From Holophagae bacterium (GTDB lineage: Bacteria; Acidobacteriota; Thermoanaerobaculia; Thermoanaerobaculales; Thermoanaerobaculaceae): a DNA stretch of 52,968 nucleotides. The position numbers and the translations under genes are program-made. The stretch spans positions 1-52,968 of the forward strand of contig JAAYVZ010000209.1 in NCBI GenBank assembly GCA_012516935.1, read 5' to 3'. Position 1 is the stretch's first letter, and each line of letters starts with the position of its first letter. Of this stretch, positions 1-52,968 are shown one piece after another. Below the pieces are notes generated by a model. The model saw only the letters and a list, made by a program, of their open reading frames with translations, did no database searches and was not told the origin of the DNA.

Positions 1-1
1 C

Positions 2-1072
2 GGTACCGCCACGCTTTCCGGCGAGGCTGACCTCGGCGAGCTTGCCCTCGAGGTCGGGCGGGTCATGGTCGACGCCATGGCGCTGCTGGACACCGCGAAC
101 GCGGCGACCTACGGCGAGCCGGTCGCCACGAAGGTGCGCTTGGGCGTCGGCAGCCGGCCCGGGATCCTGGTCACCGGGCACGACCTTCGCGACCTCGAGG
201 AGCTGCTCGAGCCCACCGCGGGCACCGGCGTCGACGTCGATACCCACTGCGAGATGTGGGCTGCGCACGCCTACCCGCGGCTGGCGGCGTACCCGCAGTT
301 GGTGGGCAACTACGGCAACGCCTGGTGGCTGCAGGAGGGGGAGTTCGAGGCGTTCGGCGGCCCGGTGCTCGTCACCTCCAACTGCGTCGTGCCCCCGCGC
401 GAGAGCTACCGGCAGCGGCTGTTCACCACCGGCGTGGCGGGCTTCCCGGGCGTGGCGCACGTCCCGGATGCCCCTGGCGGCGGGCCGAAGGACTTCTCGC
501 CGCTCGTCGAGCTGGCGCGCCGCTGCCGACCGCCCCGCCCGCTCGAGGGCGGCGAGGTGACGGGAGGGTTCTCCCACCGCTTCGTGGGCCAGCACCTCGG
601 TACGGTCTGCGACCTCGTGCGGCGCGGCAGGATCTCCCGCTTCGTCGTCATGGCCGGCTGCGACGGCCGCGACGGGTGCCGCGAGCACTTCACGCGGACA
701 GCGCTGCCGCCGGACGCCGTCATCCTCACCGCCGGCTGCGCCGAGTTCCGTTACATCAAGCAGGTGCACGGCGAGATCGAGGGGCTGCCGCGGGTCCTCG
801 ACACCGGGCAGTGCAACGACTGCTACTCGCTCGTGCGCATCGCCCTCGCGCTCGAGGCGCTCGGCGTGGCGAGCGTCAACGACCTGCCGATCGAGTACGA
901 CCTCGCCTGGTACGACCAGAAGGCCGTGGGGATCGTACTCGGGCTCGCCGCGCTCGGGGTGAGGGGGCTCCACATGGGGCCGACGCTGCCGGCGTACCTG
1001 CTCACGCCCGCAGGCCAGCGGTTCGCGGCGCGGCACGAGATCAGGCCGACCGCCCTCTCGCCCAGTTGCTAG
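2..1072 (+). CDS. hcp: Hybrid cluster protein (hydroxylamine/NO reductase), 3' part
   Basis: This is the C-terminal two thirds of hybrid cluster protein, a cytoplasmic Fe-S-O enzyme that reduces hydroxylamine or NO and takes part in nitrosative-stress defence. The reading frame is already open at base 2, so the start lies upstream of the window. Cluster-ligand landmarks of the family appear in order: a GHD histidine followed by LEELLE, a THCEM cysteine, MAGCDG, TAGCAEFRY, DTGQCNDCYS, and WYDQKAV near the end. The last motif is normally WYEQKAV, so the conserved Glu ligand (Glu494 in Desulfovibrio numbering) is Asp here. The end fits the family (GPTLPAYL, then a short tail). Identity is confident; catalytic properties are inferred. 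Confidence 0.93.
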   Translation, partial: GTATLSGEADLGELALEVGRVMVDAMALLDTANAATYGEPVATKVRLGVGSRPGILVTGHDLRDLEELLEPTAGTGVDVDTHCEMWAAHAYPRLAAYPQLVGNYGNAWWLQEGEFEAFGGPVLVTSNCVVPPRESYRQRLFTTGVAGFPGVAHVPDAPGGGPKDFSPLVELARRCRPPRPLEGGEVTGGFSHRFVGQHLGTVCDLVRRGRISRFVVMAGCDGRDGCREHFTRTALPPDAVILTAGCAEFRYIKQVHGEIEGLPRVLDTGQCNDCYSLVRIALALEALGVASVNDLPIEYDLAWYDQKAVGIVLGLAALGVRGLHMGPTLPAYLLTPAGQRFAARHEIRPTALSPSC

Positions 1073-1162
1073 TTGGTGGTGATTGGCTCACCGCCTGCAC
1101 GCCCACCCGTTGCACCCGCCCCACCACCTCCCCCGAGCCACCGCCGCCGCCCGGCTGCGGGG

Positions 1163-2116
1163 CTACCTGGCGGGGAGGTCGTGGGGCGGGGACGTGGAGG
1201 ACGGCCGGTCGGTGAGCAGGTGGAACTTGCGGCGTACGAGCGCCGCCAGGTCGCAGTCGAGCGGCTGCTTCGCCTGCCAGGTCGCGAGGCGTTCCGCCCA
1301 CTGCGCGCCCGCAAGGCGGGGGGCGAGCGAGCCGACGACGATCCGGCTGCCGTCGGCCAGCACGGCGAGCCCGCCGCCGAGCCCCACGGCCGGCTCGTCC
1401 GGTGCCGGCTCAGAGAGCTCGTAGGTCTCCGGGAAGGCCTCCTGCACGGCTCGGACCTGGGCGTGGTACGACCGGTTGACCCCCGGCGCCCAGATGTTGG
1501 CGGCCACCGCGCCTCCGGGCGCGAGGCGGCTGCGGACGAGCTGGAAGAACTCGACCGTCGTGAGCGCGTACGGAGCGTCCTCCGGCCCGAACGCGTCGAG
1601 CCAGATGAGGTCGTAGCGGGCTGGATCGCGGGCCAGGCGCTCCCGCCCGTCCATGGTGATGATCTGGAGCCCCGGCCCCGCCCGCACGCCGAACCACTCG
1701 CCCGCCACCTCGACGACCACCGGGTCGATGTCGACCACGTGCTGCGCGAGCTCGGGCCGGTAGCGCTGCAGCCAGCGCACGAGCGAGCCGCCGCCCAGCC
1801 CGATCATGAGCAGGCGCTTGACCTCGCCGGGCACGGCCAGGGTGGCCGCGAACGCCTGCGTGTACGGCAGCACGAGCCGGGTCGGGTCGTCGATGCGCAT
1901 GCAGCTCTGCAGCACTCGCCCCGGCGGGAACTCGAGGCAGCGCAGCCCGGTGGCGCCGTAGTCGCTGACCCGCACGCGGCCGAACGGCGAGGTGCGGTCG
2001 ACACGCACCACCTCGCCCGGTCGGGTGTCCTGGGCCCAGACCGCACCCCACGCCACCTGGCAGACGAGGACAGCCGCGCCACCGAGCCAGCCGCGCCAGC
2101 GAAGACCGTGCCTCAT
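1163..2116 (-). CDS. Exported spermidine-synthase-like methyltransferase-fold protein
   Basis: The protein has an N-terminal hydrophobic segment ending near AWGAVWAQ, which looks like a cleaved signal or membrane anchor, followed by a Rossmann-type domain of the polyamine aminopropyltransferase family. Visible family motifs are LLMIGLGGGSLVRW (nucleotide loop), VDIDPVVVEVA (acidic residue after strand 2), MDGRERLA and YDLIWLDAFG. Such exported or membrane-fused relatives are common and most have no demonstrated aminopropyl transfer, so I call it spermidine-synthase-like only. The ATG at 2116 was chosen because the signal begins there; an in-frame upstream extension only adds Ala/Gly-rich residues. 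The gene converges on hcp with a gap of about 90 nt. No Shine-Dalgarno sequence is evident. Confidence 0.75.
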   Translation of the reverse strand: MRHGLRWRGWLGGAAVLVCQVAWGAVWAQDTRPGEVVRVDRTSPFGRVRVSDYGATGLRCLEFPPGRVLQSCMRIDDPTRLVLPYTQAFAATLAVPGEVKRLLMIGLGGGSLVRWLQRYRPELAQHVVDIDPVVVEVAGEWFGVRAGPGLQIITMDGRERLARDPARYDLIWLDAFGPEDAPYALTTVEFFQLVRSRLAPGGAVAANIWAPGVNRSYHAQVRAVQEAFPETYELSEPAPDEPAVGLGGGLAVLADGSRIVVGSLAPRLAGAQWAERLATWQAKQPLDCDLAALVRRKFHLLTDRPSSTSPPHDLPAR

Positions 2117-2186
2117 CGCCGGCACGCTACCACCGGCCCCGGCCGCCGCCAAGCCGCTCTGCTATGGTCGCCGCCGGAGGCGCGAT

Positions 2187-2777
2187 ATGGACGAGCGGCT
2201 CGGGCGGCAGATCGGGTTCCTCCAAGAGGTCGACCGGCTCAAGGGCGTGCTGCGCCGGTCGTACGTGCTGGCCGGCGAGCGGCGGGAGAACGCGGCCGAG
2301 CACTGCTGGCACGTCGCGCTGGCCGCTGTCGTGCTGGCGGAGCACGCCGCCGAGCCCGTGGACGTGGGTCGGGTGGTGACGATGCTGCTGGTGCACGATC
2401 TCGTGGAGATCGACGCCGGTGACACCTTCGTCTACGATAGGGCTGCCCAGAACGACAAGAGGGAGCGTGAACGTGCCGCTGCTGACCGTGTGTTCGGGCT
2501 TCTCCCGGATGACCTCGGCAGTGGGTTGCGGGCGTTGTGGGAGGAGTTCGAGGCGCGTCTGAGCCCCGAGGCCCGCTTCGCCGCCGCCCTCGACCGCCTC
2601 CTGCCCCTGCACCATAACCTCTGGTGCCACGGAAAATCCTGGCAGGAGCATGGCATTCGCCTCGGACAGGTGCTCGAGGTCAACCGCCACATGGCCGAGG
2701 GCGCCCCAGCGCTGTGGGCACACGCCGAGGCGGCAGTCGAGCAAGCTGCCCGCGATGGCTTGCTGGCCGCGGAGTGA
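2187..2777 (+). CDS. HD-domain phosphohydrolase, YfbR/HDDC2-like
   Basis: A protein of 196 residues with a single HD domain. The metal-binding set is visible: His39 in AAEHCWH, His70-Asp71 in LLVHDLVEID, and Asp136 in LDRLLPLHHN. Length and motif spacing match the YfbR/HDDC2 group, whose characterised members are metal-dependent 5'-nucleotidases acting on deoxynucleoside monophosphates; that specificity is inferred here. The ATG at 2187 has a GGAGG box at 2176-2180, six bases upstream, which decides the start over an in-frame upstream extension. The gene is divergent from the spermidine-synthase-like gene with only about 70 nt between starts. Confidence 0.85.
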   Translation: MDERLGRQIGFLQEVDRLKGVLRRSYVLAGERRENAAEHCWHVALAAVVLAEHAAEPVDVGRVVTMLLVHDLVEIDAGDTFVYDRAAQNDKRERERAAADRVFGLLPDDLGSGLRALWEEFEARLSPEARFAAALDRLLPLHHNLWCHGKSWQEHGIRLGQVLEVNRHMAEGAPALWAHAEAAVEQAARDGLLAAE

Positions 2778-3016
2778 GCCAGAAAACCAGCCATGGCTCG
2801 GTTGCGCAAGAGCGGAGATGCCGGTGATGGTCCGCGCACGGAGCGGTGAGCACCCGGAACGAGCCGCCACCGCACCTCGCCAGCGAGGCGCCGCGGCCGG
2901 CTCTTGTGGCCCGCTACCCGCACGCGATCGACTTGCTGCGGTCGGACCAGATCGGGGCCCAGCCCGGTCTTGACCGCGCAGTCGTCGCCCCGGGCGAGGC
3001 GCAGCTCGAGTGCCGG

Positions 3017-3574
3017 CTAGCGCAGCGGGGGAACCTTGAGAAGTACCTCCGCCATCGGCACGAACCGCAGCGCCTCCGAATTGATGCAATAGCGCCGCCC
3101 GGTGGGGCGGGGGCCGTCGTCGAAGACGTGGCCGAGGTGGGCGTCGCAGCGGGCGCAACGGACCTCCGTGCGGACCATCCCCCACGAGCGGTCTGTGTGC
3201 GTCGTCAAGTTCTCCTCGGCCACCGGAGCGAAGAACGACGGCCAGCCGGTACCAGAGCTGAACTTGGCCGTGGAGACGAACAGGTCCGTCCCGCACGCCA
3301 CGCAGCGGTACAACCCGCTTTCCTTGTGATCGTGCAGTAGGCCGCAGAACGCCGGCTCGGTGCCGTGCTGGCGAGTGATGCGGTACTGCTCGGGCGTCAG
3401 CCGCGCCTTCCACTCCTCGTCGGTGTGGACGACGCGCTCGAGAGCGACGAACCCCTGTCGCTCGACGGAGTACAGACGCACCGATCCAGTCGGCTGGTCG
3501 GAACGGTCCGGGGGCGCACCAGCCCACAGCAGCAGCGGCAGACCGAGCAGCGTGATGGCAATCGTCGCGTCCAT
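3017..3574 (-). CDS. msrB: Peptide-methionine (R)-S-oxide reductase with signal peptide
   Basis: MsrB reduces the R-sulfoxide of methionine in proteins. The 185-residue product has a hydrophobic N-terminus ([16 protein letters not shown]) that suggests export to the periplasm. The MsrB domain then carries SGTGWPSFF, two zinc-binding CxxC pairs (Cys91/94 and Cys140/143), [11 protein letters not shown], and the catalytic Cys163 in [11 protein letters not shown]. The ATG at 3574 has a GGGGGAG Shine-Dalgarno a few bases upstream, better than the upstream TTG alternative. It stands alone, divergent from the tRNA genes. Envelope-repair function follows from the signal sequence and is an inference. 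Confidence 0.93.
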
Positions 3575-3653
3575 GAGCTCCCCCACGGAGTGCAAGCCCT
3601 CTCAGGGTACTGGTCATTCCCGAAGCGGCATACACCGACCGCGCTGGCACCGC

Positions 3654-3682
3654 TTGACAGGGGTAGCGGCCGACACTAGGAT
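3654..3682 (+). promoter_or_regulatory. Sigma-70-type promoter of the tRNA pair
   Basis: A perfect -35 box TTGACA (3654-3659) is separated by 17 bases from TAGGAT (3677-3682). Transcription would start about 20 bases before tRNA-Val. This is the clearest housekeeping promoter in the window and a useful reference for the others. Confidence 0.8.
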
Positions 3683-3709
3683 GACGCTCCCCGGGCGGTC
3701 TCCGTCCGT

Positions 3710-3784
3710 GGGAGGTTAGCTCAGCGGCAGAGCACCTGCCTTACACGCAGGGGGTCGCGGGTTCAAATCCCACACCTCCCACCA
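3710..3784 (+). tRNA. tRNA-Val (anticodon UAC)
   Basis: A complete cloverleaf. The acceptor stem GGGAGGT pairs with ACCTCCC, there is a D-arm around GCTCAG...GAGC, the anticodon stem CCTGC/GCAGG encloses the loop CTTACAC (anticodon TAC, reading GUA codons), and the T-arm GCGGGTTCAAATCCCAC has one weak end pair. The 3' CCA is encoded (3782-3784). Confidence 0.95.
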
Positions 3785-3810
3785 TTTGCGCGAGCGAGCC
3801 TGACCCGAGC

Positions 3811-3887
<77 letters not shown>

Positions 3888-3962
3888 ATTCTTCCTCGCG
3901 GTTGTGTGACCACTCCACGCATCGCAATTCGGAGGTACGCCACGGGCCCGGGCCTCTCGTGG

Positions 3963-3988
3963 CGAGCCGGCCGGAACCGGCCGGCTCG
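3963..3988 (+). terminator. Strong inverted repeat downstream of the tRNA pair
   Basis: A 12-base inverted repeat (3963-3974 and 3977-3988) with only AA between the arms, rich in GCCGGCC. As RNA it would fold with a four-base loop. No U-tract follows, so it may be a processing or termination signal for the tRNA transcript rather than a classical intrinsic terminator. Confidence 0.4.
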
Positions 3989-4034
3989 ATGCACGACACC
4001 CATTCCACCCTCCGCGCGAGTGCGGACGGCGGTC

Positions 4035-4056
4035 GGAAAAGCCGGCCGCGCGGCCG
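4035..4056 (-). terminator. Intrinsic terminator of the YegP-like gene
   Basis: Read on the minus strand, CGGCC-GCGC-GGCCG forms a hairpin (4043-4056) followed by GGCTTTT, the run of T lying at plus positions 4037-4040. It sits about 20 bases beyond the stop codon of the YegP-like gene. Confidence 0.5.
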
Positions 4057-4076
4057 TGGGTTTCGCCTGACGCGGG

Positions 4077-4409
4077 CTACGTCAGGTCGGCGGTGGGGGC
4101 ATCGGGGGCGTTTTTTTGCACCGACGCGATGCCGTTCTCCATCGAGGCAGCCGACTCGTACATCTCGCTCTGGCCGATGACCTGGCCGTTGGTGGCGATG
4201 AGGACGAAGTAGGGCTTGCCGTTTTTCGACGTGCGGCGATCGAAGCGACGGCCGTCGGCGGCGTTTCTTTGCACCGACGCGATGCCGTTCACGGCGCTCG
4301 CTTTGGACTCGTAGTGCTCGCTTTGCAGGATCACCTGCCCATTACTGGCCTTGAGGACAAACGAGAAACCGCCCTTCGCTCCCTTCCGGAGCTCGAACTT
4401 CCCTGCCAT
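4077..4409 (-). CDS. YegP-family protein, two DUF1508 repeats
   Basis: A small 110-residue protein made of two tandem YegP (DUF1508) repeats. Each has the pattern KFELRKGxxGxFxFVLKAxNGQVI...SExYxSxxxxxNGIASVQxNA (first repeat about residues 4-50, second about 56-102). The family folds as a small beta-sheet protein often found as a homodimer or tandem repeat; its function is poorly defined and sometimes linked to stress survival. The start has a strong AGGAGG box immediately upstream on the minus strand. The gene is monocistronic with its own terminator. Confidence 0.9.
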   Translation of the reverse strand: MAGKFELRKGAKGGFSFVLKASNGQVILQSEHYESKASAVNGIASVQRNAADGRRFDRRTSKNGKPYFVLIATNGQVIGQSEMYESAASMENGIASVQKNAPDAPTADLT

Positions 4410-4698
4410 CGCACACCTCCTGTCGACATCCGCGCGGTCTTTTCGTCATGCGCGGTACCGCTCCAGACAACGACGTTCATCCTAGTACAATTCCGATCGT
4501 TCGCTGCCGAGGCCACTTCTCCGTTGGCGCGACGACCTCGCGCGAGAGCGCGGGGCAACCCGCCTGCTTCCGAGATCGATCCCCGGTGTAGGCTATCACC
4601 GTGCAGCCTCACCTCCCTCGGACCCGCAGACCCCGCTCGGCGTTTCGCGCCGACCGTACCCAGTCCTCGGACGCTGGTCCCCGGTCAGGCGGCTCCCC
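4410..4698. other. Intergenic region between the YegP-like gene and the glycan operon
   Basis: Divergent region of 289 bases. No convincing ORF. A TAGGAT-like hexamer on the minus strand near 4490 and a TAGGCT on the plus strand near 4590 are possible -10 elements, but neither has a clear -35 partner. Confidence 0.3.
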
Positions 4699-5640
4699 GT
4701 GACGGTCGCGGCGATCGTCGTCAACTACAACGGCGGGGAGGACCTTCGGCGCTGCCTCGCGGCGCTCGCGGCGCAGACCGTTCCGCTGGCGATCGTGCTC
4801 GTGGACTGTGCCTCGACCGACGGCTCGCGGGCACTGGCCGAGTGCCCACCGGCTGGCGTGGTGGGCGTGCCGCTGCCCGATAACCGCGGGTACACCGGCG
4901 GGGCCAACGCCGGGCTCGAGGCACTGGGACCGTCGGTACGCACCGTGGGGTTCTTCAACCCCGACTGCTTTCCCACCTCGGGGTTTTTCGCCGCCGCTTG
5001 CGGCCGGCTGGCCGAGCCGGGGATCGGCGGCGTGGCGGGACGACTCGAGCGCCCAGGCGGCGAGCAGCTCGACTCGTGCGGACAGGTGCTGACACCGTGG
5101 CTGCTGCGGGTGCGCGACCGCGGGTACAGCGAGCCAGCGGCGGGCGCGTACCAGGAGGCGGCTCGCGTGCTGGCCGCCTGCGGTGCGGGGATGGTCTACC
5201 ACCGTGATGCCTTGGCCGCGGTGGCGGTCGGAGGTCGCGTCTTTCCGGACGAGTTCTTCGCTTTCTGGGAAGACGTCGATCTTGGGTGGCGGGTCAACGC
5301 GGCCGGGTGGCGGGTGGTGTACGAGCCGGCGGCGGTTGCGGTGCATCGCCGGGGCGGGACCGCCGAGCCCGGTTCCGGCCGCCTGCTGTTTCGCCGCCCG
5401 CCCGCTGTCGCCGCAGGAATCCTCGTCAACCGCTGGGCGACCTGGCTGCGCAACCTTGCGGCGGTTGATTTCTGGCCGCGCTTGCCCGTACTGTTGCCGG
5501 CAGATGCGATGGTGCTCCTGTTGGTCGGTTTGCGACGCCCGGCGGTTTGGTCGGCCGTGGTGCGGGCGCTACCCCGCCTGCGCACCGCGTGGCGGCAGCG
5601 GCCTCTGCTCCGTCGCCAGCGCCTGAGGGATCTGCGTTGA
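4699..5640 (+). CDS. Family 2 glycosyltransferase
   Basis: A 313-residue GT-A fold glycosyltransferase of the rhamnosyltransferase-like GT2 group. Signatures are the N-terminal AAIVVNYNGGEDLRRCL, the nucleotide-binding VLVDCASTDGS, the acceptor segment DNRGYTGGANAGL, the metal-site FFNPDCF and the catalytic-region WEDVDLGWR. A C-terminal hydrophobic stretch (LPVLLPADAMVLLLVGL) may associate it with the inner membrane. The GTG start at 4699 opens a chain of seven overlapping genes. It probably adds a sugar to a lipid-linked polysaccharide initiated by the next gene's product; donor and acceptor cannot be told. Confidence 0.87.
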   Translation: MTVAAIVVNYNGGEDLRRCLAALAAQTVPLAIVLVDCASTDGSRALAECPPAGVVGVPLPDNRGYTGGANAGLEALGPSVRTVGFFNPDCFPTSGFFAAACGRLAEPGIGGVAGRLERPGGEQLDSCGQVLTPWLLRVRDRGYSEPAAGAYQEAARVLAACGAGMVYHRDALAAVAVGGRVFPDEFFAFWEDVDLGWRVNAAGWRVVYEPAAVAVHRRGGTAEPGSGRLLFRRPPAVAAGILVNRWATWLRNLAAVDFWPRLPVLLPADAMVLLLVGLRRPAVWSAVVRALPRLRTAWRQRPLLRRQRLRDLR

Positions 5641-6650
5641 GCATCGCTCTGATGTTCCTGGTGCTGGTACTGGCGGTGCTGCTGGGTCTGTACTTCACCC
5701 CGGTGGCTCGTCAGGCGGCGCTGCGCTTCGGGATCGTCGACCGCCCCGACGGGAGGCTCAAGAACCAAGGTGAGCCGGTACCCTACCTCGGCGGGCTGGC
5801 CGTATTCCTCGCGTACCTCATGGCGCTCGGGCTGGTGCTGCCGTTCAACTCGCTGTTGCTGGGGCTGCTGCTGGCCGGGACGCTGACGCTGCTGGTGGGG
5901 CTGATCGACGACTTCGGGGTGCTCACGCCGCTCGCCAAGGTGGCCGGTCAGGGGGTGGCAATCTTCGTCCTGATCCGTTCGGGCGCCGTCATTGAGCTGA
6001 CAGAAGTCCCGCCCGAGCTGCGCTGGCCGCTCGCCGCAGCGTGGCTCCTGGCCGTCTGTAACGCCTTCAACCTGCTCGATATCATGGATGGCCTCGCGGC
6101 CGGCGTCGGGGTCATCGCAGCGCTCGGGCTGGGCACCGTGGCGTTGGTCGGGGGGGAGCTGCCCGAGGCGGCCGCAGCGTTCGCCCTGGCCGGGGCGCTC
6201 GGGGGGTTCCTCGTCTTCAACTTCAGCCCGGCTCGGATCTATCTCGGCGATGCCGGAAGCCTGACCACCGGGATCACGCTCGGGGCACTGGCGCTCGCCA
6301 TCCGCTGGACGGAGCACAGCGCCGCCGGGTTCCTCGCCCCCCTGGCAATCCTCGTCGTGCCGCTCGCCGATACCGCGTACGTGACCGTGCTGCGGGCACG
6401 GGCCGGCCGCCCGTTCTGGCATGGGAGCCGCGACCACTTTCCGCTTCGCCTGCGGCGCGCGTGGGGCGGCAGCGTGCGCCCGGCCGTGGTCACCTGCTAC
6501 GCCCTGGCCGCAGCGGGTGGGGTGATCGGTATCGGATGCGCCCTCTGGTGGTCCTGGCAGCTCTCGCTTTGGCTGCTCGGCGGGCTCGCGGTGGCGTTCG
6601 TCTCGTTGCTCGGGTGGCTGGCCGGCCTCGACATGCGGCAGGCGACATGA
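5637..6650 (+). CDS. Undecaprenyl-phosphate sugar-1-phosphate transferase (WecA/TagO type)
   Basis: A polytopic inner-membrane enzyme that transfers a sugar-1-phosphate, usually GlcNAc-1-P, to undecaprenyl phosphate and so starts polymer synthesis. Family motifs in order: GRLKNQGEPVPYLGGLAVF, the Asp pair in GLIDDFGVL, NAFNLLDIMDGLAAG, YLGDAGS and HGSRDHFPLRL. Roughly ten hydrophobic segments. I place the start at TTG 5637, which overlaps the GT2 stop as TTGA and has GAGGGAT six bases upstream; ATG 5652 is an alternative without a Shine-Dalgarno. The context of two glycosyltransferases supports exopolysaccharide or O-antigen-like synthesis. Confidence 0.88.
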   Translation: MSIALMFLVLVLAVLLGLYFTPVARQAALRFGIVDRPDGRLKNQGEPVPYLGGLAVFLAYLMALGLVLPFNSLLLGLLLAGTLTLLVGLIDDFGVLTPLAKVAGQGVAIFVLIRSGAVIELTEVPPELRWPLAAAWLLAVCNAFNLLDIMDGLAAGVGVIAALGLGTVALVGGELPEAAAAFALAGALGGFLVFNFSPARIYLGDAGSLTTGITLGALALAIRWTEHSAAGFLAPLAILVVPLADTAYVTVLRARAGRPFWHGSRDHFPLRLRRAWGGSVRPAVVTCYALAAAGGVIGIGCALWWSWQLSLWLLGGLAVAFVSLLGWLAGLDMRQAT

Positions 6651-7933
6651 GGAAGGTGATCGTTCTCGGTGCCGGGCTCACCGGTCTCTCGGCGGCCTTT
6701 CACCTGCGCCGGTACGGCGTCGACCCGGTCGTGTTGGAGCGCGAGGAGGTGGTCGGAGGGGCATGCCGCACGCTCGAGCAGGACGGCTTTGCCTTCGACC
6801 TCACTGGCCACCTCCTGCACCTTGGGCGGGAGGAGAGCCGGCGGCTCGTGACCGAGTTGGGGATCGCCCGCCGCCTGCGGTCGCTCGCTCGCCGCGCCGG
6901 CATCGCCGTGGCCGGCACCGTCACGCCGTACCCGATCCAGATCAACACCCACCGGCTGCCGCCCGCCATCCGGCGCGAATGCCTGCTGGGGGCGCTCGTC
7001 GCCCGCGAGCAGCCGGAGGCCCCGCAATCCGGCCCGTTCGCCGACTGGGCGCTGTCGCGCTTCGGGGAGGGGCTCTGCCGGCTATTCTTCTTTCCCTACA
7101 ACCAGAAGCTCTTCTGCGCCGAGGCCCGCGACTTCACGGCGGCATGGGTGGGGCGCTTCGTGCCGCGCCCCCGGCTCGAGGACCTGGTGGACGGAGCGCT
7201 GGGGCTGTTCCGACAACCGGTGGGGTACAACGCCACCTTTCTCTACCCGCGACAGGGCGGCATCCGGCTGCTCGCCGACACTCTGGCCCAGCACGTCCCG
7301 GGCCTCCGCCTGGGCAGCACGGTGCGGCGGTTGCACCTGCGCGAGCGAGCGCTCGAGCTCGCCTCGGGCGAGACCCTTGGTTGGGAGACGCTGATCGCGA
7401 CGGTGCCGCTTTCTCACCTGTGCCGGATGACGGACGACCTGCCACCCGGCCCCCGCGCAGCGGCCACCCGGCTGCGGGCGGTAGCGGTCGTCAACCTCAA
7501 CCTCGGCGTCGAGGGCCCGCCGCCCCGCCGCGAGCACTGGCTGTACGTGCCCGAAGCCCGCTTCCCGTTCTACCGCATCGGGTTTCCCTCCAACCACGGG
7601 AAGGTGGCGCCGCCTGGCTGCCACACCTTGTCGGTGGAGGTAAGCGTCCCCGCTGGCACGCCTGCTCCTCCGGATGTCTGGGGTCGCTGTCTCGACGGCC
7701 TGGAGGAGCTTGGGCTGCTGCGCCGCGAGCGCATCGCCACCCGCCTCGAGGCGCGCGTCGACCCTGGCTACGTGGTGTTCGATGCCGCGCTGGAGTCGGC
7801 TGTGAGCACGCTGCGAGAGGCGTTTGCGGCGGCCGGGGTGCGGCTGGCCGGCCGCTGGGCCTCCTGGAAGTACTCGGCGATGGAGGACGCTTTGCTCGAC
7901 GGCGCCAAGGTCGCCGAGGAGGTGGCGCCGTGA
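6647..7933 (+). CDS. FAD-dependent amine-oxidase/UGM-like oxidoreductase
   Basis: A 428-residue flavoprotein. The N-terminal dinucleotide-binding motif is VIVLGAGLTGLSAAFHLRR, followed by an acidic VLEREEVVGGACRT that would bind the ribose. The central FFFPYNQKLFCAE resembles the PYNxKxW segment seen in UDP-galactopyranose-mutase-like and protoporphyrinogen-oxidase-like proteins found in polysaccharide clusters. The C-terminal GRWASWKYSAMEDALLDGAKVAEE matches the FAD-pyrophosphate region. Start ATG 6647 overlaps the upstream stop as ATGA. Sugar or lipid-intermediate modification is inferred from context; the substrate is unknown. Confidence 0.8.
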   Translation: MRKVIVLGAGLTGLSAAFHLRRYGVDPVVLEREEVVGGACRTLEQDGFAFDLTGHLLHLGREESRRLVTELGIARRLRSLARRAGIAVAGTVTPYPIQINTHRLPPAIRRECLLGALVAREQPEAPQSGPFADWALSRFGEGLCRLFFFPYNQKLFCAEARDFTAAWVGRFVPRPRLEDLVDGALGLFRQPVGYNATFLYPRQGGIRLLADTLAQHVPGLRLGSTVRRLHLRERALELASGETLGWETLIATVPLSHLCRMTDDLPPGPRAAATRLRAVAVVNLNLGVEGPPPRREHWLYVPEARFPFYRIGFPSNHGKVAPPGCHTLSVEVSVPAGTPAPPDVWGRCLDGLEELGLLRRERIATRLEARVDPGYVVFDAALESAVSTLREAFAAAGVRLAGRWASWKYSAMEDALLDGAKVAEEVAP

Positions 7934-9093
7934 GGCGGGCACGGGTGCTCCATGCCATCACCATGCTCGAGCTGGGGGGGGCGCAGCGCAACACGCTCGA
8001 CACCTGTGCCATGCTGGACCGGGGCCGGTTCGAGGTCGGTCTGGCCTGCGCCGATCGGGGAGAGCTGCTGGCCGAGGCGAGAGCGCTCGCGGACGTGCGG
8101 CGGTACGAGCTGCGGCACCTTCGGCGCGAGGTCAGACCGTGGCTCGACTTCGAAGCGTTCCGGGAGCTGCGCGCGGCGATCCGGGAGTTCGCGCCGGACC
8201 TCGTGCACACGCACTCGTCCAAGGCCGGCGTCCTCGGCCGCGCGGCGGCGCGGGCCGAGCGCGTACCAGTGATCGTCCACTCCATTCACGGCTGGGGTTT
8301 CGGCTCTCACCAGTCAGCGGCCGTACACGCCACATTCCTGGCCGCCGAACGGGTCGCGGCCCGCTGGACCTCGCACTTCGTCGCCGTCTCCCGAGCGAAC
8401 CTCGAGCAGGGGGTCGAGCTGGGGCTGTTCGGACGCGAGCAGGCGTCGGTCATCCGCTCCGGCATCGATCTCGAGGCGTTCCGATGTGCCAGCGGCGGCG
8501 AGCAGGTCCGCAGCGAGCTGGGGATCCCGGCCGGGGTGCCGCTCGTTGTCCAGGTCTCGTGCCTCAAGCCGCAGAAGGCCCCCGAGCGTTTCGTGGCGCT
8601 CGCCGCCGCCCTCGCCCCGCGCTTTCCCGACGCGCACTTCGTGCTGGTCGGCGACGGCGAGCTGCGGAGCAAGCTCGAGGTAGCGCGCGCCGCGGCGGGT
8701 CTCGAGGGACGGCTGCACCTGCCGGGGTGGCGTCGCGACGTGCCGGCGGTGCTGGACGCGGCAACGGTGGTGACGCTCACGTCCCGCTTCGAGGGGCTCC
8801 CGCGGGTGGTGGTCGAGGCGCTGGCAGCCCGCCGGGTGGTGGTTGCCATGGCCGTAGATGGGGTTCGTGAGGTGCTGCGCGACGGGATCAACGGGTACGC
8901 GGTGGCGCCCGGGGACGAGGCGGTGCTGGCCGAGCGGGTGGCGGAGCTGCTGACCGACCCCAGCCTCCGAGCACGACTGTCTGCGCCTGCCGACGAAGGC
9001 CTCGAGGCATGGGACCGCACCCTCATGGTGCGCCAGCAGGAGGAGCTTTACGCGCGGCTGCTCGCCGCTGCGGGCAGGGGAGGCAGGTCGTGA
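7930..9093 (+). CDS. Family 4 glycosyltransferase
   Basis: A GT-B fold glycosyltransferase of 387 residues. The N-terminal acceptor domain contains HAITMLELGGAQRNTLD and VHTHSSKAGVLGR. The C-terminal donor domain contains VVQVSCLKPQKAPERF, FVLVGDGELRSKLE and the EX7E-type segment SRFEGLPRVVVEALA. The start is GTG 7930, overlapping the previous stop (GTGA), with GAGGAGG seven bases upstream; the frame is open much further upstream but there it overlaps the flavoprotein gene. It likely extends the lipid-linked sugar chain begun by the WecA-like enzyme. Confidence 0.88.
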   Translation: MRRARVLHAITMLELGGAQRNTLDTCAMLDRGRFEVGLACADRGELLAEARALADVRRYELRHLRREVRPWLDFEAFRELRAAIREFAPDLVHTHSSKAGVLGRAAARAERVPVIVHSIHGWGFGSHQSAAVHATFLAAERVAARWTSHFVAVSRANLEQGVELGLFGREQASVIRSGIDLEAFRCASGGEQVRSELGIPAGVPLVVQVSCLKPQKAPERFVALAAALAPRFPDAHFVLVGDGELRSKLEVARAAAGLEGRLHLPGWRRDVPAVLDAATVVTLTSRFEGLPRVVVEALAARRVVVAMAVDGVREVLRDGINGYAVAPGDEAVLAERVAELLTDPSLRARLSAPADEGLEAWDRTLMVRQQEELYARLLAAAGRGGRS

Positions 9094-9893
9094 TACCTCC
9101 CGCCGTGGTGACCGCCATCGTTTTCGTCTACGGTCTGGTGCTCGGCAGCTTCCTCAACGTCGTGATCCACCGGCTGCCGCTCGAGATCTCGCTCTGGAAG
9201 CCTCGCTCGCGCTGCCCGGCGTGCGGAGCACTCGTTCGCTGGTTCGACAACCTGCCGCTGATCTCATTCTTGTGGCTCCGAGGTCGCTGCCGGAGCTGCC
9301 GGACGCCGATCTCGTGGCGCTACCCGGTGGTTGAGCTGGCAACCGGCACGCTGCTGGCGCTCGTGCACCACCGACTGGGCCTCACCCTGCCCGCTGCCGA
9401 GGCCGGTGTGCTCGTCCTTCTGCTCGTGCCGTTGGCGTTCATCGACCTCGACCACCACCTGCTGCCCGACGTCCTGACCCTACCGGGGATCGTCCTCGGG
9501 CTGGCCGGAGCGGCCGCCGAGGGCTGGCTGCTGCAACCTTCGGGGCACCGGCTCGTCCCGCTGGTTGACGCGACCATCGGTACGGTCCTGGGCGCCGCCA
9601 TCCCCGCGTTGGTCATCGTCGCCTACAGGTGGCTACGCGGGAAGGAGGGCATGGGCTGGGGCGATGTCAAGCTGCTGGCGATGCTGGGAGCGTTTTTGGG
9701 GTGGCGCGGCATGCTGATGTCCTTGATGCTGGGAGTGGTATCCGGGGCGATCGTGGGTCTGGCGCTGATCGCCGGTGGTCGCGGCAAAGCCGATACCGAG
9801 CTGCCGTTCGGGACGTTCCTCTGCGGTGCCGGCGTGGTGGTGCTGCTGTGGGCTCACCAGCTCGCCCGGCTCGTCTGGGGTTCGGGATCATGA
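9090..9893 (+). CDS. pilD: Prepilin peptidase / N-methyltransferase (PilD/GspO)
   Basis: A polytopic aspartic peptidase that cleaves and methylates type IV prepilins or type II secretion pseudopilins. Visible: the N-terminal membrane segment with VLGSFLNVVIHRLP, the zinc-binding CPAC...CRSC methylase loop, and the two catalytic aspartates in FIDLDHHLLPD and GMGWGDVKLLAMLG. Length (267 residues) is typical. Start GTG 9090 overlaps the GT4 stop, with GGGGAGG upstream. Its place inside a glycan/two-component operon, away from any visible pilin genes, is notable. Confidence 0.93.
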   Translation: MIPPAVVTAIVFVYGLVLGSFLNVVIHRLPLEISLWKPRSRCPACGALVRWFDNLPLISFLWLRGRCRSCRTPISWRYPVVELATGTLLALVHHRLGLTLPAAEAGVLVLLLVPLAFIDLDHHLLPDVLTLPGIVLGLAGAAAEGWLLQPSGHRLVPLVDATIGTVLGAAIPALVIVAYRWLRGKEGMGWGDVKLLAMLGAFLGWRGMLMSLMLGVVSGAIVGLALIAGGRGKADTELPFGTFLCGAGVVVLLWAHQLARLVWGSGS

Positions 9894-11536
9894 CCTCGGT
9901 CCTGCCGTCCCGCCGCTTCCGCGAGGCGCGGGTGCTGATCGGAGCGGCGCTGCTCATGCTGGTCGCGATGATCGCCGTCGAGATGGGCGGTGTCCTGGGG
10001 GTGGCGGGGCTGGTCGAAGAGGAGACCGGACGGGCGGCCTTGGTGGCAGCCCAGATGCTCGCTGCCAACGCCGCCCAGGTCGACGCGGCCCGCTACCACG
10101 CGGCGCTGCGGGCCGACGGGTGGGGGATGGTCGTGTTTCGCAACGGAACGGTGGACTGGTCGCTCGGCGAGTTCGGTCCCCTCCTCCCGGCGTGGTGGCC
10201 GTGGCACTCGCGCGAGCAGTGGGAAGCGGCCGGCGGCACCGTGGCGGGGCCGTTGGCGCTGGGGACCCGGCAGGTGATGGTGGCCTGTCAGCCCTTGGCC
10301 GGTGGCGGTGTTGCGCGGGTCGCCGTACCCGCCACGCGGGCCCGCACCGCCGGTCGCTGGCGCATGGCTGGGGCAGTGCTGGCGCTGGTGGTCGGCCTCG
10401 GTGGTGCGTTCCTGGCCTGGGTGCTGATCACCCGCGCCCTCGGGCCCTACCGGGAGCTGCTGGCCGAGGCGGTGCGGATCGCCCACGGCCCGGGCGAGGA
10501 GCCGGAGGACCGCTTCCTTGTCGGCACCTTCAAGGATGCGGTGCGGCGGCTCGAGGCCTCGGAGGCGGGCGCCCGTCAGCGTGTCGACGAGCTCGAGGTG
10601 CTCACCCAGGTACTCACCCGCGAGGCGTCGTTTGGGGTGGTAGTCACCGATATGCTCGACGTCGTGCAGGCGTACAACCCGCCAGCGCAGGCCCTGGCGG
10701 GTGACGAGCTGGCGGTCGGCCGGGGGCTGCCGGCGGCGCTGTGCTCGGATGGACGGTTGGCCCTCGGGGAGCGCGTCGTCGAGGTGCGACGCTTTCCGTT
10801 GCTCGCCTCGACCGGCGCCAGCCTCGGCCACGTTACCTTTCTCTCCGACCGCACGTCGCTCGAAGCTCTCGAGCGAACGCTCGCCGAACGCGAGCAGATG
10901 GCCCAGCTCGGTGAGCTCTCGGCTGGCATGGCCCACGAGCTGCGCAACGCGCTGGCGACGATCCGTGGCTATCTGCGGCTTCTTCCCGAAGCCGACGAGG
11001 AGCGCCGCGCACGCTTCGTCGCGGCGATGGAGCAGGAGGCCGGTGAGCTGGGTGGGCTGCTCGAGCGCTTTCTGCGCTTCGCACAGCCGCACGAGCTGCT
11101 CCGCCAGCGTTGTGACCTCGCCGAGCTCGTGACCGAAGCGGCCGCGCGCGTCGCGGCCTCCTCCCCCGCGGTGGTGCCGAAGCTGGCGCTCGCACCGTGC
11201 GAGGTCGTGGTGGATCGTATGGCGGTGGGAGTGATCGTCGAGAACCTCCTGCGCAACGCGGTGGAGGCGGTGGGCGGCACGGGCTCGGTGCGCGTGCTCA
11301 CGGCGGCGACCGGCGACTATGCGCGGGTCGTCGTGGAGGACGACGGTCCCGGGGTCAGCCCGCAAGTCGCCGACCGCTTGTTTCGTCCGTTCGTCTCGAC
11401 CAAGCCCTCCGGGGGGTTGGGGCTGGCAATGTCGCGCCGGCTGGCGCGGCTGCACGGCGGCGACGTGGTGTACGAGCCGTGCGAGGGGCACGGCGCGCGC
11501 TTCGTCCTGACGCTGCCGCTCGGAGATCCGGCATGA
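9890..11536 (+). CDS. Membrane sensor histidine kinase
   Basis: A 548-residue inner-membrane kinase: TM1 near residues 17-40, an extracytoplasmic region of roughly 120 residues, TM2 near 163-182 (LALVVGLGGAFLAWVLI), a HAMP-like linker, a PAS-like segment around 235-325, then HisKA with His349 in MAHELRNALATIRG, the N-box ENLLRNAVEAV, the G1 box VEDDGPGVSP and the G2 box GGLGLAMSRR. All catalytic features look intact. It overlaps pilD (ATGA) and the following response regulator (ATGA), so the two form a translationally coupled pair. The organisation resembles NtrB/ZraS-type partners of sigma-54 activators. The signal is unknown. Confidence 0.9.
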   Translation: MTSVLPSRRFREARVLIGAALLMLVAMIAVEMGGVLGVAGLVEEETGRAALVAAQMLAANAAQVDAARYHAALRADGWGMVVFRNGTVDWSLGEFGPLLPAWWPWHSREQWEAAGGTVAGPLALGTRQVMVACQPLAGGGVARVAVPATRARTAGRWRMAGAVLALVVGLGGAFLAWVLITRALGPYRELLAEAVRIAHGPGEEPEDRFLVGTFKDAVRRLEASEAGARQRVDELEVLTQVLTREASFGVVVTDMLDVVQAYNPPAQALAGDELAVGRGLPAALCSDGRLALGERVVEVRRFPLLASTGASLGHVTFLSDRTSLEALERTLAEREQMAQLGELSAGMAHELRNALATIRGYLRLLPEADEERRARFVAAMEQEAGELGGLLERFLRFAQPHELLRQRCDLAELVTEAAARVAASSPAVVPKLALAPCEVVVDRMAVGVIVENLLRNAVEAVGGTGSVRVLTAATGDYARVVVEDDGPGVSPQVADRLFRPFVSTKPSGGLGLAMSRRLARLHGGDVVYEPCEGHGARFVLTLPLGDPA

Positions 11537-12792
11537 GCGCGCCGGTGCTGGTGGTCGAGGACCGGCGCTCACTCGCCGAGATGTTCGCCGAGACGCTGCG
11601 CGCCGAGGGCTACGAGGTGGAGGTGGTGCTGCGCGGAGACGAGGCGGTGCGCCGCATCGGCGAGCCGACCCCGCTGCTGGCCGTAGTCACCGACCTCAAG
11701 CTGCCCGGAGCCGACGGCCTGGAGGTGCTACGCGCCGCGCGGGCAGCGGACCCGCAGACTCCCGTCTTCCTCATCACTGGCTTCGCCACCGTCCAGACCG
11801 CGGTCGAGGCGCTCAAGCTGGGCGCCCGAGACTACTTCACCAAGCCGCTCGACATGGGGCTCGTCCTCGCCGCCCTCCATGCCGCCACCGAACCCCGGCG
11901 CGCACTCCTCGCCGCCCTCCCGGTCGAGCATGGAATGCCCGTGCTGGTCGGAACGGCGCCGGTCTTCGTCGCTGCCGTGACGGCGCTACGGCGCGTCGCC
12001 CCGACCGATGCCGCGGTGCTGCTGCTCGGGCCGTCCGGGAGCGGCAAGGAGCTATTCGCACGCGCCGTGCACCACCTCTCGGCTCGCCGCAACGGCCCGT
12101 TCGTGGCGTTCAACTGCGCCGCTGTCCCCGAGACCCTGGTGGAGTCCGAGCTGTTCGGGTACGAGCGGGGGGCGTTTACGGGTGCCACCGCCCGGCACGT
12201 TGGCCGTTTCGAGCAGGCGCACGGGGGCACGCTGTTCCTCGACGAGGTAGGGGAGATCCCGTTGCCCACGCAGTCCAAGCTGCTGCGGGCCGTCGAGGAG
12301 CGGCGGATCACTCGTCTCGGCGGCGAGGCCGAGGTGGCGGTCGAGGTGCGCATCCTGGCCGCGACCAACCGCGACCTCGAGGCGAGCGTGGCCGCCGGCG
12401 ACTTCCGCCGCGACCTCTTCCACCGCCTGCACGTCTTCCCGATCCGGCTCCCAGCTTTGGAAGACCGACGGCAGGACATCCCGGCGCTCGTCCTCCATCT
12501 CGCAGCTCGGGCTGCCGAGCGGCTGCGGGTGAAGGTGCCGACGTTCACGCCTGCGGCCATGGCCGCCCTCGTCCTGGCGCCGTGGCCAGGTAACGTCAGA
12601 GAGCTCGCCAACGTTGTCGAGCGGGCGCTCATCCTGCTGAGCGGCGAGCACGTAGGGGTGAAGGATCTGGGGCTCGATCCGGCCGCCAGTCGAGCGGCGC
12701 TCGGCGATCCGGAGACGGCGGCCCTCGCTCTGCGGTTGGCCGGCAATCAGACGGAGGAGCTCGAGGCATTCTTGGGCGTGCCCTTCCCGTAG
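11533..12792 (+). CDS. Sigma-54 response regulator lacking a recognisable HTH
   Basis: An NtrC-family activator. Receiver domain at residues 4-120 with phospho-acceptor Asp54 (TDLKLPG). AAA+ sigma-54 interaction domain with Walker A GPSGSGKE, GAFTGA loop at 213-218, Walker B GTLFLDEVGEI and arginine finger region RRDLFHRL. The canonical Fis-type helix-turn-helix should follow, but the protein stops at 419 residues with ALRLAGNQTEELEAFLG and a short tail, which looks like a degenerate or truncated first helix only. No HTH continuation is visible in the other frames just downstream. It may activate sigma-54 RNA polymerase from solution, as FlgR-like proteins do. Coupled by ATGA overlap to the kinase. 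Confidence 0.9.
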   Translation: MSAPVLVVEDRRSLAEMFAETLRAEGYEVEVVLRGDEAVRRIGEPTPLLAVVTDLKLPGADGLEVLRAARAADPQTPVFLITGFATVQTAVEALKLGARDYFTKPLDMGLVLAALHAATEPRRALLAALPVEHGMPVLVGTAPVFVAAVTALRRVAPTDAAVLLLGPSGSGKELFARAVHHLSARRNGPFVAFNCAAVPETLVESELFGYERGAFTGATARHVGRFEQAHGGTLFLDEVGEIPLPTQSKLLRAVEERRITRLGGEAEVAVEVRILAATNRDLEASVAAGDFRRDLFHRLHVFPIRLPALEDRRQDIPALVLHLAARAAERLRVKVPTFTPAAMAALVLAPWPGNVRELANVVERALILLSGEHVGVKDLGLDPAASRAALGDPETAALALRLAGNQTEELEAFLGVPFP

Positions 12793-12892
12793 CGAGGACT
12801 GTCGACTCGTGACCGCAGCGCCGGCACGTCGACCGCCGCCGCCAACCACCCCACCTGCCGTCATGGTGTACCCTCGCGCGGGAGCCATCGCT

Positions 12893-14161
12893 ATGGACCA
12901 GGTCCGCGCACTGCTGAGTCAGGTTCCGCCAGAGGCGTTCCAGGTCCTGCTCGTCCTCGGGCTGTCGTTCCTCCTCGGCCTCGAACGGGGGGGAAGGAAA
13001 GCCCGGACCGGGCACTACATGTTCGGCGGCGTTCGGACGTTCCCGCTCATCGGTCTGCTTGGGTACGGCACGGCCCTCGTCTCGGGGACCGAGCTACTGC
13101 TCGTGGCGCTGGGGCTCGGGGCCGTGACTGCGTTCATGGTCGTGTCGTACCGCCACAAGCTGGAGACCGCGGAGGACGCCGGGGTTACCACCGAGATCAG
13201 TGGGCTGCTCACCTACGTGCTCGGCGCGCTGGTTCACTACACCCATTACTGGATCGCCACCACCATCGTCGTTCTGGCGCTGCTGTTGCTCGAGCTCAAG
13301 AGCGGGCTCGAGAACCTCTCCGACCGCATCCCGGCCGAAGAGGTCGAGACGTTCACCAAGTTCCTGCTGCTCACGGCGGTGATCCTCCCCGCCGTACCGA
13401 ACCAAGACCTCGGGCCGTTTCGCCTCAACCCGTTCAAGGCTTGGCTGGTGGTCGTAGCGGTGAGCGGCGTCTCGTACGGCGCGTACGTGCTGCAGCGGGT
13501 TACCCACAAACGCGGGGGGATCGTGCTGGCGGCTCTGCTCGGCGGGGCGTACTCATCCACCGTCATCACCGTGGTGCTTGCCCGCCGGGCGAAACACGAG
13601 GACCGGCCACACCTGTTTTCCGGCAGCATCCTGGCGGCGAGCGGGATGATGTTCCTACGCCTGGTGCTGCTGCTGGCGATTTTCTCCCAGCCGCTGTACG
13701 GCGCACTCGCGCTCAAGCTGCTCATCCTCGGGCTGGCGGCGACAGCGGCTGGGCTGTGGTGGACACACCGTCCCGACCCCAACCCCAGCGTGCCGGAACG
13801 GCAGTACCAGGCGAAGAACCCGCTCGAGCTGCGTTCCACCTTCGCCTTCGCCGGGATCTTCATCGCTTTGCTGGTCGTCACCACGCTCGTGCTGCGCCAC
13901 TTCGGGAGCCTCGGCATGTACGCCCTGGCCGTGCTCATGGGAGCCGTGAACGTGGACCCGTTCATCATGGGGCTGGCCCAGACCGCCGGCAGCTCGACGC
14001 CACTCGCCACCGCCGCCGCGGCGGTCCTCATCACGACCGCCGCCAACAACGTACTCAAGGGGGTCTACGCGTTCATCTTCGCCGACCGGCAGACGGGCGT
14101 GCAGGGGCTGGTCGCCCTCGTGCTGCTGGGTCTGGCTGGCCTCTCGCTCGTGTGGCTGTGA
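12893..14161 (+). CDS. MgtC/SapB-DUF4010 family membrane protein
   Basis: A 422-residue polytopic membrane protein. The N-terminal part has the MgtC/SapB signature LLGLERGGRKARTG...GVRTFPLIGLLGY; the C-terminal part is the DUF4010 module, rich in membrane helices and ending in a conserved-looking NVDPFIMGLAQTAG segment and ANNVLKGVYAFIF. About 12 hydrophobic helices. Function of the fused family is not established; MgtC proteins are linked to magnesium limitation and ion homeostasis. ATG 12893 was chosen because GGGAG lies about nine bases upstream and the first helix follows directly. Confidence 0.82.
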   Translation: MDQVRALLSQVPPEAFQVLLVLGLSFLLGLERGGRKARTGHYMFGGVRTFPLIGLLGYGTALVSGTELLLVALGLGAVTAFMVVSYRHKLETAEDAGVTTEISGLLTYVLGALVHYTHYWIATTIVVLALLLLELKSGLENLSDRIPAEEVETFTKFLLLTAVILPAVPNQDLGPFRLNPFKAWLVVVAVSGVSYGAYVLQRVTHKRGGIVLAALLGGAYSSTVITVVLARRAKHEDRPHLFSGSILAASGMMFLRLVLLLAIFSQPLYGALALKLLILGLAATAAGLWWTHRPDPNPSVPERQYQAKNPLELRSTFAFAGIFIALLVVTTLVLRHFGSLGMYALAVLMGAVNVDPFIMGLAQTAGSSTPLATAAAAVLITTAANNVLKGVYAFIFADRQTGVQGLVALVLLGLAGLSLVWL

Positions 14162-14168
14162 GCGGGGC

Positions 14169-14462
14169 GTGAGGGCAGAAAACCCACGTGCTCTCGGCGG
14201 CCCGGCCGTGCCCGTCGCCGCGGTCGGGGCGTTGCCGCTGCTCGGCGTGCTGCTCACCACCGGCCTGGGGCGGCGGCGGGAGCTGTGGTTTCCCGGCGCC
14301 GCGGGCCTCGCCGCACCGTACTTCCCACAGCGCGTCGTGCGCCTGGTCGGCTGGCCGCTCCTGCAGCACTGGCGGACCCTGGTCGTGGCGCTGGCGGCGC
14401 TCGCCTTTGCCCGGCCCGCTCGGCGAGACCGATCACCTCAGGGTGCCGATTCGCCCCGCTGA
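14169..14462 (+). CDS. Possible small membrane protein
   Basis: A 97-residue GTG-initiated frame starting seven bases after the DUF4010 gene. It contains two hydrophobic stretches (VPVAAVGALPLLGVLLTTGL and LLQHWRTLVVALAALAF) and an Arg-rich tail. No family recognised and the Shine-Dalgarno is weak. Its 3' end overlaps the 3' end of the convergent gene at 14438-14869 by 25 bases. Listed because of its position and hydrophobic pattern; it could be spurious. Confidence 0.3.
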   Translation: MRAENPRALGGPAVPVAAVGALPLLGVLLTTGLGRRRELWFPGAAGLAAPYFPQRVVRLVGWPLLQHWRTLVVALAALAFARPARRDRSPQGADSPR

Positions 14463-14869
14463 GCCAGCCGCCAGATCAGGACCGCCGCCCCACCCGCCAG
14501 CACCGCACCCCACTGGTAGCCCGGCACGACCATGGTCACGAGTGCGTTGAGCAGTCCCCGGTGGACGACCAGCACGTCGCCCAGGACCAGCAGCCCGAAG
14601 GAGGCCGTGCCAGCGGAAACGACCAAGCTCAGGACGCGCTGACCGGGTGACCGTGCCAGCCTGCGCACTGCCGCGAGGCCGAGATAGGGGCTCACGCACC
14701 ACCCGGTGAGCGCTGCGATGCCTCCGAGTGCCGAGGCCGGTGCCTCCCACGGCGTCGTGGCAAGGATCAGCATGCCGAGCGTGCAGGCAGAGGCGACGAG
14801 GATCACCCACCCCATCAGGCGATCAACCACGCCTGCCGTACCCGTCACCAGCCGGGGCTCATCCTCCAC
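14438..14869 (-). CDS. Hypothetical four-helix membrane protein
   Basis: A 143-residue protein with four evident transmembrane helices (around residues 18-38, 46-66, 78-100 and 107-134) and few charged loops. No family recognised. The GTG start has an excellent AAGGAGG box six bases upstream on the minus strand, which is the main reason to accept it as a real gene. It stands between the DUF4010 gene and the cytochrome cluster, transcribed against both. Confidence 0.65.
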   Translation of the reverse strand: MEDEPRLVTGTAGVVDRLMGWVILVASACTLGMLILATTPWEAPASALGGIAALTGWCVSPYLGLAAVRRLARSPGQRVLSLVVSAGTASFGLLVLGDVLVVHRGLLNALVTMVVPGYQWGAVLAGGAAVLIWRLAQRGESAP

Positions 14870-15122
14870 CCTGCGCCTCCTTGCCCACCATGCCGGACGC
14901 AGTACGACGGGTCAAGAGCGCGCTGGCAACCGCACTCGCCGTTGGTCGAGCCAGCTCGGCCGACCCTGCGATAGGGGACGAGGCAGCCAGAAAAGACCAT
15001 CCGCACCGGAACCTGGCACGCGGCGAGCCGCAAGCTCAAAAGCGGCCGGACCCTGCCTGCCAGCGAACCGTCTGGACTCACGGCGTCCCCCGTCGTACGA
15101 TCGTTTGCAGGGGGATCCGACG

Positions 15123-16478
15123 ATGCGACGGGCTCTCGTGCTCCTGCTACCGGTGGCGTTGCTCGCGCAAGGAGGAGGCGCGCCCAGAGTCTCCGACGAA
15201 GCCTATGGCACGCAGCCGTACGACCGCTACGAACGCCCTCAAGCCTGTGCGACCTGCCACGTGGACATTGCCCGCCAGCACGAGCAGGCGATGATGTCGC
15301 AGGCCTACACCCACCACTGGGACGAGATCGAGTACTTCGAGCTGGCGCTTCCACACGCCGCCAAGGAGCCGAAGGTGGCCGATGTCGAAGCCGGGTGCAA
15401 CGGCTGCCACGCGCCGCTCGCTTTGCTGGCCGGTGACATACCACCCAAACCACCGAAGGCGGGCACCCGAGCCAACGAGTCGGTGTCGTGCGACCTCTGC
15501 CATACGGTCACCGGTTTCGTCGGCGACGTCCCATACAACTTCAACTGGGTTACCCAACCCGGCAAGATCAAGCAGGGACCGCGTCCAGGCGTGGTCAGCC
15601 CGCACCACGAGACGAGGGAGAACTCGTTCCTGCGCTCGGCTGAGTTCTGCGGCACCTGTCATAACGAGAAGGACTCGTGGGGGTTGTTCGTCAAGTCGAC
15701 CCACCTCGAGTGGCTCGAGGGACCGCACAGCAAAGGCGGGGTCGTCTGCCAGGACTGCCATATGCCGCCGGCGCCCGGGCGCTCGGCGCGCATGGGCTCG
15801 GAGCTTTCCGACCTGCGGCAGCACCTGTTCCACGGCGCCCACGATCCCGGCAAGCTCAAAGGGGTGGCCGAGGTACGCATCCACCCGGAAAGCCGTGAGG
15901 CCGAGCCCGGGGACACCGTGAAGCTCACGGCGGTGGTGGTGAACGCCAAGGCCGGCCACAAGATCCCATCCGGCTCGGCCGAGGAGCGGGTGCTGTGGCT
16001 GCACGTCGAGGCCACCGACGCCAAGGGCCGCACCGTCCATCTCCCGGTGGACCGCACCGGGTTCGTTGACGAGGACCTCACCATCGCCAGCGATGTCCTC
16101 GCCTACCAGGACATCGGCGACATCAAGGGAATCGCCGACTTCCCGGGCCTCAAGCGGGACGGCACCTACGCAACCATGAAGCCTGGCGACCGCATCTTCC
16201 GGCTGCCGTACCTCGACCCCAAGGGCCGGATGACGATCGCGCAGTGGAACACCGCCGCGTTCGGGACCGACTACCGGCTGGCGCCGCTGGCGGCCCGAAC
16301 CGAGACCTTCACCTGGAAGCTACCGCAGGACACCCCGCCGGGACCGGTGACGGTCACCGCCACCGTGTACTACTCGCGCCTCGTCAGCTCGGTCGGCGAG
16401 TTCCTGCACGTTCCAGCCGAGGAGTGGGAGCCGGTGCAAATCGGCATCCATACCACCGTCTTCGAGGTGCTCGAGTGA
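15123..16478 (+). CDS. Pentahaem c-type cytochrome
   Basis: A 451-residue exported protein with a short signal peptide (RRALVLLLPVALLAQ) and five CxxCH haem-binding motifs at Cys42, Cys92, Cys123, Cys176 and Cys209. All five haems are therefore in the N-terminal half, as in the cytochrome c554/multihaem family. The C-terminal 230 residues are cysteine-free and beta-rich (AEVRIHPESREAEPGDTVKL, TVTATVYYSR), perhaps an immunoglobulin-like domain. GGGGG lies about eight bases before ATG 15123. It is followed after 10 bases by a haem-bearing porin. A role in moving electrons across the periplasm to the outer membrane is inferred. Confidence 0.87.
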   Translation: MRRALVLLLPVALLAQGGGAPRVSDEAYGTQPYDRYERPQACATCHVDIARQHEQAMMSQAYTHHWDEIEYFELALPHAAKEPKVADVEAGCNGCHAPLALLAGDIPPKPPKAGTRANESVSCDLCHTVTGFVGDVPYNFNWVTQPGKIKQGPRPGVVSPHHETRENSFLRSAEFCGTCHNEKDSWGLFVKSTHLEWLEGPHSKGGVVCQDCHMPPAPGRSARMGSELSDLRQHLFHGAHDPGKLKGVAEVRIHPESREAEPGDTVKLTAVVVNAKAGHKIPSGSAEERVLWLHVEATDAKGRTVHLPVDRTGFVDEDLTIASDVLAYQDIGDIKGIADFPGLKRDGTYATMKPGDRIFRLPYLDPKGRMTIAQWNTAAFGTDYRLAPLAARTETFTWKLPQDTPPGPVTVTATVYYSRLVSSVGEFLHVPAEEWEPVQIGIHTTVFEVLE

Positions 16479-16488
16479 GGAGGGGAGC

Positions 16489-17673
16489 ATGCGCCGCAAC
16501 CGCCTGATCGTTGCTTCCGTGCTGGCCGCCATCGGCCTGTGGGGCCTGCTGGCCGCCTCCAGCGCCGACGCCATTCCGGCGTTCGCACGCAAATACCAAC
16601 TCTCGTGCTCGACCTGCCACGCGCCGTTCCCACGTCTCAAGCCGTACGGCGATGAGTTTGCGGGGCGAGGCTTCAGGATGGAGGACCCCACGAAGGAGCC
16701 GGCCCGGGCCACCTACGATGTCGGCGACCCGCTGCTCAAGCTCTTCCGTGAGCTGCCGCTCGCGGTGCGAATGGACTTGTACGGCCTTTGGCAGGAGAAG
16801 GAGGAGGTCAAGACCGACTTCCAGACACCGTGGGTATTCAAGGCGCTCTCGGGAGGGCAGATACACGACCATGTCTCGTACTACGTGTACGGGGTCCTCG
16901 AGGAGGGCAAGTCGGTCAAGATCGAGGACGCGTTCGTTCAGTTCTCGAACCTCTTCGGGGCTCCGGTGGACCTCATCGTCGGCCAGTTCCAAGTCTGCGA
17001 CCCGATGTTCAAACGCGAGGCGCGACTCGAGCACGAGGACTACCAGATCTTCAAGACCAAGGTGGGCTCAAGCCCGACCAACCTCGCGTACGACCGCGGG
17101 GCGCTCCTGGAATGGGGAGCGCCGGGCGGCCTCGACGTGGTGCTCCAGGTGGTCAACGGCAACGGGATTGCGGCCGCCAAGGACGAGACGTTCGACGACA
17201 ACAGCTTCAAGAACTTGAGCCTGCGGCTGGCGCGCCAGGTCGGTCCGGTGAGGGTCGGTGTCTTCGGTTACCGAGGCACGACGGCTGGGCAGCACGGCAA
17301 CAACGTCACGACCTACCTCGGCCCAGACCTGGTTGCTGACCTCGGTGACCGGTTCCAGCTCAACCTCCAGTACCTCCAGCGCAAGGACGACAAGCCGTTC
17401 CTCGGCCAGGGACCCGAGCGCGACGTGACGACCCGTGGCGGGTTCGCCGAGCTGCTGTTCTTCCCCCGCGGCCAGGATGGGCGGTGGGCGTTGTCGCTGC
17501 TGTACAACAACGTGGAGACCGACTTCCGGACCCTGCCCGATACCCGGTACGAAACCGTCGCGCTCACCCTCAACCGCCTGCTGGCGCGCAACCTGCGCCT
17601 GCTGGCGGAGGCCGTGCGCGACCTCGAGCACGACCGGACCAGGCTCACGTTGGGGGTCATCGCGGCTTTCTGA
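16489..17673 (+). CDS. Cyc2-like fused monohaem cytochrome-porin
   Basis: A 394-residue protein. A signal peptide ends near ASSADA. One CxxCH motif follows at Cys40-His44, in the setting AIPAFARKYQLSC then HAPFPRLKPYGDEF, closely resembling the haem segment of Cyc2 outer-membrane cytochrome-porins (FAR..., CxxCH, FPxL...G). The rest alternates hydrophobic and polar residues in beta-strands typical of a 14-18 strand barrel and ends in aromatic/hydrophobic Ala-Phe. A family of such single-haem porins exists beyond iron oxidisers, so iron oxidation is only one possibility. It starts 10 bases after the pentahaem gene (GGGGAGC upstream), so the two are probably co-transcribed. Confidence 0.75.
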   Translation: MRRNRLIVASVLAAIGLWGLLAASSADAIPAFARKYQLSCSTCHAPFPRLKPYGDEFAGRGFRMEDPTKEPARATYDVGDPLLKLFRELPLAVRMDLYGLWQEKEEVKTDFQTPWVFKALSGGQIHDHVSYYVYGVLEEGKSVKIEDAFVQFSNLFGAPVDLIVGQFQVCDPMFKREARLEHEDYQIFKTKVGSSPTNLAYDRGALLEWGAPGGLDVVLQVVNGNGIAAAKDETFDDNSFKNLSLRLARQVGPVRVGVFGYRGTTAGQHGNNVTTYLGPDLVADLGDRFQLNLQYLQRKDDKPFLGQGPERDVTTRGGFAELLFFPRGQDGRWALSLLYNNVETDFRTLPDTRYETVALTLNRLLARNLRLLAEAVRDLEHDRTRLTLGVIAAF

Positions 17674-17687
17674 GCTATGCTCGTGTC

Positions 17688-18638
17688 ATGATCTCCCGGA
17701 GGCGCCGCTTCGGCTCAGCGGCGGCGCTGGCTCTGATCGCCGCCGCCCACCCCCTCCGTGCTCAGCAGGAGCACCCGATCCAGAGCGCAGCAGCAGTGGT
17801 CTCGCCAGCGCCGTGGATCGATCGCGTCTACGATCGCATCACGCGGTTCTTCAACGCCCGGGTGCGAGCGATGGACTCCTACTTCGCCCAGCACGAGCCG
17901 GTCGACGCCGAGCAGGAGTCACAGCTTCGGGTGCGTCTTTGGCTGCAGCACGAGGACTCCGAGCTTGACTTCAAGCCGGTGGTGTCCACCAACTTACAGA
18001 TGCCGAATCTCGAGCGGAGGCTTGACCTTTACGTCGAGAACATCACCCAGAACCTGCTGCCCGGCAGCGATCCCGTGGAGTCGGACACCCGGTTGCGGGT
18101 GGGTGCACGCGGTGACTTGTTTCGAGGCGGGCGCTGGGCAGTCACACGCGATCTGGGCGTCGGCTTCTCCCACGGCGTCAAGCTCTACGCCCAGGTCACC
18201 GGTCACTTCCGGTGGTACTGGCGACACTGGGAGGGGGTAGCCAGCCAGTCGCTGTTCTGGAACCGTGATGACGACCTCGGCGGGCTATCCCGGATAGTGC
18301 TCGACCGCAAGCTCGCCCCGAGCCTGTATCTACGCCTGCAGTCGGCAGCCAAGTACACGCAGGAACGGGAGTACTGGCGCACCTCGCAGGTCGTCAAGGT
18401 GGCGTGGGTGATGGAGGAGCAGCGCCACTACCTGCTGGCCTCGGCAGCCGTGTTCGGCAAGAATCGCATCGTCGACGAGTACCGCTCCGAGCTCACCTAC
18501 CGCACCCGGATGTGGCGTCCGTGGATCTACGCTGAGCTCACGCCCTACCTGAGCTTCAGACGGGAGAAGGACTTCGAGTCGAGCCCGGGGGTGCGCGTCG
18601 GGCTCGATCTCTTTTTCGGCGGCACCCCTCGTCTTTAG
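17688..18638 (+). CDS. Outer-membrane beta-barrel protein, unknown
   Basis: A 316-residue exported protein. The signal peptide ends near PLRAQQ; a helical segment (WIDRVYDRITRFFNARVRAMDSYF) is followed by repeated amphipathic beta-strands and a C-terminal strand VGLDLFFGG typical of outer-membrane barrels. No cysteine and no CxxCH motif. Third gene of the cytochrome cluster, 14 bases after the haem-porin. It may be a structural partner or a separate porin; the family was not recognised. Confidence 0.6.
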   Translation: MISRRRRFGSAAALALIAAAHPLRAQQEHPIQSAAAVVSPAPWIDRVYDRITRFFNARVRAMDSYFAQHEPVDAEQESQLRVRLWLQHEDSELDFKPVVSTNLQMPNLERRLDLYVENITQNLLPGSDPVESDTRLRVGARGDLFRGGRWAVTRDLGVGFSHGVKLYAQVTGHFRWYWRHWEGVASQSLFWNRDDDLGGLSRIVLDRKLAPSLYLRLQSAAKYTQEREYWRTSQVVKVAWVMEEQRHYLLASAAVFGKNRIVDEYRSELTYRTRMWRPWIYAELTPYLSFRREKDFESSPGVRVGLDLFFGGTPRL

Positions 18639-18954
18639 GTCCTTGCTGCCACGTGTCGGGCGTCGAACGGCACGCTGCCGGCCCCGGCGCTCGACTGCGA
18701 TGCGGGCCCCGCCGGTCGACGGCGCGTCGAGCTCGATCGTGGCGACAGCCGTGCCCTCCGCGAGGCTCCACTCGGGCGCGCCGATCTTCTCTTCGATCGC
18801 CGTCACCAACCACGCTCCCGCCGTGATGGCATCGATGGCTCACGCTGCGAGGTGGTGGTCGTGTTGGACCGCCAGAATCGCGTTGCTATTATTCCATTGG
18901 GGCTCACGTCCGTATCCGGCGTCACGCGGCCGACTGGCCACCACGAGGTGAGGC
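18639..18954. other. Non-coding region upstream of the kinase-like pair
   Basis: About 316 bases without a convincing gene. The only clear signal is the promoter at 18864-18892. An inverted TTTAG...ACGTGT-like stretch just after the barrel gene is not convincing as a terminator. Confidence 0.4.
18864..18892 (+). promoter_or_regulatory. Promoter of the kinase-like pair
   Basis: TTGGAC (18864-18869), 17 bases, TATTAT (18887-18892). Five of six -10 bases match TATAAT. Transcription would begin about 55 bases before the ATG at 18955. It shows that the regulatory genes can be expressed separately from the cytochrome genes. Confidence 0.65.
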
Positions 18955-20160
18955 ATGACAGAGGAAACCCACAGCCGTCCCGACCTGGCAAGCCCAGAGC
19001 TGGAGGCCGAGGCTGCCGCCTTCTTCGAGGATCTGCATCACGCCCAGGCAGAAGGCAAGCGGGAGGTGGAGCGCGCGCTCGGTGGCGCGCGGTTCGGCCT
19101 CGTCTTGCCTCCCCTCGGCGAGGGTGACCGCGGCATGGTGTACCGGTTGCGGTCATGGTCCATGACGTTGCCGCATGCGCATGGGGCGTTGTGCTTGAAA
19201 GTCGCCAAGCAGCAGCCGGTATGCCGCGAGCGGTTACTCGAGGAGCAGATGACGACGTCGTTTTTTCTGGGCGAGGGGATCGTCGTACCGCGTATTCACT
19301 ACATGGACTCGTTGGGCCGGTTCGCCCTCAAGGACCTCATCGAGGGCGAGTCGGTGACCAGCTTGTACCTGCGGTTCGCCAGCCTCACGGCCCGCACCCA
19401 GAGCTTGGTCTTGGAAGGGCTCGAGCACTTCCTTACCCGGCTGCTCGAGCTGTTTCGCAAACGCCCGGACTGTCAGGTCTCGATCAGCCCCAACAACATC
19501 TACGTGCTGACCGAGGCCGGCCGCTTCTCCGACCCCCTCCAGCTCGTGCTCATCGACCCCGGAACGACGCTCAAGAAAAGTTACGAAGGGTTCACCTTCC
19601 AGAAGTACTGGAACGAAGTGCTGCCCGACCGGGTTCGCAAGTACCAGCGCACCGGATACCTCCAATGGTTGGTGCCGAAGGAGGTGACACAGTCCGAGCG
19701 CGACGAGGCGAAGGGCTTCGAGATCTTCCGGGACCTCAAACCGTCGGAGGTGTTCCTGCTCCTCAAGGTGGCGCGCACCATCGAGTACGATGCCGAGGAG
19801 GTCATCTTCTCCGAGGGCTCGATCGGGGAGAACTTCTATCTCGTGCTGGAAGGCGAGGTGGAGCTGCGGCGCGGCCATTTCTCCCGCTCCGGCCAGTTCG
19901 GGGTGCGCATCAAGCCCGGGTCGGTGTTGGGTGAGATGGGCTTTTTGCTGCACGCTCCGCGCTCGATGACTGCCGTGGCTGCCACGCCCTGCAAGCTCAT
20001 CGAGGTCGACCGCGAGCGCTTCAACGAGCTCATGGAAGCGAACCTCACCGCTCCCTACAAGCTCATCCGCAACATTGCCATCACCCTGGCCGAGCGTCTG
20101 CACGCGCTCGACAGCTCCCACGCCCGCCTACTGGAGGAGCGCGCCACCGGCGCGTACTAG
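18955..20160 (+). CDS. Kinase-fold protein fused to cyclic-nucleotide-binding domain
   Basis: A 401-residue cytoplasmic protein. Residues 50-235 look like a protein-kinase/APH-type fold: Gly-rich loop LGEGDRGMVY, Lys82 (CLKVAK), a catalytic-loop-like QVSISPNNIYV and a DFG-like Asp201 in LIDPG. The catalytic-loop Asp is replaced by Ser176, while the metal-binding Asn181 and Asp201 remain, so phosphotransfer by the standard mechanism is doubtful. Residues 262-384 form a cNMP-binding (Crp-type) domain with LGEMGFLLHAPRSMTA as phosphate-binding cassette, keeping Glu and Arg. The next gene is a clear paralogue of the kinase part. Function unknown; a ligand-gated regulator is plausible. Confidence 0.75.
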   Translation: MTEETHSRPDLASPELEAEAAAFFEDLHHAQAEGKREVERALGGARFGLVLPPLGEGDRGMVYRLRSWSMTLPHAHGALCLKVAKQQPVCRERLLEEQMTTSFFLGEGIVVPRIHYMDSLGRFALKDLIEGESVTSLYLRFASLTARTQSLVLEGLEHFLTRLLELFRKRPDCQVSISPNNIYVLTEAGRFSDPLQLVLIDPGTTLKKSYEGFTFQKYWNEVLPDRVRKYQRTGYLQWLVPKEVTQSERDEAKGFEIFRDLKPSEVFLLLKVARTIEYDAEEVIFSEGSIGENFYLVLEGEVELRRGHFSRSGQFGVRIKPGSVLGEMGFLLHAPRSMTAVAATPCKLIEVDRERFNELMEANLTAPYKLIRNIAITLAERLHALDSSHARLLEERATGAY

Positions 20161-20168
20161 GGGGTCTC

Positions 20169-21140
20169 GTGGTCAAGGAGACGACACGGCTTTACGAGAT
20201 CTGCCCTCGCTGCGAGGGCGCGATCCTCAAACGCGTGGAGGTGCCCTACGAGATCGCGGTGGCGGGCTCGCCGGTGCGCATCCCCAAGGTCCAGGTGGAG
20301 GAGTGCCGCAACTGTGGGTTCCGGTCGCTCTCGGGCAAGGAGGTGCGGCTTTTCGAGGTGCTGTTCGCCCCCCAGTACGCTCACGTCATCGACCTCGTGC
20401 AGGCGCTCAAAGCAGCCGGCTTTTTCGGCATGTTCCTGCGCGAGCATCGCAGTGAGTCGTGCCTGGGCTTCGGCTCCCGCGACTACGTGGCGGGGCTCGG
20501 GGCGGACCTCCAGAACCTGTATCTCGACAACGAGTCGAGCCATGTCATCGAAGGGCTCGACGAAGCCGTGGGCAGCGTGCCGATCGAGATCGCCGATCAC
20601 CGCTACACGGTGAAGCTCCCCAAGATCGGCGAGGGCGAGAACGGTATCGTCTACGACTACGAGGAGAGCCAGCGAGCGGTGCTGAAGATCGCCAAGCCGC
20701 GCGCTTACAGCCGCGACCACATTCGACAGGAGTGCGAGCTGACCAGCTTCTTCGCCAGCCACGGCGTGCCCGTGCCGGGGATCGAGGAGTATGACCCGTA
20801 CGGCAGCTTCGTGGTCAAGCAGCGGCTCGCCGGGCTCTCGCTGGCCCGGATCTATGACGATCTCGGTTCGCCGACCCAAGCTCGCCACCTGCTCGCCAAG
20901 CTGGCCGTTCGTGCCTTCATCGACCAGCTCCTCGAGCTTTTCGTACGGCACCCCGACGCCAAAACCTCGGTGAGCCCCAACAACATCTTCGTCATCGAAG
21001 ACGGAGACCGCTGCGAGTGCCTGCTGGTCGACACCGGCCCCGCACCGTTCCACGACTACTCGTCGTTCGACTTCGAGGAGTATTGGAACGTCACCATCCC
21101 CAAGAAAATCGAGCAGTACCGCTCGGTCGGCTACCTGTAG
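20169..21140 (+). CDS. Zinc-ribbon kinase-fold protein, paralogue of preceding gene
   Basis: A 323-residue protein. The N-terminus carries two CxxC pairs (Cys12/15 and Cys46/49) like the YgiT/MqsA-type zinc finger. Residues 145-323 repeat the kinase-like fold of the upstream product: IGEGENGIVY, Lys173 (VLKIAK), KTSVSPNNIFV and Asp288 (VDTG), ending in FEEYWNVTIPKKIEQYRSVGYL, which aligns with FQKYWNEVLPDRVRKYQRTGYL upstream. Again the catalytic Asp is Ser (Ser267). GTG start with GGGGG upstream, eight bases after the previous stop. The shared SxSPNN motif suggests a conserved, possibly non-canonical nucleotide site. Confidence 0.72.
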   Translation: MVKETTRLYEICPRCEGAILKRVEVPYEIAVAGSPVRIPKVQVEECRNCGFRSLSGKEVRLFEVLFAPQYAHVIDLVQALKAAGFFGMFLREHRSESCLGFGSRDYVAGLGADLQNLYLDNESSHVIEGLDEAVGSVPIEIADHRYTVKLPKIGEGENGIVYDYEESQRAVLKIAKPRAYSRDHIRQECELTSFFASHGVPVPGIEEYDPYGSFVVKQRLAGLSLARIYDDLGSPTQARHLLAKLAVRAFIDQLLELFVRHPDAKTSVSPNNIFVIEDGDRCECLLVDTGPAPFHDYSSFDFEEYWNVTIPKKIEQYRSVGYL

Positions 21141-21321
21141 CCCCTACCCCCACCCGACCGGTCGAGAGCTGAGAGTCCAAAGCCCTCCTCCACGCCGCCC
21201 ACGCTCCTTCGCCTCGCGACCTGGACCCGGACCCGAGCTCAGACGTGGGCCTGGCCCTCTTCAGGAGACGAGCGTCGAGGTCGGGCCGCAAGGCAGTCCC
21301 CTCGGGTCGACGCCTCGGAAC

Positions 21322-21349
21322 CTGTCTGTTCCCCTGCCGGGCATATACT
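21322..21349 (+). promoter_or_regulatory. Candidate promoter of the FHA/Fe-S fusion gene
   Basis: TATACT (21344-21349) is a good -10; the best -35 is CTGTCT (21322-21327) with 16-base spacing, three of six consensus bases. It lies 67 bases before the ATG at 21416. The weak -35 suggests activator dependence, which is speculative. Confidence 0.4.
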
Positions 21350-21415
21350 GGCGATGATCGCATTCCCGGGCTTCGGGCTGGCTCGAGGCTCGGCAGGTAG
21401 GACGGGGAGATAGTC

Positions 21416-24400
21416 ATGCGCGATCTCGGCCCGGCGTTGGGTGGCGTTCCGGTTCCTTCCGGCTCGGTCGGGACGGCGCCGCCACCGAGCGAGACAGCCG
21501 GGCTGGCCACCGTGCCCACCAGGCCCGCCGACCTCGAACGGCTCGCGGGCTGGCGGGCGAGGCTTCGGCAGACGGCTGGCATCGGGGCCGGGCGGACGAT
21601 CGCCCTTACCGGCGCCCGCCTGCGAATCGGCCGCGCCACCGGCAGCGACATCACCATCGACGACGGCAGCATCTCCCGAACCCATGCGGAGATCCGCTTC
21701 GAGAACCGCTGCTGGCTCGTCGAGGACCTGCGCTCGGCCAACGGAGTGCGGATCGACGGCAGCCCGGTGCAAACCGCCCCACTCGCACCTGGCTGCACGC
21801 TGACCCTCGGGAACGTCCAGCTCGTCCTGGAGCAGCCCGTCCCCGAGGTGCCGCTGCCGGAGCGCTTGTCGCTGCTCGCCGGGAGCGAGCTTTTGGCCAA
21901 CCTCGACGAGCATGCCCGGCACGAGATAGCCATTGGTCTCGAGGGGCGGTTCTTCCCCGAGGGTGCGGTGATCGCGAGGGCCGATGCGCCTGGCGAGGTC
22001 ATGCTGTTCGTCGTCGCCGGCAGCGTGCGCGTCGTCGAGGTCAACGACGAGGGCGGGGAGCAGGTGATCGAGCACCTGGGCCCGGGCGGCTGGTTCGGCG
22101 ACCGTCTGCTCGTCGCGGGCGGTGCGTACGGACACACGCTGGTCGCTGACACGGACGTGTGCGTGCTCGAGCTCGCCAAGTCCAAGCTCCAGATGCTGCG
22201 GCACACCCGCCCCGAGGTCGATCAGACCATTGTCCTCAACGCCCGCGAGAGGCTGCGCACCGCCCAGAGCAAGGCACCGGACAGGGTCCAGCGGCACGAC
22301 GGGGTCGAGCACTTCGCCGTGGCGACGGCAGTGGAGATCATCGGCGAAGACCTCGAGATCCGGCAGGCGCGGACACAGGTCGAGGAAGCCGCCAGGGCGG
22401 GTGCCCACCTGCTGATCATCGGCGAGCGCGGGGTGGGGAAGAAGACGTTCGCCCGCTACTACCACCACATCAGCACCGGCGCCAGGCAGCCTTATGTCGA
22501 GATCTCGCTGGCCGAGGTGGCGCCAGCGGCGGTGGAAGCCACACTGTTCGGCGTCGAGGCGGACCCCGCGAACCCTCAGGAGGAGGGCCAGACCGGGTTG
22601 CTCGAGACCATCGGGGACGGCACTCTCGCCATCGTTCACGCCGAGCGGCTCGATATCCACCAGCAACGCCTGCTCCTCACCTATCTCACGCACGGCTGGT
22701 ATTGGCGTCAGCACGGGCGGCAAGCCCATCAGGGCCAGACGCGCCTCGTGCTGGTCGCCACCGGCAGCGAGGCGGAGGTCATGGGGCGGCTGATCCCCGA
22801 CCTGTGGGAGGCTCTTGCCGGACGCCGGGTCGTCGTTCCACCGCTGACCCAGCGCCTCAGAGACATCCCTCTACTTGCAAAACACTTCCTTGGACTGGAC
22901 GCGAAGCAAAGCGGGCGCAGGGCACGGCTGCTCTCGCGCGAGGCGGAAGACCGACTGGTGTCATATGGCTGGCCCGGCAACCTGCGCGAGCTCGAAAACG
23001 TGATGCAACGTGCCGCCATCGTGGCGAGCGAGGACACCATCGTCGCCCCCGACCTGATTTTCGTGGCCCCGCCCGAGAAGGAGGTCCACAAGCTCAACCT
23101 CCTGCGCAACGAAAAGCTGCGCACGTTCCTGCGCCGATCGAGGCTGCTGACCGTGCTCACCTGGGTCAACATCGCCCTCGTGGGTCTGGTGACGGCCCTG
23201 ACCCTGTACGGCGCGACGCGGCCACCTGGACATCCGCTGCGGGAAGCGGGAAGCAACCCGGGGATGCTCGTAACCTGGTCCATCTGGGCGGTTTTTCTAC
23301 CGCTGGTGAGCGTGCTGGTGGGGCGGATCTGGTGCGGAATCTGCCCGATCGCCGGTATCGGCGAGTTCGTGGCCGGTCTCAAACGCTACAACCTGCCAGC
23401 ACCGAGCTTCTTGAAGAGAATCGACTTCTGGGGGCTGGTGATCGCTTTCGTGGTGGTCGACCTCATCGAGAGCTTCGTCGAGATCGACGTCAGCCCGTTG
23501 TCCACCGGGATCTTCCTGCTGGTGGTGCTCTACCTTGCAATCGCCTTCACCGTGCTGTTCGAGCGGCGGGCGTTCTGCCGCTATCTCTGCCCGCTCGCCG
23601 GCTGGCTCGGTGCCTACTCGACCATCGCGCCGATCGAGATTCGCGGCAACAAGAAAGTGTGTCAGACACAGTGTGGCGAGCATACCTGCTACACGGGCAC
23701 CGAGACCGTGGAAGGTTGCCCCATGTTCCTCTACCCGGCGTCGATGACCAGCAACGCCGAGTGCCTGCTGTGTACCAAGTGCGTACAGGCCTGCGCACAC
23801 AAGGGCGTGCAGCTCAACCTCCGGCCCCCGCTCTCCGAGCTCTGGCGCAACTCGCAGCCGCTCCTGGCGCTCTCGGTGTTCTCGGTGATGCTCGTCGGCA
23901 TCATGGGGTTCCACCAGCTCGAGGGGCTGGCCTGGTTCAAGCCGCTCAAGACCGGCTTTTTCGCCTCGTCGGCGGTCGCCAATCCGGTCCTCATGGGAAG
24001 CTTCATCATCCTCTGCCTGCTGGGGTTCGCTCTCGCGGCCACGCTCTCGGCCGCCGCCTCGCAGGAGCGCGTCCGCGACAACCTCGCCGCGTACGGGATC
24101 GGCTTCGTACCGCTGGCGTTCGCGGGCCACGCCGCCCATCTCCTGGAGGGTTTCCTCGACCACGGTCTGTACGAGCTCCTCGGCTACGCGAGAAAGCTAT
24201 GGGACTCGGTGATCAACGGGATGCCCATGACGGGACGCGAGGGGCTGGTGGAGCCGTTCGTCAACCCGGCGGTCATCACCTTCCTGAAGTTCCTCGTCGT
24301 CTCGGGTGGCATCACCGGGAGCGCCGTGGCGCTCGTCATGATCGCTCGCCGCGCCGGGGAGCGGAACGCTTTCGCCCGCGCCTTGCCCCATCTGCTGCTG

Positions 24401-24454
24401 CTGGCGGGGCTGGCGATCACGTACTACGTGATCTTCCTCGGCACCCAGAGCTGA
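21416..24454 (+). CDS. FHA + cNMP-binding + degenerate sigma-54-type AAA+ + NapH/NosR-like Fe-S membrane protein
   Basis: A 1012-residue fusion. FHA domain (about 60-135) with GRATGSD, SISRTHAEI and SANGVRIDG. Crp-like cNMP-binding domain (about 160-275). AAA+ domain related to sigma-54 activators (about 310-560) keeps Walker A GERGVGKKT (336-344) and the C-terminal SYGWPGNLRELENV, but the Walker B acids are lost (GTLAIVHAERLD), the GAFTGA loop is replaced by GVEADPANPQEEG and the arginine finger is missing. From about 580 there are some nine membrane helices carrying CGICP (Cys640, Cys643), CRYLCP (Cys721, Cys725), a further four-Cys cluster and a ferredoxin motif with Cys783, 786, 789 and 793, as in NapH/NosR/RdxA electron-transfer proteins. 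GGGGAG precedes ATG 21416. Probably membrane electron transfer under sensory control; function unproven. Confidence 0.88.
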   Translation: MRDLGPALGGVPVPSGSVGTAPPPSETAGLATVPTRPADLERLAGWRARLRQTAGIGAGRTIALTGARLRIGRATGSDITIDDGSISRTHAEIRFENRCWLVEDLRSANGVRIDGSPVQTAPLAPGCTLTLGNVQLVLEQPVPEVPLPERLSLLAGSELLANLDEHARHEIAIGLEGRFFPEGAVIARADAPGEVMLFVVAGSVRVVEVNDEGGEQVIEHLGPGGWFGDRLLVAGGAYGHTLVADTDVCVLELAKSKLQMLRHTRPEVDQTIVLNARERLRTAQSKAPDRVQRHDGVEHFAVATAVEIIGEDLEIRQARTQVEEAARAGAHLLIIGERGVGKKTFARYYHHISTGARQPYVEISLAEVAPAAVEATLFGVEADPANPQEEGQTGLLETIGDGTLAIVHAERLDIHQQRLLLTYLTHGWYWRQHGRQAHQGQTRLVLVATGSEAEVMGRLIPDLWEALAGRRVVVPPLTQRLRDIPLLAKHFLGLDAKQSGRRARLLSREAEDRLVSYGWPGNLRELENVMQRAAIVASEDTIVAPDLIFVAPPEKEVHKLNLLRNEKLRTFLRRSRLLTVLTWVNIALVGLVTALTLYGATRPPGHPLREAGSNPGMLVTWSIWAVFLPLVSVLVGRIWCGICPIAGIGEFVAGLKRYNLPAPSFLKRIDFWGLVIAFVVVDLIESFVEIDVSPLSTGIFLLVVLYLAIAFTVLFERRAFCRYLCPLAGWLGAYSTIAPIEIRGNKKVCQTQCGEHTCYTGTETVEGCPMFLYPASMTSNAECLLCTKCVQACAHKGVQLNLRPPLSELWRNSQPLLALSVFSVMLVGIMGFHQLEGLAWFKPLKTGFFASSAVANPVLMGSFIILCLLGFALAATLSAAASQERVRDNLAAYGIGFVPLAFAGHAAHLLEGFLDHGLYELLGYARKLWDSVINGMPMTGREGLVEPFVNPAVITFLKFLVVSGGITGSAVALVMIARRAGERNAFARALPHLLLLAGLAITYYVIFLGTQS

Positions 24455-24769
24455 CCGCACTCCGTAGCCCGCCTTCGATCCCACGAGGTGGGGGTCGCTT
24501 TCCGCCCGCTGAGCCCTGATCCACCGAAACCCCACGGAGCGAGGGCGGGCACGGACGAGCCCATCCACCGCCGACACCGCCGGCACGCGACATCCGAGCA
24601 CCGCTCGCGACTTCCTCCGGTCGCCGCCACCGCGGTCCGGAAGCGACATCCTTTGTCTGCTATAACCTCCTCAGCGCTCGTGCGTATGAGCAGCCATGCA
24701 CCAACCGAGGCCGAAAGCCTCGTGACCGTACCGCACAGCGTCTCGGTGGCGCAGGAGAGGAAGGAACCG
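24455..24769. other. Intergenic region upstream of the YIP1 gene
   Basis: About 315 bases. It contains a CCCAC-GAG-GTGGG hairpin near 24478-24490 without a U-tract and the extended -10 promoter at 24658-24666. An in-frame upstream ATG at 24686 for the next gene has no Shine-Dalgarno. Nothing else seen. Confidence 0.4.
24658..24666 (+). promoter_or_regulatory. Extended -10 promoter of the YIP1-transporter cluster
   Basis: TGC followed by TATAAC (24661-24666), an extended -10 element. No TTGACA-like box lies at the usual distance, consistent with extended -10 promoters. The transcript would cover the YIP1, MacA-like and MacB-like genes. Confidence 0.5.
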
Positions 24770-25510
24770 ATGGAGCCGCAACCACAACCCGTCCCGGTGC
24801 AGCCGATGCCCGAGTCCCCCACGAACCGCCTCGGGCAAGTCGTGCGGATGTTCTACGAGCCCTCGGCGGTGTTTCGCGAGCTCGCGCACCGGCCCTCGTG
24901 GGTGTGGCCGGTCCTGATCCTGGTGGTGTTCTCGCTCGCCTCGCAGCTCGTGATCGCTCCCCGCATCGACATGGAAGGCACGATCCGTGAGCAGATGGCG
25001 AAGAGTGGTCGGCCGGTGACGGAGGAGCAGCTCGAGCAGGCGGTGGCGGTCGGTGGGAAGTTCGCCAAGCTCACGATGTACACAACCCCTCTGATGATTC
25101 CGATCATGTTCCTGATCCTGGCCGGTCTGTACACTCTCGGCCTTCGGCTCGTGGGGGGTGACACGGCGTTCGGCAAGGTGTTCTCGGGCATCAGCCACGC
25201 TCTGCTGCCGCCGAGTTTGGTCTCCGGCGCGCTCATGCTGGTGGTGGCGTTACAGCGGGACTCGCTGCTCGCCTCCGAGTTTCCACACCTCGTCAAGTCG
25301 AGCGTCGCGAGCTGGCTCGGACCGGACGCGCACCGGGTGCTGGTGGCGGCCGGCTCGGTGCTGGATGTTTTCAACCTGTGGCAGTGGGTGCTCGTAGTGC
25401 TGGCCCTGCAGATCATCGGCAAAGTGAAGCGTGGCCAGGCGATCGGAATCGTCGTCGTGCTCTGGGGCCTGTACACCCTGGGCAAGGTCGGCCTCGCGTT
25501 GCTGTTCTGA
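24770..25510 (+). CDS. YIP1-family membrane protein
   Basis: A 246-residue protein with a Pro/Gln-rich N-terminus (about 20 residues) and the Yip1-type core FYEPSAVFRELAHRPSWVWPVLILVV, then four further hydrophobic helices. Bacterial YIP1 proteins are small inner-membrane proteins of unknown function, often beside transporters. ATG 24770 was chosen because GGAGAGGAAGGA lies just upstream. Seven bases separate it from the MacA-like gene, so it belongs to the same operon. Confidence 0.8.
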   Translation: MEPQPQPVPVQPMPESPTNRLGQVVRMFYEPSAVFRELAHRPSWVWPVLILVVFSLASQLVIAPRIDMEGTIREQMAKSGRPVTEEQLEQAVAVGGKFAKLTMYTTPLMIPIMFLILAGLYTLGLRLVGGDTAFGKVFSGISHALLPPSLVSGALMLVVALQRDSLLASEFPHLVKSSVASWLGPDAHRVLVAAGSVLDVFNLWQWVLVVLALQIIGKVKRGQAIGIVVVLWGLYTLGKVGLALLF

Positions 25511-25517
25511 GGACGGC

Positions 25518-26741
25518 ATGGACGCTCGGAAAGCACTGATTACGCTCGCCGTCGTGGCCATACTCGCGGTCGTCGTGTGGGGATCGCTGCGACCCAGTCA
25601 GGGCAGGGGACCGGCGGTGGAGGTCGAGAAGGCCGGCACCCGCACCATCATCGCCCACGTCAAGGGCACCGGGGAGATCAACCCCAAGACCAAGGTCGAG
25701 ATCCAGTCCAAGGTCATCGGCGAGATCGTGGCGCTGCCGGTGCGCGAGGGCGACGCCGTCACGGCCGGGCAGGTCGTGGTGGAGATCGAGAAGGAGCAGT
25801 ACTTGGCGGCACGCGACCAAGCCAAGGCGCTGCTCGACCAGGCCAACGTCAACCTCGAGAGGGTCCGTGTCGAGCGCGTCAACGCCGAGCTGGGGTTGCG
25901 GCGCTCGCAGCAGCTCTCGGCCGAGGGCGTGGTCTCGCAGGAGGCGCTCGAACGCGCCCAGCTCGCGTTCGACAGCGCCGTCATCGCCGAGCGGGCGCAG
26001 CGGGAGACGATCGCCCAGGCACGCTCGGCACTGCAACGCGCCGGCGACGACCTGGCCCGGACCACGATCCGCTCGCCGATGAATGGGCACGTCACCGCGC
26101 TCAACGTCGAGAAGGGCGAGACCGCGGTCATGGGCACGATGAACTTCGCCGGTTCCGTCCTGATGACGATTGGTGACCTTTCGGAGCTGCTGGCCGAGGT
26201 GGAAGTTGCGGAAAGCGAGGTCGTGCGCCTCGAACCCGGCCAGGAGGCCATCGTGACCGTCGATGCGCTGCCCGATACGCAGCTCGCCGGCAAGGTGGTG
26301 GAGATCGGCTCGTCGGGCCTCAAGAAAGGTGACGTCGTGAAGTTCCGCGTCAAGGTGGCGCTTTCTTCCCCGGACCCACGGGTGAAGCCGGGGATGACCA
26401 CCAAGGTCGAGATCCGCACCGCCACTGCGAGCGACGTCGTGGCGGTCCCCATCCAAGCAGTGCAAACCCGGTGGCTCGACGCTGGGGGCAAGGAGGTCGA
26501 GCGCAAGGAAGGCGACCCGACGCAGCGCGAGGTGAGCGCGGTGTACCTCTTCGAGGCCGGCAAGGCGAGGCGTCGCGAGGTCACGACCGGAACTCAGGAT
26601 GAGCTGTGGGTGGAGGTCAAGCAGGGCCTAGCCGCTGGCGACGCCGTCGTCACCGGGCCGTACAAGGAGCTGCGCAAGCTCAAGGACGCGGAGGCGGTGC
26701 ACCACAAGCCGAGTCCGACGCCACGAGCGAAGAAGCCGTAG
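25518..26741 (+). CDS. MacA/HlyD-like periplasmic adaptor (membrane fusion protein)
   Basis: A 407-residue adaptor with one N-terminal membrane helix (ALITLAVVAILAVVVWGS), a split biotinyl-lipoyl domain (VIGEIVALPVREGDAVTAGQVVVEIE and TTIRSPMNGHVTALNVEKGETAV), an alpha-helical hairpin between them (about residues 95-175) and beta-barrel and membrane-proximal domains after. This is the MacA pattern: it links an inner-membrane ABC or RND pump to an outer-membrane channel. GAGGAC lies five bases before ATG 25518. The next gene is the MacB-like permease. Cargo unknown. Confidence 0.88.
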   Translation: MDARKALITLAVVAILAVVVWGSLRPSQGRGPAVEVEKAGTRTIIAHVKGTGEINPKTKVEIQSKVIGEIVALPVREGDAVTAGQVVVEIEKEQYLAARDQAKALLDQANVNLERVRVERVNAELGLRRSQQLSAEGVVSQEALERAQLAFDSAVIAERAQRETIAQARSALQRAGDDLARTTIRSPMNGHVTALNVEKGETAVMGTMNFAGSVLMTIGDLSELLAEVEVAESEVVRLEPGQEAIVTVDALPDTQLAGKVVEIGSSGLKKGDVVKFRVKVALSSPDPRVKPGMTTKVEIRTATASDVVAVPIQAVQTRWLDAGGKEVERKEGDPTQREVSAVYLFEAGKARRREVTTGTQDELWVEVKQGLAAGDAVVTGPYKELRKLKDAEAVHHKPSPTPRAKKP

Positions 26742-26750
26742 GAGCCGGCC

Positions 26751-27965
26751 GTGTTGTACGAGAACTTCCGCATCGCCCTGCGTTCGATCCTGACCAACAA
26801 GATGCGCTCGTTCCTCACCACGCTCGGGATCATCATCGGCGTGGCGGCGGTGATCGCCGTGGTCTCGATCGTCCAGGGGCTCAACTTCTGGATCTCCGAT
26901 CAGCTCCAGGGGGTGGGGGCGACGTACATCCTGGTGGTGCCCAACAACGACCCCAACAACCCCGACCACGTGGGGCGCGACATCCGGCTCACCTACGAGG
27001 ATGGCCAGGCGATCCTCGAGCGGGTACCGGAGATCGCCGCGTTCTCACCGATCCTCTTCACCCGCGAGCGGGTGCGGCTGCGCGACCGCTCGGCAACGCC
27101 GCTGGTGCTGGGGGTCGGCGCCGCCTACCAGGAGGTCGCGAACCACTGGGTGGAGAAAGGCCGGTTCTTCTCCGACCTTGACCAGCGAAGCCGTACCCGC
27201 GTCTGCCTCGTGGGACAGAAGATCATCGCCGATTTGGGCCTGCCCGAGGACCCCCTGGGCGTCGACCTGCTGGTCGGCCGGGCGACGTTCACGATCATCG
27301 GCATCATGGAGAAGATGGGCGAGTTCCTGGGCCAGAACCGCGACGAGCTCATCATGATCCCGTTCTCGACCGCCCGCGAGATCTATGGCGAGGAGGCGAT
27401 GCGCCAGATCCGTCTCGACTTCAAAGCCCGTTCTCCAGAAGACGTGGATCGAGCCAAGGAGCTCATGACCGCCGTCCTGCGCGACCGTCATGGGCTCCGC
27501 AAGGGGGTCTCGAACGACTTCGAGATCCTGCTCCAAGAGGAGATCCTCAAGGCTACCTCGAAGATCTTCGGGGCGATCACCAAGGTCGTGGGTGCCGTGG
27601 TCGGCATCGCCTTGCTCGTGGGTGGCATCGGCATCATGAACATCATGCTGGTGTCGGTTACCGAGCGCACGCGCGAGATCGGCGTGCGCAAAGCGGTGGG
27701 GGCACGGCGCACCGACGTACTCATGCAGTTTCTCATCGAGGCGGTGACGCTCTCGGCGCTCGGCGGCACGATCGGCATCTTCCTGGGCTGGGGGCTGGGC
27801 AGCCTCGGGGCCGCGGCGATTCCCGGCTTCCCCTCAGCCCACGTCCCGGTGTGGGCGGTGTTCCTGGCTTTCGGCTTCGCCTCCCTGGTCGGTGTCCTCT
27901 TCGGTGTCTACCCCGCTGGCAAGGCCGCCCGGCTCGACCCCATCGAGTCGCTCCGCTACGAGTAG
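26751..27965 (+). CDS. MacB-like ABC transporter permease
   Basis: A 404-residue permease of the MacB/FtsX family. An N-terminal helix follows LRSILTNKMRSFLTTLGIIIGVAAVIAV, there is a large periplasmic domain (about 50-270), then three helices including GGIGIMNIMLVSVTERTREIGVRKAVGARR and the C-terminal YPAGKAARLDPIESLRYE, both family hallmarks. The start is GTG 26751 with GGAG six bases upstream. Classical MacB fuses the ATPase to the permease; here the ATPase is neither fused nor adjacent, so it must be encoded elsewhere. Confidence 0.88.
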   Translation: MLYENFRIALRSILTNKMRSFLTTLGIIIGVAAVIAVVSIVQGLNFWISDQLQGVGATYILVVPNNDPNNPDHVGRDIRLTYEDGQAILERVPEIAAFSPILFTRERVRLRDRSATPLVLGVGAAYQEVANHWVEKGRFFSDLDQRSRTRVCLVGQKIIADLGLPEDPLGVDLLVGRATFTIIGIMEKMGEFLGQNRDELIMIPFSTAREIYGEEAMRQIRLDFKARSPEDVDRAKELMTAVLRDRHGLRKGVSNDFEILLQEEILKATSKIFGAITKVVGAVVGIALLVGGIGIMNIMLVSVTERTREIGVRKAVGARRTDVLMQFLIEAVTLSALGGTIGIFLGWGLGSLGAAAIPGFPSAHVPVWAVFLAFGFASLVGVLFGVYPAGKAARLDPIESLRYE

Positions 27966-28008
27966 ACGACCGGAGACGCGACACCCGGCAGAGACCAGCC
28001 GGATACAG

Positions 28009-28026
28009 CACCGGCCATGTCCGGTG
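28009..28026 (+). terminator. Hairpin after the MacB-like gene
   Basis: CACCGG and CCGGTG flank a six-base loop, 44 bases after the permease stop. No U-tract, so termination is uncertain. Confidence 0.3.
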
Positions 28027-28225
28027 AGCCCGACCGCGACGCTCGTGGCCGGCGCCGGTGCGGGGAGTCGGATGTGGTACCGCGTAGGCTGGCGGGCGCT
28101 GGGATCCCGACCGACAACCGGATTCTGGCGCGTCCGCAGGTTTTCGATACCCTCCGCTCCGAGGGACCACAATTGCCTCGGCTGCGGTGCCGGTGTTACC
28201 GTCATCCGGCGAGGGGGAAGCGACC

Positions 28226-29605
28226 ATGACGCAACGCATCACCACTCACTGGGAGTGTCAGCCCGAGGCCGAACAGCTCGTGCACGGCTGGTGGAGGGAA
28301 GCCCTCGATGCCGCGCCTCCACTTGGACAGGTGGAGACGGCGGCCCGCCGGCTCGCCGACTGCCGGCTCGTTGATCTCGTCGACCACCTCGTGGTGGCCG
28401 AAGGCGGTGAGGTCCGCGCCCAGTTGGCAGCGGTCGGCTTCGTCGCCACCGAGGATGCGGTGAGCGAGGGAGACACGCCGTTCCGCCACCTCGCAAGCGT
28501 CCTCCCGCCGATCCTGTTGCGGTCCGGGAACGCGGCCGCCGGACGGGTGCTCGGCGTCGGCCTGAAGGGCGACTCCGCCGCCGACCTTCTGGCCGTTTGG
28601 GGCGTCGACGCACCGATTGCCGGCTCGCCGCTGTCGCCGCTCCGCACCGCCCGGGTCTGGAGCGGCCAGGGTTGGGCCGTCGATGCCGTCGAGCGCCGAG
28701 GGTGGACCGGCTTCGTTCCAGTGGAGCAGCAACCATCCCAGAGCGAGGCGGTGCTGGCGGCCTCGGAGCGTTGGGCAGTGCGGCCGAGGCACGGTGCCGA
28801 CGTGGCCGGTGCGATGGCCGCCACCCTCGATTTGGCCCGCTGGCTGGTCGACGAGCTCGGACAGGACCGGGCGGCGTGGGCCGCCTTCGCGGTGGAGCGC
28901 GCCCACTGGGCACGGCACAACCGTGCCGCGAGAGTGCAGAAGGAGCGTCAGGATCTGGTGGGGTTCGGGTGGGCCAACCATGACCACCATACGTTCCGAA
29001 GCTCGCGCGAGCACTTCCCCGTCCTCATCGAGATCCTCGAGACCCTGGGGTTCGTGCCACGCGAGCGGTTTTACGCCGGTGCAGAGGCGGGTTGGGGAGC
29101 GCAGGTCATGCAGCAGCCAGCCTGCGACCTGGCGGTGTTCGCCGACGTCGACCTTTCTCCGGACGAGGTGGAGGGCGACTTCGCCCATCGCGGCCTGCCT
29201 CCGCGACCCCGGCTCGGTACCATCGGGCTATGGTGCGCGCTGCACGGCGAGTCGATGCTGGGCGCGGGGCTCCACCACCTGGCAGCGCGGCTGGCGTTCG
29301 ATGACGCTGTCGCCGGGTTGGGCCGGGCCGGCGTGGCGACCATGCCACCGTTCTCGAGCTTCCCCTACCTGCGCCAAGCGTTCACCGAAGGTGAGCGCTG
29401 GCCCGTAGCGGGCGAGCGGCTGGAGCGCCTGCGCACCGGCGGCACGGTTGACGAGGCCGCGATCGCGCGCTTCGCTGACCAGGGCGCGATCGGCAGCCAC
29501 CTCGAGAACATCGAGCGCAACCAGGGGTTCGGCGGGTTCAACCAGGAACGCATCTCCGACATCATCCGCCGCACCGATCCGCGCCTGTCCACGGCACGAG
29601 GGTGA
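28226..29605 (+). CDS. Uncharacterised protein with possible VOC/DUF1338-like centre
   Basis: A 459-residue soluble protein of no family I can name with confidence. No signal peptide and no membrane helix. The central part NHDHHTFRSSREHFPVLIEI then LETLGFVPRERFYAG is reminiscent of the metal-binding His and the following helix in DUF1338/vicinal-oxygen-chelate enzymes, where an (N/D)H-x-x-(F/I)R motif carries an Fe ligand; this is a weak analogy. The C-terminus is helical with ENIERNQGFGGFNQERISDI. ATG 28226 has GAGGGGGAAG upstream; an earlier in-frame ATG at 28187 lacks one. Monocistronic between the transporter cluster and the RelA/SpoT gene. Confidence 0.6.
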   Translation: MTQRITTHWECQPEAEQLVHGWWREALDAAPPLGQVETAARRLADCRLVDLVDHLVVAEGGEVRAQLAAVGFVATEDAVSEGDTPFRHLASVLPPILLRSGNAAAGRVLGVGLKGDSAADLLAVWGVDAPIAGSPLSPLRTARVWSGQGWAVDAVERRGWTGFVPVEQQPSQSEAVLAASERWAVRPRHGADVAGAMAATLDLARWLVDELGQDRAAWAAFAVERAHWARHNRAARVQKERQDLVGFGWANHDHHTFRSSREHFPVLIEILETLGFVPRERFYAGAEAGWGAQVMQQPACDLAVFADVDLSPDEVEGDFAHRGLPPRPRLGTIGLWCALHGESMLGAGLHHLAARLAFDDAVAGLGRAGVATMPPFSSFPYLRQAFTEGERWPVAGERLERLRTGGTVDEAAIARFADQGAIGSHLENIERNQGFGGFNQERISDIIRRTDPRLSTARG

Positions 29606-29737
29606 CCCCACCACCCGGGCCGAGGTCGAAGCCCGAAGGTCGGACGTCGACGGCATCCCGTCCTCGCCGTCGATCTTCGACATCTGCATCGGCCTCCTGC
29701 TGCGGTCTTCGACCCCGAGCTTTCGAGCGGCGGAGCG

Positions 29738-29766
29738 TTCAGTAGGTGGATGGTTCGGAGTATCAT
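29738..29766 (+). promoter_or_regulatory. Candidate promoter of the RelA/SpoT-like gene
   Basis: TTCAGT (29738-29743), 17 bases, TATCAT (29761-29766). Transcription would start near 29773, downstream of the in-frame ATG at 29750, so it argues for the later start at GTG 29804. Confidence 0.4.
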
Positions 29767-29803
29767 CGAAATCTGGTGCTTGCGGCCGTTGGCGGGAGGT
29801 CGG

Positions 29804-32095
29804 GTGCCGGCGATGGGTGACGATGACCATACAGACCCTGTTGTCGAAGGCAACGGTCACACCGGTGCGCTCGACGAGTTGCTGAAGACCGTCAGCGAGC
29901 ACAACGAGAGCCCAGACCTCGACCTCATCCGGCGGGCGTTCGAGCTCGCTTCGGAGGTCCACCGCTGCCAGCGGCGCAAGGAAGGAAACGAGCCGTACAT
30001 CGTGCATCCCTTGGCGGTGGCCCGCCTTACGGCCGACCACCAGATGGACGACGTCTCGGTCGCAGCGGCGTTGCTCCACGACTGCATCGAGGACGCCCGC
30101 GGTGCCATGCGGGTAACCGGGCCGATGCTCGCTTCGGGCTTCGGTTCCGAGGTGGCGGTCATCGTCGAAGGGCTCACGAAGCTGCAACGCCAGGAGGTGG
30201 CGCCCTCCACCAACCACAAACTGGCGACCCTCGTGAAGCTGCTGCATGCCACCGCCACCGCCGACTTGCGCACGATCATCATCAAGATCTTCGACCGCGC
30301 CCACAACCTCAGCTCGCTCACGGTGTTCCCCGAGCACAAGCAGCGGCGAATTGCCCTCGAGACCGAAAAGTTCTACATCCCAGTCGCCACCCGACTCGGT
30401 TTGTTCAAGCTGGCACGCGAGATGGAGGACCGCGTGATGCAGGTCCTGCAGCCCGAGGCGTACCACTCCATCCTGCAGTGGCTCGGGCGCGAGGGCAACC
30501 GCATCAAGCGCGAGCTCAAAGAGAAAGCGAAGGAGATTTGCGAGCAGCTCCGCGCCATGCACGTCGACTGTGAATACCGTATCGACCCCAAGGGCGTCTA
30601 CTCCATCTACCAGGCAGTGGGGCCGGGGACGCCTTCGCCAGGACGCCTCAACGAGGGCTGCAACTTCGAGTTGTGCCTGATCGTCGGCGATGTGGACAGC
30701 TGCTTTCGCGCGCTCAACGTCGTTCACCGCCGGCTCGCCCACCTGCGCGGCTCGGTCAAGGACTTCATCAACTCGCCCAAGATCAACGGCTACCAGTCAC
30801 TGCATACCATCTGCACGGGGCCGACCCTGCCACGCGTACAGGTTCTCGTGCGCACCCACGAGATGAACGTCAACAGCGACATCGGGGTTATCTCCCAGCT
30901 CCGCCAGGGGCGACTGCAGGATCGGCGCTGGCTCGATGAGCTGCTCGATTCGCTCGAGGGCGACGGCGATCAGGTGCTGGAGCTCACCTCGCAGGTCGCC
31001 TATGCGGAGATCCAGGTGATCACCCCCCGGGGAGAAGGGCGCGAGGTGCCCCAGGGAGCGACAGCGCTCGACTACGCCTACTCGATCCACACCGCCATCG
31101 GCGACCGAGCGGCCGCAGCGCTCATCGATGGCGAGACACGGCCCCTCGGGACGGTGCTGCGTTCGGGCCAGCGCGTCGAGATCCTCACCGGCGACGATGT
31201 GCGGCCGACCTACGAGCGCCTCGAGTGGGTCAGGACCTCACGCGCTGCGGTCGCCGTCCGGCGGGCGATCAGGCGGGCCGAGCGGGCCGCGTTCCTGGCC
31301 GAGGCGGCGGATTTTTTCGCCTACTGCGAGCGTCACCTCGGCTGGACCCCTGCACCCCACTCGGAGCAGCGCCAGCGGCTGTGTGAGGCGCTGCAGGTCT
31401 CGAACGAGGAGGAGCTCGGACGGGAGATCTACAGTGGTCGGCTGGCGTACGACTTCATCTTCGCCCACCTCGTTCCGCTTCTCCCGCGGACGGCGCTCAC
31501 CGCTTTGGTCGGGGAGCTGGCGCACGAGGGCGCGGTCGACACCTCGTGTCTCGAGGTGGCGACGAGCGAGGAGAGCTCGCTGCGGACCTTGCTTTTCACC
31601 ACCTTGGTCGAGCGCCTCGAGCGACGCGCCGCCCCCGAGGCCCCGGTAACGATCGTCGGCCTCCGGCACAGCTTGCCGATCCGACTGGCCGAGTGCTGCC
31701 GGCCCGAGTACGGTGACGACATCGTCGCTCTCACCGTGCCCGAGCGTGGCGCAACCATCCACCGCCGTCGTTGCCGTAAGGTGCGGTCAATGGTCGATCA
31801 AAACGCGCCCCGTCTCGGCCGCGCAAGCTGGAAGCACCGTCCGCAACGCGCGCTCACGCGCCTGCACATCCAGGGCCGCGATCGCCGTGGCCTGTTCCAG
31901 GCCATTGCCGAGTCCCTCCTGCGGATGAAGGTCGATGCCCAGTCCGTGCAGCTCTCGGCGCTGCCCGACGGCAGCGCCGAAGGGGAGATCTGGCTCGAGC
32001 TGCCCGCGCTCGTTCCCGCCGCCGAGGTGATCGAGCGCCTCACCACGATCCCGGGCGTCACCAACGTCGCGCCGGTAAGCAAGGGCAAGGACTGA
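29804..32095 (+). CDS. RelA/SpoT homologue with apparently inactive synthetase domain
   Basis: A long RSH protein (763 residues) that controls the alarmone (p)ppGpp. Hydrolase domain: HDxxED (His92-Asp93, Glu96-Asp97) and DRAHN are intact. Synthetase domain: the YSIY and KDFINSPKINGYQSLHT segments remain, but the strand with catalytic Asp and Arg (normally YDLLAVR) reads CNFELCLIV near residues 286-294, and the catalytic Glu of EVQIRT is replaced in VQVLVRT near residue 346. TGS domain (ALDYAYSIHTAIGD), a Cys-containing zinc-finger-like region (AECCRPEYGDDIVAL) and a C-terminal ACT domain follow. Hence probably a SpoT-like hydrolase. GTG 29804 has GGGAGG four bases upstream; ATG 29813 is possible. 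Confidence 0.85.
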   Translation: MPAMGDDDHTDPVVEGNGHTGALDELLKTVSEHNESPDLDLIRRAFELASEVHRCQRRKEGNEPYIVHPLAVARLTADHQMDDVSVAAALLHDCIEDARGAMRVTGPMLASGFGSEVAVIVEGLTKLQRQEVAPSTNHKLATLVKLLHATATADLRTIIIKIFDRAHNLSSLTVFPEHKQRRIALETEKFYIPVATRLGLFKLAREMEDRVMQVLQPEAYHSILQWLGREGNRIKRELKEKAKEICEQLRAMHVDCEYRIDPKGVYSIYQAVGPGTPSPGRLNEGCNFELCLIVGDVDSCFRALNVVHRRLAHLRGSVKDFINSPKINGYQSLHTICTGPTLPRVQVLVRTHEMNVNSDIGVISQLRQGRLQDRRWLDELLDSLEGDGDQVLELTSQVAYAEIQVITPRGEGREVPQGATALDYAYSIHTAIGDRAAAALIDGETRPLGTVLRSGQRVEILTGDDVRPTYERLEWVRTSRAAVAVRRAIRRAERAAFLAEAADFFAYCERHLGWTPAPHSEQRQRLCEALQVSNEEELGREIYSGRLAYDFIFAHLVPLLPRTALTALVGELAHEGAVDTSCLEVATSEESSLRTLLFTTLVERLERRAAPEAPVTIVGLRHSLPIRLAECCRPEYGDDIVALTVPERGATIHRRRCRKVRSMVDQNAPRLGRASWKHRPQRALTRLHIQGRDRRGLFQAIAESLLRMKVDAQSVQLSALPDGSAEGEIWLELPALVPAAEVIERLTTIPGVTNVAPVSKGKD

Positions 32096-32113
32096 GGTTC
32101 CGGTACGTCTCAC

Positions 32114-32143
32114 TTGACATCGGGGCAGCCGTCCTTCTAGGCT
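32114..32143 (+). promoter_or_regulatory. Promoter of the Clp-like/YbjN-like operon
   Basis: Perfect TTGACA (32114-32119), 18 bases, TAGGCT (32138-32143), ending 27 bases before the GTG start at 32171. Confidence 0.6.
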
Positions 32144-32170
32144 TCAAAGCAGCGTGCGCGAGGGGGTCAG

Positions 32171-34438
32171 GTGGGTGACATCGAGATGTCCGCCGGAGCC
32201 GCACTGCTGTGGCAGAGGATCCGGTCGGCCGGCAAGCAGCCCGGGGGGGTCCCACTCAACCTCGCTCTCAACGTCATGATCGACGCCTACATGCAGCTCT
32301 TCGGGGAGGTCGTGCTGATCCCCGATGTACACGCTTTCCGGCGTGAGGTAGAAGAGAAGGCGGCACGCGGCGAGGAGGGCACGCCCATCTCGTTCGACGA
32401 CCTCGCCTGTCTGGCCCAGCAGCTCGCCGATGAGCGCGGTCAAAGCAAGGTGTTCGAGCGCGATCTCGTGGCCGCGGCGGCGACGTTAGCCGGGGTGCCG
32501 ATCCGACCGCCAGCCGACATCTGGCAGCCAGTCCCCAACCCGAGCGCAGGGTCGGCCTACGTCTCCGAGAAGGGCGACCGGCCAACGGCGCCGCCAGCCG
32601 CGGCCGCGGTTGGCGGGACGCCCACCCCCGGGTGGAAGCCCTACGCCGCCGCGCCGATGCTCGAAAGCCTCGGGCGCGACCTGACAGCCGAAGCCGCGAG
32701 CGGCACGCTCGCGCGGGTCGTGGGCCGTGACGAAGAGACCCAGCTCGTCATCGAGACGCTGTGCCGCGACACCAAGAGGAATCCCCTGCTGCTGGGGCCG
32801 GCTGGGGTGGGCAAGACGGCGATCATCGAGGGCCTGGCACAGCGCCTGGTCCGCGGCGAGGTGCCGAAGGGCCTGCGCAACCTGCGCATCTTCGCCCTCC
32901 AGGCGACCGACCTCGTGCAGGGCATGGGCCTCGTCGGCGCCCTCGAGGAGCGCATGAAGAAGCTGATTGCCGAGGCGGAGCAGCCGGGGATCGTGCTGTT
33001 TCTGGACGAGATCCATGCCGTCGTTGGGGCTGGCGCCGGAGGCAAGTCCTCCAACGACGTGGCCAACATCCTCAAGCCGGCGCTGGCGCGTGGCGCCCTG
33101 GCCTGCATCGGTGCCACCACCGACGATGAGTACACCCGCTACCTGGCGGGCGATGCGGCGTTCGAACGCCGCTTCCAACCGTTGCGCGTCCAAGAGCTCG
33201 CCCGCGATGCCACGCTCGAGATTCTGCGCGGGCTCGCCCAGCGGGCCGGTGAGAAAGACGGCATCGCCGTCGACGAGGCGGCGCTCGAAGGCGCCGTGAG
33301 CCTGACCGCGCGGTTCATGCGCAACCGCTACCTGCCGGACAAGGCGATCGACATCTTCCAGCACGCCCTCGCCAAGGCCCGGGTAGCCGGGCGCAGCGAG
33401 ATCGGCGTGCCAGAGATCCACGAGGTGGTACGCCGGTTGGTGAGCGTGCCGGTGGACGGGCAGGAGCTCACCCAGCGGCTCGACCGGCTCGAGGAGGCAC
33501 TGCAGCGCCGTGGCGGCCTCGACCGGGGCACCGCCCACCAGCTCGTGCAGCGCCTGCGGGTGACCATGCGCAGCATGGACCTCCACCCCTCGCGGCCCAA
33601 CCTCGTGGTGGCGGTGAGCGGCCCGGGCAACGCTCCGATCGCCGTCGCGCGGTTGATCTCGGAGCTGGTGTTCGGCCCTGAGACACCGGTCATCGAGCAG
33701 GACATGGCGATCCTCCAGCACCCCTCGGATGTGAGCCGGCTGGTCGGCACGGCCCCTGGCTACGTCGGCTACGACCAGCCGCTCCAGCTCCACCTCGAGC
33801 TCTCGCAGCGGCCCTGGTCGGTGGTGCTGTTCCGCGGCGCTGATCAGGCGCACCCGGCGGTCCAGGCGGTGTTGGCCCAGGCGCTCAGCCAGGGTTACCT
33901 CCTCGCCTCCTCGGGCAAGAAGGTGTACCTCTCCGATACCATCTGCGTGCTCACCGTAGCGGGACGCGAAGCATCACGAAACAGACCAATCGGTTTCGTG
34001 CCGAGCGACCGGCCACCGATCCCGATCGGAGAGGAGCGAGCCACCCTCGAACCCGAGCTCGCCGACTGTATCGACGTGGTGTGTCGGGTCAACCTCGAGG
34101 CCGGCGTCGAGCCGGAGTGGATCGTCGAGTACCTCCTGGGACCGATGGCACTGCACTTCCGCCAGGAGTACAACGTCAAGGTCACGTGGGAGCACGAGGT
34201 GCCCTCCTGGCTCGCCACGGAAAGCGGACAGGGCGGCGCCGACGCACGCCACGTCGAGACGTGGTTCGAGGCCGAGGTCGTGCCGGTGGTCGTCGCCGCC
34301 GTGGGCGACCGGGACACAGTGCGCGAGGTGCGCCTGCGGCTGGATGGGAAGTCTTTGCTGGCCGATTCGATCGATGCTAACGGCGCGGTCGGGGCGATGG
34401 ACCCTACCGAGCACAAAGACGGGGAGGACGAAAGCTGA
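32171..34438 (+). CDS. Clp/Hsp100-like AAA+ protein with inactive second AAA module
   Basis: A 755-residue protein. The N-terminal 170 residues are unlike ClpA/B N-domains. AAA-1 is intact: Walker A GPAGVGKTA (209-217), Walker B FLDEIHA (Asp279, Glu280) and sensor GATT. There is no long coiled-coil M domain. AAA-2 keeps the fold (GTAPGYVGYDQPLQL) but its Walker A reads SGPGNAPIA (from Ser483) without Gly-Lys-Thr, and its Walker B acids are gone (LFRGADQAHP). The C-terminal 150 residues (ELADCIDVV...WLATESG) are Clp-like but divergent. GTG start with AGGGGG upstream. The stop overlaps the next start by one base (TGATG), so the products are likely partners. A specialised ATPase or remodelling factor rather than a ClpB. 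Confidence 0.82.
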   Translation: MGDIEMSAGAALLWQRIRSAGKQPGGVPLNLALNVMIDAYMQLFGEVVLIPDVHAFRREVEEKAARGEEGTPISFDDLACLAQQLADERGQSKVFERDLVAAAATLAGVPIRPPADIWQPVPNPSAGSAYVSEKGDRPTAPPAAAAVGGTPTPGWKPYAAAPMLESLGRDLTAEAASGTLARVVGRDEETQLVIETLCRDTKRNPLLLGPAGVGKTAIIEGLAQRLVRGEVPKGLRNLRIFALQATDLVQGMGLVGALEERMKKLIAEAEQPGIVLFLDEIHAVVGAGAGGKSSNDVANILKPALARGALACIGATTDDEYTRYLAGDAAFERRFQPLRVQELARDATLEILRGLAQRAGEKDGIAVDEAALEGAVSLTARFMRNRYLPDKAIDIFQHALAKARVAGRSEIGVPEIHEVVRRLVSVPVDGQELTQRLDRLEEALQRRGGLDRGTAHQLVQRLRVTMRSMDLHPSRPNLVVAVSGPGNAPIAVARLISELVFGPETPVIEQDMAILQHPSDVSRLVGTAPGYVGYDQPLQLHLELSQRPWSVVLFRGADQAHPAVQAVLAQALSQGYLLASSGKKVYLSDTICVLTVAGREASRNRPIGFVPSDRPPIPIGEERATLEPELADCIDVVCRVNLEAGVEPEWIVEYLLGPMALHFRQEYNVKVTWEHEVPSWLATESGQGGADARHVETWFEAEVVPVVVAAVGDRDTVREVRLRLDGKSLLADSIDANGAVGAMDPTEHKDGEDES

Positions 34439-34887
34439 TGCCGATCCAGTTCCAGCACGAAGCTCACCAGAAGATCTACGAGAAGGTCGCCCAGCTCGCC
34501 CGCGAGATCTGGGGCGAGATGGCCCGCTTCCGAGACGACGCGCCGGCCTTCCTTCTCGACATGGGCTCGGCGTTCGTCCGCGTGGCCGTCTTCCCGTGGG
34601 GGGACGACGACGCCTTCGTCAACGCCCGCTCGTGGGTCATCTGCGGGGCCGAGATCAAGCCGGACCTCATGCACTTCCTGCTGCGGAAGAACGATGACTT
34701 CCGGTTCGGTGCTTTCGGGCTCGACAGCGACAACGACATCTTCTTCGAGCACTCGATCGTCGGCTCGACGTGCGACAAGCTCGAGCTGAAGGCGTGCGTA
34801 ATGGCGGTGCTGACCACCGCCGACCGCTTCGACGACGAGATCCAGCAGCGCTGGGGCGGTACGCGGGCGGTCGATCGCACCAAGTAG
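34438..34887 (+). CDS. YbjN/CesT-like small protein
   Basis: A 149-residue acidic protein. The pattern LLDMGSAFVRVAVFPWGDDDAFVNARSWVI...PDLMHFLLRKNDDFRFGAFGLDSDNDIFFEHSI matches the YbjN or type III secretion chaperone-like (CesT) alpha/beta fold: an amphipathic helix, strands with Val/Phe alternation, and a C-terminal helix (KACVMAVLTTADRFDDEIQQRWGG). Such proteins usually act as chaperones or adaptors. ATG 34438 overlaps the Clp-like stop by one base, implying stoichiometric synthesis. I infer that it delivers substrates to, or regulates, the AAA+ protein. Confidence 0.65.
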   Translation: MPIQFQHEAHQKIYEKVAQLAREIWGEMARFRDDAPAFLLDMGSAFVRVAVFPWGDDDAFVNARSWVICGAEIKPDLMHFLLRKNDDFRFGAFGLDSDNDIFFEHSIVGSTCDKLELKACVMAVLTTADRFDDEIQQRWGGTRAVDRTK

Positions 34888-35217
34888 GCTTCCCGCCCGA
34901 CCGTCAACGGTCGCAGGTTCGGCCTCGCGGGCCGCTTCGGACATGCGCTGAAGCCTCGCTCCTCGATCTCGGGTGGTCGGCGAGCGCTCGGGTTACGGAG
35001 CGGGACCTCGAGCGAGCGCCATGACGTGCCACTGCCGAGCCCGGCAGGGGTCGTGTCGGTGGGTGGCTGCCCTCCAGGTGGAGCGATACTGACCCGTCTG
35101 CCGCGCGTCGGCCGGCTGGACAGATGCGCCGAGACGAGCGAGTACGAGCTCGACGAGCTGAAGAGCTATGTGTTGGAATAAGCTGGCGCTCGACAGCCTG
35201 TCCGAGATGGGGTTGGC
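34888..35217. other. Intergenic region between the YbjN-like gene and ispH
   Basis: 330 bases. No ORF, RNA gene, convincing promoter or terminator hairpin recognised. The stretch 35160-35185 is the least GC-rich part and may hold the ispH promoter. Confidence 0.4.
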
Positions 35218-36087
35218 ATGGGGTTCGTGATCAGACGGGCAGCACGGTACGGCTTCTGCTCCGGAGTACGGGTGGCCGACATCCGGGTCCGCCGGTTCGC
35301 AGCCAGCGGCCGGCGCGGGGCCATTTTGGGGCAGGTCGTACACAACGAACGGGTGGTCGAGGACCTGGCGCGGCTCGGGGTTCGCACCGTGGAGTCGCTC
35401 GACGAGGTGGTCGAACCGGTCGTGGTGTTCTCGGCCCACGGCGTGCCTCCCTCGCTGCACCGGCTGGCGCTGGAGCGCGGCCTCGAAGTGCTCGATACCA
35501 CCTGCCGCTTCGTCTACGACATCCACCACGCCTCGCAGCGCGCCCTGGCAGCCGGCGCGCACCTCGTGTTCGTCGGCAACCCGGGCCACCGGGAGGTCAT
35601 CGGCTACACCCACGATCTCGACCCCGATGCATATCACGTCGTCCATACGCTGGCCGACGTCGAGGCCGTGGACTGGAGCCGGTACGAGAGCATCACCGTC
35701 TTCTACCAGACAACGCTCAACGCCGAGGAGTACGAGGAGGTGGTGCAGGCGATCGAGCGGGCCAACCCGGCGACTCGCCGTGCCGACACGATCTGCTACG
35801 CGACCAAGGAGAATCAGGCGGCGGCGCGGGAGCTCGCAGAGGGAGCCGACATCGATCTGGTGTTGGTCGTCGGTGGCCGACACTCGGCCAACACCCGGCA
35901 CCTGTTCGACATCTGCGCCCGCCTCAAGCCCAGCCACCTCATCCAGGGCGCTGCCGATATCGATCCGGCGTGGCTCTCGGGTGCCAACGGCGTGGGTCTC
36001 ACCGCGGGCGCGTCGACACCGGACTACGTCATGGACGAAGTGGAGGCACGCCTGATCGAGCTCGGCGGCCACCCACCCCAGCGGTAG
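35218..36087 (+). CDS. ispH: 4-hydroxy-3-methylbut-2-enyl diphosphate reductase
   Basis: The last enzyme of the deoxyxylulose (MEP) isoprenoid pathway, an oxygen-sensitive Fe-S reductase making IPP and DMAPP. The three cluster cysteines are present: Cys14 (YGFCSGV), Cys96 (DTTC) and Cys193 (DTICYATKENQ). So are the substrate histidines His42 (QVVHN), His74 (FSAHGV) and His124 with Glu126 (GHREVIGYTH), and HSANTRHL. Length 289 residues is at the short end of the family. GGGG precedes ATG 35218. Convergent with the asparaginase gene, 27 bases apart. Confidence 0.95.
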   Translation: MGFVIRRAARYGFCSGVRVADIRVRRFAASGRRGAILGQVVHNERVVEDLARLGVRTVESLDEVVEPVVVFSAHGVPPSLHRLALERGLEVLDTTCRFVYDIHHASQRALAAGAHLVFVGNPGHREVIGYTHDLDPDAYHVVHTLADVEAVDWSRYESITVFYQTTLNAEEYEEVVQAIERANPATRRADTICYATKENQAAARELAEGADIDLVLVVGGRHSANTRHLFDICARLKPSHLIQGAADIDPAWLSGANGVGLTAGASTPDYVMDEVEARLIELGGHPPQR

Positions 36088-36114
36088 GAACGGGGGCTCG
36101 TCTGCCCTGTCCGG

Positions 36115-37185
36115 TCAGTCGGCAGCCGGCCGTTTGAACAGGTAGGCCGAGGGGAGCAATCGAGCCGGCTCCCCGGACCGGCACACCGCGTGCTGCGCCC
36201 CCGACCACGTGGATGCCCCACCCACCTCGCCCTTGGCGCTCACCGCGTAGAGATTGAGGTTGTACCGCGGGCGCCCCTCGGTGTCACGTAGGAACGCCGC
36301 GCGCGTGCTGCGCACTACCCGTTCGAGCGTCGCTAGGCACGCGGCTTCGGGGCTTTTTCCCTGGCGCATGAACTCGACCACGGTCGCGGCACCGTTGGAG
36401 ATGATGCAGCTCTCGCCGTGCCCCGTCGCGCCCGCAGAACCGACCTCGGCGTCGCAGTACAGCCCACAGCCGATCAACGGCGAGTCGCCGACCCGACCGG
36501 GGAGCTTGAAGAACAACCCCGAGGTGGTGGTGCAGCAGCCGACCCCACCGTCGGCGGCTAGCGCCGAGACGTGAATCGTGCCCTGGGGTCGAAAGTAACT
36601 GCTGCCGTATTTCTCGACGAACCACCTGAGATCGGGATCCTCGGCCTCGGCCGCGGCTGGCAGCCAGTCGTCATCCGGGGCGGCGTTCTCCTTCCAGTAC
36701 AACCAGATCTTGCGCGCCCTCTCGGTCAGAAGGTTCTCCTCGACGAACCCATGTGCCCGGGCGAAACGCAGGGCGCCATCCCCGACCAGCAAGATGCGCG
36801 TGGTACGGCGCATGACCTGGAGCGCCACGCGCGCTGGGTGCTTGATCCGCTCGAGTGCAGCCACGGCGCCAGCGCGCATCGACACGCCGTCCATGACTGC
36901 GGCATCGAGCTGGACCACCCCGTCCTCGTTGGGAAGCCCGCCGTAGCCGACGCCGACCTCGTCCGGGTCGGCCTCGGCGAGACCGACGCCGGCCACGGCT
37001 GCGTCCACCGGCGGCTCGCCGGCTGAAAGCCGCTCCACGGTCAGCTTGACCGCCGCTAGTGCGTTCACCGAGCCAATCGCAACCTGGCGGCGAGCGGGTT
37101 GGGCTGCGACCGCAGCGGCGCCCGCGACCCCGGCGGCAGCCACCGAGGTCAGAAGGTCACGACGGGTGAGGTCGGATGCGGGCAT
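36115..37185 (-). CDS. Tat-exported N4-(beta-GlcNAc)-asparaginase / isoaspartyl peptidase family Ntn hydrolase
   Basis: A 356-residue Ntn hydrolase of the asparaginase-2 family. The N-terminus TRRDLLTSVAAAGVAGAAAV is a twin-arginine signal, so the enzyme is exported. The autocleavage nucleophile would be the Thr in QGTIHVSALAADG; downstream the family motif KLPGRVGDSPLIGCGLYCD is nearly perfect and TGHGE follows. Members hydrolyse the GlcNAc-Asn bond or beta-aspartyl peptides; which applies here cannot be told. ATG 37185 has GGGAGGA seven bases upstream. Its divergent neighbours are an amidohydrolase and an isoaspartate methyltransferase. Confidence 0.87.
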   Translation of the reverse strand: MPASDLTRRDLLTSVAAAGVAGAAAVAAQPARRQVAIGSVNALAAVKLTVERLSAGEPPVDAAVAGVGLAEADPDEVGVGYGGLPNEDGVVQLDAAVMDGVSMRAGAVAALERIKHPARVALQVMRRTTRILLVGDGALRFARAHGFVEENLLTERARKIWLYWKENAAPDDDWLPAAAEAEDPDLRWFVEKYGSSYFRPQGTIHVSALAADGGVGCCTTTSGLFFKLPGRVGDSPLIGCGLYCDAEVGSAGATGHGESCIISNGAATVVEFMRQGKSPEAACLATLERVVRSTRAAFLRDTEGRPRYNLNLYAVSAKGEVGGASTWSGAQHAVCRSGEPARLLPSAYLFKRPAAD

Positions 37186-37240
37186 GACTGGTTCCTCCCG
37201 GCCCGCAGCATAGCGCGGCCAGGCGGGGCGTGCACTTCGA

Positions 37241-37269
37241 TTGCCACCGCCCTCGCCGTTGGCTACAGT
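37241..37269 (+). promoter_or_regulatory. Promoter of the amidohydrolase-pcm pair; likely leaderless
   Basis: TTGCCA (37241-37246), 17 bases, TACAGT (37264-37269). The expected start site (about 37276) coincides with the ATG at 37277, and there is no Shine-Dalgarno, so the mRNA would be leaderless. Confidence 0.5.
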
Positions 37270-37276
37270 GGCCGCC

Positions 37277-38941
37277 ATGAGATCCTGGATCGTCGTGCTT
37301 TCGCTGGTCCTTCCGCTGCTTCTCACTGCCTGTGCCCGGGGATCCCGGTGTGACCGCTTGCTCCTCGGCGGGGTCGTGCACGCGCCCGACGGCGTTCGGC
37401 GGCTCGAGGTCGCGATCGAGGCTGGCCGGATCGCGGCGCTGGTCGAGCCGGAGGATGTTTCGGGCTGGCAACGGCGGGCCGGAGAGGTCGTCGCTTTGGA
37501 AGGCGCCCATGTTTACCCCGGATTCACCGAGGCCCACGCCCACCTCACCGGCATTGGCGCCGCGCTCGAGCAGGTGGACCTCACCGGCGCGACCAGCCTC
37601 GAGGAGGTCATCGCGCGCGCCCAAGCCGCCGCCACCAAGCAGCCGGCCGGAACCTGGGTGGTGGGTCGTGGGTGGGATCAAAACCTCTGGCCGGACAAGT
37701 CGTTCCCCCATCATGGCGGGCTCTCGGCAGCGATCCCGGCCCACCCGGTCGCACTGCGCCGGGTGGACGGGCACGCGGTCCTCACCAACGCCCGCGGGCT
37801 CGCCACGGCCGGGATCACCCGCGAGACCGTCGACCCGCCGGGAGGACGCATCGTGCGCGACGGGCACGGCGAGCCCACCGGGGTTTTGGTGGATGCGGCG
37901 GAAGAGCTGCTCGACCGGGTGCTTCCCAACCCGTCTCCGAGCACCATCGAGCGGCGCATGCTGGCGGCAGCCGCGCATCTCGCCTCGCTTGGACACACCT
38001 CGGTGCATGACGCCGGGACCACCCGTGACGAGCTGGCCGTGCTTCGCAAGCTACAGGCCCAAGGGACGCTGGGCGTGCGCGTCTGGGTCATGCTGGACGG
38101 CGGCGACGATACCTTGCTCGATGCCGAGCTGGCGAACGGACCGCAGGTCTCGGCCGACGGCATGCTGTCCGTACGGGCGGTGAAGCTGTACGCGGATGGT
38201 GCCCTCGGCTCCCGAGGGGCCTGGCTCTCGGCTCCGTACAGCGACGACCCAGCCACCTCGGGCCTCGAGGTCACACCGCTGGCCCGGCTCTCCGAGGTGG
38301 TGCGGCGTGCCGCCCACGCCGGGTTCTCCCCCTCGATCCACGCCATCGGTGACGCCGCCGTGCGGCGGGTGCTCGACGTTTTCGAGCAGCAGCTTGGCGA
38401 TACGCCGGGGCTGCGGCCGCGGGTCGAGCATGCGCAGATCGTGGCCCCTGCTGACGTGCCACGCTTCGCGGCGCTGGGCGCCATCGCCTCCGTGCAGCCG
38501 ACCCACGCCACCTCGGACATGCCGTGGGCTCCGGAACGTCTCGGACCCGAGCGCACGGCGTGGGCCTATCGATGGCGGTCGCTGCTCGCCGCCGGAGCGC
38601 GCCTCGCGCTGGGTTCGGACGCACCCATCGAGTCGAGTGACCCGCGCCTGGGCATCTGGGCCGCGGTCACGCGCCAGACCCCAGATGGCCAGCCTCCCGA
38701 AGGCTGGAACCGAGACGAGGCGCTCACCGTTGCCGAGGCTATCGCCGGCTACACCGAATGGGCGGCCTACGCCGGGGGCGAGGAGGGCTGGCGGGGACGG
38801 CTCGCGCCTGGGTTCGCAGCGGACCTCACCGTACTCGACCGTGACTTGGAGGTCGGCCCGCCGGCAAGCATCTTGCAAGCACGGGTGGTGCGCACGGTGG
38901 TCGCCGGGCGTGATATGTTCGTGGGAGGGAGCACGCCTTGA
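37277..38941 (+). CDS. YtcJ-like amidohydrolase, lipoprotein
   Basis: A 554-residue metal-dependent amidohydrolase of the YtcJ/NfdA-like group. The lipobox LLLTAC near residue 17 predicts a lipid-anchored exported protein. Domain features: composite beta-sandwich N-terminus, metal-binding HAH in GFTEAHAHLTG, KLYADGALGSRGAWL, SIHAIGDAAVRRVLDVF, RVEHAQIV and the Asp in LALGSDAPIES, ending with APGFAADLTVLDRD. Substrate of the family is mostly unknown (amides, formamides). The downstream pcm overlaps its stop (TTGA). Confidence 0.85.
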   Translation: MRSWIVVLSLVLPLLLTACARGSRCDRLLLGGVVHAPDGVRRLEVAIEAGRIAALVEPEDVSGWQRRAGEVVALEGAHVYPGFTEAHAHLTGIGAALEQVDLTGATSLEEVIARAQAAATKQPAGTWVVGRGWDQNLWPDKSFPHHGGLSAAIPAHPVALRRVDGHAVLTNARGLATAGITRETVDPPGGRIVRDGHGEPTGVLVDAAEELLDRVLPNPSPSTIERRMLAAAAHLASLGHTSVHDAGTTRDELAVLRKLQAQGTLGVRVWVMLDGGDDTLLDAELANGPQVSADGMLSVRAVKLYADGALGSRGAWLSAPYSDDPATSGLEVTPLARLSEVVRRAAHAGFSPSIHAIGDAAVRRVLDVFEQQLGDTPGLRPRVEHAQIVAPADVPRFAALGAIASVQPTHATSDMPWAPERLGPERTAWAYRWRSLLAAGARLALGSDAPIESSDPRLGIWAAVTRQTPDGQPPEGWNRDEALTVAEAIAGYTEWAAYAGGEEGWRGRLAPGFAADLTVLDRDLEVGPPASILQARVVRTVVAGRDMFVGGSTP

Positions 38942-39663
38942 GGGTGCTGGAGGTCATCCTGACCATGTCCATGGCTGGCGGGTGGCTCGCGGGGTGTGGG
39001 GGGCAGGGCCGGGCCCAGGACGATGCCGAGTCGGCACGGTTGCGCGAGGCCATGGTCACCCAGCAGATCCAAGCCCGCGGGGTGCGCTCCGAAGCGGTGC
39101 TGGCGGCGATGCGGGTCGTGCCCCGCCACCTCTTCGTTCCCGAGGAGCTCCGCTCCGCCTCGTACGCCGACCACCCCCTGCCGATCGGCGAGGGGCAGAC
39201 CATCTCCCAGCCGTACATCGTCGGTCTCATGTCGGAGCTGCTCGAGGTGAGAGCTGGCGACAAGGTGCTCGAGATCGGCACCGGCTCGGGCTACCAGGCC
39301 GCGGTGCTGGCAGCGATGGGATGCGAGGTGTATTCCATCGAGATCCGCGCCAGCCTGGCAGCGACGGCCGAAGCCCGCCTGAAGGAGCTCGGTTACCCCA
39401 ACGTGCATGTCAGAGCTGGTGACGGCTACGCCGGATGGCCGGAAGCGGGACCGTTTCGCGGCATCATCGTCACCGCTGCCCCGGAGCGTATCCCCGTGCC
39501 GCTCCTGCAGCAGCTCGCCGTGGGTGGCAGGCTCGTCATCCCGGTCGGTGCGTACTACCAGCAGCTCAAGGTCGTCACGAGGGAGCCTCAGGGGTTCTCC
39601 GAGAAGGACGTCCTGCCGGTGCGCTTCGTACCGATGACCGGCAAGATCGAGCGCCAGCCCTAG
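38938..39663 (+). CDS. pcm: Protein-L-isoaspartate O-methyltransferase with lipoprotein-type signal
   Basis: Pcm methylates isoaspartyl residues in damaged proteins using S-adenosylmethionine. The methyltransferase part is canonical: QIQARGVRSEAVLAAMRVVPRHLFVP, the AdoMet loop VLEIGTGSGYQAAVLA and VTAAPERIP. The first 20 residues (VLEVILTMSMAGGWLAGC) look like a lipoprotein signal with a Cys, unusual for a cytosolic AdoMet enzyme. TTG 38938 overlaps the amidohydrolase stop (TTGA) with GGGAGGGAG seven bases upstream. Exported Pcm proteins are annotated in some proteobacteria, though the AdoMet supply outside the cytoplasm is unexplained. Confidence 0.88.
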   Translation: MRVLEVILTMSMAGGWLAGCGGQGRAQDDAESARLREAMVTQQIQARGVRSEAVLAAMRVVPRHLFVPEELRSASYADHPLPIGEGQTISQPYIVGLMSELLEVRAGDKVLEIGTGSGYQAAVLAAMGCEVYSIEIRASLAATAEARLKELGYPNVHVRAGDGYAGWPEAGPFRGIIVTAAPERIPVPLLQQLAVGGRLVIPVGAYYQQLKVVTREPQGFSEKDVLPVRFVPMTGKIERQP

Positions 39664-39832
39664 CCGCCACGCCCCGGTCGAACGTCGCACGTGAAAGGCC
39701 GCAAGTCGTACCGATCCGGACGAAGCGGCCGTGGATCACCACGAAGGCGCTCGCAGCGGGTGGCGGTGGCACCGAGCGTGTGGCAGTCAGCCTCGGACTT
39801 TGGACTCTCGACTACGAGGGGCAAGGGCAAGG

Positions 39833-40042
39833 TCAGTCGCCGCGCAGGCAGACGACGGTCACCCGGCCTTCCTGGCTGAGGTCCACCTTGCCTTCGCGGG
39901 CCAGCCAGCCCACGGCCATGAAAACCATGACCCGGGGTGCGTCGACGCCGTGCGCCACCGCCGTCAGGCTCGAGCGACCTCGCTCGTCGAGGAAATGCCA
40001 GACCTTGCCTGCAACCTCACCCACGTCGTTGGCAATCGGCAT
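39833..40042 (-). CDS. DUF2582-type winged-helix protein
   Basis: A 69-residue protein that folds as a single winged helix: NDVGEVAGKVWHFLDERGRS followed by SLTAVAHGVDAPRVMVFMAVGWLAREGKV. This is the DUF2582 signature (GWLAREDK-like ending). Such proteins are small predicted DNA-binding proteins of unknown target. AGGAGG lies five bases before the ATG on the minus strand, and it has its own promoter (40067-40095). Divergent from arfB. Confidence 0.85.
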   Translation of the reverse strand: MPIANDVGEVAGKVWHFLDERGRSSLTAVAHGVDAPRVMVFMAVGWLAREGKVDLSQEGRVTVVCLRGD

Positions 40043-40066
40043 CTCGACCTCCTCTCAGTACCGAGC

Positions 40067-40095
40067 AGTATGGATTATCCTTGCGATTCCGGCAA
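40067..40095 (-). promoter_or_regulatory. Promoter of the winged-helix gene
   Basis: On the minus strand TTGCCG (40090-40095), 17 bases, CATACT (40067-40072), with AGGAGG just downstream. The short divergent region (89 bases) must also hold the arfB promoter. Confidence 0.5.
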
Positions 40096-40131
40096 CTCCC
40101 GCGCTTGCCGCGGGTTGCGGGGAGGAGTGCG

Positions 40132-40554
40132 GTGCTCGAGATCATGCCCGGTGTGGCCATTGCCGAGGACGAGCTGCGCTTCGAGGTGTCTCGGAGCAGC
40201 GGGCCCGGCGGGCAGAACGTCAACAAGGTCGAGACGCGCGTGGCGGTGCTGCTCGATCTCGAGCGCGTGTCCGGGCTTTCGTTCTCGCAGCGGCAGCTCG
40301 TTCGTGAGCGCCTTCACACTCGCATCAGCCGGACGGGCGTGCTGCGGGTCACAAGCCAGAAGCACCGCACCCAAGCCGCCAATCGCGAGGCCGCGGTGGA
40401 GCGTCTGAAAGAGCTGCTGCGCTGGGCACTCGCACCCGAGACGCCACGGAAACCGACCCGCCCCACCGCAGCGGCCCGCGCCCGGCGGCGGCGCGAGAAG
40501 GAGCTTCGGAGCCGCCGCAAAGCCGAGCGTCACGCCCGTCCCGATGAGGAGTGA
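40132..40554 (+). CDS. arfB: Alternative ribosome-rescue factor / peptidyl-tRNA hydrolase ArfB
   Basis: A 140-residue release-factor-like hydrolase that frees peptidyl-tRNA from ribosomes stalled without a stop codon. The catalytic GGQ lies in SRSSGPGGQNVNKVETRV and the core ends at KHRTQAANREAAVERL. The C-terminal tail is strongly basic (TAAARARRRREKELRSRRKA), as needed to enter the empty mRNA channel. GTG 40132 has GGGGAGGAG upstream. Convergent with clpB. Both serve proteostasis. Confidence 0.93.
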   Translation: MLEIMPGVAIAEDELRFEVSRSSGPGGQNVNKVETRVAVLLDLERVSGLSFSQRQLVRERLHTRISRTGVLRVTSQKHRTQAANREAAVERLKELLRWALAPETPRKPTRPTAAARARRRREKELRSRRKAERHARPDEE

Positions 40555-40580
40555 ACGGCTCGCGGTCCGGTGACGACAGT

Positions 40581-40598
40581 CCGTCCCTACTCGGACGG
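40581..40598. terminator. Hairpin between convergent arfB and clpB
   Basis: CCGTCC and GGACGG with a six-base loop, spanning the clpB stop codon. No U-tract on either strand. Possibly a bidirectional terminator. Confidence 0.3.
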
Positions 40599-43184
40599 CA
40601 TCGGGGTGAGGCGAAGCAAGCCGCCGTCGACCTCGAGGCGCACCGTCGTGTCGTCCGCCACTTTCCCCTCCAACACCAGGACCGCCAGCGGATCCTGCAC
40701 CAGACGCTGGATCGTGCGCTTGAGCGGGCGGGCGCCGTAGTCGGGGTCGAACCCCTCGTGCGCCAGCAGCTCTTCGGCCGCCGGCGTGGCCTCGATCCGG
40801 ATGCCGCGGCCGGCCAGCAGCGCGCCGAGCCGCCCGAGCTGGATTGCGACGATCGCCCGCATGTGCTCCCGCCCCAGACGGTGGAAAACCAACGTCTCAT
40901 CCACGCGGTTGAGGAACTCGGGCCGGAAGTGCGCCCGCAGCTCTTGCTGCACCAGCTCGAGCATGCGGCTCCGCTGGTCCTCCCCCATCTCCTGGATGAC
41001 GTGAGAGGCGATATTGGAGGTCATGATCACGACCGCATTGCGGAAGTCGACCGTGCGGCCTTTGCCGTCCGTGAGCCGGCCGTCGTCGAGGATCTGCAGC
41101 AGCACGTGAAAGACGTCGGGGTGCGCCTTTTCGACCTCGTCGAGCAGCACCACCGAGTACGGGCGGCGGCGCACCGCCTCGGTGAGCTGCCCGCCCTCGT
41201 CGTAGCCGACGTACCCCGGCGGGGCGCCGATCATGCGCGAGACGGCGTGCTTTTCCATGTACTCCGACATGTCGAGCCGCACCATGGCGTGCTCGTCGTC
41301 GAAGAGGAACTCGGCCAACGCCCGTGCCAGCTCCGTCTTGCCGACGCCGGTGGGCCCGAGGAACAGGAACGACCCGACAGGGCGGTTGGGGTCCTTGAGC
41401 CCGGCACGAGCCCGGCGCACCGCCGTCGCCACTGCCGCCAGCGCGTCGTCCTGCCCCACGACCCGTGCCCGCAGGCGCTCCTCCATGTGCAGCAGCTTCG
41501 CTTTCTCGCCCTCGAGGAGCTTGGAGACCGGGATCCCGGTCCAGCGACCCACCGTCTCGGCGATCGCCTCCTCGGTGATCTCCTCGGCCAGAAACGTCCC
41601 GTGCACCGCCTGGTGGGCCTTGAGCGCCGCCGTTGCCTCCTCGAGAGCACGGTTGAGGCGCACCAGCTCACCGTAGCGAAGCTGGGCGGCCCGCTCGAGA
41701 TCACCCTGCCGTTCCGCCCGCTCGGCCGCTTCGCGGGTGCGCTCGATCTCCTCCTTGGCGGTGCGGATGCTGCCGATGAGGCGCTTTTCGGTCTGCCACG
41801 ACGCTTTGGCGGTGTCGATGCGTTCCTGCAGCTCTGCCAGCTCCCTCTCGAGCTCGTCGAGGCGCTGCCGGGAGGCTTGGTCGGGCTCCTTGGCGAGAGC
41901 GCGCTTTTCGATCTCGAGGCGCAGCGCCGTGCGCTCCCACGAGTCGATCGCGGCCGGTAGCGAGTCGATCTCCAGACGCAGCCGGGAGGCCGCCTCGTCC
42001 ACCAGGTCGATCGCCTTGTCGGGCAGGAACCGGTCGGTGATGTAGCGAGCCGAGAGCGTCGCCGCGGCAACGATCGCCGCGTCGGTGATGCGCACCCCGT
42101 GGTGCACCTCGTAGCGTTCCTTGAGACCGCGCAGGATGGCGATCGTCTCCTCAACCGAGGGCTCGCCCACCATGACCGGCTGGAAGCGCCGTTCGAGCGC
42201 CGCATCCTTCTCGATGTGCTTGCGGTACTCCGAAAGCGTCGTGGCACCGACGCAGCGGAGCTCGCCACGCGCCAGCGCCGGTTTGAGGAGGTTGGCGGCG
42301 TCGATCGCGCCTTCGGCGGCACCGGCTCCGACGAGCGTGTGCATCTCGTCGATGAACAGCACCACCTCGCCATCCGAGTCGACGACCTCCTTGATCACCG
42401 CCTTGAGACGGTCCTCGAACTCGCCGCGGTACTTGGTCCCGGCGATCAGCGCGCCCATGTCGAGCGCCACGATGCGGCGCTTGCGCAGCAGCTCCGGGAC
42501 GTCGCCAGAGGCGATCCGCTGGGCGAGCCCTTCGACGACCGCGGTCTTGCCCACCCCGGGCTCGCCGATGAGCACCGGGTTGTTCTTGGTCCGGCGGGTC
42601 AGCACCTGCATCACGCGGCGGATCTCGTCGTCGCGGCCGATCACCGGGTCGAGCTTGGACGCCCGCGCCAGCTCCGTGAGGTCGCGCCCGTACTTCTTGA
42701 GCGCCTCGAGCTTGTCTTCGGGGTTCTCGTCGGTCACGCGGTGGGAGCCGCGCAGCTCTTGGATGGCGCGCAGCAACGTGTCCTTGGTTACGCCGAAGCG
42801 CGCCAAAACCTGGGCCGCACTGCACCCGGGCAGGCCCGCAACCGCGAGCAGCAGGTGCTCGACCGAGACGTAGTCGTCCTGGAATTGGGGGGCGAGCTTG
42901 GCCGCCGCCTCCAGCACCTGGCGCAGGTCGCGCGAGGGTACGGGCTCCGACCCGCCCTGGGCGCGCGGCAGCCGCTCGAGGTCCGTCCGCAGCGCCTCCA
43001 CCACCCGACCCAGAGGCGCTCCCACCTTGGCGAGCAGCTTCGGGGCCAGCCCTTCCTCCTGCTCGAGCAATGCCTGCAACAGGTGGGCAGGCAGCACCTC
43101 GGGGTTGCCCCTCGTGGCTGCCCCCTGCACGGCCGCCCGCAGCGCCTCGGAGGCCTTGACGGTGTAGTTGGTGTTCGAAGCCAT
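40587..43184 (-). CDS. clpB: ClpB (Hsp100) disaggregase
   Basis: Full-length 865-residue ClpB, which with DnaK solubilises aggregated protein. N-domain (about 1-145), AAA-1 with GEPGVGKTA and [12 protein letters not shown], a long coiled-coil M domain (about 400-520, from [17 protein letters not shown]), AAA-2 with [11 protein letters not shown] and [13 protein letters not shown], and [13 protein letters not shown]. All nucleotide motifs are intact. Of the two adjacent ATGs, the second (43184) has GGGAG six bases upstream and gives the usual MASNTN-like start; the first (43190) abuts the Shine-Dalgarno. Promoter and inverted repeat at 43214-43251 suggest heat or stress control. Confidence 0.96.
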
Positions 43185-43502
43185 ATGCATCTCCCTGTCG
43201 GTAGCCCGCTGCCGACACGCTCAACATAAAATCTGCGTGTCTTATTGTCAAGAGTAAATCATATCAATGCTCGACGAACTTGCGTGTAGTAGACGCATAT
43301 TTAGTCTTCACCGCACCTCTGAGGAGAGGGGCACCGGTGAGGGACCCCAGGCACCGGCCTCGAGCGCGCGCCACGCCCAGCCGGTACGAGGCTGGAGGGC
43401 TGGCGGGCTTGACCGTGCAGGGGGCGAGCCGCACAATGCCGGCCACGATCCTCCGTCGCAAAGCCTTCGCGCGGCGGCGAGAAAAGGCAGGAGGTGGCGT
43501 TC
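43185..43502. other. clpB-OPT divergent regulatory region
   Basis: 318 bases including a comparatively AT-rich core (43221-43310). Besides the clpB promoter it holds another TGCGTGT (43281-43287) facing AGACGCA (43291-43297). A weak plus-strand promoter for the OPT gene, TTGCGT (43280-43285), 16 bases, TAGTCT (43302-43307), is possible. Confidence 0.4.
43214..43251 (-). promoter_or_regulatory. clpB promoter overlapped by an inverted repeat
   Basis: On the minus strand TTGACA (43246-43251), 17 bases, TATGTT (43223-43228). An exact inverted repeat GACACGC (43214-43220) / GCGTGTC (43235-43241) with 14 bases between brackets the -10 box, a good position for an operator. It is not CIRCE (TTAGCACTC) and not HAIR (CTTGAGT). 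Confidence 0.6.
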
Positions 43503-45551
43503 ATGAGCGACAAGAAGTTCACCCCCTTCGTGCCCGCCCACGTGACCCAGTCGGAGTTCACGCTGCGGGCACTCCTCATCGGTCTCGGCATGTGCGTGGT
43601 CCTGGGGGCGGCCAACGCCTACCTGGGCCTGCGCGCCGGCATGACGATCGCCGCGACCTACCCGGCGGCGGTCATCGGCATGGCGTTGCTGCGCATCGGC
43701 CGCGGCTCGATCCTCGAGGAGAACTTCGCCCGGACCGTCGGCTCGATCGGTGAGTCGGTCGCGGCGGGCGCGATCTTCACGATTCCCGCGTTCGTGATCC
43801 TGCAGCTCTGGCACTTCGACCGCGAGCACATGCTGAAGGAGTACTTCCTGGCTTCGGCGCTCATGGTCCTGGGCGGCATTTTGGGCATCATGTTCGTGAC
43901 CATCCTCCGCCGCGTCATGGTCGAGGACCCGACGCTGCCGTTCCCCGAGTCGGTGGCTGCCTCGGAGATCCACAAAGCCGGGCAGAAAGGGGCCGAGGCG
44001 GCGCTCCAGCTCTTCCGGGCGATGGCCGTGGGCGCCGTCGTGCGGTGCCTCGACGCTTTGGGGATCTTCAGATCCTCGAATGACTTCCATATTGCCGTCG
44101 GGAAGCTCAAGGACGGCTTCGTGCGCTTGGGACTGACCGGCGATGCCAAGAAGATCTCGGTCGGCGGCGTATCCACCTTCTCGGCGCCCGCCGTGACACC
44201 TGCCTACCTCGGCGTCGGCTACATCATCGGCCCAGAGCTCGCGGCGCTGAACTTTGCCGGCGGCCTGCTCGCCTGGGGGCTGTTCGTACCAATGCTGATC
44301 TTCTTCCTCGGACCGTCGATGATCGCTGGCTACACCGACGCCAACGGCGTGCAGAACTGGGCCGAGCTGGTTTCTGAACTGTACCGCTTCGTCGTCCGCC
44401 CGATCGCCGTGGGCGGCATGTTGGTCGGCGCCTGCTACACCCTCTACCGGATGCGCGCGCGCCTCGCTGCCGGGCTGCGGCGCTCGATCGCCGACGTCAG
44501 AAAGTCGGCCGTCGCCGAGGCGCCGACCGAGCGCACCGAGCTCGACCTTTCCTTCAAGTCCGTCCTGCTCGGGATCGCGGCCATCATCTGTGCGATGGTC
44601 GCGGTGTACTACCTGTTCACCGGCGCCCTCGTGCCAGCCATCGTGGCCGCCCTGGTCATGGTGATCACCGGCTTTTTCTTCGCCGCGGTGTCGGGCAACT
44701 TGGTCGGCACCATCGGCTCGTCCAACAACCCTTTGTCGGGCCTGACGCTTGCCACGACGATCGTGGCGGCGCTCACCATGGTCATCATCGGCGCCAAGGG
44801 CACCGAGGGCGTGGCGGCCGTGCTCGCCGTCGCGGCGATCGGCTGCGTCTCGGCGGCGGTCGCCGGAGAGATGCTGCAGGACCTCAAGGTCGGGCACATT
44901 CTTGGCGGCACCCCCTGGAAGATGCAGATCGGTGACATCATCGGCGTGGTCGTGGCCGGCCTCGTTATGTTCTTTCCCCTCTACATGATGTATACGTCGG
45001 ACGTGGCCCAGTTCGGGGCGGCCGGCGGGTTCGGCGGCCGCACCTACCCAGCGCCGCAAGCTGGGCTCATGGCCGCCCTGTCACAGGGGATCGTCGGCGG
45101 CGAGATGGCGTGGCCGCTGGTGCTGGTCGGCATCGCCATGGGCGTTTCCCTCATCCTCATCAAGGTCCGCTCGCCCATGCTGTTCTCGGTCGGCATGTAC
45201 CTTCCGCTCGAGACGACGTTCGCCATCTTCGTCGGCGGTGTGGTGCGGGGGATCACGGACAAGATCCGCGACAAGCGTGGCTACAACGACGCCCAGAGGG
45301 CCCGCGTCGAGAACGCTGGCGTGCTCGCCGCCTCGGGCCTGATCGCCGGCGAGGCGCTCATGGGCCTGTTCGTCGCTGCCGTCGTCGGCCTGCGTGCCGA
45401 GCACGCTTTCTGGAACGTGCCGCAGCTCGCCACGCTCGCTCCCTGGCTCGCCCTCCCGGTGGCTGCCTTCCTCATCTGGTACCTCATTGCCATCCCGCTG
45501 CGCAAGGCCGGCGCCGCCGACGAGCCCGCACCTCCCACGGCGGTGATGTAG
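43503..45551 (+). CDS. OPT-family oligopeptide transporter
   Basis: A 682-residue inner-membrane transporter of the OPT superfamily, which imports small peptides or metal-chelate complexes. Features: N-terminal SEFTLRALLIGLGMCVVLGAANAYLGLRAGMTIAATYPAAVIGM, LPFPESVAASEIHKAG, SSNNPLSGLTLATTIV, and about 14-16 hydrophobic helices throughout. AGGAGG lies eight bases before ATG 43503. It is divergent from clpB and followed by terminator-like hairpins. Specificity unknown. Confidence 0.93.
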   Translation: MSDKKFTPFVPAHVTQSEFTLRALLIGLGMCVVLGAANAYLGLRAGMTIAATYPAAVIGMALLRIGRGSILEENFARTVGSIGESVAAGAIFTIPAFVILQLWHFDREHMLKEYFLASALMVLGGILGIMFVTILRRVMVEDPTLPFPESVAASEIHKAGQKGAEAALQLFRAMAVGAVVRCLDALGIFRSSNDFHIAVGKLKDGFVRLGLTGDAKKISVGGVSTFSAPAVTPAYLGVGYIIGPELAALNFAGGLLAWGLFVPMLIFFLGPSMIAGYTDANGVQNWAELVSELYRFVVRPIAVGGMLVGACYTLYRMRARLAAGLRRSIADVRKSAVAEAPTERTELDLSFKSVLLGIAAIICAMVAVYYLFTGALVPAIVAALVMVITGFFFAAVSGNLVGTIGSSNNPLSGLTLATTIVAALTMVIIGAKGTEGVAAVLAVAAIGCVSAAVAGEMLQDLKVGHILGGTPWKMQIGDIIGVVVAGLVMFFPLYMMYTSDVAQFGAAGGFGGRTYPAPQAGLMAALSQGIVGGEMAWPLVLVGIAMGVSLILIKVRSPMLFSVGMYLPLETTFAIFVGGVVRGITDKIRDKRGYNDAQRARVENAGVLAASGLIAGEALMGLFVAAVVGLRAEHAFWNVPQLATLAPWLALPVAAFLIWYLIAIPLRKAGAADEPAPPTAVM

Positions 45552-45558
45552 CGACCAC

Positions 45559-45585
45559 CGCGGTCTGGGGACCGCGATCCAGACC
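45559..45585 (+). terminator. Overlapping alternative hairpins after the OPT gene
   Basis: CGCGGTC/GACCGCG (45559-45565, 45570-45576) and GGTCTGG/CCAGACC (45562-45568, 45579-45585) share bases, so only one can form at a time. They begin eight bases after the stop codon. Confidence 0.35.
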
Positions 45586-45600
45586 CAGACACCCAGCGAT

Positions 45601-45629
45601 CCGCCCGTCCCGCTGTCAGGGGCGGGCGG
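45601..45629 (+). terminator. GC-rich terminator-like hairpin of the OPT gene
   Basis: An 11-base stem (45601-45611 with 45619-45629, one G-U pair) and a seven-base loop GCTGTCA. No U-run follows. Confidence 0.45.
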
Positions 45630-45999
45630 ACCGCGTTCAGCCATGCCCCGCTCGGACCGGCGGACCCCCGTGCCTCACGGAAGGTTCGACACTCCCCGGA
45701 ACAATGGCGTACGCAGGTGGTGATCCGGATCCGTCCGGGAACCGATCGGACGCCGCGGTGCGAGATCGGCCAAAGCCCCGAGCGTGCGCCTCGAGGTTAC
45801 TCGGGCTCAAAAGTCGCTATCCTTATCACAATGGCAGTGGGGCGAAGGCACCGGAAGCGACCAGCGGCAGCGGGTGTGGCCGGAAGCCGAGTCGACGACC
45901 TCGTTCAGCCAGGGCCGACCCCCAGTGGGGACCTGACCCGCAGTGGACGATCGGCCACAGAGGTTTATGGTGGTCATGGCGAGCCGAAAGAGGTGAGCA

Positions 46000-48561
46000 A
46001 TGCACGATGACGCTTGGTCGGACATTCTGGATTCGCTCGAAGAACCGGTCCTGGTGATCGGTGCGAGCTGGCAGGTCGAGCGCGCCAACGACGCCATGCG
46101 ACGGTGGATGGCACGCGCCGGCGTCGATATCGAGCCCCTCCCGCGCAGGCTCGGCGATCTTGCCGGTGGCCTCGGTGCCGGGACGAAGGAAATGGTCGCC
46201 GCTGTGCTCGCGGGCGAGCCGGAACGAACCAAGGTCGAGGTCACACAAATCGGCCCGCGCCTGATCTGGCTGCGCACCCGTGTCGGGCCAGCAGCACACT
46301 CGTCGTCAGGCGCGAGGGCCGTAGTCCAGCTCCGCGACGTGACCGACGAGACACGCGCCGAGCACCTGCTCCGGATCAAGGACGCGGCTCTCGAAGCGAG
46401 CCCTGTCGCACAGGGGTACGTGGATCGCGATGGGGTCGTGCTGTTCGCCAATCAGGCGCTGCGCAGCCTGTTGGGGGTGACGCACGCGAGCGAGCTCAGC
46501 GGCAGGAGATTCGAGAGCTTCTGGCAAGCACCCGACCTGGCACGCGCTGTCCTGGCAGCGGTCACCAAGGGGGAATCGTGGCAGGGTGAGCTCACCATGC
46601 GCCGCTCCGATGGAGTCCTGGTCGCGACCTCTCTGGCTGCCCGCCCCGCTGTCGGGGGCGGCGGCGCGGCAGGCGTCGTCGTGTTCACGGTCGTGGACCT
46701 CACCGAACGAGTCCAGATCGAGGAAGCTCTCGGCGAGAGCGAGGCCACCACACGCGTCCTCCTGACCGCCAACCCCGATCCCGTCTACCTTCTCGACGAG
46801 GCGGGACAGGTGCTGGCCCTGAACCCGGCCGCACCGCAGGCTTTAGGGCAATCCGCCGAGGCCGTTCTCGGCTCCACCCTCGCACGCTGCTTGCCGGACG
46901 AAAGTGGTGAGCTCCTCACTACCCACCTCGCGCTCGCCCGAGCGACTCGCCGACTTGTCCGCTACGAGGACTCGTACGAGGGCCGCGACTACGACCACTC
47001 GATCGTGCCGGTGAGCGACGGACTCGGTGGTGTCGCTCGGCTCGCGCTGTTCTCACGCGATGTCACGGAACGCAAGGCGGCGGAAAACGCCCTGACGACG
47101 ACCAACCGAATGCTCACGGCGCTGATCGAGGCGTCTCCGCTCCCGATCGTGGCCCTGACACCGCAGCAGCGGGTGACGCTCTGGAACCGGTCAGCAGAAG
47201 CCCTCTACGGGTGGACCGAGCAGGAGGCCGGAGGTCGTCTGCACCCCGGCGTGCCCGAGCGGGAGGTCAAGACCTACCGGGCGCTGCTGGCGGCAGCGAT
47301 TCGTGGCGAAAGTGCCGGGGGCGTCGAGCAAACCCGGCTCAGCAAGGATGGCCGGTCCATCCAGACCGTGCTGTACCTCGCCCCCCTGTACGATGTCAAC
47401 GGGCAGGTGACCGGGGCGATGGAGATCGCAGAGGACATCACCGAGCGCAAGCGCATGCAGGAGCACCTGCTCGACGGGCAAAAAATGGAGGCTCTTGGCC
47501 GCATGGCGGCGGGTTTCGGCCACAACCTCAACAACCTGCTGCAGTCAAATCTCGGGCTGGCGCAGGTGCTGCGAGAGCGCTACCGTGACTCCGATCGGGT
47601 CTTGCAGTGCGCGGACGAGCTCGAGCAGCTCGCGCGACGTGGCGCGACGATCCTCCGCCAGCTCCTGCTCTTCGCCCGGCACGTCCCGTCCAGCCCCGAG
47701 CCGCTCGACCTCAACAGCCTGATCCGAGAAACCCGCGACCTCGCGCGCACCACGCTCCCGGCCAACATTCACGTTGAGCTCGAGCTCAGCCCCGGGGTGC
47801 TGCCGGTCGAGGCGGACCGGGAGAAGCTGCTGCATGCGATCTCCAATCTCGTCGCCAGCGGTGCCGAATCGATGCCCGACGGCGGCCGCATGACGATTGC
47901 ATCATCCGCCGTGGGTGCCGACGCCGCGGTCACGATCCGGAGCTTCGGGCGAGGCATCGATCCCGAGGCGTTGCCTCACATCTTCGAGCCATTTTTCCTC
48001 GTGCGTGACAAGCCATCCGGGAGCGGCCTCGACCTCGCGGTCGCACGCGAGATCATCATGCAGGCAGGTGGCAGAGTCGAGGTCGAGAACCTTCCCACCG
48101 GCGGTAGCGCCTTCCACCTCAGCCTCCCGCTCGGCGACGCCGAGGCGCTGCGGGCGGATGGGTTCGAGGACCTCGGCATCGGAGCGGAGGCTCGCGGGGG
48201 CGGGGAGCGCCTGTTGATCGTCGAGGACGAGCACACGGCGCGCGAGGTCTTCGCGGAGGTGTTGACCAGCCTCGGATACGAGGTCGTGGCCGTCGCCTCG
48301 GGCGAGGAAGCCGGCACCCTGCCGCAAGACCCACCGTTCGACCTTCTGCTCTCGGACCTCGTGCTACCAGGCGCCTCTGGCATGGACCTGGCGTTGGGTC
48401 TCAAGGACCGCTGGCCCAACCTGAAGATCGTCCTGATGTCCGGGTACTTGACCACCGAGACGATCGGAGCCTTGGCCCTGGTTCGCGGTCGCTTCCTCCA
48501 GAAACCGTTCGACATGGACACACTGGCACGCGAGCTCCGTGCGGCGCTGGACGCGCAGTGA
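46000..48561 (+). CDS. Soluble hybrid histidine kinase with four PAS-like domains and degenerate ATPase site
   Basis: An 853-residue cytoplasmic protein without membrane helices. PAS-like domains at about 10-115, 125-245, 250-365 and 370-485, each ending in a D(V/L/I)T(D/E)-type motif. HisKA with His508 (GFGHNLNNLLQ), an ATPase-like domain (about 600-705) and a receiver (735-853) with Asp786 (SDLVLPG). In the ATPase domain the N-box Asn is Ser620 (NLVASGAESM) and the G1-box Asp-Asn is Ser648-Phe649 (RSFGRGI), residues normally needed for ATP-Mg binding. GSGLDLAVAREI remains. It may therefore lack kinase activity and act as a phosphatase, relay or scaffold. AGAGGTGA precedes ATG 46000. Confidence 0.85.
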   Translation: MHDDAWSDILDSLEEPVLVIGASWQVERANDAMRRWMARAGVDIEPLPRRLGDLAGGLGAGTKEMVAAVLAGEPERTKVEVTQIGPRLIWLRTRVGPAAHSSSGARAVVQLRDVTDETRAEHLLRIKDAALEASPVAQGYVDRDGVVLFANQALRSLLGVTHASELSGRRFESFWQAPDLARAVLAAVTKGESWQGELTMRRSDGVLVATSLAARPAVGGGGAAGVVVFTVVDLTERVQIEEALGESEATTRVLLTANPDPVYLLDEAGQVLALNPAAPQALGQSAEAVLGSTLARCLPDESGELLTTHLALARATRRLVRYEDSYEGRDYDHSIVPVSDGLGGVARLALFSRDVTERKAAENALTTTNRMLTALIEASPLPIVALTPQQRVTLWNRSAEALYGWTEQEAGGRLHPGVPEREVKTYRALLAAAIRGESAGGVEQTRLSKDGRSIQTVLYLAPLYDVNGQVTGAMEIAEDITERKRMQEHLLDGQKMEALGRMAAGFGHNLNNLLQSNLGLAQVLRERYRDSDRVLQCADELEQLARRGATILRQLLLFARHVPSSPEPLDLNSLIRETRDLARTTLPANIHVELELSPGVLPVEADREKLLHAISNLVASGAESMPDGGRMTIASSAVGADAAVTIRSFGRGIDPEALPHIFEPFFLVRDKPSGSGLDLAVAREIIMQAGGRVEVENLPTGGSAFHLSLPLGDAEALRADGFEDLGIGAEARGGGERLLIVEDEHTAREVFAEVLTSLGYEVVAVASGEEAGTLPQDPPFDLLLSDLVLPGASGMDLALGLKDRWPNLKIVLMSGYLTTETIGALALVRGRFLQKPFDMDTLARELRAALDAQ

Positions 48562-48879
48562 GCGAGCGCGCGCACCGCAACGGCGGTCGCAAAGACGCTC
48601 TGGCCGGTTGACAGCGGGTTCCGATTTCGGCTTTCTATCTCGTCTCGCCCGTTCTGGCCTCCGAGCCTGGAGGTCTTTGTGGAGCGCGCCGCAACCCGCG
48701 ACCGGAAGCGCTCACCGGCGCAAGGACGGCGATGATGTGAACATCATCCTCGATGCCATACGAGTGCGAGCCCAGCGCTTCCGTGTGGGAGCGCCGGAAG
48801 CCCCGGTCGTTCGCCGCCCTCGCTGCAACCAGGTACCGAGCCCGGGGTGGCGCCGTCAGCGCCCGTTTTTCGATGGCGC
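48562..48879. other. Region between the two convergent hybrid kinases
   Basis: 318 bases. A perfect palindrome lies at 48731-48748. TTGACA occurs at 48607-48612 but no good -10 follows. On the minus strand an 82-codon GTG frame (48635-48883) overlaps the kinase stop as GTGA, the local coupling style, but its Arg/Ala-rich sequence has no recognisable domain, so I do not call it. Confidence 0.35.
48731..48748. repeat. Perfect short palindrome GATGATGT-GA-ACATCATC
   Basis: Two eight-base arms around GA. It is less GC-rich than its surroundings and located between convergent stops. Could be a protein-binding site or a bidirectional terminator stem; no U-tract. Confidence 0.4.
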
Positions 48880-51426
48880 TCACCTGCCAGCCAGGGCTGC
48901 AGCACGCGCATCCAGAGCCGCCCGCACCTCGCTCGTGAGCGTTGCTAGATCGAATGGTTTCTGCAGGAACCGGACCAGCCGACGCTGCACCGCCCGTTGC
49001 AAGATCTGGCCTTCGGAGTACCCCGACATGACGATCACCGCGAGATCGGGCCAGCGGTCGACGAGCCCGGTCGCAAGGTCGATTCCAGCTGCGCCGGGCA
49101 GCATTTGATCCGTGAGGAGCAGCTCGTACTCGGGCGCGGCCGGGACCACCCCGGCTTCCTCAGCGCTCGCGACCGCCAGCACCTCGTACCCGAGGCTCAC
49201 CAAGGTCTCGCGCAGCGCCTCGCGTGCACCGTCCTCGTCCTCGACCAGTAAAACCCGTTCTCCACGTCCTTCGACGAGCCGCACCGATGCAGACGGCGAA
49301 GCAGCCGCGACCGGACCGGTTTCGGTGCGCAGCGGCAGGGTGACGCGAAACGTCGAGCCCGAGCCGAGGACGCTTTGCACGCTGACGCGCCCGCCGTGAG
49401 CGGTGACGATCGAGTCGACGACCGCCAACCCGAGGCCCGTGCCCTGGCCAGCCTTCTTGGTCGTGACGAACGGCTCGAACAACCGTGTCTTGACCTCGTC
49501 GGGGATGCCGCCGCCGTTGTCGGCGATCTCGATGTACGCCTCGCCAGCCCCGACGCGCTCGGCCCGGAGCACGATCCGGCCACCGTCGGGCATCGCATCG
49601 ACGGCGTTGGTGACGAGGTTCAGCAGCACTTGTCCGAGCTGTCCGCGATCGCCCAGGATCGGCATCTTGCCGGTTCCGATCGTGGCCTCGATGCAGATGT
49701 TCTCGCGCACCAGCCGTTGCGCCAGGAGCACGGCGTCGCGCAGGACATCGGCAAGGTCCAGCTCCTCCCGCTTGCTGACGTCCTTGCGGGCGAAGACGAG
49801 GAGCTGGCGGGTCAGCGCCGCGCCGCGCCGGATCAGGGTTTCGAGCTCCCCAACGATCCGCTCCTGACGCGCGGCGTCCTCCCGCCGCCAGCGCAAGAGC
49901 TGCACAAGGCTCATCTGAGCCTGCAACAGGTTGTTGAAGTCGTGGGCGACGCCCCCGGTGAGCATGCCGATCGCCTGCATCTTCTGGGTGTGCACCACCT
50001 CGGCCTCGAGGCGCTTGCGGGTGGTGATATCGCGAGCCACGCCGAGCACCCCCGTGACCGGGCCTCCGGTGCTTTCGCGAGCCGCGGCAATATCGCAGTC
50101 GACCAGCCCTCCCGAGGCCGTGCGCAGCCGCAGCTCGAGCGACGCTGACGCCTCGCCTCCGAGCAGGCCCGCGACGGTGCGCACGGCGCGGGCGCGGTCG
50201 GGTGGCGCGACGAGCGCGAGGGCCTTTCGGCCAATCCAGCTCGTGACCGGCCAGCCGGTGAGCCGTTCGAACGCTGGGCTCAGGGATGTGATCCGGCCGG
50301 TTGCCGTCGCGATGGTGAAGATCACATCCGGTGCCGTCTCGACGAGGTGCCGGAAACGGGCCTCACTGGCCCGGAGCCGCTCACGGCCCGCCTCCAGCGC
50401 CTCGAGCATGTCGTTGATTTGCCGCGCGACCCTCGCAAGCTCATCCTTGCCGGTCACCGGAACGCGGCCGGACGGGAGGCCGGAGACGCCGATCGTCCGC
50501 AGCGCTGTTCCCAGACGGGAGAGGGGGGCGAGCACACTGTGCTCCAGCAGCAGCAGCACGCCACCGGCTATCAGAGAGGTGACCACGACCAAAGCGGCTA
50601 GAAGGCTGCGGATGTTCGCGCGACCCTGCTGGTAGAACGAGCGCGACCTGTCGACCCGCAGCAGCAGCGCTGGACGGCCTGCAAGATCCCGTAGCACGAT
50701 GAGCCCAGCGACCCGACTCTCGTCGAGCTCCACCACCGAAGGTACGGTCGCCGCAGCCAGGTCTTCTCGCCGGAGCCCAGCGATGCTGGTGGGCACCGCA
50801 GCGAACACAGTGGCGGCGATGTCGAGGCGCAAGCTCGTCCCGAGCGCACGGATCTTCTCAGCCGACACGAAGCGGGCCATGACGAGTGAGCCGTGACTGC
50901 CGCCGCTGGCCTTGGACGTGAGGATGGCCCGCACGGCCACGAGCATCACCCCTTCGGGCAAGGCGACGAGGCCGACCCTCCTCGGCTGATCGGCGGTGCG
51001 ACCGAGCGCCCTACCCGCTGTGAGCGCCGGCAGGAGCTCCGAGGGAATCGGTTGCACACGAGTACGGCCAGGGTCGAGCCCGATCGCCCGGCGGATATCG
51101 CCGCTTGGCGCGACGAAGACAACCGCGTCAAGATCGAGGTTGGCAAGCGATGCGAGAACGAGAGCGGCTGCTTCGAACTCGGGGTGGTCTTCGACCATGA
51201 AGCGGTAGGTGTCGTCCCACTGCGCCCAATCCGCGCACACGGTCTCGAGGGCGTCCAGCTCCCGCTGCAGGCCCTCGACGGCGCGCTCCACATCGCGCCG
51301 AACCTCCTGCGACTCGAGCTCGGTGAACCGGGGCAGTGCGATAGCTCGCAAGGAGCCATACAACATCCCGATCAGGACCGCGAACGCCAAGCTGGTGAAC
51401 ACCAGCACGCGAGCTCTCAGGCCCAT
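48880..51426 (-). CDS. Membrane hybrid histidine kinase (CHASE4-HAMP-PAS-HisKA-HATPase-REC)
   Basis: An 848-residue sensor. TM1 at about 7-28, an extracytoplasmic CHASE4-like domain (about 50-265, with ADWAQWDDTYRFMVED), TM2 near 277-297, HAMP, PAS (about 360-480), HisKA with His495 (GGVAHDFNNLL), an intact HATPase (LNLVTNAVDAM, IADNGGGIP, GTGLGLAVV) and a C-terminal receiver with Asp773 (TDQMLPG). The receiver and kinase closely resemble those of the convergent hybrid kinase, showing duplication. ATG 51426 has GGAGGG upstream. The signal is probably small and periplasmic; unknown. Confidence 0.92.
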   Translation of the reverse strand: MGLRARVLVFTSLAFAVLIGMLYGSLRAIALPRFTELESQEVRRDVERAVEGLQRELDALETVCADWAQWDDTYRFMVEDHPEFEAAALVLASLANLDLDAVVFVAPSGDIRRAIGLDPGRTRVQPIPSELLPALTAGRALGRTADQPRRVGLVALPEGVMLVAVRAILTSKASGGSHGSLVMARFVSAEKIRALGTSLRLDIAATVFAAVPTSIAGLRREDLAAATVPSVVELDESRVAGLIVLRDLAGRPALLLRVDRSRSFYQQGRANIRSLLAALVVVTSLIAGGVLLLLEHSVLAPLSRLGTALRTIGVSGLPSGRVPVTGKDELARVARQINDMLEALEAGRERLRASEARFRHLVETAPDVIFTIATATGRITSLSPAFERLTGWPVTSWIGRKALALVAPPDRARAVRTVAGLLGGEASASLELRLRTASGGLVDCDIAAARESTGGPVTGVLGVARDITTRKRLEAEVVHTQKMQAIGMLTGGVAHDFNNLLQAQMSLVQLLRWRREDAARQERIVGELETLIRRGAALTRQLLVFARKDVSKREELDLADVLRDAVLLAQRLVRENICIEATIGTGKMPILGDRGQLGQVLLNLVTNAVDAMPDGGRIVLRAERVGAGEAYIEIADNGGGIPDEVKTRLFEPFVTTKKAGQGTGLGLAVVDSIVTAHGGRVSVQSVLGSGSTFRVTLPLRTETGPVAAASPSASVRLVEGRGERVLLVEDEDGAREALRETLVSLGYEVLAVASAEEAGVVPAAPEYELLLTDQMLPGAAGIDLATGLVDRWPDLAVIVMSGYSEGQILQRAVQRRLVRFLQKPFDLATLTSEVRAALDARAAALAGR

Positions 51427-51595
51427 CGTCCCTCCGGCGCTGGCGGCAGGCCGCGCCTTGCTTGCCTCCGCCTGGCACGATTATCGCCCATCCGAGCCTT
51501 GGGCGACGAGCTCCTCCCAGCCCGCCTCGACCGCCTTGACGGAGGTCGCCTACTGGCGTACCGCAGAGCCGGGAGCTGGATCGAAACAGTGGGGC

Positions 51596-51769
51596 TCAGG
51601 AAGCGATGTAGGTCGTACAACCGCTGCCGGTCGTCTTCCCGGTGGGGGGGGTGCACGCGCCGGCGAGCTCCTCGAGCGGTGAAACGAACGTCACAGCAGG
51701 CGGCTCATACCCCGATGGAGGCGCCAGTCCCGGTGGCGGCTGCTGTGGTTCGTTTTCGAAAGGTTCCAT
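51596..51769 (-). CDS. Small peptide resembling a RiPP precursor
   Basis: A 57-residue frame. The N-terminal 20 residues are Pro/Glu-rich, then comes SGYEPPAVTFVSPLEELAGAC, and a Gly/Thr/Ser-rich C-terminus TPPTGKTTGSGCTTYIAS with two cysteines (Cys39, Cys51). A Tyr-x-x-Pro leader motif followed by a hydrophobic/acidic stretch and a small-residue core is the general look of ribosomal peptide precursors that use a PqqD/RRE-type recognition element. No maturase is visible in the window. A GGGGGGAT box lies just before the ATG and an extended -10 is further up. Could also be an unrelated small protein. Confidence 0.5.
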   Translation of the reverse strand: MEPFENEPQQPPPGLAPPSGYEPPAVTFVSPLEELAGACTPPTGKTTGSGCTTYIAS

Positions 51770-51818
51770 GCCATCCCCCCAGAGGCAGGCGGCGGGAGGG
51801 TATCTCGCCGCCGCCCGT

Positions 51819-51827
51819 ATCATAGCA
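51819..51827 (-). promoter_or_regulatory. Extended -10 promoter of the small peptide gene
   Basis: On the minus strand TGC followed by TATGAT (51819-51824). No -35 match at 17 bases. The start site would be about 43 bases before the ATG at 51769. Confidence 0.45.
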
Positions 51828-51975
51828 TCGCGCTGCGTTCCCACGAGGAAGCATGGTGATCGGCCACCGCGCACAAGCCCGCTCTGGTTGCTCCAGGCGT
51901 GCCAGGCGAGCGTGCCCACGCGGCCCAGCCCCCGCCGCCCACGGCACTGCCGCGCCACGCCGCCGTCCAGCGCGC

Positions 51976-52004
51976 TTGCGGGAAGCCACTCGGCACAATA
52001 GGAT
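51976..52004 (+). promoter_or_regulatory. Promoter of the secreted protein gene
   Basis: TTGCGG (51976-51981), 17 bases, TAGGAT (51999-52004), the same -10 as the tRNA promoter. Ends 42 bases before ATG 52047. Confidence 0.5.
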
Positions 52005-52046
52005 TGGCGCAGGGTTGGATGGTTCCGTCTGGCCCGGGGGGAAACA

Positions 52047-52968
52047 ATGAGCACGAGGCTGCACGTCCCGTTCATCGCGACCTTGCTGGCGGGCTGTGTG
52101 CTGACGATCGGAGCGCCGGGTTATGCCGCCCTGTGTGCGACACCTGGCCAGGATGGCGGCACGTCCGGAGCCCCTATCAGCCTCAGTGGCATCATCAACA
52201 CCTACTACCCGGGGACGAGCTCGGTGGCGGCCGGCGCCACGTCGATTCAGGTGGGGAGCCCCAGCGGCACAAGCACCCCAATCGCCAGCGGCAACCTCCT
52301 GCTCGTCATCCAGATGCAGGATGCGAGCATCGACCCGTCCAACTCCAGTACCTACGGCGACGGTGTCGCGTCGGACCCCGCCAACGGCTGGACCAGCCTC
52401 AACGGCGCTGGCACCTACGAGTACGTGGTCGCCCAGGGGCCGGTATCGGGCGGGTGGGTACCGATCCGGGGCAAGGGCGCCAACGGGGGCCTTCTGTTCG
52501 CCTACACGAATGCGGCCTTCGGCACCCAGGGACAGCGGCGCTTTCAGGTCATCCGAGTACCCCAGTACAACTACGCGCGGGTCTCGACCACACCCCCCAC
52601 TGCGCTGGCATGGAATGGCAGCGTCGGCGGCGTGCTCGCCCTCGACGTCGCCTACAGGCTCGACATACCGACCGATGCAAGCCGAACGATGACCGTCACC
52701 GGGCTGGGGTTCAGGGGAGGTGGCGGGCGATTCCTGAGCGGAGCCAGCGGCAGCGGCCTGCTCAACACCGACTACCGCAGCCTTGCGAGCCTCAACGCCA
52801 ACGGCTCGAAGGGCGAGGGGATCGCAGGCACACCGCGGTGGGTGCGCACCTCCGACACGGCAGCCGCGTCCGACACGGGAGCGGAGGGCTATCCTCAGGG
52901 GTCGCACGCGCGGGGCGCGCCGGGCACTGCGGGTGGCGGTGGGACCGACGGCAACCCAGCCGGCGCCA
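52047..52968 (+). CDS. Large secreted surface protein, 5' part
   Basis: The frame is open from ATG 52047 to the window edge (307 codons visible). A signal peptide (FIATLLAGCVLTIGAPGYA) is followed by LCATPGQDGGTSG, then LSGIINTYYPGTSSVAAGATSI, LLLVIQMQDASID, TYEYVVAQGPV and GQRRFQVIRVPQYNYARVS. This N-terminal block recurs in long extracellular proteins with repeated C-terminal domains (often annotated as DUF11-containing) in several Gram-negative phyla. The region after residue 210 becomes Gly/Ser-rich. GGGGGGAAA precedes the ATG. The function cannot be judged from this part; a surface or matrix role is likely. Confidence 0.75.
   Translation, partial: MSTRLHVPFIATLLAGCVLTIGAPGYAALCATPGQDGGTSGAPISLSGIINTYYPGTSSVAAGATSIQVGSPSGTSTPIASGNLLLVIQMQDASIDPSNSSTYGDGVASDPANGWTSLNGAGTYEYVVAQGPVSGGWVPIRGKGANGGLLFAYTNAAFGTQGQRRFQVIRVPQYNYARVSTTPPTALAWNGSVGGVLALDVAYRLDIPTDASRTMTVTGLGFRGGGGRFLSGASGSGLLNTDYRSLASLNANGSKGEGIAGTPRWVRTSDTAAASDTGAEGYPQGSHARGAPGTAGGGGTDGNPAGA

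Follow-up and report, generated by a model that had tools for sequence, protein, structure and literature searches.

The contig analysed here encodes a protein that joins an FHA domain, a CNB-fold domain, and an NtrC-type AAA+ domain to a polyferredoxin membrane module. Our leading explanation, to which we give a little less than an even chance, is that the protein may be a phosphothreonine switch that acts through a hydrolysis-dead AAA+ domain to control a NapH-like Fe-S electron-transfer protein. That this fusion turns up in several bacterial groups, each time close to genes for kinases or kinase-like proteins at most loci, suggests that phosphorylation could control a membrane electron relay. 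The gene (21416..24454, an exact ORF with an ATG start, encoding 1012 residues) lies on the forward strand, as do all features given below, of a Holophagae bacterium sequence referred to as the window, which is the whole stretch of 52,968 nucleotides that was analysed and one whole contig of a 3.7 Mb draft genome (98% complete, 293 contigs).

The four-part architecture that the initial annotation had read from the letters alone is real and is contained in a single ORF. A Pfam search of the translation returned FHA (residues 70-132, 1.3e-15), cNMP_binding (178-261, 2.2e-16), Sigma54_activat (308-451, 7.6e-20, with a lid at 479-547), and two matches to Fer4_5. The AlphaFold model of the protein had a mean pLDDT of 83, and its soluble domains were superposed on known chains with VIA-align. 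The FHA domain (residues 43-142, 21542..21841) superposed on GarA (7rj3_C, Z 18.8, 1.4 A over 100 residues), the CNB-fold domain (residues 145-287, 21848..22276) on MlotiK1 (1u12_B, Z 18.9, 1.5 A over 127), and the AAA+ domain with its lid (residues 307-550, 22334..23065) on NtrC1 (1ny5_B, Z 26.8, 2.6 A over 244). Fold searches with the whole protein likewise returned AAA+, CNB, and FHA chains, and a profile search found no solved structure for the membrane part. The junction between the AAA lid and the first membrane helix (residues 549-576, 23060..23143) carries a highly conserved FVxxxxKxxHxLNLL sequence and leads into the polyferredoxin module (23144..24451), which was delineated by Pfam, hydrophobicity, and AlphaFold. 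From residue 577 onward, hydrophobicity and predicted helices give about nine membrane helices with positive-inside loops, in agreement with the nine proposed at the outset.

A sequencing error near residue 570, which the initial annotation had named as a possible source of the fusion, is refuted by full-length orthologues and by the conservation of the junction. Orthologues that carry the soluble and membrane parts in one full-length protein were found at 44-77% identity in the same genus, family, and class and in assemblies of Acidobacteriota and Desulfobacterota/Deltaproteobacteria. We refer to relatives with the FHA-CNB-AAA-polyferredoxin architecture, found partly by a membrane-module scan of GTDB genomes, as group A. 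Residues 549-563 of the junction are among the most conserved stretches of the protein. Two fragments of the same-genus copy (L047 and L048) overlap exactly and therefore represent one gene. Against this copy, the dN/dS ratio, calculated from the printed dN and dS values, was ∼0.33 for the N-terminal half and ∼0.23 for the C-terminal half, and the ratio for the neighboring gene described below as partner 1 was 0.13. A viral origin was rejected, as neither the full protein nor the membrane-module alignment retrieved a relative from viral_contigs. A role in anti-phage defence was also rejected, as PADLOC matched just generic AAA (RtcR-type) and CNB stretches.

The residues of the soluble head indicate which of its activities may have been retained. 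The phosphothreonine-reading residues R73, S87, H90, and N109 of the FHA domain are present in the window protein and kept in every group A copy that covers the domain. The FHA Arg is lost in a second set of relatives, group B, which probably gained FHA independently; both observations count in favor of the preferred explanation. The label of cNMP-binding given to the second domain was correct with respect to its fold, but the sequence does not support cNMP sensing. The FGE or FGD sequence is mostly present, and the phosphate-binding Arg is missing in all group A copies, so that cyclic-nucleotide binding by the CNB of the fusion is doubtful.

The AAA+ domain had been described as keeping Walker A and losing the Walker B acids, the GAFTGA motif, and the arginine finger, and the alignment bears this out. 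Walker A (GERGVGKK at residues 336-343, or GERGVGKKT at 336-344, 22421..22447) is retained, and of the group A rows covering the motif just one is without its Lys. In the degenerate Walker B (residues 400-410, 22613..22645), Asp is replaced by V407 and the catalytic Glu by H408, and His stands at this latter position in all group A rows covering the site. No aligned AAA-bearing member has the Walker B acids or GAFTGA, none of those sampled has the arginine finger, and the sensor II Arg is not conserved. Because the Walker B acids and GAFTGA are gone and the Walker A Lys is mostly kept, ATP hydrolysis is very unlikely and nucleotide binding possible. Relative to the NtrC-type sigma-54 activators (bEBPs), the protein shares the AAA+ fold and Walker A but is without Walker B, GAFTGA, the arginine finger, and the HTH, and its C-terminus is a membrane protein. 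It therefore cannot be a sigma-54 activator and, much as first proposed, would be at most a nucleotide-binding switch.

The tail that precedes the FHA domain (21416..21541) contains a recurring Thr motif. The first ∼40 residues were predicted by AlphaFold with very low confidence (pLDDT about 30), which is consistent with disorder, and they include T32 within ATVP in the window and ATLV, ATVA, or ATRL in orthologues. The pattern T[LVR][VAMLIP] occurs in 13 of 13 group A tails as compared to a shuffled mean of 3.1, a count in which the motif was picked post hoc and the rows are related. The tail Thr is placed like the phosphothreonine of GarA/OdhI, and OdhI is phosphorylated at Thr14 in its N-terminal tail (PMC2784874). 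The fusion thus resembles GarA/OdhI in pairing FHA with a phosphorylatable, here candidate, Thr of the N-terminal tail; however, GarA and OdhI are small soluble enzyme regulators and their tail motif differs. We regard the Thr motif as a candidate phosphorylation site and as a lead, not a test.

The paired NapH/NosR-type motifs near the membrane helices are present in the membrane module as CxxCP (C640/C643, 23333..23347) and CxxxCP (C721/C725, 23576..23593). They are followed by a ferredoxin-like loop (23660..23794) with two four-Cys sets, the atypically spaced C749/C753/C758/C768, accompanied by H756, and C783/C786/C789/C793. All twelve Cys and the one His are invariant across groups A and B, which again favors the preferred explanation. 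The loop probably holds two [4Fe-4S] sites and is predicted by the positive-inside rule to be on the cytoplasmic side. CX3CP motifs are common to NapH, NosR, and RdhC, and both the delivery of electrons to nitrate reductase and the activity of NosZ depend on the NapH/NosR module that bears them (PMC5928378). For this reason we assign a putative electron-transfer role to the membrane module, which may be a NapH-like protein that binds Fe-S clusters. The fusion is like NapH/MauN and NosR in having membrane helices with paired C-x2/3-CP motifs and then two four-Cys [4Fe-4S]-type sets, but it lacks an FMN domain, has additional helices beyond the Fe-S loop, and carries an atypical C-x3-C-x4-C-x9-C set with a conserved His and a large cytoplasmic signalling head. 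The NapH model was absent among the best 25 of the 36 models matching the window protein, and outgroup relatives of the module matched the NCBIfam NapH model weakly, at 21-44 bits, below its cut-off of 213.

No conserved redox-partner or electron-accepting gene was seen in the neighborhoods of the fusion that were examined, which counts against the preferred explanation. The window does contain a three-gene cluster (15123-18638) that could be an outer-membrane electron conduit and consists of a multiheme c-type cytochrome (five CxxCH, weak ExtKL match), a 394-residue protein that has a single CxxCH close to the N-terminus, and a 316-residue protein, the latter two without any match in Pfam. 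This cluster was rejected as the electron partner, as it does not adjoin the cassette in other genomes. A 459-residue protein with no Pfam match is encoded at 28226-29605.

Directly upstream of the fusion are two kinase-like genes. Partner 1 (18955..20160) combines a kinase-like domain with a C-terminal CNB, and partner 2 (20169..21140) combines an N-terminal, zinc-ribbon-like CxxC...CxxC segment with a kinase-like domain; the two are about 33% identical over the kinase-like part. The Gly-rich loop, Lys, Glu, and the Asn and Asp that bind Mg are retained in both partners (Lys82, Glu97, Asn181, and Asp201 in partner 1; Asn272 and Asp288 in partner 2). The catalytic Asp of HxDxxxxN is Ser in 12 of 12 partner sequences (Ser176 and Ser267 in the window), a loss that counts against the preferred explanation. 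The kinase assignment of partner 1 is based on these motifs, on the predicted strand/helix order, and on the APH match of partner 2 (Pfam, 3.8e-4), as fold searches returned CNB chains; a partner 2 profile had no match in the PDB. The CNB of partner 1 has a canonical phosphate-binding motif, GEMxFLLxxPRSMT, Arg included.

Six Acidobacterial genomes carry partner 1, partner 2, and the fusion in collinear order. In a set of 60 relatives, partner 1 is present in all six with a group A fusion and in none of the 54 without, a co-occurrence that is inflated by shared ancestry but has a patchy distribution within the family. In one genome (G001), partner 1 is on another contig and still co-occurs with the fusion. 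The window genome also encodes at least twenty Hanks kinases along with a single class III nucleotide cyclase. On contig C75 of genome G000 (69575-71122), an FHA-like stretch and a class III nucleotide cyclase lie near each other on one strand; they may belong to a single FHA-cyclase protein, which could supply the CNB partner. In genome G003, an MFS transporter with a C-terminal FHA domain (L045, 13652-15310) is encoded directly upstream of the cassette and is a second membrane protein with the same type of reader; related upstream MFS genes (L044, 13597-14907; L050, 7199-8443) are shorter and without FHA.

In Desulfobacterota, the gene next to the fusion usually encodes an intact Hanks Ser/Thr kinase. 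Hanks kinases with intact HRD and DFG motifs are encoded directly downstream of the fusion and on the same strand at five loci (L064, L065, L068, L069, and L070). At L068, for example, the fusion gene spans 8291-11497, with its tail Thr in DESEATVAF, and the kinase gene spans 11538-13268. PP2C genes are near the fusion at L064 and L072, as are GGDEF and FHA-GAF-HisKA genes at L064. A paralogue (L046) and the Desulfobacterota locus L071 have no kinase next door, which is a point against the preferred explanation. The nearest functional precedent is Rv1747 of Mycobacterium tuberculosis, an FHA-bearing membrane transporter that is positively modulated by its operon kinase PknF (PMC3908365; PMC5549992). 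The likeness is that of an FHA membrane protein beside a kinase gene, with an adjacent Ser/Thr kinase in the Desulfobacterota orthologues, whereas the window has kinase-like genes without the catalytic Asp, and Rv1747 is an ABC transporter without an NtrC-type AAA+ domain or Fe-S module.

Profile searches that covered 396 genomes of the window's phylum and another 395 from the phylum to which the Desulfobacterota genome G425 belongs placed the fusion in a wider family. The membrane module occurs as a stand-alone protein of about 450-500 residues; fused to COX2/cupredoxin, CtaG, heavy-metal-binding, or cytochrome c domains; and joined to AAA+ together with CNB, GAF, or the pair of FHA and CNB. 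In a tree built by a quick search with SH-aLRT support only, the AAA-bearing members form one clade (support 96) that includes three stand-alone proteins; the position of these polyferredoxins (L134, L136, and L138) suggests loss of the regulatory head. FHA is found in two separate clades, A (support 100) and B (support 99), and thus the simplest reading is that FHA was gained twice on a CNB-AAA-polyferredoxin background. The domains at the N-terminus differ between members (FHA plus CNB, CNB, or GAF), and the core of dead AAA+ and membrane module stays constant. Such an arrangement would be expected if different inputs feed a single output, and it favors the preferred explanation.

Two GAF-AAA-polyferredoxins from the phylum of G425 (L123 and L127) have open frames of about 1200 residues with extra N-terminal sequence. 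Cyanobacterial plasmid relatives are annotated just as "cyclic nucleotide-binding domain-containing protein" or "nitrogen assimilation regulatory protein". Two of these, from Pseudanabaena and Aulosira plasmids (L185, 4869-7562; L186, 4734-7448), are immediately upstream of a cysteine synthase gene, and one is also near glutaredoxin, DsrE, and rhodanese genes, which hints at thiol or sulfur redox. No conserved partner was seen beside the cNMP-AAA group in the neighborhoods examined. Elsewhere, a Caa3_CtaG oxidase-assembly domain is fused to the polyferredoxin module (L093, 631-2961), and a second protein (L094, 436-2919) resembles it by its N-terminus and tree position.

Based on the module order, conservation, residue states, and partner linkage described above, we infer phosphorylation, signalling direction, an electron path, and oligomerisation as follows. 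The fusion protein would be the membrane end of a Ser/Thr-phosphorylation pathway. A kinase, which could be the neighboring Hanks kinase in Desulfobacterota or, in the window genome, one of its twenty or more Hanks kinases, would phosphorylate a Thr in the disordered tail or on a partner protein, and the two co-inherited kinase-like proteins are probably adaptors. The FHA domain would then bind the phosphothreonine, either in cis, as GarA/OdhI do, or in trans, with the FHA domain serving as a dock. Its occupancy may be relayed via the CNB-fold domain to the AAA+ domain, which, probably binding ATP without hydrolysis, would act as an assembly or conformational switch. In this manner the soluble head would gate the membrane part, setting the C-terminal NapH-like module on or off; electron transfer by this module would connect the Fe-S clusters on the cytoplasmic side with either the quinone pool or a partner in the periplasm. 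With slightly less assurance than for the window protein, we propose that the members form an undescribed family of membrane electron relays that are gated by signals: a hydrolysis-dead NtrC-type AAA+ domain would couple exchangeable cytoplasmic sensors (FHA, CNB, and GAF) to a transmembrane polyferredoxin, and phosphorylation would directly set the flow of electrons across or into the membrane.

The main rival reverses the direction of signalling, with the membrane Fe-S module sensing the redox state of the quinone pool or cytoplasm and the AAA-CNB-FHA head serving as an output that recruits phosphorylated partners or a kinase. Fe-S and quinone modules can serve as redox sensors. The adjacent kinases and kinase-like proteins could be receivers, the variable sensor domains could be outputs or docking sites, and no electron-accepting partner enzyme is conserved nearby. 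However, NtrC-type proteins receive their input through the N-terminal domain, and the exchange of sensory domains at the N-terminus of an unchanged core is usual for inputs. We consider this reversal unlikely, though it is the most serious competitor.

Less probable again is that the protein is a regulated metal (copper) reductase or cofactor-maturation protein of the CcoG/NosR kind, the activity of which is adjusted by the head. CcoG (RdxA/FixG), a cupric reductase, is a membrane polyferredoxin to which the fusion may be comparable. In outgroup relatives, the module is joined to domains of the COX2/cupredoxin, CtaG, or heavy-metal-binding type, and several of these proteins end in a Met/His-rich tail of the form QPMxxRHxH or similar (QPMAARHHH, QPMSMRHVH, QPMSARHQH, QPMEMRGMGM, and QPMVMRMG among L173, L174, L175, L178, and L184), suggesting a periplasmic metal site in these outgroup proteins. 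Group A, in contrast, has neither the Met/His tail nor a metal-binding fusion, and no copper genes were recognised beside the group A fusion. A membrane-tethered transcription regulator of the VpsR/FleQ kind with sigma-54 contact lost is very improbable; the AAA+ domain is of the NtrC type and the structural matches include VpsR, but no DNA-binding domain was found, membrane helices occupy the HTH position, and the domain has lost Walker B, GAFTGA, and its arginine finger. Finally, although the genome is a draft, the joining of two genes by assembly or sequencing error has a negligible chance given the identical fusion in many independent assemblies of two phyla, the conserved junction, and purifying selection.

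Each module of the phosphothreonine switch proposed here is known, as is an FHA membrane protein beside its kinase, but the combination and the family were not found described in the literature searched, which was mostly outside subscription journals, and the family members found in databases carried generic names. The initial annotation had known of no described mechanism of this kind and had called this its best candidate for an undescribed system. No description was found in the present searches either, but the architecture is not unique, as the protein is one branch of a wider family; this, the kinase-like partners, the Hanks kinases beside orthologues, and the tail motif had been missed.

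Control of respiratory electron transfer in bacteria is commonly ascribed to gene expression and substrate supply. A phosphothreonine reader joined to a membrane Fe-S module would, if the explanation is true, amount to a post-translational switch on electron flow, and it would provide a job for some of the many Ser/Thr kinases that in Acidobacteriota and sulfate reducers still lack an assigned target. Across the family, an NtrC-type AAA+ domain appears to have been recruited away from transcription. The adjacent kinase and fusion genes in Desulfobacterota make this reading directly testable in vitro.
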